Positions 1 through 56,034 of a stretch of DNA of 56,034 nucleotides are shown piece after piece. The stretch lies in NCBI GenBank assembly GCA_029907605.1, contig JARYLO010000006.1, positions 1 to 56,034 on the forward strand. Reading direction: 5' to 3'. The position numbers were made by a program, and so were the translations under genes. Numbering within the stretch: the stretch's first letter is position 1; the number at the start of each line of letters is the position of its first letter. Under the pieces are notes generated by a model. It searched no databases. It worked only from the letters and a program-made list of their open reading frames with translations, and was not told where the DNA came from. The stretch is from Sedimentisphaerales bacterium (GTDB lineage: Bacteria; Planctomycetota; Phycisphaerae; Sedimentisphaerales; Anaerobacaceae).

Positions 1-1
1 C

Positions 2-172
2 TCCAGCAACCTCATCGACTCGCCCCTGGCAAACCAGCTCGGTCTGCACAGGGCGATACTGTATAGCCAACAACAGGGTACAATAGAGAAGTTCAGACCA
101 TATGCCACCATAGCCGATCAATGGCTTAGAGATGCCCAGAAGATACGGGCTGGTAGACGAAGGAGAAGATGA
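2..172 (+). CDS. C-terminal end of an unidentified protein (partial, runs off the left edge)
   Basis: The frame beginning at base 2 is open from the window edge to a TGA at 170-172 and encodes the last 56 residues of a protein. The tail is strongly basic, with five consecutive arginines before the stop. The TGA overlaps the ATG at 169 of the next reading frame (ATGA), the arrangement of translationally coupled genes, which is the main reason to think this is a real gene and not chance. I do not recognise the family; the visible part has no transmembrane segment or known motif. It is probably the upstream member of the operon that continues with the beta-helix protein. Confidence 0.55.
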   Translation, partial: SSNLIDSPLANQLGLHRAILYSQQQGTIEKFRPYATIADQWLRDAQKIRAGRRRRR

Positions 173-186
173 CAGGAGTGATGCCC

Positions 187-2331
187 ATGAAGACGCATGC
201 CATAATCGCCTTGATATTGATCTTGTCTGTAGATTCGCTGGCCTTGACGATCCAACCCGCTGCTGACCAATGGGACCTGGTCGGGGCCGATCAGGTGTGG
301 CGATACCTCAAGGGTAGGTCTGCGCCAAGTGAACCGGCGGATGCCTGGACACAATTGGGCTTTGACGATAGTGCCTGGCAGACGGGTTGGGCCGGGTTTG
401 GATATGGGGATGATGATGACAGGACCATACTGGACGACATGCAGGGTAGCTACTTGACTGTGTACATAAGGACCCTGTTTGAGTGCGTTGCAGTCCCTAA
501 GGGCGCTAGGCTTGAGCTGGTCATAGACTATGACGACGGTTTTGTCGCATACCTCAATGGTGTCGAGGTGGCAAGGCGCAATCTTCCATCAGGCCAGGTG
601 ACATACCAGACCGCTGCCTCCAGTCATGAGGCAGGCCAGGTAGAGGTGATAGACATTGGACCTGCAGAGGTCCTGCTGCGAGAGGGGATGAATTGCCTGG
701 CCATAGAAGGGCATAATGCCTCATTGACTAGTAGTGACCTCTCCCTCAATCCAGTCCTGCGTATAAGCTCCAAGTGGATCAAGAATGGGGACATATGGGT
801 AGGTGATGCAAATACCATCGATATAGTAGTGCAGACCCAGCCGGACGTTGCTGCGGTCACCATCTGCGGGATCCCTGCAGTGGCTGCGGCTCAGATGGGG
901 CTTTGGAAGGGGACGGTTGGCCTCGATTGTGGCCTAAACACGATCTATGCCCAGGCGATGGATGCAACGGGCGTGGTGATGCAAGAAGGTCAAATAGGGG
1001 TCATATACGTCCCACCAGAAAGATGGCTCACAGGGCCAATAGATGCCAATGGTGTTTGGACTGGGGCCGTAGCCCTAAAAGGCCAGGTCCAGATATTGCC
1101 GGGTGTGACTATCCGAGTAGAACCTGCTACATGGATCCTGATGGGTGATCAGGCCAGGCTCAGTGTAGCAGGCAGGCTCTTGGCCACTGGAAGAACAGAA
1201 GAGCCCATCCACATCACAAGGCTGGCTGATGGGACCTCTTGGAGGCAGATCTTCTTTGCCTGCGCTATGCCTAGCCGCCTTGAGCATTGCATCATCGAAT
1301 ATGGCGGTACCGCAGGTAGCCACATCGACTATTACCAACCTGGGCCAAGGTCCTACCACGAGGCGGTCGTGGTGGCTGCCAGCCACCTTGACATGTATGG
1401 CTGCACCGTAAGACGTCTGCCCAACGATGCCCCAGATGCAGAGGCAGATGGGATTGCCATCATATCTGATGACCCAAACCTGCCAGGTCCTGCCTCTGCC
1501 CACATAAAGGGCTGTCGCTTCCTGGGGATAGGACAGGGTATACACACACGCTATAGCTATGTCCTTGTAGAGGATTGTTATTTCCAGGGAAAGAGGGGCG
1601 ACAATGATGATATAGACCTATATGGGGAAAGCGATCCTGCACCAGTGATCAGACACAATTTCTTTGACCTGCCTGAACATGATGATAGGATCAACCCAAC
1701 CAGATGCTCTGCCATCATAGAGGGCAATATCATCATGGGCAGTGATGATCATGGCATCGTGCTGCGAGATAGGTGCTGGCCGGTGGTGTACAACAACCTG
1801 ATACTGAATTGCAACAGTGGTGGGATTGCGGTAGAGAACTCATGCAATGCCCTTATCGCAAACAATACGATCGTTGGATGCGGTAGGGGTATAAGGTTGT
1901 TTGACCTAGGCAGATGGGATCCTCCTTACAGCCTCAACCCTGGTGGTGGGACGGCTACTATTATCAACTGCATCATATGGGACTGTCCTCAGGCAGCTAC
2001 GCTTGCAGATAGCTCCAATACATCCATAAAGGATCGTGGTTCGCATCTGATGGTGTTGTTCTGTAATATCAAAGGTGGAAGGCAGGCGATATCCATATCA
2101 GGGCAATATTCAACCCTGACCTGGGGTGACGGCAATCTGGATGTAGATCCACTTTTTGTGGATCCTTTGCATACGGATTACCACCTCCAGCCAGGTTCAC
2201 CCTTGATAGATGCAGGGACCTCGGAAGACGCCCCATCCACAGATCTGGATGGTTTTGCAAGGCCATGCGGGAAGGGATTTGATATAGGGGCGTATGAATA
2301 TGGCCAGTGTCCATCTGAAATAGTCCCATAA
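187..2331 (+). CDS. Secreted right-handed parallel beta-helix protein
   Basis: A large exported protein of about 714 residues. It starts with a signal peptide (Met-Lys-Thr, then a hydrophobic run of about 12 residues ending near SLA). Residues of roughly 25-190 look like a jelly-roll module with the motif YDDGFVAYLNGVEVAR, common in planctomycete surface proteins. From about 300 onward there are short repeats typical of a right-handed beta-helix (NNLILN, NNTIVG and similar turns), closing with the DIGAYEYG tail seen in this class. Such folds usually bind or cleave polysaccharide, but no catalytic motif is recognisable and the function is unknown. I chose the ATG at 187 because AGGAG lies 8 nt upstream (174-178). 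An in-frame ATG at 169 overlaps the previous stop and is the alternative. The TonB receptor follows 88 nt downstream. Confidence 0.85.
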   Translation: MKTHAIIALILILSVDSLALTIQPAADQWDLVGADQVWRYLKGRSAPSEPADAWTQLGFDDSAWQTGWAGFGYGDDDDRTILDDMQGSYLTVYIRTLFECVAVPKGARLELVIDYDDGFVAYLNGVEVARRNLPSGQVTYQTAASSHEAGQVEVIDIGPAEVLLREGMNCLAIEGHNASLTSSDLSLNPVLRISSKWIKNGDIWVGDANTIDIVVQTQPDVAAVTICGIPAVAAAQMGLWKGTVGLDCGLNTIYAQAMDATGVVMQEGQIGVIYVPPERWLTGPIDANGVWTGAVALKGQVQILPGVTIRVEPATWILMGDQARLSVAGRLLATGRTEEPIHITRLADGTSWRQIFFACAMPSRLEHCIIEYGGTAGSHIDYYQPGPRSYHEAVVVAASHLDMYGCTVRRLPNDAPDAEADGIAIISDDPNLPGPASAHIKGCRFLGIGQGIHTRYSYVLVEDCYFQGKRGDNDDIDLYGESDPAPVIRHNFFDLPEHDDRINPTRCSAIIEGNIIMGSDDHGIVLRDRCWPVVYNNLILNCNSGGIAVENSCNALIANNTIVGCGRGIRLFDLGRWDPPYSLNPGGGTATIINCIIWDCPQAATLADSSNTSIKDRGSHLMVLFCNIKGGRQAISISGQYSTLTWGDGNLDVDPLFVDPLHTDYHLQPGSPLIDAGTSEDAPSTDLDGFARPCGKGFDIGAYEYGQCPSEIVP

Positions 2332-2419
2332 CGGCCTAGGGCTTACCCATTTCCAACAGACTCGTTAAGGCCAAGCCTGTTTGTGCCGATTGAAGATCAG
2401 GCTCTAGCTTGGAGGAGTG

Positions 2420-4411
2420 ATGTTTAGGAGACTGGAAAAGGTCTGTTTGCTGTTTTCGGCCTGTCTTGCATATGCACGGCAGCCTGATCCTGCATCGTAT
2501 TTCCAGATGTCGCTGGAGGAGCTGTTGAATGTGCCGGTGGTCGTGGAGGGCCCCTCAAGATACAAGCAACAGGTCAGCCAGGCCCCTGCATCTGTAACGG
2601 TCATTACATCCGAGCAGATAAGGCTGTGTGGTTATCAGAACCTGGCCCAGGTATTGGATACCGTGCCAGGGCTCTATAGCACATATGACAGGAATTATCA
2701 CTATATCGGGGTGCGTGGGTTTAGAAGACCTGGCGATTATGATTCAAGGATCCTTGTGTTGGTCAATGGATTTCGCATCAACGATAATATTGCCGATAGT
2801 GCGGCCACTGGTCTGGAATTTCCAGTGGATGTGGATCTTATAGAGAGGGTAGAGGTGATAAAGGGACCCGGTTCTAGTATCTATGGCAGCAATGCCCTAT
2901 TGGCCGTGGTGAATGTCATCACCAGATCAGGCCAAACACAGGAAGGCGCCGAGCTCCAAGGTCAAGTTGCAAATACAAGGGCCCTAAGGGGAAGGATGAC
3001 CTATTCTACAGTACTCGGTAGGGGCAGGCACTTGATCTTGTCGATCAGCGGCCTAAGCGACCCTAATCGTAAGCTCTATTTTGGCGAGTTTGATGACCCA
3101 CAAACCAACTTTGGTCTGGTAGATAACGATGGCATACAGCTGCGAGATATATTCGTCCGTCTTGAGGACAATTCCCTTGCCTTCACACTGATGCATGCAA
3201 GTTACAATAAGGATGTACCCACCGCCCCTTGGGGGACGGTCTTTGGGGATGATCGTACAAAGACAGATGACATACGCACCATCCTTGGTGTCTCCTATTC
3301 AAGGTCTATCTCTGAAAAGACCCTGCTAAAGGCCCAGATGGACTATCAGATATATGACTATGATGGCTGGTACCCAACTGACTGGGCCGGACCTGGTGAG
3401 GAGCCGTACGTAGTGGTAAACCGGGACCGCTGGGAAGGTCGCTGGTGCGATGCAGGCCTGCAGTTGACTAGCAGGCCCCTGACAGGTCATGTGCTGACCT
3501 GCGGCCTAGAGGGCCGGTATGACATCAAGCAGATGCAACGGAATTGGGATCAGGAGGTCTATCTAGACGATGTGAGGGATGGGTGGCATTGGGGGATATA
3601 TGCCCAGGACCAAGTGGACCTGATAAAGGGCTGGACTGGCACTGTAGGCATTAGGCACGACCACTACAGCACATTTGGCTGCACCACCAATCCAAGGTTG
3701 GCACTTATCGGTCAGTTGTCCGATCGGACCACCATCAAGCTCCTCTATGGCAAGGCATTCCGGGCCCCAAATGCCTATGAGCTTTATTATCAGGATGGCT
3801 ATTCCATGAAGGCCGCACCATACCTTCGGCCTGAGCGGATCAGCACGTATGAGCTGGTCTTGGAGCAAGGCATAACCAATGGGCTTACGGCCACCTGTAG
3901 CTTGTACACATATAGGATGGATGACCTGATAGACCAATACATCGACCCTGCTGACCAGATGCAGGTATTTGGCAACCTTGGCTCTGCAACCGCCAAAGGT
4001 CTTGAGTTGGACCTTGACTACACCACCGACTCTGAGATGAGGATACGTGGCGGTTACTCCTTCAGTCAGGCCAAGGATAAGTCCTCCGATGCGCTATTGG
4101 TCAATTGTCCACTGCATATGTTCAAATGTAGTGCAATAGTTCCCCTGGTTGACAGGAGCTGCTTTGCAGGCATAACGGTCAGTTACAGGGGTAAGGTCAA
4201 GACCTGGGCAGGCAAGTATGCAGATGACTTCCTTATCCTTGATACATGGCTGACCTACCGCAGTCCCAACAAGGTGATGGAGTTTGCGGTAGGCATACAG
4301 AACCTCTTTGACGCCCATTATGGCCATCCAGGTGGCCCTGAGCACGTGCAGGATGTCCTATACCAAGATGGCCGTTTGGTGATGGCCAGGCTCATATACA
4401 GACTCAGATGA
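2420..4411 (+). CDS. TonB-dependent outer-membrane receptor
   Basis: Outer-membrane gated channel of about 663 residues, powered by TonB-ExbBD. After a signal peptide (to about residue 20, ACLAYA) comes MSLEELLNVPVVV, the segment that commonly precedes the plug in this receptor class. The plug domain (about 45-170) shows APASVTVITSEQI, VGVRGF-like and RVEVIKGPGSSIYGSNA motifs. The rest is a predicted 22-strand barrel with alternating aromatic and polar residues and a conserved GKAFRAPNAYELYY strand. It ends in IYRLR and not in the usual terminal aromatic. The ATG at 2420 follows GGAGGAG; an in-frame GTG at 2417 is just upstream. Its stop overlaps the start of the YfiR-like gene. The ligand cannot be read from sequence; vitamin B12, a siderophore or a glycan are all possible. 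Confidence 0.93.
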   Translation: MFRRLEKVCLLFSACLAYARQPDPASYFQMSLEELLNVPVVVEGPSRYKQQVSQAPASVTVITSEQIRLCGYQNLAQVLDTVPGLYSTYDRNYHYIGVRGFRRPGDYDSRILVLVNGFRINDNIADSAATGLEFPVDVDLIERVEVIKGPGSSIYGSNALLAVVNVITRSGQTQEGAELQGQVANTRALRGRMTYSTVLGRGRHLILSISGLSDPNRKLYFGEFDDPQTNFGLVDNDGIQLRDIFVRLEDNSLAFTLMHASYNKDVPTAPWGTVFGDDRTKTDDIRTILGVSYSRSISEKTLLKAQMDYQIYDYDGWYPTDWAGPGEEPYVVVNRDRWEGRWCDAGLQLTSRPLTGHVLTCGLEGRYDIKQMQRNWDQEVYLDDVRDGWHWGIYAQDQVDLIKGWTGTVGIRHDHYSTFGCTTNPRLALIGQLSDRTTIKLLYGKAFRAPNAYELYYQDGYSMKAAPYLRPERISTYELVLEQGITNGLTATCSLYTYRMDDLIDQYIDPADQMQVFGNLGSATAKGLELDLDYTTDSEMRIRGGYSFSQAKDKSSDALLVNCPLHMFKCSAIVPLVDRSCFAGITVSYRGKVKTWAGKYADDFLILDTWLTYRSPNKVMEFAVGIQNLFDAHYGHPGGPEHVQDVLYQDGRLVMARLIYRLR

Positions 4412-5025
4412 ATAGATCGGCCATATTGCTCCTGGCATTCTTGTCCCTGTCGTGCCTGATAGGCCTGGTCATTGGTGGGCAGGGCCAGACAGGTACAACT
4501 ACTGAATACTACGTGAAGGCAGCGTTCGTCTGCCAGTTGACCAGATTCATAGAATGGCCCAAGGGTAAGGCAGCAGAGCCAAATGCGCCTACCATCATCG
4601 GGATCGTCGGGAAGGACCCATTTGGTGATGCATTCGAGATTGCAAGGGATAGCAGACAGGCCAAGTATGCGATCAAGGTCAGGCGATTCAAGCCCTGGAC
4701 TAGCCCGGATCTGGATGATCCGAACCAGAAGAAGGCGTGGGAGGATTATGTCAAGGAATTGAAGTCATGCCACATCCTCTACTTCGTTGGTCCACGACAG
4801 GATTCCATAAAGCAAGTGCTGCAGCTTGCCCACAGTGGCAGCGTACTTACCATAGGTGAATCTGAGGGCTTCTTGGAGTATGGCGGGATCATGAATCTAT
4901 TGATCCCAAATCCAAAGATCAGATTCGAGGTCAATCTTGTCGCTGCCAGACAGGCGAGGATCAGGATCCCTGCCCAGGTCCTCCGCCTAGCCGCGAGGGT
5001 GATCGACAAGAAGGCAGGTGGGTAA
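4408..5025 (+). CDS. YfiR/HmsC-like (DUF4154) periplasmic protein
   Basis: A small exported protein of 205 residues with a signal peptide (residues 1 to about 25). The core matches the YfiR family: EYYVKAAFVCQLTRFIEWP near the mature N-terminus, IIGIVGKDPFG, CHILYFVG, and a C-terminal block with GGIMNLLIPNPKIRFEVN. In Pseudomonas, YfiR is a periplasmic repressor of the diguanylate cyclase YfiN. Many relatives sit beside TonB-dependent receptors, as here. The ATG overlaps the receptor stop (ATGA, 4408-4411), so the two are probably made together. The convergent gene accD begins directly after the stop, so no cyclase or histidine kinase partner lies downstream. Family assignment is firm; a role in sensing receptor state is inference. 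Confidence 0.88.
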   Translation: MNRSAILLLAFLSLSCLIGLVIGGQGQTGTTTEYYVKAAFVCQLTRFIEWPKGKAAEPNAPTIIGIVGKDPFGDAFEIARDSRQAKYAIKVRRFKPWTSPDLDDPNQKKAWEDYVKELKSCHILYFVGPRQDSIKQVLQLAHSGSVLTIGESEGFLEYGGIMNLLIPNPKIRFEVNLVAARQARIRIPAQVLRLAARVIDKKAGG

Positions 5026-5871
5026 TCATCTTTGGCAGTAGTCTATCAGCCTGGCGATCTCGCTCCGCTGGTCCTTGCGGTGCACGATCATATCCACAAA
5101 GCCGTGTTGGAGCATGAATTCTGCGGTCTGGAAGCCCTCTGGCAGGTCCACCTTTATGGTCTGGGCGATCGTACGTGGGCCTGCGAAGCCTATCATGGCC
5201 CCAGGCTCTGCCAGTATGATATCCCCTAACATGGCAAAGCTTGCAGTGACACCGCCTGTGGTAGGGTCTGTCAACAGGCTTATATAGAGTCCGCCGGCCT
5301 GATCAAACCTGGCCAATGCTGCAGCGGTCTTGGCCATCTGTGCTAAGGATACTACACCCTCGTGCATCCTTGCACCACCAGAACAGCAGACGGCCACCAG
5401 GGGAAGGGACTGTTCCAAGGCCATCTCTACGGCCAGACAGAATTTCTCTCCCACCACACAGCCCATAGAGCCCATCAGGAAGTTTGGCTCCATCACGGCC
5501 AGGATAACAGGCCTGCCCTTTATGAATGCCTTTCCTATGATCATGGCCTCGTTCTGCCCTGATCTTTCCTGCTCGGCCTTTAGCCTTTCCTTGTAACTGA
5601 GGCCCTTTGAGGTAAACCTCAATGGGTCAGAGCTCCTCAGGTCTGCCCAGACCTGCTCGAATGTGCCCTCGTCTGCCAGGTATTGGATCCTCTTGTTTGC
5701 CCCGATCCGGAAGTGGTAGCCACATTCTGGGCAGACATGGAGGTTCTTCTCTACAGTATTGCGGTACAGCATCTGCTCGCACCGATCGCACCTCATCCAC
5801 AGCCCGTCTGGGATGTCCCGCTTCTTCCTCGGCTGCGGGCCATTGGGTGCAGGTCCTTGATTGTCCGTCAT
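5026..5871 (-). CDS. accD: Acetyl-CoA carboxylase carboxyltransferase subunit beta
   Basis: Cytoplasmic subunit of acetyl-CoA carboxylase, transferring carboxyl from biotin to acetyl-CoA to make malonyl-CoA for fatty acid synthesis. The 281-residue protein has the AccD zinc ribbon (Cys28, Cys31, Cys47, Cys50) and the crotonase-like carboxyltransferase core with CSGGARMHEG and DPTTGGVTASFAMLGD. The start at 5871 is preceded by GGAGGGG on the coding strand. A longer frame from 5889 would add six residues and place that ribosome binding site inside the gene. It is the last gene of the gapA-pgk-rpe-accD operon, 2 nt after rpe. Its stop abuts the convergent YfiR gene with no room for a terminator. 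The alpha subunit is not in this window. Confidence 0.97.
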   Translation of the reverse strand: MTDNQGPAPNGPQPRKKRDIPDGLWMRCDRCEQMLYRNTVEKNLHVCPECGYHFRIGANKRIQYLADEGTFEQVWADLRSSDPLRFTSKGLSYKERLKAEQERSGQNEAMIIGKAFIKGRPVILAVMEPNFLMGSMGCVVGEKFCLAVEMALEQSLPLVAVCCSGGARMHEGVVSLAQMAKTAAALARFDQAGGLYISLLTDPTTGGVTASFAMLGDIILAEPGAMIGFAGPRTIAQTIKVDLPEGFQTAEFMLQHGFVDMIVHRKDQRSEIARLIDYCQR

Positions 5872-5873
5872 TG

Positions 5874-6581
5874 CTAACCCCTCCCGCATGTACTGGCCGC
5901 TGCCTGGATCGCCATTATGGCAGCGATCCGATCGGCCTGACCAAATATGGCATTACCAGCAACCAAGGTATCAGCACCATATCCAACGACTATAGGCGTA
6001 GTCTGGGGGTCAATACCACCATCCACCTCCACACGGACCTGCGGCCCGACAAGCTGCCTTACCGTTATGACCTTCCTGGCGGCGTCTGGCATGAATGCCT
6101 GACCCCCAAAGCCAGGTTGTACGGTCATCACCAATACCATGTCGCTGGCAGCGGCAAATGGTTCGATCTGGTCAACAGGTGTATCTGGGTTCAGACACAG
6201 CCCTGCGCTTACGCCCATCTTGTGCAATCGATCGATCAGCTCCAGGGGCCTTAAACAGGTCTCGATGTGGAAGGTGATATGGTCAGCCCCTGCATCTACA
6301 AAGGCATCGATATACCGCTCTGGCGAGGTGATCATAAGGTGCGTATCGAATACCAGGTCTGTGCATGCCCTTAGCCTTGCAATCACGGGCGGTCCTATTG
6401 TGATATTTGGTACAAAATGTCCATCCATCACATCCAGATGTACCACCTCCAACCCGGCCGCCTTTACTGTGGCAAGCTCATCAGCGAGCCTGGCGAAGTC
6501 TGCACTGAGGATCGATGGTACTACCTGGATCGTTCCGGCCTTTGGCAGGCGAGGCCTTGTCTCTCCATCAGGGCTTTTCAT
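5874..6581 (-). CDS. rpe: Ribulose-phosphate 3-epimerase
   Basis: Interconverts ribulose 5-phosphate and xylulose 5-phosphate in the pentose phosphate pathway. The roughly 235-residue TIM barrel shows the family landmarks in order: VPSILSADFARL, HLDVMDGHFVPN (metal-binding His and catalytic Asp), THLMI, VQPGFGGQAF and the phosphate-binding VDGGI followed by VAGNAIFG. I start it at the ATG at 6581, which gives a 14-nt overlap with the end of pgk. The open frame continues upstream to 6617, but that extension is serine-rich and would lie inside pgk. The overlap implies translational coupling. The first 14 or so residues before the barrel are longer than in most homologues, so the start is the least certain part. 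Confidence 0.95.
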   Translation of the reverse strand: MKSPDGETRPRLPKAGTIQVVPSILSADFARLADELATVKAAGLEVVHLDVMDGHFVPNITIGPPVIARLRACTDLVFDTHLMITSPERYIDAFVDAGADHITFHIETCLRPLELIDRLHKMGVSAGLCLNPDTPVDQIEPFAAASDMVLVMTVQPGFGGQAFMPDAARKVITVRQLVGPQVRVEVDGGIDPQTTPIVVGYGADTLVAGNAIFGQADRIAAIMAIQAAASTCGRG

Positions 6582-7809
6582 CCAGAAGCTCGATGCACTT
6601 GAAGGACTTGCCTTCAAGGAACTCTAGTGAGGCCCCACCACCTGTGGATATGTGACTGATACTGTCATGTAGGCCCAGCTTGGCCAATGCACTGGCACTG
6701 TCGCCTCCGCCTACCACCGTCTGGGCACCCCTGCTTGTGGCCTCTGCAACCGCCTGGGCAACCGCCTTTGTCCCCTCATCGAAGGGCTCTACCTCAAAGA
6801 CCCCCATGGGGCCATTCCAGACCACCATCTTGGCGTCCTTGAGCTTGCTGGCAAACAATTCCCTGGTCTTAGGGCCTATATCTACGCCTATCCAGTCTGC
6901 TGGTATATCCTCACCCACGACCTTGTAGCCCACATTGGGCCTTACCTCCTTTGCCACCACATTGTCCACAGGCAGCACGACCTCCTTGCCTTTGTCCTTG
7001 GCCAGGTCGAGCAGGCCCTGTGCCTTGTCAAGGAAGTCGTCCTCGCACAGGCTCTTACCTATAGACTTGCCCAGGGCCTTCAAGAAGGTATAGGCCATGG
7101 CCCCGCCGATCAGTATCCTGTCTACCTTTTCCAATAGGTTTTCTATCACACGGATCTTATCGGAGACCTTGGCCCCACCTAGTATGGCAACGAAAGGTCT
7201 CTTGGGGGTCTTGAGCACCGCACCAAGGTATTGAAGCTCCTTTTCTACCAAGAAGCCGATCACCCTAGGCTTGCCCTTCATCATCTGGGGCACGGTATAC
7301 ATGGATGCATTGTCCCTATGGGCAGTGCCAAAGGCGTCATTGACATAGATGTCGGCCATCTCTGCCATCTGCCTGGCGAATGCGTCCTTGAGCTCCCTTA
7401 ACTGCAGGTCCTCCTTTGCTGCCTTGTCCTTTATGGTCTCCTCCTTGTGGAAGCGGACATTCTCCAGCAGCAGCACCTGGCCGGGCTGCAGTGCGGCAGC
7501 CATGGCCTTGGCCTTTGGGCCTACGCAGTCCTCACAGAACAGGACCTCCTGGCCCAATAGCTCAGAGAGCCTCTTTGCCACAGGCCGCAGGCTATAGGCC
7601 GGATCAGGTTTGCCTTCAGGCCTTCCCAGATGGCTTGCCAGGATCAAGGCCCCTCCGTGTTCCAATACATGCTTTATGCTGGGCAGGGCCTTGACGATCC
7701 TGTCATCGTTGGTGATATTGCCATGTTTGTCCAGGGGCACATTAAAGTCGCAGCGCATGAAGACCTTCTTACCCTGGACATCCACATCAGCAATCGTCTT
7801 CTTGGCCAT
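6568..7809 (-). CDS. pgk: Phosphoglycerate kinase
   Basis: Glycolytic enzyme converting 1,3-bisphosphoglycerate and ADP to 3-phosphoglycerate and ATP. The 413-residue length is typical. Visible motifs are RCDFNVPLD near the N-terminus (substrate binding), HLGRPEG, the hinge and nucleotide region GGAKVSDKI, the WNGPMGVFE block and the C-terminal GGGDSASAL and STGGGASLEFLEG loops. The ATG at 7809 has AAGGGG six bases upstream; a TTG at 7824 in the same frame is less likely. It follows gapA with a 24-nt gap (stop to start) and overlaps rpe, so glycolysis, pentose phosphate and malonyl-CoA synthesis share one transcript here. Confidence 0.98.
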   Translation of the reverse strand: MAKKTIADVDVQGKKVFMRCDFNVPLDKHGNITNDDRIVKALPSIKHVLEHGGALILASHLGRPEGKPDPAYSLRPVAKRLSELLGQEVLFCEDCVGPKAKAMAAALQPGQVLLLENVRFHKEETIKDKAAKEDLQLRELKDAFARQMAEMADIYVNDAFGTAHRDNASMYTVPQMMKGKPRVIGFLVEKELQYLGAVLKTPKRPFVAILGGAKVSDKIRVIENLLEKVDRILIGGAMAYTFLKALGKSIGKSLCEDDFLDKAQGLLDLAKDKGKEVVLPVDNVVAKEVRPNVGYKVVGEDIPADWIGVDIGPKTRELFASKLKDAKMVVWNGPMGVFEVEPFDEGTKAVAQAVAEATSRGAQTVVGGGDSASALAKLGLHDSISHISTGGGASLEFLEGKSFKCIELLDEKP

Positions 7810-7833
7810 GATAGACCCCTTCAAAGCTATTGC

Positions 7834-8853
7834 CTACAGCCTACCGAGCCTCTCGATCAGCTCTGCTGTGCGATTTGAGTAGCCCCACTCGTTGTCATAC
7901 CACATGGTCACCTTCACCATGTCGCCATCTACTACAAGGGTGTTATTGGCATCAAAGATAGAGCTTGCCGGATTGCCAATGATATCGCTCGACACTATAG
8001 GATCGGTCACATATTCAAGGATCCCCTTCATCGGGCCTTCGGCAGCGTCCTTTATGATATGGTTGATCTCCTCTACCGAGGTCTTTCTTGCTGCCAGGAA
8101 GCTCAGGTCGGTTATGGACCCAGTAGGTACTGGCACTCGCAGTGCATAGCCATGCAGCTTGCCCTTTAGGGATGGTATGACCTCACCCATGGCCTTTGCT
8201 GCACCTGTGGTAGAAGGTACGGTATTGATCGCAGCAGCACGACCACGGCGCTTATCCTTGTAAGGCATGTCAAGGATGGCCTGATCGTTGGTATAGGCAT
8301 GGACCGTGGTCATCACACCCTTGACGATGCCGATCTTCTCCTGGAGCACCTTACATACAGGGGCAAGGGAGTTGGTCGTACATGAGGCATTGGAGATGCA
8401 CCTCATAGATGGCTTGAGCTGGTCGTCGTTGACGCCCAAGACTATGGTGGCGTCGGGTTTGTCCTTTGCAGGGGCTGATAATAGCACCCTCTTTGCACCT
8501 GCCTGGAGGTGGGTATCGTAACCTGCCTTGCCTTCAGATGCCCTGGAGGTGAATCTTCCTGTGGATTCAAGCACCACATCCACGCCCAATTTGGCCCACG
8601 GCAGCTTGGCGGGGTCCTTCTCATTGAGGATCTGGATCTCCCGACCATTGATGATCATGGAGCTGCCTTTGACCGAGACCGTGCCATTGAAGGTTCCTTG
8701 CGTGGAGTCATACTTGAACATGTAGGCCAGCATGTCTGCGTCGAAGAGGTCGTTGACCGCAACGACCTGGTACTTCTCAGGGTGCTGTACCATGACCCTG
8801 ACTACTAGTCTGCCTACCCTTCCAAAGCCGTTTACGCCTACTTTCACTGTCAT
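7834..8853 (-). CDS. gapA: Glyceraldehyde-3-phosphate dehydrogenase, type I
   Basis: Oxidises and phosphorylates glyceraldehyde 3-phosphate to 1,3-bisphosphoglycerate with NAD. The 339-residue protein begins with the dinucleotide-binding GVNGFGRVGR. The acidic NDLFDADMLAYMFKYDS stretch after the second strand is compatible with NAD preference. The catalytic Cys158 sits in SNASCTTN, and the C-terminal NEWGYSNR is intact. AAGGAG six bases before the ATG supports the start. A sigma-70-type promoter with TTGACA and TAGACT lies about 90 nt upstream. First gene of the central-carbon operon gapA-pgk-rpe-accD. Confidence 0.98.
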   Translation of the reverse strand: MTVKVGVNGFGRVGRLVVRVMVQHPEKYQVVAVNDLFDADMLAYMFKYDSTQGTFNGTVSVKGSSMIINGREIQILNEKDPAKLPWAKLGVDVVLESTGRFTSRASEGKAGYDTHLQAGAKRVLLSAPAKDKPDATIVLGVNDDQLKPSMRCISNASCTTNSLAPVCKVLQEKIGIVKGVMTTVHAYTNDQAILDMPYKDKRRGRAAAINTVPSTTGAAKAMGEVIPSLKGKLHGYALRVPVPTGSITDLSFLAARKTSVEEINHIIKDAAEGPMKGILEYVTDPIVSSDIIGNPASSIFDANNTLVVDGDMVKVTMWYDNEWGYSNRTAELIERLGRL

Positions 8854-8942
8854 GCCATTCTCCTTGTGAATATGAGCTGTCCAATTATGCTGTCAGACCG
8901 TCCTTGGTCTACCGAACTAGTTAGGCCCGTAAGCTTGGCGAA

Positions 8943-8971
8943 AGTCTATGGGTTATGGACCGGTCTGTCAA
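8943..8971 (-). promoter_or_regulatory. Promoter of the gapA operon
   Basis: On the minus strand TTGACA (8971-8966) is followed after exactly 17 nt by TAGACT (8948-8943). The -35 is a perfect consensus. Initiation near 8936 would leave an untranslated leader of about 80 nt before gapA. It lies between the small membrane protein gene and gapA, so gapA can be expressed independently. Confidence 0.65.
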
Positions 8972-8993
8972 GGCCAGGGCCAATAAACTCAGG

Positions 8994-9185
8994 CTATGAC
9001 TTGCAGGCGGGGTTGGCAGGGGATGCGTTGCAGGCGATCCTCACCTCCAACAACTGTTCGACAGGTAGCTCTAGTAATTGCTCCAGCGTCAGCCTTCTAG
9101 GACGCTGATACCACGTCCAGATGCCTTGGCCTACAGCCAATAAGATCGCAACGCAAATGACTATATACCAATACCTTAGACGCAT
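8994..9185 (-). CDS. Small single-span membrane protein (63 residues) with duplicated LEQLL motif
   Basis: A short gene with an excellent ribosome binding site (AGGAGGG, 6 nt before the ATG at 9185), which is why I accept it. The product has an N-terminal MRLRYW, a hydrophobic segment of about 18 residues (roughly 6-23, YIVICVAILLAVGQGIW), then a basic stretch (QRPRR). It ends with LTLEQLLELPVEQLLEVRI, an internally repeated amphipathic motif, and a tail with two cysteines. The motif resembles the MSLEELLNVPVVV segment before the plug of the TonB receptor at 2420-4411. I know no family for it. By the positive-inside rule, the C-terminal basic patch would favour an N-out orientation, but both ends carry positive charge. 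Function unknown. Confidence 0.6.
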   Translation of the reverse strand: MRLRYWYIVICVAILLAVGQGIWTWYQRPRRLTLEQLLELPVEQLLEVRIACNASPANPACKS

Positions 9186-9262
9186 ATCTGACCCTCCTGC
9201 CGTTGGGTCTCTAAGGTGGTTATCGTCTAAAATAGGCACACGGTTTAGTAGCAGTGGAAGAC

Positions 9263-9296
9263 CCGTACATGTGGCTGGAAAACCCCTTCCGTACGG
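9263..9296 (+). other. Possible leader hairpin upstream of the CorA-type gene
   Basis: CCGTAC (9263-9268) can pair with GTACGG (9291-9296) around a loop that itself can fold. It lies about 45 nt before the TTG start of the CorA-type gene. It does not match the M-box magnesium riboswitch as far as I can judge, and a 6-bp stem could be chance. Confidence 0.2.
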
Positions 9297-9342
9297 TGTA
9301 TCCTTCTGTAAAAGGCCTAAGGTCTAAGGTGGGAAAAAACCT

Positions 9343-10260
9343 TTGCTAAGAAGGCTCGGCATTGTAGATGGTCGGCTGGTGGAGTGCAGGGATGCAGATG
9401 CCCTAGTCCACCTCTATGTTGCCCCGGATGAGCAGGAGAGGAGGTATCTGATCGAGCAGTTGAAGATCGATGAACATACCCTCAATTCCGCCCTGGATCC
9501 AGATGGACAGAGCCGCCTAGAATTCGAGCCTGATCACGCGGCGATCATCTTCAAGAGGCCAAGGCACTATTCGGCGGTAGATGCCTTGCTCTTCAAGGTC
9601 TCTTCCACAGGTGCGTTTGTCTTCAAGGACAAGCTAGTGGTGGGAATGGCAGACGAGGGTCCCCTGTTTGAGGGCAGGTCCTTCATCAAGCTGCATGGGC
9701 CTCGTGAGATCCTGCTGCGGCTGATATACCGGTCTATAAGCCACCTTGTAGAGCACATAAAGGCCATCAATGCCATAAGCGGGGAGCTGGAACAGCAGAT
9801 AAGTGTCTCGATGGAGAATAGATATCTGCTTAACCTCTTTACCGTCGAAAAGAGCCTTGTTTACTGCCTCAATGCCATTCACACCAATGGGGTACTGATA
9901 GCCAAGTTAAAGGCCAATGCCAGGCGCCTTGGCCTGACCCAAGAGGACCTGGAATTGCTGGACGATATACCCATCGAGAACAGTCAGTGTAAGTACCAGG
10001 CGGAGATCTACGTGCAGGTCCTGGCAAGTCTGATGGATGCCAGGGCCTCGATCATAACCAACCACCTGGATATCAGGATCAAGGCATTGACCATCCTGAC
10101 GATCATCATCATGCTTCCTACCCTTGTCGCCAGCATGTTTTCCATGAACGTGCTGCTGCCCTTGCCGCATGATTGGCCATGGAGTTTTTGGGTCATCACA
10201 GGCCTATGTCTGGCCACCACTGCGGGTGTGGGGACGCTATGGTGGAAGAGGAGGTGGTAG
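9343..10260 (+). CDS. CorA-family divalent cation transporter with SMN in place of GMN
   Basis: Inner-membrane channel of the CorA/Mrs2 superfamily, 305 residues. The N-terminal two thirds is the acidic alpha/beta cytoplasmic domain plus a long helix (about 125-240). Two transmembrane helices follow (about 245-270 and 280-300), ending in a basic WWKRRW tail. The signature tripeptide after the first helix, normally Gly-Met-Asn, reads Ser-Met-Asn (FSMNVLLP, bases 10141-10149). GMN forms the selectivity ring in CorA, so transport of Mg2+ is uncertain; a Zn2+ exporter or a weak channel is possible. Translation appears to start at TTG, nine bases after AAGGTGGG. dtd begins 4 nt after the stop and is probably cotranscribed. 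Confidence 0.88.
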   Translation: MLRRLGIVDGRLVECRDADALVHLYVAPDEQERRYLIEQLKIDEHTLNSALDPDGQSRLEFEPDHAAIIFKRPRHYSAVDALLFKVSSTGAFVFKDKLVVGMADEGPLFEGRSFIKLHGPREILLRLIYRSISHLVEHIKAINAISGELEQQISVSMENRYLLNLFTVEKSLVYCLNAIHTNGVLIAKLKANARRLGLTQEDLELLDDIPIENSQCKYQAEIYVQVLASLMDARASIITNHLDIRIKALTILTIIIMLPTLVASMFSMNVLLPLPHDWPWSFWVITGLCLATTAGVGTLWWKRRW

Positions 10261-10264
10261 GCGG

Positions 10265-10714
10265 ATGCGTGCACTGGTCCAGACCGTTAGCAGCGCATGG
10301 GTAGCGGTCAACGGCCGAGAGGTCTCTAAGATAGGCCGGGGATTGCTGGTATACCTTGGCATAGGCAAGGCCGATGGGCTAGAGGATGCCAGCTACATCG
10401 CCCAGAAGCTACAGCATTTACGGTGTTTTGAGGATGGGCAGGGGAGGTTGAATCAATCCATACTCGACATACATGGCCAGGTCCTTGTGGTCAGCAACTT
10501 TACCCTCTTTGGGGACTGCCGGAAGGGGCGTAGACCTAGTCTTGACAAGGCCGCTGGCTCGGAGGTCGCTAGTGGCCTATATCTTCAGGTAGTTGAGCAA
10601 CTGAGGCAGGCCGGCCTGCAGGTCCAGACCGGCCTATTTGGCGAGCATATGGAGGTTGGGTCCATCAATGATGGGCCAATCAACCTGCTGTTGGATAGTA
10701 AGAAGGCCTTTTAG
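10265..10714 (+). CDS. dtd: D-aminoacyl-tRNA deacylase
   Basis: Cytoplasmic proofreading enzyme that hydrolyses D-amino acids from mischarged tRNA. The 149-residue size is typical. It starts MRALVQTVSSAWVAV, which matches the family opening. It has SNFTLFGD where most members read SQFTL, and NDGPINLLLD where most read NxGPVT. The cross-subunit Gly-Pro is therefore kept but its following residues differ. The ATG at 10265 follows an AGGAGG inside the end of the CorA-type gene. Only 67 nt separate it from glutamine synthetase; that gap holds an imperfect GGGCC/GGCCC hairpin without a good T tract. Confidence 0.95.
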   Translation: MRALVQTVSSAWVAVNGREVSKIGRGLLVYLGIGKADGLEDASYIAQKLQHLRCFEDGQGRLNQSILDIHGQVLVVSNFTLFGDCRKGRRPSLDKAAGSEVASGLYLQVVEQLRQAGLQVQTGLFGEHMEVGSINDGPINLLLDSKKAF

Positions 10715-10781
10715 GATAGGGCCGTTCGGGCAGGCCCTTGTTCCATGCTTTACAGGACCCAATATCTTCTTGTAGACTGGC

Positions 10782-12926
10782 ATGGTCATTGATGGGACTT
10801 ATTTGGAGGTGCCTAACGGAGGCCTTATGTATCAAGGTGATTCGATAGCAGAGTTGTTTGGGGCAAATGTCTTTAGTGACGCGGTCATGCGTCATCGCCT
10901 TCCCAGGGATGCCTATACTGCCCTCAAGCGGATCATAGAGGGAAGGGGCGTACTTGACCTATCCTTGGCCAATGTCATTGCCAATGCCATGAAGGACTGG
11001 GCCATTGAGAAGGGGGCGACCCACTTCTGTCACTGGTTCCAGCCCATGACTGGGCTTACGGCCGAAAAGCACGATGCATTCATCTCACCTACGCCTGACG
11101 GCCGGACGATCATGGAGTTCAGCGGTAGGGAGCTGATAAGGGGTGAGCCTGATGCCTCATCCTTCCCATCTGGAGGTCTGCGGGCCACCTTTGAGGCGCG
11201 TGGCTACACGGTATGGGATACCACCAGCCCTGCCTTCATCCGGCAGGTGGGCGAGGCCACGGTCCTCTACATACCATCTGCTTTCTGTTCGTACACAGGC
11301 GAGGCCCTAGACAAGAAGACCCCGTTGCTCAGATCCATGGAGGCCTTGAATCAGCAGGCCCTCCGCGTACTTCGGGCCCTTGGCGAGACCAAGGTCTCGT
11401 CTGTCACTGCCACCCTTGGACCAGAGCAGGAGTACTTCCTGATCGATAGGAGGTCCTTCGAGCAGAGGCTGGATCTGATGATGACTGGCAGGACCCTATT
11501 TGGTGCCCTATCCCCCAGGGGCCAGGACATGGAAGACCACTACTTTGGCTCTCTGCATGAGCGGGTGGCATCGTTCATGAATGAGGTCAACCGGGAGCTA
11601 TGGGGATTGGGCGTATCTGCAAAGACCCAGCACAACGAGGTGGCCCCAGGTCAATATGAGATAGCGCCATTGTTTACCTCTGCAAACGTGGCAACAGACC
11701 ACAATCAATTGATCATGGATACACTGCAGCGGGTGGCCCGCAAGCACGGGTTTGTGTGTCTCCTCCATGAAAAGCCGTTTGCTGGTGTCAATGGCTCTGG
11801 CAAGCACAGCAATTGGAGCCTTGCAACCGATACTGGCACGAACCTGCTGGATCCAGGCCAGACCCCCCACGAGAACATGGTCTTCTTGGTCTTCCTTTGT
11901 GCCATACTAAGGGCAGTGGACCGCTATGCCAAACTCCTGCGGGCGTCAGTGGCCACACCAGGAAACGAGCATCGCCTTGGGGCAAATGAGGCCCCTCCTG
12001 CCATCATCTCGGTATTCCTGGGTGATCAACTTACCGACATGATCGAGCAGTTGGCAAGGGGGGCCGTCACCAGTAGTAAGCAAGGTGGCCAGTTGAGGAT
12101 CGGGGTCAACAGCCTACCTACCCTGCCCAAGGATTCTACGGATCGCAACAGGACCAGCCCCTTTGCATTTACGGGCAACAAGTTCGAATTCAGGATGGTC
12201 GGTTCTTCACAGTCTACGGCAGGTCCGGTCTTTACCCTCAACACCATCGTGGCCGACGTGCTAGGTGAGATTGCCGACCAGCTAGAGGCTAGCTCAGACA
12301 TCGCCGCTACTACCCTGGCGATCATACAGCGGATCGCAAAGGAACACAGGAGGATCATATTCGACGGTGACAACTACTGTCCTGAGTGGGTCCAGGAGGC
12401 GGCCAGACGGGGCCTGCCCAACATCGTTTCATCTGTAGATGCAATACTGTCTCTGACAGAACCTGAGCACATAGCGGTATTCGAGAGGCAGAAGGTCCTC
12501 AGCAGCACAGAGCTGCATGCCCGCCAGGAGATCCTGCTTGAGAACTATGCCAAGACCATCCAGATCGAGGCAAAGACCATGATATCCATGGCGCGCAGGC
12601 AGATCATCCCTGCAGGGCTTGCATTTGCTGGGGAGGTGGCCAGGTCCTTACATCAGGTCACAAGCGCTGGTGCAAAGGGTAAGGCCCAGAGGTATCTGTT
12701 GGACCGATTGGACCACCTGACCGAGGAGCTCTTGACCGCAGTAATGGAGCTGGACCAGGCGGTTAGTAACCTGGGCAATGGCAGTGCAGCAAAGGCGCAG
12801 TTCTGCGAAGAAAGGCTCGTGCCTCTTATGCAGCATGTCCGAAAGGTCTCTGACGAATTGGAGCAGATCTGTGATGCCAGGACATGGCCTCTACCGACGT
12901 ATGCCCAGATGCTCTTTACCAGGTAA
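10782..12926 (+). CDS. glnN: Glutamine synthetase type III
   Basis: Makes glutamine from glutamate, ammonia and ATP. At 714 residues it is the long GSIII type, not the roughly 470-residue GSI. Diagnostic stretches are [11 protein letters not shown] near the N-terminus, [40 protein letters not shown] and the ATP-binding [16 protein letters not shown]. The long C-terminal helical region (about 560-714) is also characteristic. The first ATG (10782) has no clear ribosome binding site. A second in-frame ATG at 10827 is preceded by CGGAGG, so the true start may be there. Downstream STAS and ACT-domain genes on the same strand suggest a nitrogen or amino-acid regulatory context. No PII gene is visible. 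Confidence 0.96.
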
Positions 12927-12948
12927 CAACGCATTCGAGGAATAGGAG

Positions 12949-13299
12949 ATGGAACAAGATCAACCCTTAGAGGTTCGGACCGATGGCCAGACGGTGGTGA
13001 TCCGGCTGCTGGTCCCAACCATCACGGATCCGCAGCACATAGCACGGATCTCTGAAACGGTAAATGAGGTGATTGCGAGGCAAAAGCCAAGGGTATTGGT
13101 CTTTGACTTTGAGCTGGTCAGGTTCTTTACCTCTCAGATCCTTGGCATATTGTTACAGGCCAGGCAGGCCCTGCAGCCATTGGGTGGGAAGGTGGTTATC
13201 AAGTCTCTATCCACTACCCTGAAGAGGGTGTTTAGGGTGACATACCTGGAGCGTTTCTTTGAATTCAGTGATAAGGACCAGATGTTGGTGGAAAGATAG
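12949..13299 (+). CDS. STAS-domain protein (anti-sigma-factor antagonist type)
   Basis: A single STAS domain of 116 residues. The strand-turn VLVFDFELVRFFTSQILGIL carries the serine (in FFTSQ) at the position phosphorylated in SpoIIAA and RsbV. It is followed by the helix ARQALQPLGGKVVI and the usual final strand and helix. Such proteins bind anti-sigma kinases or act as regulatory modules. No partner kinase or phosphatase is in the window. It lies 22 nt after glutamine synthetase and 23 nt before the ACT-domain gene, so a shared transcript is likely. The ATG is preceded at 8 nt by CGAGG. Confidence 0.88.
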   Translation: MEQDQPLEVRTDGQTVVIRLLVPTITDPQHIARISETVNEVIARQKPRVLVFDFELVRFFTSQILGILLQARQALQPLGGKVVIKSLSTTLKRVFRVTYLERFFEFSDKDQMLVER

Positions 13300-13322
13300 G
13301 ACTGATTTTGGGAGAAAGTGCC

Positions 13323-13775
13323 ATGTGGATTGGGACACAATTCTCGGTATTCATGGTCAACAAGCCAGGTGTCTTGGCCCAGGTCTTGACAGAGATCGCA
13401 AAGGCAAAGATCAATACCTTGGCCCTTACGGTGATGGACTCTGCTGAACACGGCGTCTTGAGGGTGGTATTCGATGATCCAGATAAGGCCAGGGTTGTTC
13501 TCTCGGGCCTGAACATGCCGTTTAATGAGACAGAGGTCTTGTGCATTACCCTCGAGAATAGGAGCGGCGCACTGGCCACGGTCATGGAGAGGCTCGCCAA
13601 GGCGCACATAAACGTCTGTTATGCCTATTGCACTGCGGGGGCCAAGGGTGGCAAGACTACAGGTGTAGTGAAGGTTGCAGATGTGAGAAAGGCCATGAGG
13701 ATCCTGGATCAGGCCCAACGCAGGATAGAAAAGGTAGGACCTGCACTGCGATTGCCGAATGCAAAGAAGAGATAG
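13323..13775 (+). CDS. Tandem ACT-domain amino-acid-binding protein
   Basis: A 150-residue protein made of two ACT domains and nothing else. The first (about 5-70) starts with FSVFMVNKPGVLAQVL and the second (about 75-140) with ITLENRSGALATVMERLA. In both, the loop with Gly after the first strand, which binds amino acids in ACT regulators, is present. Stand-alone ACT pairs usually act as allosteric sensors of amino acids. Its position behind glutamine synthetase and a STAS protein makes a nitrogen-status sensor plausible, but that is inference. I use the ATG at 13323 because GGGAG lies 8 nt upstream; a TTG at 13308 is also open. The stop overlaps the next gene by 17 nt. Confidence 0.85.
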   Translation: MWIGTQFSVFMVNKPGVLAQVLTEIAKAKINTLALTVMDSAEHGVLRVVFDDPDKARVVLSGLNMPFNETEVLCITLENRSGALATVMERLAKAHINVCYAYCTAGAKGGKTTGVVKVADVRKAMRILDQAQRRIEKVGPALRLPNAKKR

Positions 13776-14181
13776 CAGCAGGCTAGATCTGCCCAGGTTT
13801 GGAGTGACCCAGCAGAAGGCAAGGCTGCTTGCAGAGAGGATGGCACTGCTTGGTATCTGTGAGCAGGATCTAGATGAGCAGTTCGTCAGGTCTAGTGGGC
13901 CCGGTGGTCAGCACCTGAACAAGACCTCCACCTGTGTGGTCTTGACCCATCTTCCCACTGGTATCATAGTAAAGAGCCAACAGGCAAGGTCACAGGCCCT
14001 GAACCGCTACTATGCCCGCAAGAGGTTGTGCGAATTGATCGAGGCCAGGCTATTGGGCAAAGAAAGCCCTCAGGCCTTGAAGGCAGACAAGATCAGACGA
14101 CAAAAGGATCGCCGTAGGAGGCGGCGCATGGCCAAGAAGGCATTATCTAGTGGGCCTGAGTGCCAGAGGCAACAAGACTAG
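13759..14181 (+). CDS. GGQ-domain release-factor-like protein
   Basis: A 140-residue protein with the peptidyl-tRNA hydrolase motif GPGGQHLNKTST and downstream THLPTGIIVKSQQARSQ, as in domain 3 of class I release factors. It has no codon-recognition domain (no PxT or SPF). A very basic tail (RRQKDRRRRRRMAKK) resembles the mRNA-channel-binding tail of ArfB/YaeJ. It is therefore probably a rescue factor that frees ribosomes stalled without a stop codon, although it could belong to another RF-like subgroup. It overlaps the ACT gene by 17 nt. Its last 39 nt overlap the convergent MFS gene. Confidence 0.88.
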   Translation: MQRRDSSRLDLPRFGVTQQKARLLAERMALLGICEQDLDEQFVRSSGPGGQHLNKTSTCVVLTHLPTGIIVKSQQARSQALNRYYARKRLCELIEARLLGKESPQALKADKIRRQKDRRRRRRMAKKALSSGPECQRQQD

Positions 14182-15435
14182 TGTTCCGCAGGCTGCAAGT
14201 CCTGCACCGGTCGTGAATGCTGCTCTGGCCCCGAATTTGGCAAATAATAGCCCAAAGATCAGACTTGCGGGCAGGGCCGCGGCTGCTATCACCGCATGAT
14301 ATAGGCCATATGCCCACCCCCTGACCTTGGCATCTGCCATATCTGCAACCAATGCCCGTTCTGCACCCTCCGTCAGGCCATAGTAGCTACCATAGATGCA
14401 AAGTAATGCGAGGACCTGCAGCAGTCCGTCTGCAAAGGGCATGGCAACGTATACCAGGATGTAGATAAGCCAGCCACCCAAGATCGCCCTGGATCTGCCA
14501 AACATATCTGCGACCCGGCCGCCTGGCAGGCTCCATGCGATCTTCGATACATGCAACACAGACCAAAGGATCACCACCCAGCCAGGGCCAAGGCCTAGCC
14601 GATCCTGTGCATACAAGACCAAGAATAGGTCAGAGCTATTGCCCAAGGCAAAGAGGGCTATGGCGACTAGAAAAAGATAGAATCTTCTTGGCACCGATAC
14701 AGGCCCGTCCTGGAATAATCCGAGTCGGTCCGTTGGCGGGCTGGTTACTGTAGTCTCTGTGACCTTTAGCCACAGTCCAATGCCAGCCATCAGGCCTGGC
14801 ACCACAGACAGGGCAAAGACCCAACGCAAAGCGACCATCGTAGACGGCTGTGCAGGCGAATGGACGATCCACAGGCCACTGCTACCAGCCAGCATGTAGA
14901 TCGTCCCCAGTGCCAGCAATGGCCCTGTCAGTGCTCCTGCATGATCCATCATCCTGTGGAATGAGAATGCCAGTGCCCTGACGTCCTGCTGTACTGAACC
15001 TGCCAAGAGGGCATCGCGTGGTGATGTACGCAGGCCCTTGCCTATTCGGTCCAGGACCCGCATCAGGATCACAAACCAGCCAGACCTGGCTGCAGCCATC
15101 ATGGACCTGGCTAGGCAGGACCAAGTATATCCCCAGATCGCCCAGCCCTTTCGTCTGCCTGTCTTATCTGACCACCTTCCAGATAACAGTTTCAGCAGGC
15201 CACTGGTCATATCCGCTGTACCATCCATGATCCCCACATAGATGGCTGCCATCTGGACCGTTGAAAGGCCAGCAAGGAACATGGGCAGAAGCGGATAGAC
15301 CATCTCGCTTGAGATATCTGCCAGGCAACTGACCAGGCCTAACCAGAGGACATTGGTATTGAAGGCCCTTGACCAGACGTTGACGGGCGTCTTGGTTGCA
15401 AGATTACGTGTTGGGATTGCCTTTCGATGCAACAC
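14143..15435 (-). CDS. Major facilitator superfamily transporter
   Basis: An inner-membrane transporter of about 430 residues with roughly 12 hydrophobic segments. Family marks are SSEMVYPLLPMFLAG in the first helix, GRWSDKTGRRKGW in loop 2-3, DRIGKGLRTSPRDALLA in loop 4-5 and the equivalent GRVADMFGRSRA in the second half. The subgroup with SSEMVYPLLP is widespread in diderm bacteria and its substrates are mostly unknown. The start is uncertain: GTG at 15435 lacks a well spaced ribosome binding site. A minus-strand TATAAT (15448-15443) lies so close that the transcript would be nearly leaderless, so a later start is possible. It diverges from the TPR lipoprotein gene. Confidence 0.9.
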   Translation of the reverse strand: MLHRKAIPTRNLATKTPVNVWSRAFNTNVLWLGLVSCLADISSEMVYPLLPMFLAGLSTVQMAAIYVGIMDGTADMTSGLLKLLSGRWSDKTGRRKGWAIWGYTWSCLARSMMAAARSGWFVILMRVLDRIGKGLRTSPRDALLAGSVQQDVRALAFSFHRMMDHAGALTGPLLALGTIYMLAGSSGLWIVHSPAQPSTMVALRWVFALSVVPGLMAGIGLWLKVTETTVTSPPTDRLGLFQDGPVSVPRRFYLFLVAIALFALGNSSDLFLVLYAQDRLGLGPGWVVILWSVLHVSKIAWSLPGGRVADMFGRSRAILGGWLIYILVYVAMPFADGLLQVLALLCIYGSYYGLTEGAERALVADMADAKVRGWAYGLYHAVIAAAALPASLIFGLLFAKFGARAAFTTGAGLAACGTLVLLPLALRPTR

Positions 15436-15468
15436 AACAGAGATTATAGCCTCCAGCCGTCTTTATGC

Positions 15469-15496
15469 TTGACTATTCGTGAGGGCAGGGTATAAA
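15469..15496 (+). promoter_or_regulatory. Promoter of the TPR lipoprotein gene
   Basis: TTGACT (15469-15474), a 16-nt spacer and TATAAA (15491-15496) form a good sigma-70-type promoter. It lies about 65 nt before the ATG of the TPR lipoprotein, in the gap shared with the divergent MFS gene. Confidence 0.65.
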
Positions 15497-15561
15497 AAGG
15501 TAGATCCCAATAAAGACAGGCCCGAGAAACAGAGGTCAGGAGGGCCGTCTGGAGGTTGTGC

Positions 15562-16233
15562 ATGGCAGCCGACATAGACAGTAAGACAGTTACCTGCTGG
15601 GCCTTTTATTCGGTGGTCGCTTTGGGGGTGTTCCTCTTGGCCAGTTGCCAGACAAGTGGGCCTGTAGCTGGATCCAGTTCCGAAAGAGAGCGCTATCTGC
15701 AGGCATTGGTGGACAGGAACTTCCAAGACCCTCAGGCACACTATCTGTTGGCAGAGTATTATCATACTGAAGGCCTGTGGGATAAGGCCATCTATCAGTT
15801 GGATCTGGCATTGCGGTTTGGCCCATTCTTTAGGAAGGCACAGGTCGCAAAGGTTAGGATACTATTGGAGAAGGGCGACAAACAGGCGGCAGATGCCGCA
15901 GTGGACGCATTCATAAGGCACTCAGCGCACAATCCAGATGGCTTGGTGGACCTAGCACGCTGCTTCCAGCAAGAAGGGCTGGATCAATACGCGCTCTATT
16001 GCCTCCAGCAGGCCACGCTCTTGTGGCCTAGGTCACCTTTGGTCTACAAGGAATTGGGTCTTTACCTGCTGGCCAAGGACCAGCCTGCAAAGGCCAAGGA
16101 GAGCCTCATGAAGAGTTTTGAGCTCGATCCTGTGCAGCCAGATGTGGCAGGAGCCTTGGGCAGGTTGGGTGTGGTGGTGGAGGCCCCTTCTTTGCGGCCT
16201 GCTGGTGATTCGGCATTGCCGCCTAAGATGTAA
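15562..16233 (+). CDS. TPR-repeat lipoprotein
   Basis: An exported lipoprotein of 223 residues. The signal peptide ends in the lipobox L26-A27-S28-C29, so Cys29 should be lipidated. From about residue 45 the chain is a series of tetratricopeptide-like helical pairs, for example AHYLLAEYYHTEGLWDKAIYQLDLAL and VYKELGLYLLAKDQPAKAKESL-type units. It resembles PilF/TadD-type assembly lipoproteins in layout, but nothing identifies its partner. GGAGG six bases before the ATG decides the start. It is monocistronic: it has its own promoter (15469-15496) and a strong terminator starting 23 nt after the stop. Confidence 0.85.
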   Translation: MAADIDSKTVTCWAFYSVVALGVFLLASCQTSGPVAGSSSERERYLQALVDRNFQDPQAHYLLAEYYHTEGLWDKAIYQLDLALRFGPFFRKAQVAKVRILLEKGDKQAADAAVDAFIRHSAHNPDGLVDLARCFQQEGLDQYALYCLQQATLLWPRSPLVYKELGLYLLAKDQPAKAKESLMKSFELDPVQPDVAGALGRLGVVVEAPSLRPAGDSALPPKM

Positions 16234-16255
16234 GGAGGCTCTTTAGGGTGGTCTG

Positions 16256-16297
16256 TTGCCCCGTGGCACAAGGATGTGCTGCGGGGCAATTGTTTTT
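16256..16297 (+). terminator. Rho-independent terminator after the TPR lipoprotein gene
   Basis: TTGCCCCG (16256-16263) pairs with CGGGGCAA (16282-16289). An inner GCACA/TGTGC stem around AGGA continues the helix through two T-G wobbles, giving about 15 pairs. TTGTTTTT follows at once (16290-16297). This is the clearest terminator in the window. Confidence 0.88.
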
Positions 16298-16364
16298 GAT
16301 CCCTGCTGGCTTGTCACTACAGAGAAGGTTGTTAAGCTGTCTTGGGTCTTGATGGATCGAGGCC

Positions 16365-17174
16365 ATGGACTGGTTCAAATCGATACATCCAGTACTTCAG
16401 GCCCTCTTGGCCACATGCTTTACCTGGGCCATGACGGCTATTGGGGCTGCAGTGGTATTGGTCTTCAAGTCATTCAACAGGAAGCTACTCGATGGGATGT
16501 TGGGATTTGCCGCCGGTGTAATGATCGCAGCCAGTTTCTGGTCACTGCTTGAGCCGGCCATACAGATGTCGCAGGGTGGTATCCTACCTGTATGGGTCCC
16601 TGCAGTGGTAGGGTTTATCGTAGGCGGTCTATTTCTTTGGCTAGTGGACAAGGTCCTACCGCACCTGCATCCAGGCCTACCTATTAGTCAGGCAGAGGGC
16701 ATAAAGACGAGTCTCGAAAGGAGCATATTGCTTGTGCTGGCCATAACATTACACAATATACCGGAAGGGATGGCCATTGGTGTGGCATTCGGTGCGGTAG
16801 GCGCCGGGGTTGATTCTGCGAGCATAAGTGGGGCCATCGCACTTACCTTAGGGATCGGCATCCAGAACCTGCCTGAAGGCACAGCGGTCTCTGTACCTTT
16901 ACGCAGGGAGGGATTCGGAAGGTTCAAGAGCCTTTGGTATGGTCAGCTATCAGGTATAGTTGAACCCATATCTGCCGTATTGGCTGCAGCGGCAGTGGTC
17001 ACCATAAGGCCGATATTGCCCTATGCCTTGGCCTTTGCGGCAGGGGCGATGATATACGTTGTTGTAGAGGAGCTTATACCTGAATCCCAACTCCAGCAAA
17101 ACACCCATATTGCAACATGGGGTGCTATGCTTGGTTTTGCTGTAATGATGTTGTTAGATGTTGCCTTAGGTTAG
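16365..17174 (+). CDS. ZIP-family metal transporter (GufA-like)
   Basis: An inner-membrane divalent metal transporter, probably for zinc, of 269 residues and about eight transmembrane helices. The metal-site motifs are HNIPEG (130-135) in the fourth helix and QNLPEG (167-172) in the fifth, in the pattern of the GufA subgroup; PHLHPG in the intracellular loop is the expected histidine cluster. The ribosome binding site is weak (GAGG 2 nt before the ATG). It stands alone, between the strong terminator at 16256-16297 and the convergent rsmH. The 135 nt beyond its stop hold no convincing terminator, only a 5-bp stem at 17198-17212. Confidence 0.93.
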   Translation: MDWFKSIHPVLQALLATCFTWAMTAIGAAVVLVFKSFNRKLLDGMLGFAAGVMIAASFWSLLEPAIQMSQGGILPVWVPAVVGFIVGGLFLWLVDKVLPHLHPGLPISQAEGIKTSLERSILLVLAITLHNIPEGMAIGVAFGAVGAGVDSASISGAIALTLGIGIQNLPEGTAVSVPLRREGFGRFKSLWYGQLSGIVEPISAVLAAAAVVTIRPILPYALAFAAGAMIYVVVEELIPESQLQQNTHIATWGAMLGFAVMMLLDVALG

Positions 17175-17309
17175 GGGCAAGTGCCTAGCTGCGCATCGAA
17201 TCTACCGGATTCTTGTTAGTTATAGGACTGTCTTGATTACAAGTATATATGCAGATACGCTCCAAGGGGCCGTTAGTGCCCATGACCTGAATAGGCCTTT
17301 GGAGAGGTA

Positions 17310-18287
17310 TTATGCCCTGATTGCCCAGCGCAACCTGCCGGAACTGCTCCTAGGGTTTGACCTGATCTCATTGATCGTTGGCCTTATGGCCTTTGGGCAG
17401 ATTGCCTTGTAGATGCCTTGCTCCAGGCCGGCCCTAAAGGCGGTCCTGACGATCATGTCCTCACCCCTTTGGAAGCTGATGATAGCGATTCGGCCGCCAC
17501 TATTGAGAAGTCCAGGGGCAATATCGAGTAGCCGCCTGAGGTTCTCCAGCTCGTTGTTGACCATTATCCTCAGTGCCTGGAAGGTCAAGGCGGCAGGATG
17601 TGGATCATGGTAGGTCTTTTTCTTGAGCCAGGCCTTCTGAGAGGTGCCCTTTGCAGCAAAGATCAACCTTATCAGTTCGGAGGTGGTAGTGATGGGCTTT
17701 ACCGCCCTTTGGGCAACGATAAACTGGGCAATACGCTGGTGGTCCGGCTCATCTGCCAGCTCCCATAAGGCCCGGTCCAGTTCCTCCTCAGATAGGTTCA
17801 ACAATAGGTCTGCAGCGGTGGTCCCCAACCTATCGTCCATCCGCATGTCCAGCGGGCTGTCTGGATGCTTATAGCTAAAACCCCTCTTTGGGTCATCTAT
17901 CTGCATGCTGGAGGCCCCAAGGTCTGCGAAGATGACATCGACCTTGTCTAGCCCCTCCTTGGCCAATATCTCAGGCAGCTGACTGAAGTTGCACCTGTGT
18001 AACCTTACATCCTTGCCTAGGCCTTTGAGGCGTTCAGCGGTTCGTTGCAATTGTGGACCATCGACGTCCAGACCGATGAAGACCGCATCCTGTGGCATCA
18101 ACCTCAGGATAGATAAGGCATGGCCACCATATCCTATTGTGCAATCCACCACCACCTTTGCATCCTGCGGCCTGAGTACCTCTACTACCTGCCTTGGCAT
18201 GACTGGAATATGTGTGCCGACAATTGTCCCACGACCCCTACGCCTGTGACGTGTCTGATCAGGGTCTGCGTGCCTTGGCATAGTCAA
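17310..18287 (-). CDS. rsmH: 16S rRNA (cytosine(1402)-N4)-methyltransferase
   Basis: Methylates N4 of C1402 in the ribosomal P site using S-adenosylmethionine. Motifs: HIPVMPRQVVEVL at the N-terminus of the domain, DCTIGYGGHA (SAM loop), GLDVDGPQLQ, the ADLGASSMQIDDPKRGFSY block and the helical insertion. The C-terminus has RLAIISFQRGEDMIV-like sequence and a final RSNPRSSSGRLR. The 325-residue length includes a 25-residue basic leader before the domain. TTG at 18287 has GGAG at 8 nt; the ATG at 18281 is the alternative. In most bacteria rsmH heads the division and cell wall cluster behind mraZ; here it follows two secreted-protein genes and no ftsL or ftsI is present. Confidence 0.95.
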   Translation of the reverse strand: MTMPRHADPDQTRHRRRGRGTIVGTHIPVMPRQVVEVLRPQDAKVVVDCTIGYGGHALSILRLMPQDAVFIGLDVDGPQLQRTAERLKGLGKDVRLHRCNFSQLPEILAKEGLDKVDVIFADLGASSMQIDDPKRGFSYKHPDSPLDMRMDDRLGTTAADLLLNLSEEELDRALWELADEPDHQRIAQFIVAQRAVKPITTTSELIRLIFAAKGTSQKAWLKKKTYHDPHPAALTFQALRIMVNNELENLRRLLDIAPGLLNSGGRIAIISFQRGEDMIVRTAFRAGLEQGIYKAICPKAIRPTINEIRSNPRSSSGRLRWAIRA

Positions 18288-18347
18288 GGTGAGGACTCCA
18301 GTCCATCCTTATAGATGAGCGATCTGCGACCTACCAGATCATGTCCT

Positions 18348-20252
18348 CTATGGGGCTGGCCTGACATAGAATGTGATGGTGGCGATCTTGTAGTTAGGTG
18401 TCCCTGGCGGGAGCCTCCAAAGCTCTACATTCAGTCCTTGGACATAATATGTCACGTCCACAGTACCTGGACCTACAGGGTTGGGATCTGGGTCGAACCA
18501 TGCAGACCAGGTCCCGTCTGCAGCGGATGCGCTACTTGCCTGCAAGGCAAGCTCTGCCTTGAAGTTGAGGTTTATGGTATTGTGGTAGGGCCCTCCGCTA
18601 ACGGTGATTGGGCTGCCAGGTGGGTTTATAGGGACATCGTAAAGCACGTCTATGGTGGCCACCGGCATCCATCCCCACCCACCGCCATCACCGCTGCCCG
18701 ACCCTGCAGACTCATATGCGCCTATATCCACCTGTGTGGATTGCACACGGTTATTGCCATCAAGGTCTACCCCGACAGGCTCGTTATCATTGCCATCGCC
18801 ATCTAGGTCCAAGACATCCATGGGCAATATGGTCTTATCGCCCCGGTTGATACATGGTGAGTCTGACTTTAGGCGGTAGTCTCCATCGATCCATTGGCCA
18901 TGTATGCTGAACTCGCCTGGGTTGACGAACTTGGGGTCTGAGGTGATGTTCCCTGTGCCTGGCCAGCCACCTTTAACATCGCTGTAATTGACCGAGACGA
19001 GCGTGGTGTTGCTAAAGCCAAACTCTGTTGGGCCGTTGTATATGATGCTATTGGCAACATCCAGGTTACCGCCAGCCTCTTTGTCGATCAGATATCCTGC
19101 TATGGCCCTTCCATTTGGCGCGGGGTTATCTGCAATGGTGGAGCTATGTATGGTTAGTTGGCCCATTATGTTGAATATGGCAGAACCACCAAGCGACCCA
19201 GCAGCAGATGCAGTGTTGCCTGTGATCAGGCAGTTGATCATCTCTATGGAGCCTGATTGCTGATACAGACCCCCACCCAATAATAACCCCCTATTGCCAC
19301 TGATCTGGCAGTTACCTGCCAACACCCTACCTGCCAGGCAGGCCAGGCCTGCCCCAAAGATTGCAGTGTTTCCCTTGATCGTGCAGCCCTTTAGCCAGAG
19401 GTTGCCACCATCCACAAGGACCCCGCCCCCAGTGTGGTGAGGGTATGGACCATCCGCCTGGCCGGCAGTGATCGTCAGGCCATCCAGGACCGCTGGAGGA
19501 AATGAACCAGCCGCCCTGACCACATGATAGCTGTTCTCTTTGCGGTGCAGTATGTCCCAAAGGTCATCGCCGTTGAGGTCACCGCTTAGGATGGTTGCGT
19601 AGGTCTTGGTATCCCTCGCATTTGGATTTGGTTGGCCGTAGCCTGGATAACCACCCAAGACGGTCACGCCTGCAGGGATGGCAAATGATGCAAGACGATC
19701 ATAGGTGCTTGGCCTGTATGTGCCCTCAGCTACCCTGACTACATCCCCGGACCATGCCGCTGCCAGCCCGTCCTCTAGCCTCCGGTAGGCCTTGGACCAA
19801 CTGGTCCCGTCGCCAGAGGGGGTTGGGGAGTCCTTGTCCACATAGATAACCTTGGTAGGCCCTACCGTAAATGGTATCTCAAGACCTATGTGGGGACTTG
19901 AGGACCTAAAGACCCACCTGCCAGGTGAGAGTGGCCCGAACTGGCCTTGGAGCCCGCAGACCGGTGCGTATATGAGTATGCAGGCCAAGGGTGCAGGTCC
20001 AATGATCCGCAGTTCCACGACCTTGTTGAGGGTGTCTACGAGCAATGTGGGCTTGCCGCCAAGCGCGACCTCACCTACGCAACTATTGGAATATACACCT
20101 GTCGGCCCACTGAACGAGATGACCTGGGATGAGGTTGGGTTGATAGGGTTTATGGTCCAACCATCTGGCCCAGCCTGGCCTGAGATCCAGCCTATGGTAT
20201 TAGCATGTACAGATGTCGAGAAGGTCAGTATCAATAGGATTGTCTTTCGCAT
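18348..20252 (-). CDS. Secreted beta-helix repeat protein with C-terminal beta domain
   Basis: An exported protein of 634 residues with a signal peptide (1 to about 17, ending VHA). Residues about 20-140 form an unidentified beta-rich region. From about 145 the sequence YVDKDSPTPSGDGTSWSKAY, then a string of short repeats (GGGVLVDGGNLWLKGCTIKGN, spread over about 230-400), marks the polymorphic outer-membrane-protein-like right-handed beta-helix. It closes with VDIGAYESAG near 505. A last domain of about 110 residues follows. There is no transmembrane anchor. AAGGGA six bases before the ATG supports the start. It lies downstream of the GEVED/dockerin gene, separated by a terminator. Function unknown, presumably at the cell surface. 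Confidence 0.85.
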   Translation of the reverse strand: MRKTILLILTFSTSVHANTIGWISGQAGPDGWTINPINPTSSQVISFSGPTGVYSNSCVGEVALGGKPTLLVDTLNKVVELRIIGPAPLACILIYAPVCGLQGQFGPLSPGRWVFRSSSPHIGLEIPFTVGPTKVIYVDKDSPTPSGDGTSWSKAYRRLEDGLAAAWSGDVVRVAEGTYRPSTYDRLASFAIPAGVTVLGGYPGYGQPNPNARDTKTYATILSGDLNGDDLWDILHRKENSYHVVRAAGSFPPAVLDGLTITAGQADGPYPHHTGGGVLVDGGNLWLKGCTIKGNTAIFGAGLACLAGRVLAGNCQISGNRGLLLGGGLYQQSGSIEMINCLITGNTASAAGSLGGSAIFNIMGQLTIHSSTIADNPAPNGRAIAGYLIDKEAGGNLDVANSIIYNGPTEFGFSNTTLVSVNYSDVKGGWPGTGNITSDPKFVNPGEFSIHGQWIDGDYRLKSDSPCINRGDKTILPMDVLDLDGDGNDNEPVGVDLDGNNRVQSTQVDIGAYESAGSGSGDGGGWGWMPVATIDVLYDVPINPPGSPITVSGGPYHNTINLNFKAELALQASSASAADGTWSAWFDPDPNPVGPGTVDVTYYVQGLNVELWRLPPGTPNYKIATITFYVRPAP

Positions 20253-20382
20253 GGCCTATCCCTTCAAAGGCATGTCTTGGTGGCTACCGTGTTACAGAGG
20301 TTTCATATGCACTGGCACCTCCACCTCCATTATGACCTGCAGGCAGGTCAAGGCAAGCCTTTATGGCAGATCTTATTGGACC

Positions 20383-20412
20383 AAAAAAGATGGCCTCCCT
20401 ATGGAGGCCATC
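20383..20412 (-). terminator. Rho-independent terminator after the GEVED/dockerin gene
   Basis: GATGGCCTCC (20389-20398) and GGAGGCCATC (20403-20412) make a perfect 10-bp stem with a 4-nt loop. On the minus strand the stem is followed directly by six T (20388-20383). It lies 27 nt past the stop of the minus-strand gene. Confidence 0.88.
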
Positions 20413-20438
20413 GTGATAGGCAACTTAGGTCTATTGGG

Positions 20439-22478
20439 TTACTTGAATAGCTCGGAGCCCAGCAGGATGTTTATCAACGCTGCCATATCAGTGCTGTCTA
20501 CCTTTCCATCGCCATTCACATCCCCGGAGCCTCTAATACCGCCGGAGCAACCCCAGCCAGCATTGGTTGAGATCAACTCAAATGACAGGTCCCAAGGGGT
20601 CTGGGTTGGATATGTCACCGGCAGGCCATTGACAAAGATCGAGCCTACAGCAGGAGGCCACTGGCCTGCCTGACCAAAGGCACCAGAACCAATGGTCTGG
20701 ATCCGCATGGCAGCAGCGCCAAAGCTATTCTGTCTGGTCAGGATGCCCCATGGGTACTGGATGTTGGTCTGTCCCTGATAGATTGCAGATATGCTGACCC
20801 AGTATCTAGTGCCTGTAAGTGTAGTTGGGTAGAACCACTTGTCCTGGCTGAGCATAAAGAGCATCTCGAATACACTGCTGCCCACGCCCAGGCCGCGTGG
20901 ATCTTGGGCGTATCCGGCAAAGGCCCAGGCCCAATCAGTGCAGGTGGCCTCCCAGACCAAGGTGGCTGGGAAGCCTGCACCCATAGAGTCGGTCCATATG
21001 GCGATATGGAAGGCGGTGGGGACGATGGTTGGAGGTGATGTCTGTATCCAGTTGTTAAAGCAGCCCCACCAGCGGATACCTACGATGGGCCTGCCATCCT
21101 TGTCCTGCCAGTCGTCGGCCAGTATTGGGCCCGTTTGATAGAGTGAGCTCTCTGGCCAACCCTGTAATGCCTGGCCTACCTGCCTGGCGGGTTGGGACCA
21201 CTTGGGGTAGTAGCCGTAGGAAGGTGGCTGAGGCCCATATATGCCTGGGGTAGGTGTGGTTCCGCCGCCACCAGAGCTGCCGCCGCTGGTGATCTCTACG
21301 CGATAGTCCTCAACCTCACCATCCTGTGCGAGCCCATCGTAGCTTAGGCCCCCTACGGTACTGAACCTGAACCTAGCGAAAGTAGTGCCCTTTGTTGCTG
21401 TGGTGGGTATGGAGATGGAAAGGGTAGTAGTGCCTTTTGTGATTGGCTGATCGATGATGACCTGCTCGGCTGGATCGGCCCAGTCACCGTCACGATTCAG
21501 GTCGATCCAGGCATTTAGTACGCCATTGACAGATGCGGTAACCTGGATAGTAGCGGATTGACCTGGCACGAGGGCCGACATGAATGTGATGCCGTCATCA
21601 TAGTCATCGCCATCTGCAGCCGCACTGGGCTTGCCATCTGCATCCCTACTGAGGCCTTGGCCCAGGTATATGTTGGTCTTGACCGTATGGCGGGCGCCGT
21701 TCTTGCTCAGCAGTGTCGGATATGGAGAAGGCGCATCGCCAAAGTCCCAGAGCCTGGTCTCGATCTTACAATCGGAGCAGGTGGTACCAGCACCAAGCCA
21801 AACATACGGATTCATGCAGGTGCCAGCTATGTAACACTCACCTGTCTGCTGGTTGCAGCAGGCCCCCAGTTGTACGCCTCCATCCTCTTCTTCATCCCCT
21901 GATGTGCCACCCCCACCTGCGGACTCAAGAAAGAAGCCAAGCATGTTCAGGTTCTTTGCCCTGACTATGATGCAGATCCATTGCGGGTTGTACGGGATGG
22001 TCACCAGTTGGTGTGGCTCGATGGTACTGTTTTCACTAAGTATGATAGGGCCACCAGAATAGAGCGTGACCTCCTCTATAAAGGGGGTGCTGACAGAGCC
22101 GCCTGTCTCCGAGGGCAAAGGAGGAGTGGACTTGCCTGTGGCAGCCCAAGAAGGCGTAGTCCATCCTAGGGCTACGTCGACACTCATCTGTTTTGTTGCA
22201 TCCAGGATGCGGATCTGAAGATAGGTGTCCAGCCTAAGACTGGTCGCCGGGTCATACGTCCCGTTATTGAACCACATGACGTAAGCATCTGAGGCGGCAT
22301 AGTAGTGCCAGCCATCCCCATCCCCGCTGCCGCCAGTCAAGGAGCCGTCCTTGGCGATCGATATTGCAAAGTCGGTCCTGGCGTTTGCAGCACCCGCCAA
22401 GCATGAGAGCAGCAACCAAAGGCATATCCGTAGTCTGCCCCGTGCTAACCCTGCCTCGAAGTTCTCCTCTTTTAGCAT
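20439..22478 (-). CDS. Secreted GEVED-domain protein with C-terminal dockerin-like segment
   Basis: An exported protein of 679 residues. The signal peptide is unusually long (about 34 residues, with charged MLKEENFEAG before the hydrophobic run). Residues about 35-200 are an unknown beta domain. A GEVED module (about 250-400) shows DFGDAPSPYPTL, DGDDYDDG, AWIDLNRDGDW and DGEVEDYRVEI. After a Gly/Pro linker comes a domain frequent in planctomycete exoproteins (KWSQPARQ, ILADDW, GIRWWGCF). The end, GDVNGDGKVDSTDMAALINI, is one calcium-binding dockerin-type helix-loop. Dockerins bind cohesins in cellulosomes; no cohesin is in the window, so surface sorting is inference. AAGGGG precedes the ATG by about 7 nt. 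Confidence 0.87.
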   Translation of the reverse strand: MLKEENFEAGLARGRLRICLWLLLSCLAGAANARTDFAISIAKDGSLTGGSGDGDGWHYYAASDAYVMWFNNGTYDPATSLRLDTYLQIRILDATKQMSVDVALGWTTPSWAATGKSTPPLPSETGGSVSTPFIEEVTLYSGGPIILSENSTIEPHQLVTIPYNPQWICIIVRAKNLNMLGFFLESAGGGGTSGDEEEDGGVQLGACCNQQTGECYIAGTCMNPYVWLGAGTTCSDCKIETRLWDFGDAPSPYPTLLSKNGARHTVKTNIYLGQGLSRDADGKPSAAADGDDYDDGITFMSALVPGQSATIQVTASVNGVLNAWIDLNRDGDWADPAEQVIIDQPITKGTTTLSISIPTTATKGTTFARFRFSTVGGLSYDGLAQDGEVEDYRVEITSGGSSGGGGTTPTPGIYGPQPPSYGYYPKWSQPARQVGQALQGWPESSLYQTGPILADDWQDKDGRPIVGIRWWGCFNNWIQTSPPTIVPTAFHIAIWTDSMGAGFPATLVWEATCTDWAWAFAGYAQDPRGLGVGSSVFEMLFMLSQDKWFYPTTLTGTRYWVSISAIYQGQTNIQYPWGILTRQNSFGAAAMRIQTIGSGAFGQAGQWPPAVGSIFVNGLPVTYPTQTPWDLSFELISTNAGWGCSGGIRGSGDVNGDGKVDSTDMAALINILLGSELFK

Positions 22479-22631
22479 AGCCGTTCCCCTTGCAAATCCT
22501 TACTCGGTGGGCACCATTGCAAGTTGGTACCTTACGTGCTGATTTTTCGGCCGTCTGACGGCGCCACTATAGTAACACCATGCAAACAATTACTAACTGT
22601 CCCCGAAGGAGAGGCCTTATCACAGGCAGGT

Positions 22632-22660
22632 ATTATAACACGCCGGTATGGAGAAGTCCA
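22632..22660 (-). promoter_or_regulatory. Probable promoter of the GEVED/dockerin gene
   Basis: On the minus strand TGGACT (22660-22655), a 17-nt spacer and a perfect TATAAT (22637-22632) lie about 150 nt upstream of the start. The long leader they would create (about 145 nt) contains no structure I recognise. The remaining sequence of 22479-22728 shows nothing else convincing. Confidence 0.45.
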
Positions 22661-22728
22661 GTAAAATAGCGACTTTGGTTAAGAAGGTCGGGCTTGAAGA
22701 AAATGATATGAGAGATCTAGGTAAGTGG

Positions 22729-23151
22729 CTAGGACCCTGGTCTGTTATAGGCCTTGCCAGGATCGAAGACCTTCTGGCTTACTACCGTTAGTTTGGCACG
22801 ATCACCTTGATCCACGGCCCTATAAAAGCAGGAATAGTGCCCTGTGTGGCACTGGCCTGCGGATACCCTTACCTTCAAGAGCAGGGCATCCTGGTCGCAG
22901 TCCACAAGTATCTGCTCTACCTTCTGGATGTGGCCGCTTTCTTGGCCCTTTCTCCACAGTTGCCTTCGGCTACGGCTGTAATAGACCGCATGGCCAGTGC
23001 GGATGGTCTGATCAAGGGCCTCTCTATTCATATATGCTATCATCAGGACCTCGCCGGTCTGGCAATCCTGGGCTATTACAGGTATTAGTCCGTTCGCATC
23101 GAACCTGGGTGTAAACTCCAGACCTTCCTCTACGCCCTTCTTTATGTCCAT
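22729..23151 (-). CDS. hisI: Phosphoribosyl-AMP cyclohydrolase
   Basis: Third step of histidine biosynthesis: opens the purine ring of phosphoribosyl-AMP. The stand-alone 140-residue protein shows FDANGLIPVIAQD, VLMIAYMN, YSRSRRQLWRKGQESGH, the metal-binding VDCDQDALLLKV and the zinc Cys pair region CHTGHYSCFY. No HisE (pyrophosphohydrolase) domain is fused to it. I use the ATG at 23151, which has AAAGGG seven bases upstream. The frame is open to a GTG at 23181, but that codon has no ribosome binding site. The gene diverges from the flippase-like gene, with about 75 nt between starts. Confidence 0.95.
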   Translation of the reverse strand: MDIKKGVEEGLEFTPRFDANGLIPVIAQDCQTGEVLMIAYMNREALDQTIRTGHAVYYSRSRRQLWRKGQESGHIQKVEQILVDCDQDALLLKVRVSAGQCHTGHYSCFYRAVDQGDRAKLTVVSQKVFDPGKAYNRPGS

Positions 23152-23225
23152 CCAATTGCCCTTTCCGGATCCTGTGGCCACCCTATAGCTTGCTTACGGT
23201 CCTGCGGGCCGTATGATTCCTTACC

Positions 23226-24293
23226 ATGGACCAGCAGCCCAGGGTCAAAAGCTTACTGGATCGGTCTGTGACCTGTCAACCGCCCAATAGGAGGGAAGGT
23301 CGCAAGGTCTGGACCACGTGCGTACGTGTTGGGGTGGCTGTAGGTGCGATGGCCATCATATTCTATCGGCAGGACATGAGGGCCCTGAGATCTGCCTTTG
23401 GTCAGGTCGATCCATTGCACCTTGTTCTCAGCAGCTTGACCTTCTTCCTAGGTCAGATACTGCTTGCGCTCAGGTGGTGGGTATTGATGCGTGGATTAGG
23501 GCTTGGGGTGGCTCCTCTCTGGGCAATCAAACTCCATCTGTTAGGCCTGTTCTACAACAATGTCATGCCTAGCAGTATGGGCGGCGACATCTTGCGTGCC
23601 TACTATGTTTCCAGGCACACGGCTGATCCTGTAGCAGCAGCGGCCAGCGTCTTTATCGACCGACTCGTGGCGGGAGTCACGATGCTATTGGTTCTTGTGG
23701 TTGTCCTTGTAGTTTGGCCTTTACCTACAGGTCCTTCTTGGTTAGAGACTAAGGCCCTCAATGGGCCGTTGACAGTGCCCCTGTGGGTTTACTTGTTGGC
23801 GGCCTGCCTTGTGGCCTGGTTAGTGGTTATCGTGGCATTGCGGCCAGGGCTTACAAGGTCAATAACCTGTTGGCTCAGGGGGGTGGTCCAGAGGCTGACA
23901 GGCTGTGCAATGACATATGGTCATAGGCCCTATATACCCCTTGCTGCCATGGGCATGACGGTCGTGTTGCAGACCATGATCATCGTGGCATTTTGGCTCT
24001 TAGGCAGGGGCATGGGGATAGAGGCGGGCCTGAGATACTATCTGGTCATCTTTCCGTTGACTTGGTTGTTCTCGGCCATCCCTATAAGCATCGCAGGGGT
24101 GGGGCTGCTCGAGGGTGGCACGGTTGGCCTGTTTGTACACCTGGCAGTGGTGCCCCAGGAGAAGGCCCTGGCCTTGGCACTGTGCCAGAGGTTCGCCTGG
24201 GTGGTGGCATCGTTACCAGGGGGTATAATCCATATGATAGGCAAACACCGCCCTAACTCGATTTCCTTTGACGGCAGGGCCGGGGGCGGCTAG
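23226..24293 (+). CDS. Flippase-like integral membrane protein (LPG synthase TM family)
   Basis: A membrane protein of 355 residues with about eight hydrophobic segments. It belongs to the family of the lysylphosphatidylglycerol synthase transmembrane region: ALRWWVLMRGLG in the second helix, YNNVMPSSMGGDILRAYYV (the most conserved family motif), ASVFIDRLVAG, and a C-terminal GVGLLEGG followed by a final helix. It lacks the soluble aminoacyl-transferase domain of MprF. Members act on lipid-linked substrates in various pathways, and the specific role here is unknown. The ATG has no good ribosome binding site. Downstream, 24294-24504 holds no gene and no clear promoter. Confidence 0.88.
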   Translation: MDQQPRVKSLLDRSVTCQPPNRREGRKVWTTCVRVGVAVGAMAIIFYRQDMRALRSAFGQVDPLHLVLSSLTFFLGQILLALRWWVLMRGLGLGVAPLWAIKLHLLGLFYNNVMPSSMGGDILRAYYVSRHTADPVAAAASVFIDRLVAGVTMLLVLVVVLVVWPLPTGPSWLETKALNGPLTVPLWVYLLAACLVAWLVVIVALRPGLTRSITCWLRGVVQRLTGCAMTYGHRPYIPLAAMGMTVVLQTMIIVAFWLLGRGMGIEAGLRYYLVIFPLTWLFSAIPISIAGVGLLEGGTVGLFVHLAVVPQEKALALALCQRFAWVVASLPGGIIHMIGKHRPNSISFDGRAGGG

Positions 24294-24504
24294 TATTTAT
24301 CTAAGCCATACCAAGATGAGATTGGTCAGCGGCAAATATGGGTATCTGTCGATCCGCCTGTCGACAGTGCGGGGAGGAGGGTTGGATTGCCCACGCGCCT
24401 CCAGGCCGAACTACAAGGGGCCTAATCCAATCTGCAAGGCCGCACAACTTTTTCTATTGCCAAACTTCTGGTGTTGGACGTCCAGATTATTAGGAGACAG
24501 GACC

Positions 24505-24825
24505 TTGGAGTACACAATCACAGCAAAACACCTCAGATTGCCAGAGCCGGTCAAGGCCTATGTTGAACAGAAGCTCTCAAAGTTGCCCAGGTACTACGAT
24601 GGCATTGGGCATGTGGAGGTGATCTTCAGTGGGGATACCCCTGGGCAGGTCAGTGTGGAGATCATTGCAAAGGCAAAGCGGGGGGTTGTCTTCGTGGCTA
24701 CACAGGACGGTCATGACCTGCTAGGCTGTTTGGATGCCGCAATCGAGAAGCTGGCCCGGCAATTGACCAAGAAGAAGGGGATCATTAGGGATCATAGGCA
24801 AGCAAAGGGCAAGGGTATTGCGTGA
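24505..24825 (+). CDS. hpf: Ribosome hibernation-promoting factor, short form (HPF/RaiA family)
   Basis: Binds the decoding site of idle 30S subunits and silences ribosomes in stationary phase. The 106-residue protein shows the family pattern: MEYTITAKHLRLPEPVKAYV, KLSKLPRYYDGIGHVEVIF and VEIIAKAKRGVVFVATQDG, then a helix ending in a basic tail. It is the short form, without the C-terminal dimerisation domain of long HPF. Translation should begin at TTG, since AGGAG lies exactly 8 nt upstream and the family similarity begins there; the longer open frame upstream has no family resemblance. As in proteobacteria, where hpf sits between rpoN and ptsN, a ptsN gene follows. Confidence 0.92.
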   Translation: MEYTITAKHLRLPEPVKAYVEQKLSKLPRYYDGIGHVEVIFSGDTPGQVSVEIIAKAKRGVVFVATQDGHDLLGCLDAAIEKLARQLTKKKGIIRDHRQAKGKGIA

Positions 24826-24885
24826 CCGCGCCTGGTGCTTAGATTGGATAAGGTCTACCAGGAATCTAGGAAAACAGGCAGATCC

Positions 24886-25368
24886 ATGAAGTTTGAGGAC
24901 TTTATCTGTTTTGAGGCAACCATACCGGAACTTGGCCCAGTCGATAGGGATGGTGCCATAGAGGCCTTGGTCAACGCACTCTGCAAGGCGGGTAGGGTCA
25001 AGACCAGCCACATCAAGGAGATCGTCAAGTTGTTGATTGGCCGCGAGAAGGAGGCCAGTACGGGTATCGGCAAGGGGGTTGCAGTGCCCCATGTCAAGCA
25101 TGCCTCTATCGAGCATGTGGTTGGTGTGGTTGGCCTTAGCCAGACCGGCATAGAGTTCCGCTCGCTTGATAAGCAACCTGTCTTTGTAATCATCCTATTG
25201 CTAAGCCCTTTGGACATGCCTGACCAACACATTAAGGCCATGGAGTGGGTCTTCAGACACCTCCAGCATGATAGGTTCAGGCGATTCCTGAGGCAGTGCC
25301 GGACTGCAGGAGAGGTGGAGGAGCTCCTTAGGGAGGCTGATGCGCAGCCTGCATGGCTGTCCGGGTAG
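24886..25368 (+). CDS. ptsN: PTS IIA component, nitrogen/fructose type (EIIA-Ntr-like)
   Basis: Accepts phosphate from HPr. The 160-residue single-domain protein has the type-2 IIA active site GIGKGVAVPHVKH, with the phosphorylated His in PHVKH. It also shows the downstream VVGLSQTGIEFRSLDKQPVFVI and LLLSPLDMPDQHIKAME stretches of PtsN. No IIB or IIC gene is nearby, so it is presumably regulatory, as in the nitrogen PTS, where it controls potassium transport and sigma-54-linked functions. I start at the ATG at 24886, where family similarity begins; a GTG at 24835 is open but would add a dissimilar leader. ptsH follows 4 nt after the stop. Confidence 0.9.
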   Translation: MKFEDFICFEATIPELGPVDRDGAIEALVNALCKAGRVKTSHIKEIVKLLIGREKEASTGIGKGVAVPHVKHASIEHVVGVVGLSQTGIEFRSLDKQPVFVIILLLSPLDMPDQHIKAMEWVFRHLQHDRFRRFLRQCRTAGEVEELLREADAQPAWLSG

Positions 25369-25372
25369 GTGA

Positions 25373-25693
25373 ATGAGCAAAGACGACCATGTCCAACCTG
25401 CAGCCCAGGTCAGCGAGGTCTCGGTAGAGATCAGGAACCCAAATGGCTTGCATATGCGTCCTGCGATGCAGTTCGTGGACCTGGCCAATCGCTTTTTGGC
25501 TGATGTGAGGGTAAGTAACGGCCAGACCGTAGTAGATGGCAAGAGTATCATGCAGATGAGTATGCTTGCCGCCACCTTCGGCACGAGACTTACTATTAAG
25601 GCCGTTGGTGTGGATGCCGAAAGGGCCGTTCAGGCCTTAAAGGAGTTGGTGGAGGTCAAGATGTTTGATGTCTCTGCTTCTGACCAGCGTTGA
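25373..25693 (+). CDS. ptsH: Phosphocarrier protein HPr
   Basis: Shuttles phosphate from Enzyme I to IIA. The 106-residue protein has the active His in NPNGLHMRPA and the Ser-46 region VVDGKSIMQMSMLAA, so it keeps the site that HPr kinase would modify. Its N-terminus is about 17 residues longer than usual (MSKDDHVQPAAQ and following). The spacing in the cluster is tight (4 nt after ptsN, 15 nt before ptsI), so ptsN-ptsH-ptsI should be one operon. No hprK is in the window. Confidence 0.95.
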   Translation: MSKDDHVQPAAQVSEVSVEIRNPNGLHMRPAMQFVDLANRFLADVRVSNGQTVVDGKSIMQMSMLAATFGTRLTIKAVGVDAERAVQALKELVEVKMFDVSASDQR

Positions 25694-25708
25694 GCAGAAG
25701 GGGCGGCC

Positions 25709-27445
25709 ATGGAGATAAGGAAGGGGATCCCTGCCTCGCCTGGTGTAGGCATTGCCCAGGCCTTGATAATAGATTGTGAGGATTATCCGATCCCCAAGAG
25801 GCCTATTGAGCCGGCACAGAGGGGCCAAGAGGTCCAGCGGGTCGAGCAGGCATTCGAACTTGCCTGTGCAGAGCTCGATGCCTTGGTCAATGACCAGGCC
25901 AAGGGTTCTACAGAGATCAAGGACATATTTGCCGTCCACATTAGATTCCTTCACGACCCTACCCTCCGCAGACAGATTACAGATCTGATCAACAACCAGT
26001 TGGTTACGGCCGAGTTTGCGGTCTCAACGGTCCTGCGGGAGATTGCAGCCCATTTTGGCAAAAGCAAGGACCCTTATATCAGCGAGCGTGAGGCCGACGT
26101 ATTCGATCTAGAGAGGAGGTTGTTGAGGCACCTACTCGGTCACAGATGTCGGGATCTGCGGGATCTTGACAAGGAGGTAGTAGTGGTTGCCAAGGAGCTT
26201 AGTCCCACCCAAACCGCCTCTTTTGACAAGAGGTTCGTCAGGGCGATAGCGTCAGATAAGGGCGGCAGGACGAGTCATTCAGCCATAGTAGCCCGGTCGC
26301 TGGGCATACCAGCAGTAGTTGCGCTTGAGGACTTCAGTGAGGTGGTCAGGCCTACGGACATAGTCATAGTTGATGGCAGTCGGGGTATTGCGATCGCCAA
26401 CCCTGATCCAGGTACCTTGGCTGAATACCAAAAGCATCTCAACGAGTACATAATCCAACAGCAAAGGCTGGACTCGCTGCGGGATAAGCCTGCCCTGACC
26501 AGGGATGGGACCAAGGTCAAGGTGCGCGGAAACATTGAGTTTCCGCAAGAGGCACAGATAGTGCTAGACAAGGGTGGAGAGGGCATAGGGCTGTACCGTA
26601 CCGAGTTCTTGTACCTTACCAGCGAGGATGAGCCATCAGAGCAGCAGCACTATGAGGCCTACCTGAAGGTTGCACAGATATGTCAGGGCAGGCCCATCGT
26701 GATCAGGACATTCGATCTTGGGGCAGACAAGTACAGCCAGCGGCGTAGACCTGTGCCTGAGAGAAACCCGTTTCTAGGCCTGAGGTCCATACGTTATTGT
26801 CTGCAGCACCTGCCGATGTTCAGGACACAATTGAGGGCGATCCTGAGGGCCTCTGTGGCCGGGGATGTGAGGATCATGTTCCCACTAGTTACCAACCTTG
26901 CTGAGCTCAGGCAGGCCAAGTTGATCCTTAGGGATGTGATGGAGGACCTGGATGATGAGGGCATACCCTATAATAGGGACCTGAAGGTAGGCATCATGAT
27001 CGAGACCCCTGCAGCGGCCTTCACTGCCTCGACCCTGGCCAGGGAGGCAGACTTCTTTAGCATAGGGACCAATGATCTGATCCAATATACATTGGCAGTG
27101 GACCGTGCAAATGAGCAGGTAGCTAGCCTGTTTTCTGCAGCAGAACCTGCGGTACTACGTCTGATCAGGACGGTCATACAGGACGCATACAAGGCCCGTA
27201 TAGAGGTGAGCGTCTGCGGTGAGATGGCCTCCGAGCCGGAATATGTGATGTTACTATTGGGCCTTGGTATCAGGACCCTATCTGTGACGGCCCCCATGAT
27301 CCCACAGGTCAAGCAGATGATCAGGTCAGTGACCATACAGGAGTGTAATGAGCTGGCGAGACGTGTCATCACCATGAGCTCAGAAAGGCATATCTCCACC
27401 TTGCTACGACGACGTGCCAGTGAGGTCCTGCCTGAGACGGTCTAG
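25709..27445 (+). CDS. ptsI: Phosphoenolpyruvate-protein phosphotransferase (Enzyme I)
   Basis: Takes phosphate from phosphoenolpyruvate and passes it to HPr. At 578 residues it is a canonical Enzyme I without the GAF domain of PtsP. In order: KGIPASPGVGIAQA, the HPr-binding helical region, the phosphohistidine loop GGRTSHSAIVARSLGIPAV, the DGSRGI swivel, EGIGLYRTEFLY, RTFDLGADK, NPFLGLRSIRYCL, and the PEP site with GIMIETPAAAF, FSIGTNDLIQYTLAVDR and the catalytic Cys in EVSVCGEMA. AAGGGG five bases upstream supports the ATG. All catalytic residues I can check are present, so the phosphorelay should be active. Confidence 0.97.
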   Translation: MEIRKGIPASPGVGIAQALIIDCEDYPIPKRPIEPAQRGQEVQRVEQAFELACAELDALVNDQAKGSTEIKDIFAVHIRFLHDPTLRRQITDLINNQLVTAEFAVSTVLREIAAHFGKSKDPYISEREADVFDLERRLLRHLLGHRCRDLRDLDKEVVVVAKELSPTQTASFDKRFVRAIASDKGGRTSHSAIVARSLGIPAVVALEDFSEVVRPTDIVIVDGSRGIAIANPDPGTLAEYQKHLNEYIIQQQRLDSLRDKPALTRDGTKVKVRGNIEFPQEAQIVLDKGGEGIGLYRTEFLYLTSEDEPSEQQHYEAYLKVAQICQGRPIVIRTFDLGADKYSQRRRPVPERNPFLGLRSIRYCLQHLPMFRTQLRAILRASVAGDVRIMFPLVTNLAELRQAKLILRDVMEDLDDEGIPYNRDLKVGIMIETPAAAFTASTLAREADFFSIGTNDLIQYTLAVDRANEQVASLFSAAEPAVLRLIRTVIQDAYKARIEVSVCGEMASEPEYVMLLLGLGIRTLSVTAPMIPQVKQMIRSVTIQECNELARRVITMSSERHISTLLRRRASEVLPETV

Positions 27446-27448
27446 CCA

Positions 27449-28150
27449 ATGAACCTGCCAGCGACGCCTTGTGTCATCAGTGCGGTCTTCAGATTCGATG
27501 TACAAGGCCTACCAAGGTATCTTTCGCACGCAGAGTTGATGAGGGTCTTTCAGCGGGCGGCGGTGCGTGCGGGTTGGCCATTACAGTTTAGTGAGGGCTT
27601 CAACCCTAGACCCAGGCTCTCATTGCCTTTCCCCAAGCCTGTTGGCATAGAGACAGCAGGAGATCTATGTCAGATCAGACTGAAGAAAGACCCAGGTGTG
27701 GATGATCCTGGTTATTTGGCCGTTGCATTGCAAAGGCAATTGCCATCAGGGCTGCGTATCACACAGGCCTGGATATCGGCTGCCAAGGACTGCTACCATC
27801 CTGTATTGGCCGAATACTGGCTAGCAGTAGGTCCAGGCCTCGACCTTGATCAGCTCCGTGTGCGGGTCCAGGGTATACTTCAAAGGCCTTCTATACCGCT
27901 GGCAAGGCAGGCCCCCAAGGGCAGAACCGAGGTGGATCTAAGGCCGTTTATAGATGGTATTGATGTGGACGATAGGATATGCGTCAGATGCAGGATCATC
28001 AATGGTGCGACTATTCGGATAGGTGAGGTATTGGAATTACTTGGTTTGACGGTTGTTGACCTGGATAGACCCATATTGCGAAAGACGGTTCAGTGGACCA
28101 CTTCAGCGACCCAGCAGATGGATAGATACCCATGGCAAGAGAGCTGTTGA
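27449..28150 (+). CDS. DUF2344 / TIGR03936 family protein (radical-SAM-associated)
   Basis: A 233-residue protein with the family pattern FRFDVQGLPRYLSHAELMRVFQRAAVRAG followed by FSEGFNPRPRLSLPFPKPVGIE. In other bacteria this domain is fused to, or encoded beside, a radical SAM protein and lies upstream of an RNase E/G gene. Here the RNase G gene follows with a 19-nt overlap, but the upstream neighbour is ptsI. The biochemical role is not known; a link to tRNA or rRNA modification has been suggested by context. The ATG lies 3 nt after the ptsI stop and has no clear ribosome binding site, so translation may depend on coupling. Confidence 0.85.
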   Translation: MNLPATPCVISAVFRFDVQGLPRYLSHAELMRVFQRAAVRAGWPLQFSEGFNPRPRLSLPFPKPVGIETAGDLCQIRLKKDPGVDDPGYLAVALQRQLPSGLRITQAWISAAKDCYHPVLAEYWLAVGPGLDLDQLRVRVQGILQRPSIPLARQAPKGRTEVDLRPFIDGIDVDDRICVRCRIINGATIRIGEVLELLGLTVVDLDRPILRKTVQWTTSATQQMDRYPWQESC

Positions 28151-29661
28151 TAAACGTAGCCCAACAGGAGGAATGCCGTATCGCTGTTGTCGACAACGGC
28201 GTCCTGGAGGAGCTGTACATAGAGTGGGCAGATCTGCCTAGCCTTGTTGGTAACATATATAAGGGCCGGGTGGTGAACATCGAGCCTGGTATACAGGCTG
28301 CCTTTATCGATATCGGCACTGGCACCAACGGCTTTTTGCACATAAGCGACCTTCATTCAAGGTACTTTCCAGGTGCAAAGCCAGATACTGTTGAGGCAGT
28401 TGGCCACCGCAAGGCCTTGGCCTCAAGGCCACCCATCCAGGATTGCCTTCGAAGGGGCCAGCAGGTCATCGTGCAGGTGACCAAGGACGGCCTCAAGAGC
28501 AAAGGCCCAACCTTGACTACCTACCTTGCCTTGCCGGGCAAGTATGTGGTCTTGATGCCTTGGATGCGTCACCATGGTATCTCACACAAGATCGAGCAGG
28601 ACGAACAGAGAAGGCGGCTGCACCAGATACTCTCTGAGATCAGCATCCCCGCAGACATGGGCTGTATCATCAGGACTGCAGGCGCGGAGGCCTCAAAGAA
28701 GGACATTCAGAACGATCTAAAGTACCTCTTGAGGGTCTGGGAGTCCATATCTGCGAGGATCAAGTCTCAACAAGCCCCATGTGAGCTTTACAGGGAGTCG
28801 GACCTGGTGACCCGTACGCTCAGGGATGTATTTGACCACAGGATACACAAGATCGTCTGTGATTCCGAGCCTGTGATACAGAGGATAAAGGACTTCCTAT
28901 CACAGGCCTACCCCAGGCTCAAGCCACGGATCGTCTACTATCACGATCAGGTCCCGCTGTTTCATAAGTACCAGATAGAGCAACAGATATCCAAGATCCA
29001 ATCAAAGGTAGTGCCATTGCCAAGTGGTGGTTCGATCGTTATCGAGCAGACCGAGGCCTTGGTCGCCATCGACGTCAATAGTGGCAAGCACCATGGCCCA
29101 AAGAATGCTGCCCAGATGGCATTTGAGACCAACCTTGAGGCCGCGGTAGAGATAGCAAGGCAATTGCGGCTGCGGGACCTCGGGGGGTTGATCGTGTGCG
29201 ACTTCATAGACATGCGGGATCCTAGGCATAGAAAGGAGGTCGAGCGTGTCTTCAAGCAGGCCATGAAGGCAGACAGGGCAAAGACCAAGATCCTACCCAT
29301 CAGCAGGTTTGGTATCGTCGAGATGACACGCCAGCGCATGAGAAGCTCGATACAATCCCAATCACTGCTGGCCTGCCCGCATTGCAATGGCACTGGGTTT
29401 GTAAAAAGCTACGAGATGGTGGCAGTGGACCTGATCAGGTTATTGAGGCTGGCTTTAGCCAAGAAGCAGGTTGCACAGATCGAGTTGCTTGCAAGCCCGC
29501 AGGTGGCAGAGTATCTGCAGAATGAAAAGAGGGCCACCCTCGCGAACCTAGAACAGGCCACGGAAAAGAAGATCCTTATTCGTGCCATGCCAGATTATGG
29601 CACCACCAAGTACGAGCTGATCTGTACCAACGAGAGGGGAAGCCAGGTAAAGTTCACCTAG
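28132..29661 (+). CDS. rng: Ribonuclease G/E family endoribonuclease
   Basis: Endoribonuclease for 5S/16S rRNA maturation and mRNA decay. The 509-residue size and single catalytic half match RNase G, without the long RNase E scaffold tail. N-terminal MARELLINVAQQEECRIAV is followed by the S1 domain (GNIYKGRVVNIEPGIQAAFIDIG). The 5'-sensor region follows, then the catalytic Asp pair in AIDVNSGK and CDFIDM, and the zinc-link CPHCNGTG near residue 425. It overlaps the DUF2344 gene by 19 nt at its start. Its stop overlaps the convergent uppS by 4 nt, so no terminator separates the two operons. Confidence 0.96.
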   Translation: MARELLINVAQQEECRIAVVDNGVLEELYIEWADLPSLVGNIYKGRVVNIEPGIQAAFIDIGTGTNGFLHISDLHSRYFPGAKPDTVEAVGHRKALASRPPIQDCLRRGQQVIVQVTKDGLKSKGPTLTTYLALPGKYVVLMPWMRHHGISHKIEQDEQRRRLHQILSEISIPADMGCIIRTAGAEASKKDIQNDLKYLLRVWESISARIKSQQAPCELYRESDLVTRTLRDVFDHRIHKIVCDSEPVIQRIKDFLSQAYPRLKPRIVYYHDQVPLFHKYQIEQQISKIQSKVVPLPSGGSIVIEQTEALVAIDVNSGKHHGPKNAAQMAFETNLEAAVEIARQLRLRDLGGLIVCDFIDMRDPRHRKEVERVFKQAMKADRAKTKILPISRFGIVEMTRQRMRSSIQSQSLLACPHCNGTGFVKSYEMVAVDLIRLLRLALAKKQVAQIELLASPQVAEYLQNEKRATLANLEQATEKKILIRAMPDYGTTKYELICTNERGSQVKFT

Positions 29662-30437
29662 GGATCGCTCTTGGGGCTGAGGCCGCCAAAGCGTCTTTCC
29701 CTACTTGCATATGCTATCAAGGCCTGTTCCAAGGCTGCCTCGTCGAAGTCCGGCCACAAGGTCGCTGTCACATAGAACTCGCTGTAGCTTATCTGCCAGA
29801 GCAGAAAGTCGCTGATCCGAAGTTCGTTGGCAGTCCTTATGAGTAGATCCGGATCGGGCAATCCAGCGGTGTAGAGATGTTGTGATATACATGCTTGGTC
29901 TATCTGATCTGCGGTCAACTGGCCGTTTAGGGCCTTGGTAACAATGGACCTGACTGCATCGACGATCTCAGCCCTGCCGCCATAATTGAGGGCCAATGCC
30001 AAGGTCATCCCGTTGTTAGAAGAGGTGGCCTGGAGGGTCCTTTCCAGCTCTTGCCTGACAGGTTCAGGCAGTTGCTCCTTGCGGCCTAGATGTACCACCT
30101 TGACGTTCTGCTCGATAAGGGCTGGACGCATGTTGGCCAGATACTGCTGGTAGAGGCCCATCAGTGCGTTCACCTCAGAGGCAGGTCGCTTCCAGTTGTC
30201 CAGACTGAAGCTGTATAAGGTCAAGACCTCTATGCCCAGGTTCACACAGTGTCTGGCGATCTTCTCGGCGGTCTTTGCACCCTCTGCATGGCCTAGTGGC
30301 CTTGGCAGGCCGCGTTTTTGAGCCCACCTGCCATTGCCATCCATGATAATGGCAATGTGTCGCGGTAGGCGGTCAGGTCTTACGCCGAGGCGATTGGCAG
30401 TAGCTGCCAGCTTCTGCTGGAATCCTTCGTCTGCCAT
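29658..30437 (-). CDS. uppS: Undecaprenyl diphosphate synthase (cis-prenyltransferase)
   Basis: Builds the C55 lipid carrier for peptidoglycan and LPS from farnesyl diphosphate and isopentenyl diphosphate. 259 residues. Present are IAIIMDGNGRWA (catalytic Asp33), GHAEGAK, LYSFSLDNWKRP, ALNYGGRAEI and the C-terminal RISDFLLWQISYSEFY, LWPDFDE and RERRFGG. The motif usually RT(S/G)GE reads RTANE (201-205); the Glu is kept but the glycine is not. It starts 3 nt after the purA stop and ends inside the last codons of rng on the other strand. The substitution could alter isopentenyl diphosphate binding or chain length, but the rest is intact. Confidence 0.95.
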   Translation of the reverse strand: MADEGFQQKLAATANRLGVRPDRLPRHIAIIMDGNGRWAQKRGLPRPLGHAEGAKTAEKIARHCVNLGIEVLTLYSFSLDNWKRPASEVNALMGLYQQYLANMRPALIEQNVKVVHLGRKEQLPEPVRQELERTLQATSSNNGMTLALALNYGGRAEIVDAVRSIVTKALNGQLTADQIDQACISQHLYTAGLPDPDLLIRTANELRISDFLLWQISYSEFYVTATLWPDFDEAALEQALIAYASRERRFGGLSPKSDP

Positions 30438-30440
30438 GGC

Positions 30441-31715
30441 CTACCGCAATATCAGCTGGTCCCTGCTTGGGCCTACACCTATCATCCTTATTGGCCTGCC
30501 CAGAAGCCCTTCTATATACTCGATGTATCTCTGTGCATTTGTCGGCAATTGCTCGAACCTACAGGCCGACGATATATCCTCGCGCCAGCCTGGTAGGCTG
30601 TGGTATATAGGTTGGACCAGTCGCAACCTGTCGATGTTTGAAGGGAAGAATTCGATCAGGTCCGGGCCAATACGGTATGCCTTGCAGACCTCGATCTGGT
30701 CCTGGCCAGTCAATGTGTCAAGGTGCATCATGGCTATCTGGTCTATGGCGTTGATTGTCACAGCGTAACGGACTGCCACTGCATCAAACCAGCCGCACCT
30801 CCTGGGTCTGCCAGTAGTAGTCCCGTATTCTTGCCCCTTTTGCCTTATGTATTGGCCCACTTCATTGTCGAGCTCCGTAGGAAAGGGGCCAGCACCAACC
30901 CTAGTCATGTAGGCCTTGCATACACCCACGCTGACATCCACCAGCTTGCCTGGTACGCCGCTACCTGCCGGCATACCCAGGAGGCTGCAGTTCGAGCTTG
31001 TGACAAATGGAAACGTCCCATGGTCCAGGTCTAAGAGGGACCCTTGTGCCCCTTCGAACAATACCGATTTACCCTCCTTGATAGAGCGATGAAGGAATTC
31101 TGTGGTGTCTGTCAGCAGGTTTGCCAGTCTCGATGCGTAGTATTTGCATTTCTCGAACAGGCCATCCAGCCCAATCGGTTCAGCTCCGTACACTGCCGTG
31201 AAGAGCTTGTTCTTGAATTCCACAACCACCGCAAGTTTTTCCCTCAGGTTGTCCAGATCCCTTAGGTCTGACATCCTGATCGCATAGGTCCGCCCTGCCT
31301 TGTCTGCGTAACAGGGCCCAATCCCTCTTGCTGTGGTACCGATCTTGTGACGACCTAGCGCCTGTTCTCTGAGCCTATCCTCCAGTTTGTGGTAGTCCAA
31401 TACCATGTGGGCATTCTCGCTGACCAAGAGCCTGTTGCAGACATCGATGCCCTTGCTTGTAAGGCCGTCGATCTCAGATATCAGTACCTCTGGATCGACG
31501 ACTACGGCATTGGCGATGACGCAGATGATGCCCTCCCTCAGTACGCCGCTTGGCAATAGGTGCAGTGCGAACCTGGTCTGATCTATGACGACCGTATGGC
31601 CCGCATTGGCCCCGCCATTATACCTGACAACGATATCACAATCCCTTGCCAGGACATCTACGACCTTGCCCTTGCCTTCATCGCCCCATTGCAATCCAAC
31701 AACACAGTAATTCAT
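30441..31715 (-). CDS. purA: Adenylosuccinate synthetase
   Basis: First committed step from IMP to AMP: condenses IMP with aspartate using GTP. The 424-residue protein begins MNYCVVGLQWGDEGKGKVVD, the IMP and GTP site. It then shows YNGGANAGHTVV, LLPSG, GIGPCYADKAGR, FEGAQGSLLDLDHGTFPFVTSSN, GVCKAYMTRVGAGPFPTEL and TGRPRRCGWFD. All of these match the bacterial family. It lies 25 nt downstream of pyrG and 3 nt upstream of uppS in a nucleotide/envelope operon. Confidence 0.98.
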   Translation of the reverse strand: MNYCVVGLQWGDEGKGKVVDVLARDCDIVVRYNGGANAGHTVVIDQTRFALHLLPSGVLREGIICVIANAVVVDPEVLISEIDGLTSKGIDVCNRLLVSENAHMVLDYHKLEDRLREQALGRHKIGTTARGIGPCYADKAGRTYAIRMSDLRDLDNLREKLAVVVEFKNKLFTAVYGAEPIGLDGLFEKCKYYASRLANLLTDTTEFLHRSIKEGKSVLFEGAQGSLLDLDHGTFPFVTSSNCSLLGMPAGSGVPGKLVDVSVGVCKAYMTRVGAGPFPTELDNEVGQYIRQKGQEYGTTTGRPRRCGWFDAVAVRYAVTINAIDQIAMMHLDTLTGQDQIEVCKAYRIGPDLIEFFPSNIDRLRLVQPIYHSLPGWREDISSACRFEQLPTNAQRYIEYIEGLLGRPIRMIGVGPSRDQLILR

Positions 31716-31740
31716 CGCAAACCTATAATCCTATCGTCGG

Positions 31741-33534
31741 CTACCTAATAGCTGGAACCTGCCACAGTTTCTGGAGTTGCTGTGTGGCTGTAACCGGATC
31801 CGGTAGTCCCTGATCCGGATATCGTCTTTGCATGGCTGCTGCCACCAGTCCTACAAACATGGGGTTTGGCCGCATAGGCCTGGAGGTCAGACATGGATGG
31901 GCCTGTGTGGCCATGAAGAATGGGTGGTCGGGGAGTTCCAGGATCTGCATGATCTGCTCGCCAGGTGCCTTGCCCGAGAAGACAAGGCCATTGTCTTCCA
32001 GGACCTGTATGTATCTAGGGTGGACCTCATACCTGTGCCTAAACCGCATCCTCACTGACGAGGCCCTGCCGAATAGCTCCCAAGCCATGGTATTGGCCTT
32101 TAGCTCTATATCCTTGCCACCCAGCCTCATAGTGCCGCCGAGCCGGTCTATCTGGCCTTGCTGAGGCAGCAGGTCTATCAGAGGGTCTTGACAGTTTGGG
32201 TCGATCTCTGTGCTGTTTGCCCCTGCAAGGCCACAGACATTGCGGGCGAACTCTACTACGGCCATCTGAAAACCAAAGCAGATCCCCAAACACGGGAGTC
32301 CCTGGGTGCGAGCGAATCTTAGTGCAGCGATCTTCCCTTCTGCCCCCCTTGTGCCGAACCCGCCAGGCACGATCAGCCCGTCTGCTGCCTGTAATCTCGA
32401 GGGGAGATTCTTGTCGGTTATGGTGGAGGTCTCGACCCATTCGATCTTGACGTTGCATCCGAGCCAGATGCCGGCATGCTCCAAGGCATGGATCAATGAG
32501 GCGTAGCTGTCCCTGACCGCAGTATACTTGCCACAGATGGCGATGGTAACAGTGTGGGTGGCTGCGCCGATGCGGTCTGTAAAGTCGCACCAACGGCCCC
32601 AGGCCCTACGCTCGTATCCAAGGTCGATCCTGTCTTCGATGTGCAATAGCCTGATCACCTCGAAGTCCAACCCTGCCTCCCTGAGCATGGCAGGTATCAT
32701 GTAAATGGAGGCCGAATCAGGCAGGCTTACCACCCGCTCCATGGGTACATTGCTATACATACTGATCTTCTGTCTTGCCTTCTCATCAACAGGGTGGGTT
32801 GCCCTGCAAGCGATGATGTCCGGCTGGACACCCAGCTCCATCAGTTGCCTGATGCCGAGCTGGGCGGCCTTGGACTTCTGTTCGCCCAAGGTAGGTGGCT
32901 CTATGATATAGGTTAGAGCCACAAAGCAGCTACTGCCTGGCCCCTCCTCATATGCCATCTGGCGGATCGCCTCTATAAAATAGGCATTCTCCAAGTCACC
33001 GACGGTCCCACCGATCTCAACAAAGACCACATCTGTGTTAGAGTCGAGTGCCAGTTGTCTGAGCCTAAGCTTTACCTCGCCGGTGACATGGGGGATCATC
33101 TGTACGTCCCTGCCCAGGTATTCCCCGTGCCGTTCCTTGTGTAACACGGAGCTGAATATCTGGCCGCTGGTGGCGAAATTCGCCTTGCTCAGGTCCTGGT
33201 CCAGCATCCGCTCGTACGTCCCAAGGTCCATGTCGCACTCCATACCATCATCAAGCACGAACACCTCGCCGTGGCGATATGGATTCAGCGTACCTGAATC
33301 GATGTTGAGGTAGCCTTCCAACTTGATTGGCGCAACCTTTAGCCCCTTGTCTTGCAGGAGCTTGGCCAGACATGATGAGAATATGCCCTTGCCCAGCCCG
33401 CTCATAACCGTGCCTACCACAAAGCAGTACTTGGTCTTGCCCTTTTGATAGCCCTGAGGTATAGGCGAAAAGAACTCACTGTCTAGACTCACTTGGCCGG
33501 TCCGCGCAAGCTCCTGTCTGGTTGTCCGTGGCAT
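31741..33534 (-). CDS. pyrG: CTP synthase with altered substrate-loop and glutaminase motifs
   Basis: Makes CTP from UTP, ATP and glutamine. The 597-residue protein has a 33-residue N-terminal extension before the synthetase domain, and the class I glutaminase domain begins near 330. Kept: MSGLGKGI P-loop, HGEVFVLDDG, ECDMDLGTYER (metal Asp), VEIGGTVGD, GGFGTRGAEGK and the nucleophile Cys in CLGICFGFQ. Changed: the usual K(L/I)DPY reads KLEGY. The C-terminal triad motif, normally HPE, reads HPC (Cys codon 31891-31893). The triad Glu is thus missing, although the Cys and His remain. GAGGA six bases before the ATG supports the start. Adjacent kdsB consumes the CTP. Confidence 0.95.
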   Translation of the reverse strand: MPRTTRQELARTGQVSLDSEFFSPIPQGYQKGKTKYCFVVGTVMSGLGKGIFSSCLAKLLQDKGLKVAPIKLEGYLNIDSGTLNPYRHGEVFVLDDGMECDMDLGTYERMLDQDLSKANFATSGQIFSSVLHKERHGEYLGRDVQMIPHVTGEVKLRLRQLALDSNTDVVFVEIGGTVGDLENAYFIEAIRQMAYEEGPGSSCFVALTYIIEPPTLGEQKSKAAQLGIRQLMELGVQPDIIACRATHPVDEKARQKISMYSNVPMERVVSLPDSASIYMIPAMLREAGLDFEVIRLLHIEDRIDLGYERRAWGRWCDFTDRIGAATHTVTIAICGKYTAVRDSYASLIHALEHAGIWLGCNVKIEWVETSTITDKNLPSRLQAADGLIVPGGFGTRGAEGKIAALRFARTQGLPCLGICFGFQMAVVEFARNVCGLAGANSTEIDPNCQDPLIDLLPQQGQIDRLGGTMRLGGKDIELKANTMAWELFGRASSVRMRFRHRYEVHPRYIQVLEDNGLVFSGKAPGEQIMQILELPDHPFFMATQAHPCLTSRPMRPNPMFVGLVAAAMQRRYPDQGLPDPVTATQQLQKLWQVPAIR

Positions 33535-33557
33535 GTGGTATCCTCGAGTCTGTATTC

Positions 33558-34313
33558 TCAGGCCGTATCGGCCTTATACCTCCTGACGAAGGCCTCGTAT
33601 TGCTGGGGTGTATCTATCCCATCATACGCATGGTCGACCTGGCCCACCAGGATGGTGTACCCGCTCTCAATAGCCCGCAATTGCTCCAACTGTTCGAGCC
33701 GCTCCAAAGGGGTTTGGGGTAGATTGGTAAGCTCAAGCAACACCTGCCTGCGGTAGGCATAGATCCCTACATGTCTCATGTAGTATGCAAGGGGTCCTAC
33801 CCCCCCTGCCTGCCTATCATATGGGATCACAGACCTTGAGAAATAGATTGCCCTGCCGAATGTATCAGTGACCACTTTGACGATGTTGGGATCCAAGACC
33901 TGCTCTGGAGACTGGAATGTAGTCCCCAGTGTTGAGATATCCCCGTCCGCTGACTCGATCAGCAGCTCTGCGACCCTGTCTATGTGGGCAGGATCGATCT
34001 CAGGTTCGTCGGCCTGCAGGTTAACTACGATGTCTACGCGAAGCTCCGCAGCTACCTCTGCCACCCGGTCTGTTCCAGTGGGGTGTTCATCGGTCAATAC
34101 ACACCTGGCCCCAAAACTCTTGGCAGCAGCCAGGATCCTCTGGTCATCAGCGGCAATGATCACGTCGTTTGCAAGCTTGGACTTGCAAGCCTGCTCATAG
34201 GTATGTTGTATCAGATACTTGCCGGTCTTGTTTGCCAGGACCTTGGCTGGAAACCGGCTGGATTTATACCTCGCAGGTATAATCACTACTACCTTAGGAC
34301 GATTTGTTGCCAT
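33558..34313 (-). CDS. kdsB: 3-deoxy-manno-octulosonate cytidylyltransferase (CMP-KDO synthetase)
   Basis: Activates KDO with CTP for attachment to lipid A, and so indicates an LPS-bearing outer membrane. 251 residues. It begins VVVIIPARYKSSRFPAKVL, the nucleotide-binding loop. It contains VLTDEHPTGTDRVAEVA, VVNLQADEPEIDP, the FSRSVIPYDR block, HVGIYAYRR and LEQLEQLRAIESGY, all family landmarks. The substrate gene pyrG follows 23 nt downstream. On the minus strand a perfect TTGACA lies about 65 nt upstream (34382-34377), but I find no matching -10 at the right distance. Confidence 0.96.
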   Translation of the reverse strand: MATNRPKVVVIIPARYKSSRFPAKVLANKTGKYLIQHTYEQACKSKLANDVIIAADDQRILAAAKSFGARCVLTDEHPTGTDRVAEVAAELRVDIVVNLQADEPEIDPAHIDRVAELLIESADGDISTLGTTFQSPEQVLDPNIVKVVTDTFGRAIYFSRSVIPYDRQAGGVGPLAYYMRHVGIYAYRRQVLLELTNLPQTPLERLEQLEQLRAIESGYTILVGQVDHAYDGIDTPQQYEAFVRRYKADTA

Positions 34314-34415
34314 CGCACCTCAGAACCTTGCTATACAGGCAGGTCTTGCCACCATGTCCCCGATACTTCCTGGCCCTGTCAAGGCCACATTTAAGACATG
34401 CTACGGTGCAGTCAC

Positions 34416-35246
34416 TCAGTTGTCAACGCACCGGCCTGGTCCGTAGAACGCACAACTGCTTCGTTCAGATTCCCATACCTTTATGCAATCCAACTGTGCG
34501 CCCGAGAGCCTGCCTTCAAGTGATTCCCAGGCGAACCTGGCTATCTGTTCCATGGTGGGGATGACGTCGGCAAAGAATGGTACATCTAGATTGAGGTTCT
34601 TGTGGTCCAGGACATCTACTACCTGTTGGCGGATGATCCGCTCGATGGCCACCATGTCAGGATCGCTGTCTGCTGCTATTCGTAAGGTTATCTCGAGCCT
34701 GTAGTTATGACCATGGCCATTGGGATTTGCACATATGCCAAATAGGGCATGGTTCTGTGCCTCAGACAGGGATCGATTCCATAATGTGTGAGCTGCAGAG
34801 AACTCGAACCATCTAGTCAGATAATACATCATTGCCTCCTTCTGGTGGATACTAAGCCTACAACAATGGCCCAACCTGATATCAAGCGCAGCCAGCATGC
34901 CCCCAAGAGGCCCCTCGATCCTTTGCCAGACCAGGCTCAATAATCGAACGATCGCCTGCGGATCGATCGATCGGGCCGCACAGTAATAGGCCTGCACCTG
35001 CTCAAAAAAGACTGGTGCGGCCAACCTGTTCACAAGCTGGTCGATCTGGCGGATGTCCACGACAAACCCAGTCCTTGGATCTGCTGGGCCAGCCACCGTC
35101 ACGCCCAGATCTGTGCTTATGCCCAGCCCATGGCAGGTCCAGATTAGCTGCCCTGCTTGGGAGCCTGGGGCCTTTGGCCTAGTAAATGGATCGATCGTTA
35201 TGGGTACAAAACGGGTAAGGCGATACACTCCGCTACCGCTTATCAT
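34416..35246 (-). CDS. queD: Two-domain 6-carboxytetrahydropterin synthase-like protein
   Basis: A tandem PTPS/QueD protein of 276 residues, about twice the usual length. The C-terminal half (about 140-276) has the zinc and catalytic motifs: [21 protein letters not shown] with the catalytic Cys, LDHKNLN, and a final [10 protein letters not shown]. The N-terminal half (1 to about 135) follows the same plan ([41 protein letters not shown]) but has no zinc histidines. The TG-V-D motif is intact only in the N-half. QueD makes the queuosine precursor from dihydroneopterin triphosphate, the product of FolE encoded directly upstream. The ATG overlaps the folE stop (ATGA), with AAGGAAAG before it. 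Confidence 0.9.
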
Positions 35247-35821
35247 CTTTCCTTATGCAGCAGGCTGAGTATCTCATTACGGCTCCTTGGATCCCTGCGG
35301 AAGATCCCCCTCAAGGCAGAGGTCACCATCATGGAGCCAGGCTTCTTGATACCGCGTATGGTCATACAGCTATGTGCTGCCTCAAGTACGACTGCCACCC
35401 CCATTGGTTTGAGCCTGCTCATAATGAAATCTGCGATCTGGTTGGTCAGACGCTCCTGACATTGCAGACGCTTGGCAAAACAGTCTACGATCCTGGCCAG
35501 TTTGCTTACCCCTACGACCTTGTTGATCGGCAGATATGCAACATGGGCATGGCCTATAAAGGGCAAGAGGTGATGCTCGCAGATACTGAAGAAGGGTATG
35601 TCTTTGAGCAGCACGATCTCATCGTAATCCTCAGAGAAGACGCTCTGCAGGTGAATCTCTGGGTCCTCCCTCATACCTGCCAGCAACTCACAATACATCC
35701 TTGCCACCCTAGCAGGTGTGCCTCGTAGACCTTCCCTGTCAGGATCATCACCTATAGCCTCAAGGATCTCCCTTATCGCCCGTTCAATCCTAGCTGTATC
35801 GACTGGCCTATCCATCTCCAT
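35243..35821 (-). CDS. folE: GTP cyclohydrolase I
   Basis: Converts GTP to dihydroneopterin triphosphate, the entry to folate, tetrahydropterins and queuosine. 192 residues with [20 protein letters not shown], the zinc ligands in [10 protein letters not shown] and [30 protein letters not shown] and RLTNQIAD. The two Met codons at 35821 and 35815 are both possible starts. It is coupled to the QueD-like gene by a 4-nt overlap, so flux to a carboxy-tetrahydropterin (queuosine or a related deazaguanine) is the most likely use; folate is also possible. Confidence 0.97.
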
Positions 35822-35831
35822 GGTTGCCCAA

Positions 35832-37394
35832 TCATGCCCTTGCTGCCAGATCCTCTAGAAATCGGCTCAAGAGCCTAACACCGAAGCCACTTGCCCCTCG
35901 CGGCTGGTGGGGGCCCTTGCCTTCCAGGAGGTCAACGCCTGCAATGTCTAGGTGTACCCACCTGGCCTTGCCCACAAACTGGCGAAGGAATGCCGCTGCT
36001 GTGCAGGCCCCGCCCCACTTGCTGCCGGTGTTCCTCAGATCTGCCACCTTCCCTTTGATCTCCTCGGCGTATTCATCGCTGCAAGGTAAAGGCCAGACAG
36101 GCTCGCCACTTAGGGTAGCTGCCTGCTGGATCTGTTTGATAAGCTGCTGATCGTTGCCCATCAGGCCAGCCATGTATTTGCCAAGGGCCACCATACACGC
36201 ACCGGTCAGGGTTGCAATATCCACAATCACCTTGCATCCCTGTTCTCCTGCATATGCTAGTGCATCGGCCAGTATCAACCTACCTTCTGCGTCGGTGTTG
36301 ACCACCTCAACGGTCTTGCCTGCATAGGTGGTGATGATGTCGCCAGGCCTGTAGCTTGTACCGCTGGGGAGGTTCTCGACCGCTGGAATAAGGCCGATAA
36401 CGGCTAGGTCAAGGCCGAGCTGGTCTATGACCTGCATGGTGGCCAGGACCACCGCGCCGCCGGTCTTATCCAGTTTCATCTGATCCATGTCTGCGGAGGG
36501 TTTGATGCTTATGCCTCCAGAATCGAAGGTGACCGCCTTGCCCACAAGGCCGATCCTAGGTCTATGGGTGCCAGAGCGAGTTCTATACCTTAGTTCTATT
36601 AGGCATGGCCTGTTCTGAGAGCCAGCCCCCACGGCCAGGATCCCGCCCATCCGATTCCTTGCCAGCCACTTATGATCATGGATCTTGCAGGTCAGGGCCC
36701 TTGATCGCCTTGCCAGGTCCCTAGCAATGGTGGCCAAAACATCAGGGCTCAGTAGGTTGGCAGGCCTGTTGGCCCACGTCCTTGCCATGTTCACTGCAGT
36801 GCCCACTATGGCCCCCTGTTGCAGGCCATCTGCCAATCTATCTGCCTGCATTGTGCTACCAGCAGTTATAAGCTCCAGGACGATCTGCGTGGGCCCCTGG
36901 CCTTCTGTGGGGTTGGTAAGATGTTCGTCATATCTGTAGGCACCATAGTATATGCCCTCCATGATGGTCCTAGATAGTAACGATGGCTCTAGCTTGTACC
37001 CAGCATAGGATTCCAGGGCCACGGCAAGATGTCTTGCCTTCAGTGAGCTGGCAAGGCCCCCTACCGTGACAGATGCCTTGCGGATCTGATCTAGGCCTGA
37101 GGGACTATCCTTGCCGATCCCGATCAATGCGACCCTGGTTGGGCCTGATCTGGATGACTTGTAGAGGATGAGCGTGCCGTCTCCAGCCTTTAGGTCACCG
37201 GTCGCGATGGCCCGGCTTATCGTACCTTGCATGGCCATATCAAGCGGCTTGAGGAAGTCGGGCATGGACCGCCGTGCCTTCTCTACAGCTACTACCAACA
37301 GATCGGCATCGGATCCAGCCAGCCCACCGGTACGGATCCTTGGCAGTATCCGCAATTGCCCGGGTCTATGCCCTCTTTCTTGTCTTAAGGTCAT
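35832..37394 (-). CDS. pepA: Leucyl aminopeptidase, M17 family
   Basis: Cytoplasmic two-metal aminopeptidase, 520 residues. The N-terminal macro-like domain (about 25-190) is followed by the catalytic domain with [19 protein letters not shown], the metal-binding [14 protein letters not shown], the signature [14 protein letters not shown] and the terminal [10 protein letters not shown] and [10 protein letters not shown]. PepA in Escherichia coli also binds DNA; that cannot be judged here. The start at 37394 lies 29 nt inside the end of prfB, with AAGGAA about 8-9 nt upstream. It is the second gene of a prfB-pepA-folE-queD operon. Confidence 0.95.
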
Positions 37395-38500
37395 CCGATT
37401 GGTTCCTTGCCCTGTACCTCAGATATGCGTCTATGAAGGGACCGATCTGGCCATCGAGGACCGCCTGGACGTCGCCTGTTTGGTAGTCGGTCCTGTGATC
37501 CTTGACCAGTTGATAAGGTTGAAGGACGTAGCTTCGGATCTGATTTCCCCAGGCGATCTGGCCCTTCTCCGCATAGAGTTTGGCTATCTCTGCGTCCCGA
37601 CGCTGCTGCTCCAACATATAAAGTCTGCCCCGGAGGACCTTCATGGCCTGTGCGCGGTTCTTATGCTGGCTACGCTCATTTTGACATTGGACCACGATTC
37701 CAGTAGGCATGTGTGTGATCCTCACCGCAGAGCTGACCTTGTTGACGTGCTGGCCACCTGCGCCGCTGGCCCTATAGAAGTCGATCCTGAGGTCCTCATC
37801 CCTAATAACCACCTCGACATCGTCTTCGAACTCCGGTATGCAATCCACTGCAGCAAAGCTGGTGTGCCTACGGCCTTGAGAATCAAATGGGCTTATCCTC
37901 ACCAGCCTGTGGACCCCTACCTCGCAACTGAGCCGCCCGAATGCAGATGGGCCCACTACTCTTAACGTCACAGACCTTATCCCCGCCTCCTCACCAGCGA
38001 CCATATCGATCTGCTCATACCTTAGTCCCTCGGTATCAAGGTATCTGCAATACATCCTCAGTAGCATAGCCGCCCAATCGCAGCTCTCAGTGCCCCCGGC
38101 CCCTGCGTGTATGCTCAGGAAGCAGTTCTTCTCATCATGGGGCCTGGAAAGGAGCCTCTCGAGTTCTATCCGAGTGCATAGATCCTCCAGTCGCTTCAAT
38201 TCCTTGGCAAGCTGCTCTATGGCTGCATCGTCCCCCTCTGCTAGTCCTATAAGTGCGTGCAGGTCCGAGGCCTCGGCGATCAATCTCTCGACCGGTTCGA
38301 TCTGCGATTTGAGGGCGCTTAGTCGCGATACAACTGCCTGGGCCTGTTCCTGATTGTCCCAGAAGCCCGGCCTGGCCATGGCTGCCTGCAGTTCCTCCAG
38401 CTCTGCCTTCTTGGCGGGCAGGTCAAAGCCAGTCCCGGATCTGTTCGACCCGGGCCACCAGACCAGCGGCATTGCTCTTGAGTTGGGGATATTCTAGCAC
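37366..38500 (-). CDS. prfB: Peptide chain release factor 2, expressed by programmed +1 frameshift
   Basis: Recognises UGA and UAA stop codons. The zero frame starts with GTG at 38500 (AGGA 7 nt upstream) and reads 25 codons, ending GAC TGG CTT and then TGA at 38425-38423. Slipping +1 at CTT T lets translation go on as Asp-Leu-Pro-Ala-Lys, giving a protein of about 377 residues. The main frame carries HAGAGGTESCDWA, the anticodon-like SPF tripeptide in RISPFDSQGRRHTSFA, and the catalytic GAGGQHVNKVSSAVR. The in-frame stop is at codon 26, as in Escherichia coli, so RF2 should limit its own synthesis. A calculation treating this as a single frame would miss the first 25 residues. A promoter lies just upstream. 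Confidence 0.95.
38418..38440 (-). other. prfB recoding site (CTT TGA C, +1 frameshift)
   Basis: The minus strand reads CGG GAC TGG CTT TGA CC, with the slippery CTT at 38428-38426 and the in-frame TGA at 38425-38423, followed by C as in the known autoregulatory site. A purine-rich CCGGGA just upstream could serve as the weak internal Shine-Dalgarno stimulator, though it is poorer than the AGGGGG of Escherichia coli. Confidence 0.92.
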
Positions 38501-38530
38501 CTTCGTATCCTAAATCTTAAACGGAAGTTC

Positions 38531-38559
38531 TTTATAGCATAATTGTCCTAAAGACGCAA
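38531..38559 (-). promoter_or_regulatory. Promoter of prfB-pepA-folE-queD
   Basis: On the minus strand TTGCGT (38559-38554), a 17-nt spacer and TATAAA (38536-38531) lie about 30 nt before the GTG start of prfB, in an AT-rich intergenic region shared with parB. Confidence 0.6.
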
Positions 38560-38628
38560 CTATGTAACCTTGGAATGCATAAGTCCTTTGAAAACAAGAG
38601 ATTACAGTATTTCCATACATATAAAAAT

Positions 38629-38644
38629 CGTTTCACGTGAAGAC
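38629..38644. promoter_or_regulatory. parS-like centromere site
   Basis: The core GTTTCACGTGAA (38630-38641) is identical to the central 12 bases of the bacterial parS consensus (TGTTTCACGTGAAACA); the last flanking bases differ. It lies 82 nt before the parB start. ParB loads on such sites and spreads in a CTP-dependent way. Its place in an AT-rich gap beside parB makes a chance match unlikely. parS sites cluster near replication origins, but I see no DnaA box cluster here. Confidence 0.8.
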
Positions 38645-38649
38645 CTTGC

Positions 38650-38677
38650 TTGTCGGTTCTTATGAGGGTGGTAGAAT
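38650..38677 (+). promoter_or_regulatory. Possible promoter of parB
   Basis: TTGTCG (38650-38655), a 16-nt spacer and TAGAAT (38672-38677) lie just downstream of the parS-like site. Initiation near 38684 would leave a 40-nt leader. ParB bound at parS could therefore affect its own transcription. Confidence 0.45.
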
Positions 38678-38725
38678 CAACATGTCTGGTGTTTGACTGT
38701 TAGAAACGTTTATGGGGGCAACGCC

Positions 38726-39682
38726 ATGGTGGTAAGACAACAACCAACACGCATGCGGCACCTAGGTCGGGGATTAGAGGCCATCCTTGGTGGGTCAAGG
38801 CAGGCAGATGGGGCAGTTGATTCAGGCCAGGCAGGTCCACCTCCGGCTGAGGGCAAGGTGACGGTCGAGCAGATCCCGATCCAGTCGATCACGCCTAATC
38901 CATATCAGGCAAGACGCCACTGGGATCAAGAGAAGCTTGCCCAGCTTGCCCAATCGATAAAGGCCAACGGACTGGTCCAACCCGTCTTGGTTCGCAGGAC
39001 CGCCGCAGGCTACCAGTTGATTGCTGGGGAGAGGCGTTTGCGTGCATTCCAGTTGTTGGGTATGACGACGATACCAGCGATTGTAAGGCAGGCAGATGAT
39101 ACCCAGCAGCTAGAGCTCTCATTGCTAGAGAACCTCCAGAGGGATGACCTGAACGCGATAGATAGGGCAAGGGCATACCAGGCCTACATACGTATCACAG
39201 GCTATACCCAATCTGAGGCCGCCAGGAGGTTGGGGGAGGATGACGGGGTCATATGCAACTACCTGCGTCTGCTGGACCTGCCTCAGGATATCCAGCAGAT
39301 GTTGATAGATGGTGCTATTAGCATGGGGCATGCCAGGGCGCTACTTGGGCTTCCAACCGATGAGCTGCGTAGGAAGCTGGCCAATAAGGTGGTTGCGCAG
39401 CAGTTGAGCGTCAGGGAGGTGGAGAGGTTGGTCAGGCGTTGGCTCAGTGAGATCGAGCCCGGCCCCAGGCGCCAACACCCTATTGCAGCCCACATCTCTG
39501 ACCTAGAGGCAAAGATCAGTGCAGCACTTGGTACAAAGGTGAGGATTGATGTGAACCGTAATGGCCGACAAGGTAGGCTGACCATAGCCTTCCAGTCATT
39601 GGAGGATTTTGACCGTATCCTACAGATACTGGGTGTGCAGGTCGATGAGAGGATAGGCAGTGTTTCTACGGAACAGGTATGA
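38726..39682 (+). CDS. parB: Chromosome partitioning protein ParB
   Basis: A CTP-dependent DNA clamp that binds parS and organises the origin region. The 318-residue protein has a Lys/Arg-rich N-terminus (RHLGRGLEAILG, the usual ParA-contact peptide), the CTP-binding GERRLRA (101-107) and ENLQRDDLN (135-143). It then has the helix-turn-helix region (TQSEAARRLGEDDGVICNYL) and a C-terminal dimerisation domain. The ATG at 38726 has GGGGG 7 nt upstream; a TTG at 38693 is open but would sit next to the promoter. A parS-like site lies in front. No parA is adjacent, which is unusual. The stop overlaps the start of the ankyrin gene. Confidence 0.95.
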   Translation: MVVRQQPTRMRHLGRGLEAILGGSRQADGAVDSGQAGPPPAEGKVTVEQIPIQSITPNPYQARRHWDQEKLAQLAQSIKANGLVQPVLVRRTAAGYQLIAGERRLRAFQLLGMTTIPAIVRQADDTQQLELSLLENLQRDDLNAIDRARAYQAYIRITGYTQSEAARRLGEDDGVICNYLRLLDLPQDIQQMLIDGAISMGHARALLGLPTDELRRKLANKVVAQQLSVREVERLVRRWLSEIEPGPRRQHPIAAHISDLEAKISAALGTKVRIDVNRNGRQGRLTIAFQSLEDFDRILQILGVQVDERIGSVSTEQV

Positions 39683-40950
39683 AAGGGTGGACAGTGATAA
39701 GTGGAGCTAAGGTCTTCTATGGGTTAGTGGTGCTCTGTTGCATTTGGTCTTTTTTAGGTGGGTTTGTCTTGGCGGCCGAGTATCCCTCCTTGCACGCAGC
39801 AGCGGAGGCAGGGGATATAGAGGCCATCAGCGCGATGTTGGACCAGGGCAATGATGTCAATCTTCGGGATAACAGGGGATATACGCCAGTGATCGCCGCT
39901 GCTGCAGGTGGACATGCAAAGGCGGTTGGGCTCTTGTTGCAGAGGGGTGCAGACCTGAATGCGGTTGACAATGCAGGCAACACGGCCCTGCATGTTGGTG
40001 CTGCATATGGCCAGGTGGATGTATGCAGGCTGCTGTTACAGAATGGGGCCCGTGTGGATGCCAGGAACTATGCAGGCCTTTCCCCTCTTGACATAGCCAG
40101 GAGTGCCCAAAGGGCAGAGCTGATTGCACTATTCGAGGCTGCTAGTCCAGGTGCGGAAGGACAACAGGCCGTACAGGACCCAAACCAGGTTTGGCGAGAG
40201 GAGGCGATGAAGGTCTTGAGGGACCCAAATGCCTTGGCATCCAGGCTTGGGGCTAACAAGGATCTGTATGATGCAATCACCAGTCTGGGTACTGCCGCCA
40301 GGCAGGAGATAATGGCGTGGGTGCAGCCATCGCGAACACAGGCCACCAGGCTCCAGCGGGCCATCCAGACGCAGATCACCGCAGAGCTGGAGTTCATACG
40401 CAAGGTCGCAGGACAAGAAGGGGCAAAGGCCACGGTTGCAGACGTCAATCAGCTCATAGCTGCATGGGATCAGCGGCTGAAGATGGTCAGTGACCGCCTA
40501 CGGGAGCAGCGAAGGCAGGAGATGGCGCAGATGCGGGGGCGACCCACATCAACCAGGAGGGCGGCAGTACCAGAGACACCCATCCCCTTGCCGCCAGTCC
40601 TGCCACAGCCGGTACCTATTGCTGCCCCAGGCCCAAATGTGGCGACGCCCAAGGGATACTTCGATCCTGCCAGGATTGCCGCGGATGGGAGGCGACTGGC
40701 AGAGGCCTGGGTGGGGTCGGATGTACAGCAGTTGGCGTCGGAGGTCAACGACGTGGCTATGCGGGATCTTGGGTACCTGCGAACGGTGGCGGGAAAGGAA
40801 AGGGTAACAGAGCGACTGTTAACTGCCATCGATGCAGTGATGGTGATGAGGGCCAAGAGGTACTCGGTGATTGCGCAATACAGGCAGGGTGGACAGATGG
40901 TAGAGCCACAGCAAACTGGCGAAGGGGGCTGGAGAAGGCAGGGGCCATAA
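39679..40950 (+). CDS. Exported ankyrin-repeat protein
   Basis: A 423-residue protein with a signal peptide or N-terminal anchor (about 8-33, GLVVLCCIWSFLGGFVLA). About four ankyrin repeats follow at 35-150 (LHAAAEAGDIEAISAMLDQG, GYTPVIAAAAGGHAKAVGLLL, GNTALHVGAAYGQVDVCRLL, GLSPLDIARSAQR). The remainder is helical with a Pro-rich linker near 300. Two segments resemble each other (ELEFIRKVAGQEG near 238 and DLGYLRTVAGKERV near 365), suggesting a duplicated helical unit. The ATG overlaps the parB stop (ATGA), so it is probably translated with parB. A periplasmic ankyrin protein made together with ParB is odd; its partner is unknown. The 177 nt after it hold no gene and no clear terminator. Confidence 0.83.
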   Translation: MKGWTVISGAKVFYGLVVLCCIWSFLGGFVLAAEYPSLHAAAEAGDIEAISAMLDQGNDVNLRDNRGYTPVIAAAAGGHAKAVGLLLQRGADLNAVDNAGNTALHVGAAYGQVDVCRLLLQNGARVDARNYAGLSPLDIARSAQRAELIALFEAASPGAEGQQAVQDPNQVWREEAMKVLRDPNALASRLGANKDLYDAITSLGTAARQEIMAWVQPSRTQATRLQRAIQTQITAELEFIRKVAGQEGAKATVADVNQLIAAWDQRLKMVSDRLREQRRQEMAQMRGRPTSTRRAAVPETPIPLPPVLPQPVPIAAPGPNVATPKGYFDPARIAADGRRLAEAWVGSDVQQLASEVNDVAMRDLGYLRTVAGKERVTERLLTAIDAVMVMRAKRYSVIAQYRQGGQMVEPQQTGEGGWRRQGP

Positions 40951-41127
40951 AAGAGGTAAAAAGCGCGCTTAACGATTGCAGCGAGGGCGGCAAAGAGCCA
41001 GCGATAAGATAGGGCGAAAGGGAAGGCGTTCCTGCGCAGACTAACTCGCCGTGCGTTAGGATAGGGCGTCAAGACAAGAGTCTAATATAGGCAAGGTCGT
41101 GGATGTTGGGCTGGGCTGTGTAGAGAA

Positions 41128-41478
41128 TCAGAATCTGAAGGCGGCAGTAATGGCTGCCTTGAGGTCGTAGGCGTTGTTGAAGTCGTCTATGCTGTCGCCT
41201 GGCTGGGCGGTCATGAGTTGGTTTTGGATGAGTGCCCAGACGATCTGGCCGAAGTCGCGTGTGGTGTGGATGCCCCAGGAGTTGAGTACAGTGAGGGCAA
41301 GCTTGCCCCACCTGTCGAGGGCTAGGGCGAGAAGGCCGTGACAGAGTGTCTGGCCGGTGACGTGGCCGGTGTGCCCGAGTTTCTGGAGCGTATAGCCTAA
41401 GCCCTCGTACACGAAGCGGTAGGCTGCGGGGCTATAGCGGCCGTGTTCCTTGCCAACCTGCTCAGGGGTCTTGGGCAT
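41128..41478 (-). CDS. Minf_1886-family conserved protein
   Basis: A 116-residue protein matching the small conserved family known as Minf_1886: YSPAAYRFVYEGLGYTLQKLG, HVTGQTLCHGLLALAL, GKLALTVLNSWGIHTTRDFG and a final DSIDDFNNAYDLKAAI. Such proteins are frequent in planctomycetes, verrucomicrobia and acidobacteria; their function is not known. It follows metG by 15 nt on the same strand. No ribosome binding site precedes the ATG. Codon use differs from the neighbours: leucine is mostly CTC and arginine mostly CGC, with little use of the AUA and AGG codons favoured elsewhere in the window. Confidence 0.78.
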   Translation of the reverse strand: MPKTPEQVGKEHGRYSPAAYRFVYEGLGYTLQKLGHTGHVTGQTLCHGLLALALDRWGKLALTVLNSWGIHTTRDFGQIVWALIQNQLMTAQPGDSIDDFNNAYDLKAAITAAFRF

Positions 41479-41493
41479 AGCGCTTGACGGGAG

Positions 41494-43527
41494 CTAGGTG
41501 ACCTTTTGGCCTGGCTGTGCGCCTGGGTCGGGGGCGAGGAGGTATACCTGGCCATCTCCAGGTCCAGCGGCCAGTATCATCCCTTCCGACAGGCCAAATC
41601 GCATCTTGCGGGGCCTTAGGTTTGCCAGGTACACAACAAGGCGGCCGGTCAATTGCTCTGGCTGGTATGCCTTTGCGATCCCGGCGAATACGGTCTTCTG
41701 GGTGCCACCCACATCTATGAGCAGTCTTAGGAGCTTGTCAGCCCCCTGGACACGCTCTGCCGAGATGACCCTGGCTACTCGAATGTCTAACTTATCAAAG
41801 TCCTCGATGGTACATTCGGGCTTGAACATGGCCGGTGCGTGATCGGCAGTGGGGCTGGGGGGCTGTTGGTCGCCGGAGCTCTTAGTCTCTTCAATCATCC
41901 TCTGGACCTCCTTAGGGTCAACACGCTCAAAGAGCCTTTGGAAGGGACCTATAACGGTGCCCTGCAGTGGTTGGTCGATGTTTGATAGATCCAATGGTCC
42001 GACGCATAACATCTGTTCGATCTTTGCTGCAAAGGTCGGTATTACAGGCTTCAGATAGGTGGCCAGGCACTTAACTGCGTTTATCCCAGCGGTAAGTACA
42101 TCCCTGGCCTGTTCTGGGGCGGTCTTGACAAGATCCCAGGGTTTGCGGGCCTCCAAGAACCGATCGGCTTGATCTGCCAGATCAAGCACCCTTCGCACCA
42201 CCGAAGAGAACCTCAGGCCTTCGTAGTCGCTGGCAATCTCCTCCCTTGCTTGCACAAGGGTCCCAAAAAGATTGCTGCCAGTGGGATCCAGTTGCCCCAA
42301 TCGCCCGCGCAGCCCTGCATGCAGCAGCTGGATAGACCGTGAGGCCAGGTTTGCGAACTTGCCCACCAGGTCGGCGTTTATCTTGCTTACCAGGTCCTCA
42401 GTAGACAGGTCGATGTCATCCAGGTTGTCACTGAGCTTGCTGGCATAGTAGTACCTGAGGAATTCAGGGTTGAGGTGCTTTGCAAAGGTCTGGGCCTTGA
42501 TGAAGGTGCCCCTGGACTTGCTCATCTTCTCTCCATTGACCGTGAGGAAGCCATGCACAAAAAGGCGATCTGGGGCCTTGAAGCCGGCACCGATCAGCAT
42601 GGCCGGCCAGAAGAGGGCGTGGAAGTACATGATATCCTTGCCTATGAAGTGGTGGATCTGCCAATCTGTTGTAGGTGAGGCAGACGAAGGGCCTGGCCAG
42701 ACCTCGCTAAAGTCCTCGCCCATGCGGTCAAAGTAGTTCTTGGCCGAGGCCATATAACCTATGGGGGCATCCAGCCAGACATAGAAATACTTATCCTTCT
42801 CGCCAGGGATCAGAAAACCGAAGTAGGGCCCATCCCTTGAGATATCCCAGTCGCGTAGACCAGCGGCAAACCACTCCTCCAGTTTGTTGGCAACCGTCTT
42901 AGGGGTATATCCGGAACAGATAAGGGCCCGCAGTTGGTCTTGATAATCTGCAAGGCGGAAGAAGTAGTGTTCACTGGTCCTGGTGGTAGGTTTGGTCTTG
43001 CACGTCGCGCAATAGGGGTCGAGCAGGTCTGTTGGTCTGTATGTTGCCCCACAGACCTCGCAACAGTCGCCATATTGGTCAGGGGCCTTGCATCTAGGGC
43101 ACGTGCCCCGGATGTATCTATCAGGCAAAGACATGCGGCAATGCTCGCAATAGGCCTGTTCGACAGGACGCTTGATGATGGACCCGGCTGCCTTGAGACG
43201 TTGGAATATCAGTTCACTAAAGTATCGATTCTCTGGGCTGTGGGTGGAGTAATAGTTGTCGAAGGAGATCAGGAACCGACTGAAGTCCTCAACGTGTTCC
43301 TTGTGCACCTGTGCGATCCATTCCTCTGGTGAGATGCCAGCCGCCTTGGCACTGAGCATTACCGCGGTACCATGGGTGTCATCCGCGCAGAAGTAAAGGC
43401 ACCTACGCCCAGCCATCCGATGGAATCGCACATAGATATCGGTCTGAATGTATTCCACCAAGTGACCTATGTGTATGGGCCCATTGGCGTACGGCAATGC
43501 AGATGTCACAAGGATCTTGTCAGGCAT
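41494..43527 (-). CDS. metG: Methionyl-tRNA synthetase
   Basis: Charges methionine to initiator and elongator tRNA. The 677-residue protein has SALPYANGPIHIGH (class I HIGH motif) and the CADDTHGTA loop. The zinc knuckles follow (CEHCRMSLPDRYI, CPRCKAP, CCEVCGATY, CATC: four pairs, the long metal form). Next come WLDAPIGYMASA, EKMSKSRGT (KMSKS) and an anticodon domain. The C-terminal tRNA-binding OB domain begins near 570 (IEDFDKLDIRVARVISAE). GGGGAG lies 3 nt before the ATG. It sits 14 nt downstream of ricT, the same neighbourhood as in Firmicutes (holB-ricT-metS). Confidence 0.97.
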   Translation of the reverse strand: MPDKILVTSALPYANGPIHIGHLVEYIQTDIYVRFHRMAGRRCLYFCADDTHGTAVMLSAKAAGISPEEWIAQVHKEHVEDFSRFLISFDNYYSTHSPENRYFSELIFQRLKAAGSIIKRPVEQAYCEHCRMSLPDRYIRGTCPRCKAPDQYGDCCEVCGATYRPTDLLDPYCATCKTKPTTRTSEHYFFRLADYQDQLRALICSGYTPKTVANKLEEWFAAGLRDWDISRDGPYFGFLIPGEKDKYFYVWLDAPIGYMASAKNYFDRMGEDFSEVWPGPSSASPTTDWQIHHFIGKDIMYFHALFWPAMLIGAGFKAPDRLFVHGFLTVNGEKMSKSRGTFIKAQTFAKHLNPEFLRYYYASKLSDNLDDIDLSTEDLVSKINADLVGKFANLASRSIQLLHAGLRGRLGQLDPTGSNLFGTLVQAREEIASDYEGLRFSSVVRRVLDLADQADRFLEARKPWDLVKTAPEQARDVLTAGINAVKCLATYLKPVIPTFAAKIEQMLCVGPLDLSNIDQPLQGTVIGPFQRLFERVDPKEVQRMIEETKSSGDQQPPSPTADHAPAMFKPECTIEDFDKLDIRVARVISAERVQGADKLLRLLIDVGGTQKTVFAGIAKAYQPEQLTGRLVVYLANLRPRKMRFGLSEGMILAAGPGDGQVYLLAPDPGAQPGQKVT

Positions 43528-43541
43528 AAACTCCCCGTGGA

Positions 43542-44513
43542 TTATTGCTGTTGGTCATCTTCTGGGACATCAGCCTCGTCGGTCATTGCGCGGTCGGGTT
43601 CACCAGCCTGGAGGATCCGGACATCCTCAACTGGGAAGGCCTCCCTATGGCCATCCTCCAGCTCCACCAGGACCAACTGTGCGAGGATCTGGCCGTCTAC
43701 CACGCGCCCGCGGCCCTTATTTGTCAAGACCAGGGTATTCTTCTTGGGCAGCCTTGCCTTCAGCTCCAAATAGGTAGAATCCTCATACCGCAGGCAACAA
43801 CGTAGCCTGCCGCAATAGCCACTGATCTTGGCAGGATCAAGCGTTGCCTTCTGTATCTTGGCCATCCGCATGTTTACAGGCTTGAGGTACCTCAAGAACC
43901 TCCTGCAACAACACTCCTGGCCGCAACTCTCCACATCGCCCAGCAGCCTTGCCTGGTCTCTGGCCCCTATCTGCTTCATCTCGATGCGGGTCCTAAACTC
44001 CGCAGAAAGCCTGCGGACCAGCTCGCGGAAGTCCACCCTGCCATCAGCACTAAAGTATACGATGATCCGTTCGCCACCGAGTATGTGCTCGGCATCCACT
44101 ATCTTCATCTGTAGCCCGAGCTCGTCTGCCATCTGCTGGCAAGTCTGTGCCTCCTCGATTGCCAACCGGCCCAGCTTGGCATACTCGCTTAGGTCTGTGG
44201 CAGTGGCAAACCGGACAAAGCGGCCTACGCAGTCGCAGCCGCACTCCATCCCAGCAGCCTTGTAATACTCGGCCATCTGGTCAGGCTCAAACCTGAATCT
44301 GCCGGCCTTATACCCTGCCCAGTGTCCAACCATCAGGCCCAGTTCAAGGCCTCGGTCTGTCTTGACCACCACATGTGTACGCACCTTTGGTACTTGGGCA
44401 AGGTTATGTTCGAAAAGGCCCAGGTGCCTCAAGTGGCCATATCGAACGAGCATGAACTTCTTGTTGGTCTTTAGCCAAGGCCTCTTGGCCTCGGTCGTTT
44501 CTTGCACCGTCAT
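43542..44513 (-). CDS. ricT: PSP1-domain protein RicT (YaaT family)
   Basis: A roughly 323-residue cytoplasmic protein whose core is the PSP1 C-terminal domain. Cysteine clusters (MECGCDCVGRFVRF, ESCGQECCCRRFLRY, SGYCGRLRCCLRYE) match those that hold iron-sulfur clusters in the RicA-RicF-RicT complex of Bacillus, where it speeds mRNA maturation by RNase Y. RicA and RicF are not visible here. The ATG at 44513 lies 7 nt after the holB stop; GGAGG sits about 11 nt before it. The frame is open to a TTG at 44531. The tail is acidic (DEADVPEDDQQQ). The order holB-ricT-metG is conserved across phyla. Confidence 0.9.
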   Translation of the reverse strand: MTVQETTEAKRPWLKTNKKFMLVRYGHLRHLGLFEHNLAQVPKVRTHVVVKTDRGLELGLMVGHWAGYKAGRFRFEPDQMAEYYKAAGMECGCDCVGRFVRFATATDLSEYAKLGRLAIEEAQTCQQMADELGLQMKIVDAEHILGGERIIVYFSADGRVDFRELVRRLSAEFRTRIEMKQIGARDQARLLGDVESCGQECCCRRFLRYLKPVNMRMAKIQKATLDPAKISGYCGRLRCCLRYEDSTYLELKARLPKKNTLVLTNKGRGRVVDGQILAQLVLVELEDGHREAFPVEDVRILQAGEPDRAMTDEADVPEDDQQQ

Positions 44514-44520
44514 TGGACAG

Positions 44521-45666
44521 TCAACCTCCAAACCTATTAATATTAACCCGGCAGCCCAGCTCCAACAAGAGCCGTTCCCATACTAGCCTTTCATTGACAG
44601 CTGATTCCAGCATCCTTGAGGCTTCGTACGCCTGTTCTATTGCGTTGATGATCGCATCCTTATCCATACTGCGGGCCATGGCCTTGACAGGTTCGGTCCG
44701 GTCCAGATTGGCGAGCCTATCTGGTGGCAGTAAGTCAAGCTTGAGGGCGTCCTGCAAGATAGAAAGGAGGATATCGATCAACAACCTGTGTGACCTACGC
44801 CTCAGATCCGCCGGACTAGTCTGGGGCTCAAGGCTAGACCATGCCTTGGCAATCGCATCGCACTGGGCAACAATCCGTTCGACCTGGACTATTGTGTCGC
44901 TGTTGGTAAGGCCAGTAATGAGGATCTCTCTAGAGTCCGTCAATAGTCCCCCGGCCCCCTCCAGGCAGGCAAGGATCCTGGCCCTTCCCAGGCTGCCTCC
45001 GCTTATGAATGCGAGGAACCTGGCGAGGTCCCCTTGTATGCCAGCGTTGCAGAGGTGTTTCTGTATGATCCCGTGGTCCAGTGGGCTGAACCTTATCAGG
45101 TGCGATCTGGATCTGATGGTCGGCAGCAGGCGGTCAGGCCTGGCACATATCAGGACGATGCAGCAATATGTAGGAGGCTCTTCCAGGACCTTGAGCGTGG
45201 CATTCTGGGCCTCGAGATTCATCTTGTCTGCCTCTTGCACGATAAAGACCCGCCTACATGAGATCGATGGCATCTGGAAGGCCTGGGGTATCAGGAACTC
45301 CCTGATCACGTCTATCTGCAGCTCGGTAGGCCTGCTTTCCGCCTTGCCTTTGGATGTGTACCTGTAGAGTTCCTTGTTCAAGACATGTAGGTCTGGGTGC
45401 GTACCCTTGTCCATCTCATGGCAGGATCGACACACACCACAGGCATCATGCCAGTTGTGTGCGGTCTTGAGTGGCTGGATGCAGAGCAATAATCTTGCCC
45501 ATGCCAGTGCAACTGAGGTCCTTCCAACGCCATTAGGGCCTGCGAAGATATAGGCATGGGCCCACCTTGCGTGGCCAAAGGCCATCTGCAGCAGCTGGAT
45601 CGCCTTCTGCTGGCCGATGATCTGTGCAAAGGATCTGGCAGGTTGGCCTAGCCCTTGGTAATCCAT
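44521..45666 (-). CDS. holB: DNA polymerase III, delta prime subunit
   Basis: A clamp-loader subunit of 381 residues in the AAA+ fold. After FAQIIGQQKAIQLLQMAF comes a Walker A region written GPNGVGRTS, with Arg instead of the usual Lys. The zinc module LLLC...CGVCRSC follows, then HPDLHVL, the sensor and Walker B stretch RRVFIVQEADKMN, and NATLKVLEEPP with the SRC-like SRSHLIRF. Delta prime of Escherichia coli does not hydrolyse ATP, so loss of the lysine is compatible with the role. The start overlaps the tmk stop by 19 nt. The tmk-holB pair is widely conserved. Confidence 0.92.
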   Translation of the reverse strand: MDYQGLGQPARSFAQIIGQQKAIQLLQMAFGHARWAHAYIFAGPNGVGRTSVALAWARLLLCIQPLKTAHNWHDACGVCRSCHEMDKGTHPDLHVLNKELYRYTSKGKAESRPTELQIDVIREFLIPQAFQMPSISCRRVFIVQEADKMNLEAQNATLKVLEEPPTYCCIVLICARPDRLLPTIRSRSHLIRFSPLDHGIIQKHLCNAGIQGDLARFLAFISGGSLGRARILACLEGAGGLLTDSREILITGLTNSDTIVQVERIVAQCDAIAKAWSSLEPQTSPADLRRRSHRLLIDILLSILQDALKLDLLPPDRLANLDRTEPVKAMARSMDKDAIINAIEQAYEASRMLESAVNERLVWERLLLELGCRVNINRFGG

Positions 45667-46373
45667 GAGGAGATCTCTTGTATGATCCGCTGCTGTACAG
45701 ATTGGATATCGAGCCCTGCGGTCTCTATGATCGATACCGGTCCAGGATAATATGTAGGCAGCCTGAGGAACTCCTTCTTGACCTTTCGGTGGTAGGACAA
45801 AGGCCTTGAGTCGAACCGATCTACCACGGCATCCCTGAACAGGTGACCTTGGCCCTTATCTGTATGTGTGGATCCTGGGCTGAGTGCCCTCTTTCTACCT
45901 GTCCGTTCCAGTCCAACCTCCGCAGGTATGTCGAGTATGATGGTTAGATCTGGCCAGAGGTTCTCTGTGCATATGCGGGCAAGTTCAAGGATCTGTTGGA
46001 TCGGAAAGCCCATGCTGCCCTGATAAGCACACGTTGCCGAGACAAACCTATCACATAAAACGGTCTGGCCCTGTTCTATTGCAGGACGTATGACCTCATT
46101 GACGAGCTGTGCCCGCGAGGCCATAAACAGCAGTACCTCTGTGGTTGGAGCCATTGGCCCTTGGGCATCATATTTTAGGAGTCTACTGATCTGATTACCG
46201 ATCTTAGTCCCGCCTGGATCATAAGTGGATACCACATCCAGGCCTTTGTCGCGTAGGTAGTTACCCAGCAATTCTAGTTGTGTGCTCTTGCCGCAGCCAT
46301 CAGGCCCATCTATCACGATGAACTTACCTCTTAGCGATTCGGTAGATTTCCGATCTGCCAAAGTGACCTCCAC
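45648..46373 (-). CDS. tmk: Thymidylate kinase
   Basis: Phosphorylates dTMP to dTDP. 241 residues with the P-loop GPDGCGKSTQ, the dTMP-binding DRFVSATCAYQG and a lid region rich in Arg (GRKRALSPG). The usual REPGGT motif reads YDPGGT, a mild change at a residue that contacts substrate. The frame starts at GTG 46373, one base after the dnaE stop; a TTG at 46361 with GGAGG just before it is a competing start. The first 14 or so residues before KFIVIDGPDG are longer than in most homologues. Confidence 0.94.
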   Translation of the reverse strand: MEVTLADRKSTESLRGKFIVIDGPDGCGKSTQLELLGNYLRDKGLDVVSTYDPGGTKIGNQISRLLKYDAQGPMAPTTEVLLFMASRAQLVNEVIRPAIEQGQTVLCDRFVSATCAYQGSMGFPIQQILELARICTENLWPDLTIILDIPAEVGLERTGRKRALSPGSTHTDKGQGHLFRDAVVDRFDSRPLSYHRKVKKEFLRLPTYYPGPVSIIETAGLDIQSVQQRIIQEISSWITKG

Positions 46374-46374
46374 C

Positions 46375-49300
46375 CTATCTTATCAAGACAAGATTGTTAT
46401 GCCCTACGATGTGTCTGATCTGGTTACAGAACTCTATATCTGGCTCCACATTGTAGCGTTTGTCTGCCATGGCATGGATCTTGCCCCTCTCGGTGCATAT
46501 GGTAAGCAGCAAGGGACTCTTGCCTGGATGTTGTAGGCAGATCTGCCGGATCTGGGCGATCTTCTGTTCATCTAGGTTTTGGGCAATCAGGCGTATATGG
46601 ACCTTACTTGCCACTTTCTTTGAGATCTGGTCGATTGCTATTAACTCACTTGCAAGGATGTTTGGTTTCTGGCGGCTGTGGTCTACCCTACCGCGGACAA
46701 AGACAACCGAGTCCTCAGCAATGAGGTCCTGATATTCGGAAAGGGTCGATGGGAATATGACGACCTCGACCTGGCCCTGCAGGTCCTCAAGCGTGAGGAT
46801 GGCCATCTTTGAGCCAGCGGAGCGGCCGTTCTTGGTGAGTTTGTATTGGACCTTGGAGATAATCCCCCCGATTAGTACCTCCTTGTCTTGTGGCGTTTGA
46901 CCCAGGTCAGAGGTGTGGACCGTAGAGTATGTGTCTACAAGCTGTGCATGATGGGCCAATGGGTTGCTAGTAACGTAGAACCCAAGGACCTCCTTCTCGT
47001 AGGCCAGCACCTGCGATTCTGACCATGCTGGGACATCTGGCAGACGTCTTTGGTCAAGATCTAGGTCTGCAATGGGGGCATTGTCAAACAGGTTCATCTG
47101 TCCAGCCGACCGATCGGATTGTATTGCAGCCCCAACCGACATTGCAGTATCCAATCCGGCCATCAACTGGGCACGGCTGCCACCAAGTCTGTCAAATGCA
47201 CCTGCCTTTATCAATGCCTCTATGACCTGCCTGTTGACAATCCGTTGGTCAATATGTTCGCAGAAGTCAAATAGGCTCTTGAACCTTCCTACCTGCTTGC
47301 GGGCCTCGATGATCTGCTCTACGGCCCGCTGTCCAACGCCCTTGACTGCAGCAAGCCCAAAGCGTATGACACCCTTGCGTTGCGTGCCTTGGTGCAATGG
47401 GGTAAACCAGACTCCGCTTTCATTAATATCGGGCGGCAGGACCTCGATACCCATGTTCCGGCATTCATCAATATACTCAACTACCTTGTCTGTATCGCCT
47501 GTCTCATATGTCAGCAATGCGGCCATGAACTCAACAGGCCAATGGGCCTTCATATACGCGGTCTGGTATGCCACGAAGGCATACCTGGTGGAGTGGCTCT
47601 TGTTAAACCCATAACCGGCGAATCGCTCGATGATCTCCCAAATCTGCTCGGCGTGTTCAGGCTTAAGATCCTTCTTGATTGCGCCAGAAATGAACTGTTG
47701 GCGGTATTGGCTGATCACATCTGCCTGTTTCTTGCTGATGGCCTTTATGAGCTTATAGGCATCACGCAGTGGGATATCGCCGAGGAGGTTACAGATCCTC
47801 ATGACCTGTTCCTGATAGACCATGATCCCATATGTTTCATCGAGGACTTGGGAGATGATCGGGTGCGGGCATGTCCAGGGTGCACCATGCTTTCTTGCTA
47901 TGTAGTCCTCTATCAAGACCATCGGACCAGGCCTATACAAGGCATTGGCTGCAATGAGGTCCTCGATCCGGTCAGGCCGCATCTTTACAAGCATGGACTG
48001 CATACCAGCGGATTCGAATTGGAACACACCCTTTGTCTTGCCTGAGGCGAATAGGTCAAATGTCTTGGCGTCGTGCAGGTCCAGATTATCTATATCCACA
48101 TCGATCTGGTGGTTCTGCCTGACCAGCTGCCTTGCCAATTCCAACACACTTAGGGTCTTGAGCCCAAGGAAGTCCATTTTCAGGAGGCCGACCTTCTCGA
48201 CCATCGGGCCTTCGAATTGGGTGATCAGGTCGTCGCTGCCAGGTTGTTTGTACAGCGGGATCAGGTCGATCAATGGCTCGTCAGATACTACAACACCAGC
48301 CGCATGCACGGATGCGTGTCTGGCCAGACCCTCGAGTTTGCGGCCGATATCTAGGACCTTGCGTATCAAGGGTTTGTTCTGGTATGCCTCTGCCAGCTCA
48401 GGTTCGGTCTGTAGAGCCCGGTCCAATGTCATATCTAACGTTGCAGGCACGAGCTTGGCCAGCCTGTCTGCCTCTGCTAATGGCACACCGAGCACACGGC
48501 ATATGTCCCTGATCACGGCCCGCGCCTTCATGGTCCCAAACGTGATGATCTGGGCCACATGTCCGTACTTTTGGCGTACGTAGTCTATCACCTGCTGCCT
48601 ATGGACCTGGCAGATGTCTATGTCTATATCGGGCATTTCTGCTCGCTGGGGATCTATGAATCGCTCGAATAGCAGGTCATACTTTAGAGGGTCCACATCC
48701 GATAGACCAAGACAGTAGCCAACTACCGTTCCCACGCCACTTCCCCTGGCACCGAGCCTGATCTGCTGGCTGCGTGCATACTGACAGAAGTCCCAGACGA
48801 TCAGGAAGTAGCTGGCCAGGCCCTTTGAATTAATCACCTGCAACTCCCTCTGGATCCTTTCCTCCAGTTGGCTGGTGATCTGGCCATATCTCTGCTTGGC
48901 ACCCTGGTAGACCAAGGCAGTCAGGAATTGCTCGGGCGATGATCCATCAGGGCAGTGGAATCTCGGTGCATGACGGGTCTTCGGGTCCAGCTCCACATGA
49001 CACCTATTGGCGATCTCCAATGTGGCATCGCAGGCCTGGGGCACGTCCGCAAAGAGCTGCCGCATCTGGTCTGGGCCCTTGAGATATACGCTCGGAGGAT
49101 AGATCAGTCGATCTGGGTCAGTGGCCAGCTTCCCTGTACCTATAGCGCACAGACAATTGTGTGCCTCATAGTCCTCTGCATCCAGGAAGTGCACGTCGTT
49201 GGTCGCCACCACAGGCAGGCCAATTCTATTCGCAAGGTCCAAAGTGGGGCCAACAATGTCGACATGCTGACCATCGTGCCGTTGTATCTCCAGGTAGAAG

Positions 49301-49818
49301 TTGTCTTGGCCAAAGATCTTGGCATATTGCTCAGCAGCGGTCCTGGCCTGCTCCATGTCCCCGCGGGCTATGGCAGCAGTAATCTCTCCCTTCAGGCAGG
49401 CGGAGCAGCCTATCAACCCTTCATGGAATTCTGCCAAGACCTCCTTATCGATCCGCGGCCTGTAGTAAAAACCCTCGATATACCCTATGCTCGATAGCCT
49501 CATCAGGTTCTTGTAGCCGCGATTGTCCTTGGCCAGCAGTAGTAGATGGTCGGCTGCCTCGCCTATGCCTGCCTTAGACTTATCAAACCTGCTGCCCGGA
49601 GCCACATAGGCCTCCATGCCGATGATGGGTCTTATCGAGGCATCCAAGGCCTTTATGTAGAATTCCACCACACCAAAGAGGCTTCCATGGTCTGTGACCG
49701 CAACCGCCTCCATCCCTAGCTGCTTGCACCGGGCAAGAAGCTCTTCAAACCTTATGGCACCATCCAGCAAAGAGTATTGGCTGTGTAGATGAAGATGCAC
49801 GAATCCCGCATGGGTCAT
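46375..49818 (-). CDS. dnaE: DNA polymerase III alpha subunit
   Basis: The replicative polymerase of the DnaE1 type, 1147 residues. The N-terminal PHP domain keeps what look like all nine metal ligands (His10, His12, Asp19, His44, Glu69, His91, the Cys in GCSACLKGE, and Asp and His in TNDVHF). The palm has EMPDIDIDIC, and a third Asp is expected further on. The finger motif GVFQFESAGMQ, the FNKSHSTRYA block, the helix-hairpin-helix and the OB fold (VLIGGIISKVQYKLTKNGR) follow in order. It ends near the beta-clamp-binding region. A promoter with TTGACA and TATGAT lies upstream. It heads the dnaE-tmk-holB-ricT-metG operon. Confidence 0.97.
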   Translation of the reverse strand: MTHAGFVHLHLHSQYSLLDGAIRFEELLARCKQLGMEAVAVTDHGSLFGVVEFYIKALDASIRPIIGMEAYVAPGSRFDKSKAGIGEAADHLLLLAKDNRGYKNLMRLSSIGYIEGFYYRPRIDKEVLAEFHEGLIGCSACLKGEITAAIARGDMEQARTAAEQYAKIFGQDNFYLEIQRHDGQHVDIVGPTLDLANRIGLPVVATNDVHFLDAEDYEAHNCLCAIGTGKLATDPDRLIYPPSVYLKGPDQMRQLFADVPQACDATLEIANRCHVELDPKTRHAPRFHCPDGSSPEQFLTALVYQGAKQRYGQITSQLEERIQRELQVINSKGLASYFLIVWDFCQYARSQQIRLGARGSGVGTVVGYCLGLSDVDPLKYDLLFERFIDPQRAEMPDIDIDICQVHRQQVIDYVRQKYGHVAQIITFGTMKARAVIRDICRVLGVPLAEADRLAKLVPATLDMTLDRALQTEPELAEAYQNKPLIRKVLDIGRKLEGLARHASVHAAGVVVSDEPLIDLIPLYKQPGSDDLITQFEGPMVEKVGLLKMDFLGLKTLSVLELARQLVRQNHQIDVDIDNLDLHDAKTFDLFASGKTKGVFQFESAGMQSMLVKMRPDRIEDLIAANALYRPGPMVLIEDYIARKHGAPWTCPHPIISQVLDETYGIMVYQEQVMRICNLLGDIPLRDAYKLIKAISKKQADVISQYRQQFISGAIKKDLKPEHAEQIWEIIERFAGYGFNKSHSTRYAFVAYQTAYMKAHWPVEFMAALLTYETGDTDKVVEYIDECRNMGIEVLPPDINESGVWFTPLHQGTQRKGVIRFGLAAVKGVGQRAVEQIIEARKQVGRFKSLFDFCEHIDQRIVNRQVIEALIKAGAFDRLGGSRAQLMAGLDTAMSVGAAIQSDRSAGQMNLFDNAPIADLDLDQRRLPDVPAWSESQVLAYEKEVLGFYVTSNPLAHHAQLVDTYSTVHTSDLGQTPQDKEVLIGGIISKVQYKLTKNGRSAGSKMAILTLEDLQGQVEVVIFPSTLSEYQDLIAEDSVVFVRGRVDHSRQKPNILASELIAIDQISKKVASKVHIRLIAQNLDEQKIAQIRQICLQHPGKSPLLLTICTERGKIHAMADKRYNVEPDIEFCNQIRHIVGHNNLVLIR

Positions 49819-49869
49819 ATACGTAACCTATTGAAAGACAAGGGCTTCTAAACTTCCAAGTAGTTGTTC

Positions 49870-49898
49870 ATCATAGGCCAGGCCAGGCGGCCTGTCAA
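49870..49898 (-). promoter_or_regulatory. Promoter of the dnaE operon
   Basis: On the minus strand TTGACA (49898-49893), a 17-nt spacer and TATGAT (49875-49870) lie about 50 nt before the dnaE ATG, immediately after the end of the PfkB kinase gene. Eleven of twelve bases agree with the sigma-70 consensus. Confidence 0.72.
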
Positions 49899-49907
49899 GG
49901 TGGATCC

Positions 49908-50873
49908 TCAAAGGGCCCCTTCTTGCAAGAGTTGGATGATCTCTGCCTTTGTAGGCATGGCCTCCAGGACGCCAAACTTCGTACAGGCCAGGGCCCCTGC
50001 TGCAGATGCAAACTCCACTGCCTTGTGCATGTCGTCGTCAACTGCAAGGTACGCCGCCATTGCACCTGCAAATGCATCGCCCCTGCCGGTCTGGTGCACC
50101 AATTCCACCTCGAATGCAGGGATGTGTTCGCTGCCATTGCGGTCTACTAACACGCAGCCACGACGGCCTAACGTGATCACCGCATACTTGACCCCCCTTG
50201 CCACAAGGTCCGAACCCATCAGCTTTGCCTGGTGCACATTGGCCTGGCTGACCGCAGAGGTCTCCGTCAACTGTGCGGCCTCGAAGAAATTGGCGATCAA
50301 GACATCTGCCAGAAAGAACTCCATGGGCATGTTGGCGTCAGGCTGGCCCCGGGGTCCCAACGGCCTGGCTGGATTCAGGATCACCTTGGTCCCGTGGACC
50401 TGTGCCAGACAGATGGCCTCCACAATGGCCTCCTGGGGTAACTGGCCGTGCAAGAGGCACACCGAGGCCTTATGGATTACCTGCTCTGCTGCCTGTATAT
50501 CCTGGGCCTGAAGTGCTGCATTTGCACCTGCATATATGCAAGTAGAATTCTCGCCGTGGGCATTTACCCACGTCATTATCACACCTGTGTTTATTGCAGG
50601 TGCCAGGCGAATCAGGTCTGTACAGACCCCCCATTCTGCCAGGCTGTTCTTGACCATCACACCGAATGGATCTCCGCCTATCTTGCTGACTAGGTGCGCC
50701 TGGCACTCACACTGTACCACCTCCACTGCCTGGGCAGGGCCAGGGCCTGCTGGAGAATACCGCAGGCCAGTGCCGATCTCTACCTGTCCAGGACCTGGGA
50801 ACTGTGCGCAACGGAAGGCCATGTCTATGTATGTCGGACCGATCACCACCACCTTGGGCGCCTTGTTGGCCAT
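49908..50873 (-). CDS. Divergent PfkB-family sugar/nucleoside kinase (ribokinase-like)
   Basis: A 321-residue protein with the ribokinase fold: VVVIGPTYIDMAF at the N-terminus, KIGGDPFG, NTGVIMTWVNAHGENSTCIYAGANAAL, ILNPARPL, VITLGRRGCVLV and a C-terminal TGRGDAFAGAM. The catalytic Asp (266) in TGRGD is kept, but the usual GAGD reads GRGD. The first signature, normally GGKGANQA, reads AGPGPAQA (42-49), so the substrate-binding Asn is gone. The substrate is therefore unlikely to be ribose. It is 40 nt downstream of MTA phosphorylase, whose product is a sugar phosphate, so a salvage role is possible. Confidence 0.88.
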   Translation of the reverse strand: MANKAPKVVVIGPTYIDMAFRCAQFPGPGQVEIGTGLRYSPAGPGPAQAVEVVQCECQAHLVSKIGGDPFGVMVKNSLAEWGVCTDLIRLAPAINTGVIMTWVNAHGENSTCIYAGANAALQAQDIQAAEQVIHKASVCLLHGQLPQEAIVEAICLAQVHGTKVILNPARPLGPRGQPDANMPMEFFLADVLIANFFEAAQLTETSAVSQANVHQAKLMGSDLVARGVKYAVITLGRRGCVLVDRNGSEHIPAFEVELVHQTGRGDAFAGAMAAYLAVDDDMHKAVEFASAAGALACTKFGVLEAMPTKAEIIQLLQEGAL

Positions 50874-50913
50874 AGCTGCTATGCCTCAGGATAACAGAAC
50901 CTGACACCCGTGA

Positions 50914-51783
50914 TCATTCAAAAAGGACACCCAGCCTTCGGGCCTGTTGCCCAGGTATCTGACCGCGGTCCGTCCAGACCGCAAGATCAAGGCTGTGCCT
51001 ACACCTGCAGGTATCGTCAACCAGGCCAGGGATCTGGAGGATCTGTCTGATCAGTCTGAGCCCATTGTCGGTAGCAGCCTTGATATTTGCCATGATGTGC
51101 TCCAAGAGCCGCTGCTGCTGATGACGGGAAGGCATCTGCCAACAGTCGTAATCGCTGACCAATCCAACCAGACAATAACAGAGCTGGGCCTCCCTTGCCA
51201 GCTTTGCCTCTGGCATCGCGGTCATGCCTATCAGGTCTGCGCCCCAGGCCTTGTGCATAAGCGACTCTGCCCTAGGAGAGAATTGAGGTCCCTCCATGCA
51301 CACATATGTGCCAGATCCATGTGCCCTGATCTTGGCCTGATTAGCAGCCTTGATTGCCAACTTGTGCAAGCGGTTGCAGACCGGCTGGGCCATCTCACAG
51401 TGGACCGCGCCGTAGGCATCAAAGAAGGTGCCAAGACGTCTGAAGGTCTTGTCGATGAACTGGTCTACCAATACCACATCCCCAGGCCTGATATTGCCGC
51501 GCAGCGACCCGACTGCCCCTGTGGCAATGATGGCCCTCACACCTATCTTTTTGAGGGCGAATATGTTGGCCGCATATGGCACCTGACTAGGGTTGAGCCT
51601 GTGGCCAGGTCCATGCCGATTCAGGAATGCCACCTTGTATCCACCGAGGGTGCCTGTGAGGATCGGCCCACTGGGTCTACCGAATGGCGTTGTGACTGTA
51701 CGCCTGGTGATGTGTGTCATCCATGCAGCCAGGTCATCGCCCAGACCTGTCCCACCAATGATGCCTACCATTGCCTTCTGCAT
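50914..51783 (-). CDS. mtnP: S-methyl-5'-thioadenosine phosphorylase
   Basis: Cleaves methylthioadenosine, the by-product of polyamine synthesis, to adenine and methylthioribose 1-phosphate. About 289 residues with MVGIIGGTGLGDDL, FLNRHGPGHRLNPSQVPYAANI, TGAVGSLRGNI, LVDQFIDKT, GTYVCMEGPQFSPRAES and GMTAMPEAKLAREAQLCYCLVGLVSDYDCW. The Asp in DYDCW is the purine-binding residue. GMTA where many enzymes have GMTN could shift the preference toward methylthioinosine. The start at 51783 follows AGGTGA; the frame is open to 51969 but that part has no family likeness. A promoter lies 17-45 nt upstream. Confidence 0.92.
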   Translation of the reverse strand: MQKAMVGIIGGTGLGDDLAAWMTHITRRTVTTPFGRPSGPILTGTLGGYKVAFLNRHGPGHRLNPSQVPYAANIFALKKIGVRAIIATGAVGSLRGNIRPGDVVLVDQFIDKTFRRLGTFFDAYGAVHCEMAQPVCNRLHKLAIKAANQAKIRAHGSGTYVCMEGPQFSPRAESLMHKAWGADLIGMTAMPEAKLAREAQLCYCLVGLVSDYDCWQMPSRHQQQRLLEHIMANIKAATDNGLRLIRQILQIPGLVDDTCRCRHSLDLAVWTDRGQIPGQQARRLGVLFE

Positions 51784-51799
51784 TCCTTCACCTGCAAGA

Positions 51800-51828
51800 A
51801 GTCTAACCGACGTACATCTATTGGGCAA
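51800..51828 (-). promoter_or_regulatory. Promoter of mtnP-pfkB
   Basis: On the minus strand TTGCCC (51828-51823), a 17-nt spacer and TAGACT (51805-51800) lie just upstream of the mtnP start. The -10 is identical to that of gapA. The short distance to the ATG (17 nt) would give a leader of about 10 nt, so this is tentative. Confidence 0.4.
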
Positions 51829-51934
51829 TCGTTTTGCAATTGATCGATAAGGTTGCTGCATGTATCTGCCTAAAGTCCCGTGATAGAAGCCGATCGTTGG
51901 GCCTGAAAAAAAGACATCTGGGCATTTGGGAGAC

Positions 51935-52045
51935 ATGGAACCTAACCTAGCGCAAATACTTGCAATCAATATCCACGAGACGACCTAGGCGCACGTGCAG
52001 GTCTTTGACAAGTACTTGTCGGGACTAGAGAAGTTCATGCAGTAG
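51935..52045 (+). other. Short open frame interrupted by one in-frame TAG, ahead of a hairpin
   Basis: From ATG 51935 the frame reads 17 codons to TAG at 51986-51988, then continues in the same frame for 18 sense codons to a second TAG at 52043-52045. A strong hairpin follows 18 nt later. The codons look protein-like (second part VQVFDKYLSGLEKFMQ), but the length is too small for confidence and TAG is an ordinary stop elsewhere in the window. It is either chance or the remnant of a small gene. Apart from this, the mtnP promoter and the hairpin, 51784-52121 holds nothing I recognise. Confidence 0.18.
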
Positions 52046-52063
52046 GATCGTGATGTATGAGAA

Positions 52064-52092
52064 CGGGCCTGTACTGGTAAGGTACAGGCCCG
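52064..52092. terminator. Strong hairpin between the CotH gene and the mtnP region
   Basis: CGGGCCTGTAC (52064-52074) pairs perfectly with GTACAGGCCCG (52082-52092) around a 7-nt loop. It lies 30 nt past the stop of the minus-strand CotH gene, so it probably terminates that transcript. The T tracts are weak on both sides (GTTCTC on the minus strand, CTTTGT on the plus strand), and it may serve both directions. Confidence 0.65.
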
Positions 52093-52121
52093 CTTTGTAT
52101 CTAGACCGCAACGCCCAGCTC

Positions 52122-54308
52122 CTAGAACGGGTTGCGTTTGCCAGGGGTTGGTGATGTCATGAATCGCCACTGGCTTCCGCCATCGCCCCTCCTTCCATAA
52201 GAGACGTCTGAGGACTGCGGACCGAACTCGATCTTGTCTATCAGGACATAGCCGTGCTCGGCTGTGTCGAACAGCCCAACTGCCTCTCCAGACCTACTGA
52301 GCTTGAAGTCGGCGTGTAGTGGCCCCTGCTCTGGTTCGCCGTCGGCCCAGAACAACAGATAACCCTTGGCTGGGATCCTGACCCCACTTGGTATCCGCCA
52401 TCCCTCGGTTGGGTTAGATGGGTCATCCGTGAGGATCATACCCGACATGTCTACCTCAAGGTCCTCTGCATTGTAGATCTCTATCCAATCCTCGTAGGCA
52501 CCTGGTTCATCAGGGTCTTGAATGGTCCTTGTATTGTCTGCCATCAGCTCGTTTATGAATAGTCGAGGTGGCTTGTAGGTCCACTTGTTGGCGGCCATAG
52601 GCGTGGGGGAATCTGTCAGTTTCCATGGCCCGATGCCATCTGGATAACGGCCATAAGACTGGTCTGCACCAAGGGCTGGGTATGCGATCGTATCGATAAG
52701 GACCCCCCTGGCATCAAAAAGATATAACTGACCTGGACCGGCTGCAGGTCTGAAACTGGCATGTGTTGGCCCCTGTTGAGGCTGGCCATCTAGCCATATC
52801 AGATGGAATTGGCCATCCTGGATCTCTAGGTCAGGCAGGGCCCACTTGGTTGGCGCAGCCTGATCATCAGAGAGATACAATCCCTTAAGACTTACCTTGC
52901 CCGGTCCAAGGTTGACGATCTCCAACCACGGATCGTGCTGGCCCTGCTCATCAGCCTGGGACGTGACATTGGCGATTAGCAGCTCGTTCATCTGGATATC
53001 GCCGATAGAGGCATAGCCATCCAGCTCTTGGTCCAGGTATGCCGACCTTCGGGCCACAAAGTCTACCAGGCCGTAGATGACCCTCTTGTCTATGACTTGA
53101 TCTTGCACAAGGCCTTGCTCGAATTGGGCGTTTGTATAGAGCTTGTTGTTGTCGTTGTACACATCCTGTCTGATCAGGTCCGCCAGGCGGTTGATCTCCT
53201 TTCCGAGCTCCTCAGGCCTGAAGCCTTCCCTACACATCCTGGCGAGCATCCTAAGATATGCCTTTTGGTACTGCGGTATGGCCCAGAGCCTCTCCATCAA
53301 CGGCCTATATTGAGGCCTCTGGTCAGGCCTTGTCACAGGTACCCAGAAAGGCGCAAGGGTTACCGGGTCCTGGTCAGGGCCTACATAAGGCCTGGTCCTG
53401 GCAAAGGCCTCGTCAGTTGCCCAATGTAGGTGGATGAATCTGCCTGTGTCCGTGCGGTGATAGAGGTAGTAATTTGCTGCAGTACCGATATAGGAGTCCA
53501 GGTTAACAAAGAGATTGTTCAATGCAAGGCCCCAGAGCACGTTCTCTATGTCCATGACCTCAGCCAGTTTCTCGCTAAGCTCGGCCAGTGGGGTGTTGTT
53601 GAGCACATCGATTAGGTGCACTAGGTCCGAGTAGTCGCCTGTGGTCTCGTTTGTTACCAGCCTGTAGTAAGGCCGGTATGCGTTTGGATCAGGCCCAAGC
53701 CAAGTAAGGTCAGAACAGGCCTGGCCCTCAGTCAGCCCATCGGTATCTCCTGCACCTTGTGCCTCGAATAGGTTGCCGTCCTCTTGGGGGCCAAACCTGC
53801 TCTGCACGAAGGGCTTGTCGATCTGTTCTACGGCCAGGTAAAGCCCCCAATACTGGTCGTTTATGTAGACCCTTGCATGTACCGCCCTAGGTGCTGGGAT
53901 GTATCTACCAGCAAAGTCCAGGAATAGCTTCTCCCGGAGCATGGTTGGGTCGTTGTACATGTTGTTTAGATTCAGCTTCCGCATCCCATAAAGGTCCAGC
54001 TTGTTGTTGAACACATCAAGGTCGATCTTGAAGGGCTTCTTGATGGATGGGATATAGAAGGCAGCATCCCCCTTGAACCTGATCCCAACTGGATTGAGGG
54101 TCAGGCCATCTACGGTGATTGAGCAGCGGAAATACGGATCAGTGGGATCAAGCACATGTCCATTGTAGAGCTGGTCGTACCAATCAGGATTGTCGAACTT
54201 GATCCTGATCTCATGTACGCGGCTATCGTCAAACAGGGGGTTGACCGCGCCCAAAAAGACGGTATTGATAGCTAACGCCGTGACCAAGGATGTTGCTAGC
54301 ACTGCCAT
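52122..54308 (-). CDS. Secreted CotH-kinase-family protein with two lamin-tail domains
   Basis: An exported protein of 728 residues with a signal peptide (1 to about 21). Residues about 25-400 are a CotH domain: HEIRIKFDNPDWYDQL, VGIRFKGDAAF, KKPFKIDLDVF, LNLNNMYNDPTMLREKL and HWATDEAF. CotH is a spore-coat protein kinase in Bacillus; relatives in planctomycetes are secreted and their activity is untested. Two lamin-tail (LTD) domains follow (about 455-570 and 590-728), each with a WLEIVNLG or WIEIYNAE opening and a SYGR(Y/R) turn. The ATG has AGGAGG seven bases upstream. The gene stands alone, with a hairpin after it. Confidence 0.9.
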   Translation of the reverse strand: MAVLATSLVTALAINTVFLGAVNPLFDDSRVHEIRIKFDNPDWYDQLYNGHVLDPTDPYFRCSITVDGLTLNPVGIRFKGDAAFYIPSIKKPFKIDLDVFNNKLDLYGMRKLNLNNMYNDPTMLREKLFLDFAGRYIPAPRAVHARVYINDQYWGLYLAVEQIDKPFVQSRFGPQEDGNLFEAQGAGDTDGLTEGQACSDLTWLGPDPNAYRPYYRLVTNETTGDYSDLVHLIDVLNNTPLAELSEKLAEVMDIENVLWGLALNNLFVNLDSYIGTAANYYLYHRTDTGRFIHLHWATDEAFARTRPYVGPDQDPVTLAPFWVPVTRPDQRPQYRPLMERLWAIPQYQKAYLRMLARMCREGFRPEELGKEINRLADLIRQDVYNDNNKLYTNAQFEQGLVQDQVIDKRVIYGLVDFVARRSAYLDQELDGYASIGDIQMNELLIANVTSQADEQGQHDPWLEIVNLGPGKVSLKGLYLSDDQAAPTKWALPDLEIQDGQFHLIWLDGQPQQGPTHASFRPAAGPGQLYLFDARGVLIDTIAYPALGADQSYGRYPDGIGPWKLTDSPTPMAANKWTYKPPRLFINELMADNTRTIQDPDEPGAYEDWIEIYNAEDLEVDMSGMILTDDPSNPTEGWRIPSGVRIPAKGYLLFWADGEPEQGPLHADFKLSRSGEAVGLFDTAEHGYVLIDKIEFGPQSSDVSYGRRGDGGSQWRFMTSPTPGKRNPF

Positions 54309-54454
54309 TCTAGGTCCTCCTCATTGGCATTCTAAATACGAGCTTGCCGGCTGGGCCTCTATATAGCAAACCAAAAAGCCAGTCCCAGATCAATAGATAA
54401 CCCATCTCGACAGCGTCACACATCAATATGATGCCGCCGGGGCCACAAAGGTTT

Positions 54455-54484
54455 TTGACAGGTCGAACCCGGCGGGTTTAGAAT
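54455..54484 (+). promoter_or_regulatory. Promoter of the DegP/HtrA gene
   Basis: TTGACA (54455-54460, perfect), an 18-nt spacer and TAGAAT (54479-54484) lie about 65 nt before the ATG. No extracytoplasmic-stress (sigma-E type) element was recognised, so expression is probably constitutive. The rest of 54309-54547 shows nothing else clear. Confidence 0.65.
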
Positions 54485-54547
54485 CGTACCACACTAGGCA
54501 GGCCCACCCTGGATTGAACGGAATAGACTTGTGAAAGGAGGTGGCCT

Positions 54548-56023
54548 ATGGTCATGCATAGAAGATGGTCTTGGATCTGGTACCTGGGATTGGCCCTCAT
54601 CGTAGCTGCACCTGGCCTAGGTGCAACCGACTCGAGCATAGATACCTTGCGGAGGATGGGCAAGGCCTTTGCTGCCATAGCGGAGAAGGCCTCACCTGCA
54701 GTGGTCTCGATAGAGGCAGAAAGGCCGATTGGGGAGGAGGATTACCCACAGTTGCGGGACCTGCCTTTCTGGTTTTGGGACCCATTCGAGGATATGCCAT
54801 TCCAGTTGCCAAGGTCCATACCAAGATCCAGGCCGCGGCAGCCGAGGACCCAGAAGGTACAGGGTTCAGGGTTTATCTTTACCAGCGAAGGCCATATCCT
54901 GACCAACAATCATCTAGTTGGTAAGGCAGAGCGGATCAAGGTAACACTGGGCAATGGCAAGGAGTACCAGGCAAGGCGTATCGGTACTGATCCAGAGTCC
55001 GATGTGGCGGTGATCAAGGTCGATGCAGATGGACTGCCTGCCCCTCTGGAACTGGGGGATTCTGATGCACTGGAGGTAGGAGAGTGGGTCCTGGCGATCG
55101 GCAACCCCTTTGGTTTTACCCATTCGGTGACCGCAGGCATAGTCTCTGCCAAGGGCAGGGGCGACTTGAGCTTTTCTGAGGGAACGCCTGCATTCCAGGA
55201 CTTCATCCAGACCGATGCCGCCATCAATCCTGGCAATTCTGGCGGCCCCCTTCTCAACCTTGATGGCAAGGTGGTAGGGATCAATACGGCCATCTTTGGG
55301 CCCAACAGTGCCTATGCAGGTATAGGCTTTGCTATACCCATAAACCTCGCTAAGGACGTGTACAAGCAATTGTTGGAGACAGGTCATGTTGAGCGGGGCT
55401 TCCTTGGTGTGCAACCAGCCGATGTGACGGATGCCGTTGCCAGGTCCATGGGCCTCTCGCAGCCCAAGGGAGCGATCGTAGAGGAGGTAGTGTCGGATTC
55501 GCCTGCAGACAAGGCCGGCATAAAGCCATGGGACGTGATACTTGAGGTGGACGGCAAGACCATAGAGAACGCCCAGGACCTTCGAAACAAGATAGGTGCC
55601 TATAAGCCTGGTACGCAGGTCAAGCTTACCATATTCAGGAAGGGCCAGCGCAAGCCCATCACTGTTGTGTTGGGCAAACGCGATCCTGATAGGCTGGCAG
55701 CAGGTACAGCTACAGAGAGCCAGTCCGTAGAGGATATCGGGGTAGAGGTGGCCAACCTGACACCAGAGACCGCCAGGCGTTATGGCTTTGAGGGCGATCA
55801 ATCCGAGGGTGTGATCATCACTGCCGTACATCCAGGATCTGAGGCGATCCAGAAGGGTCTTAGGCCTGGATATGTGGTCCTGGAGGTAGACCAAGAACCT
55901 GTAAGCAACACACGGCAGTTCTACAATGCGATCAGGAAGGCCCGCGATAAGGGCGTGGTCATGCTCAGGGTAACTGATGGCACCCGCACCGGTCTTGTCT
56001 CGTTAGAGGTGCGACCAAGATGA
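54548..56023 (+). CDS. degP: Periplasmic serine protease/chaperone, Do (DegP/HtrA) family
   Basis: Degrades or refolds damaged envelope proteins. The 491-residue protein has a signal peptide (1 to about 26, ending GLGA). A trypsin-like domain carries the triad His122 (LTNNHLVG), Asp152 (ESDVAVIKV) and Ser231 (GNSGGP), and two PDZ domains follow (about 290-375 and 395-490). An aromatic, proline-rich loop (FWFWDPFEDM, then QLPRS) before the protease domain is the LA loop of Do proteases. AAGGAGGT five bases before the ATG is the best ribosome binding site in the window; an ATG at 54554 is also open. It has its own promoter. All catalytic residues are intact. Confidence 0.97.
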   Translation: MVMHRRWSWIWYLGLALIVAAPGLGATDSSIDTLRRMGKAFAAIAEKASPAVVSIEAERPIGEEDYPQLRDLPFWFWDPFEDMPFQLPRSIPRSRPRQPRTQKVQGSGFIFTSEGHILTNNHLVGKAERIKVTLGNGKEYQARRIGTDPESDVAVIKVDADGLPAPLELGDSDALEVGEWVLAIGNPFGFTHSVTAGIVSAKGRGDLSFSEGTPAFQDFIQTDAAINPGNSGGPLLNLDGKVVGINTAIFGPNSAYAGIGFAIPINLAKDVYKQLLETGHVERGFLGVQPADVTDAVARSMGLSQPKGAIVEEVVSDSPADKAGIKPWDVILEVDGKTIENAQDLRNKIGAYKPGTQVKLTIFRKGQRKPITVVLGKRDPDRLAAGTATESQSVEDIGVEVANLTPETARRYGFEGDQSEGVIITAVHPGSEAIQKGLRPGYVVLEVDQEPVSNTRQFYNAIRKARDKGVVMLRVTDGTRTGLVSLEVRPR

Positions 56024-56034
56024 TCGGCAAATGT

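Follow-up and report, generated by a model that had tools for sequence, protein, structure and literature searches.

The glutaminase of Escherichia coli CTP synthase works with a Cys-Glu-His triad that includes His515 and Glu517 (reviewed in PMC9138612). According to work on GatD, E. coli carbamoyl phosphate synthetase and T. maritima IGP synthase do not require the triad Glu, S. aureus GatD has Gly in its place, and CobB/CobQ lack it (PMC5871853, PMC6085368). A survey of catalytic triads gives Asp, Glu or Asn as the typical third residue, and Gln or His as rare ones. The third residue can be missing where the nucleophile is Cys, and Cys itself is not among the third residues given (PMC9825947). 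That the Glu can be dispensed with in other glutaminases is known; in the open-access literature we found no report of a conserved, recurrent Cys in its place, of any Cys at the triad-Glu site, of a Cys-His-Cys glutaminase, or of an E517 variant.

The window, i.e., the whole 56,034 nucleotide stretch analyzed here, carries a single pyrG (31741-33534, minus strand) that encodes a CTP synthase of 597 residues. It is the sole copy in the genome (94.6% complete), and a second, normal CTP synthase was not found there. The protein exceeds the cut-offs of both NCBIfam CTP synthase equivalogs, NF003792 (651.7 bits, cut-off 308) and TIGR00337 (645.5 bits, cut-off 462.75), and contains a CTP_synth_N domain (PF06418, 330 bits) followed by a class I GATase domain (PF00117, 110.6 bits). 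An AlphaFold model, whose alignment input consisted of Phycisphaerae-type relatives only, has a pLDDT of 89.5 and finds solved CTP synthases as its best match. The Foldseek comparison with 1vco (E 3e-61, TM 0.82/0.91) indicates a CTP synthase fold. Judged by these sequence and model comparisons, the protein is an ordinary-fold CTP synthase (PyrG, EC 6.3.4.2) of a divergent Phycisphaerae type.

The ORF contains FMATQAHPCLTSRPMRP, with the motif AHPC where other CTP synthases have HPE, and the C-terminal end of the protein includes HPFFMATQAHPCLTSRPMRPNPMF. The HPC is encoded on the minus strand by CAT (31899-31897), CCA and TGT (31893-31891). Aligned to E. coli PyrG, Cys548 (31891-31893) falls on E517, His546 (31897-31899) on the catalytic H515, Ala545 (31900-31902) on F514, and Cys419 (32278-32280) on the glutaminase nucleophile C379. 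Glu443 (32206-32208; E. coli E403) and Arg501 (32032-32034; E. coli R470) are retained as well. Codons and alignment thus agree with the initial annotation, which had read a triad Glu replaced by Cys with the nucleophile and His still in place. The protein has the features of a class I triad glutaminase in its Cys within a GxCxG elbow (Cys419, in GICFG) and its catalytic His; the residue two past that His is Cys548 rather than Glu. In keeping Cys and His without the Glu it matches dyad-type class I glutaminases, a likeness in how the site would work that is drawn from a different family.

A sequencing error at 31891-31893, named in the initial annotation as a possible refutation, can be excluded, as TGC or TGT codes for Cys at this site in 116 species-level genomes of the order and also in other families of the class. 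Selenocysteine at position 548 was also considered and rejected; there is no TGA at the site, and the Cys codons are TGC and TGT. Nor has HPE been lost from glutaminases genome-wide. TrpG, CarA, GuaA and HisH of the same genome (named from motifs and lengths) keep it, and the change is therefore specific to PyrG. Elsewhere in this genome, a HisH-like glutaminase gene (GTQFHPEKSG; G000:C201:5411-5982, L115 and L116) is split over two frames, by either a frameshift or an assembly error.

Relatives were drawn from the nearest genomes, the class, the phylum and other phyla, with identical copies removed; phage and plasmid collections served only as a source of outgroup CTP synthases. Among 186 aligned proteins of the Phycisphaerae type, the triad site is Cys in 103, Glu in 82 and Ser in one. 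All 49 CTP synthases outside this type have Glu (other Planctomycetota, E. coli, Cetobacterium, Tsukamurella, Sinorhizobium, Parabacteroides, Monoglobus and others). A few near-duplicates between two genome collections may persist in the counts of 186 and 49. A pattern with an open codon at the site matched 139 of the 161 genomes of the window's order, after exclusion of one chance match. These species-level genomes comprise 116 with Cys (TGC/TGT), 22 with Glu (GAA/GAG), all of them in family f7, and one with Ser (TCC). Genomes with no CTP synthase match (e.g., G061) were treated as assembly gaps, since members of their family carry the gene. Across the class, the HPC pattern occurs in 111 of 397 genomes; about seven of these are chance matches outside pyrG, recognized from the matched sequence, which leaves about 104 with Cys. 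The Cys families are f1-f6, part of f7, f11, f12, f15, and two genomes of f16. The alignment with Phycisphaerae and other phyla that the initial annotation had proposed thus reveals a Cys that is clade-wide and recurrent.

Other variations were seen among these proteins. The Pro between His and Glu is replaced by Ala in four (HAE; L064, L070, L107 and L190) and by Cys in one (HCE; L091). Four f16 genomes (L211, L212, L213 and L214) encode a conventional CTP synthase only and none of the Phycisphaerae type. The conventional f16 proteins are 43-45% identical to the window protein, with the match beginning near residue 30, which suggests a gene displacement in these four genomes.

On the gene tree the site switches between Cys and Glu at least 7 to 9 times. 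Without the trait column, the full FastTree tree has nine changes (with Glu at the root, five Glu-to-Cys, three Cys-to-Glu and one Cys-to-Ser). An IQ-TREE tree with 74 rows has seven, and separate trees of the synthetase domain and of the GATase domain (the latter with residues 508-524 left out) give 7 to 8. A single Cys clade, holding all Cys rows and the nested f7 Glu rows, was rejected by the AU test (p-AU 0.0005), as was a topology without reversal in the order, in which the order's Cys rows group to the exclusion of the f7 Glu rows (p-AU 0.0009); both p-values are indicative, because the groups were named after a tree was seen. One early gain on the stem of the class followed by about eight losses takes nine steps on the 74-row tree, versus seven. 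This scenario is only a few steps costlier, so that the repeated switching, which stands in either case, may reflect several gains or one early gain with many losses.

Glu codons (GAR) and Cys codons (TGY) differ at all three positions. No intermediate codon or residue was seen among the order's genomes, in a class-wide scan for codons of the form HHN, which found the Ser genome alone, or in the alignment, where GAY, GCN and GGN codons are absent from the 186 Phycisphaerae-type proteins and the 49 others. Both states occur in related genera of one family (f7). One protein (L074) reads ATQAHPC in the region of E. coli positions 512-517 where its Glu neighbors read AAQFHPE, i.e., three changes within six residues, and window identities around the site reveal no clear longer tract. 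This triple change could be a short gene conversion or a coupled change. Cys548 is a genuine replacement of a catalytic residue in an essential enzyme, and it is both inherited and recurrent.

The remaining glutaminase residues examined are intact. The residues corresponding to C379, H515, G351, G352, Q383, E403, R466, R468 and R470 of E. coli are unchanged in all 103 Cys proteins, as are the tunnel residues P54, H57 and V60. On average, the GATase domain diverges 1.53 times as much as the synthetase domain in Cys proteins and 1.47 times as much in Glu proteins, and there is therefore no sign of relaxed constraint on the GATase domain. Two neighboring positions set the Cys proteins apart. Position 512 (E. 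coli numbering) is Thr in 103/103, and position 514 is Ala, Ser or Gly in 103/103, whereas Phe or Tyr is common there in Glu proteins. Thr512 together with a small residue at 514 looks like a permissive background for Cys.

We consider the protein most likely to be a working, glutamine-dependent CTP synthase in which the triad Glu has become Cys and the thiol acts as a third element beside a Cys-His dyad. Cys419 and His546 would still hydrolyze glutamine, acting as a dyad. Cys548, two residues past His546, would replace Glu as a polar neighbor and orient or polarize His546, directly or via water. A direct contact between Cys548 and His546 is doubtful given the shorter side chain of Cys. The glutaminase is predicted to be active, and we infer that the thiol of Cys548 serves His546. 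Selection for a thiol would maintain Cys548, since over deep time the site has gone back and forth between Glu and Cys and has hardly ever been occupied by other residues. It is possible, and we propose it tentatively, that a true Cys-His-Cys catalytic triad, its third member being a thiol or thiolate, has arisen in a class I glutaminase and has switched with Cys-His-Glu several times within the class.

If the triad Glu were simply dispensable, Cys548 could be a tolerated filler with no effect on His546. The glutaminases in which the Glu is inessential or absent (PMC5871853, PMC6085368) offer precedents for such a plain dyad, the single relative with Ser is consistent with it, and Thr512 with Ala514 or its small equivalents, which all Cys proteins share, hints at local repacking of the site. 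However, a site free of constraint would be expected to drift widely and show a greater variety of residues, and only Glu, Cys and one Ser are found in the 186 proteins and the 139 genomes of the order. The Glu to Cys change also costs three base changes and yet recurs. A filler of this kind is thus unlikely, though it deserves to be taken seriously.

The thiol beside the catalytic His could instead form a redox or metal switch, in which oxidation, a disulfide or a bound metal turns the glutaminase off. Cys proteins do contain more cysteines overall (12.7 vs. 8.5), and haem-copper oxidase genes (PF00115) are missing in many Cys lineages, including most genomes of the window's order. However, the Cys families f11 and f15 have COX1, and the Glu members of f7 lack it. 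A link between Cys548 and the absence of the oxidase is inconsistent with this pattern, and Cys therefore does not simply follow anaerobic life. Over six supported independent contrasts, no partner Cys arises together with Cys548, and we regard a switch as improbable.

Loss of the glutaminase with dependence on free ammonia, which the initial annotation had offered for the missing triad residue, is very improbable, because every Cys protein retains the glutaminase, oxyanion, glutamine-binding and tunnel residues examined, the GATase domain is not evolving faster, and glutaminases without the triad Glu do work (PMC5871853); the other half of that proposal, a different third triad residue, agrees with the data. 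That another acidic residue fills the triad position, as suggested for Asp32 near the triad site of pneumococcal GatD (PMC6085368), has as little to recommend it, for across the same six contrasts no column of the alignment consistently acquires an acid together with Cys (the best scores about 2/6), and a Glu at another position, the remaining refutation foreseen, did not materialize.

Several further departures are traits of the Phycisphaerae type as a whole. KLEGY (residues 71-75, 33310-33324, minus strand; KLDPY, 40-44, in E. coli) and the N-terminal extension (residues 1-33, 33436-33534, minus strand) had both been pointed out from the sequence, and both are real. The K-x-E-G-Y motif is found in 185/185 Phycisphaerae-type proteins, Cys or Glu alike, so that a link between Cys548 and KLEGY is refuted. 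The extension of about 33 residues, with near-invariant E20, P24, P26, G28, Y29 and G32, is likewise common to the class whether the protein has Cys or Glu. All aligned members of the type have Glu for D42, Gly for P43, Leu for M52, Ala for K306 and Phe for H467; E310 is replaced, and T438, a GTP-activation residue, is mostly Asn. Since K306, E310 and H467 are replaced here and are largely invariant outside the class, the Phycisphaerae-type CTP synthase may differ in regulation, separately from Cys548.

In this essential enzyme nature has swapped Glu and Cys on several occasions, even among the related genera of f7, and such Glu/Cys pairs of relatives make a direct comparison of the role of the third residue possible. 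Among known systems, GatD of MurT/GatD and CobB/CobQ are alike in that Cys and His are kept and the Glu two residues past His is missing. These are believed to function either as a dyad or with the help of another acid; they belong to a different family than PyrG, and S. aureus GatD, with its Gly, has no conserved Cys. The CTP synthase C-terminal region-related (seleno)protein (NF004836/PRK06186) has a GATase-like domain homologous to that of the window protein but is without the synthetase domain, and the window protein scores 138 bits against its cut-off of 260. The closest comparison is with PyrG of E. coli, T. thermophilus (1vco) and S. solfataricus (3nva), which share the two-domain architecture and fold and are alike in their nucleophile, His, oxyanion, glutamine-site and tunnel residues. 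The window protein differs from these in having Cys for E517, KLEGY for KLDPY, Ala for K306, replacements of E310 and H467, and the N-terminal extension. Apart from the Cys, these differences are common to its Glu relatives too.
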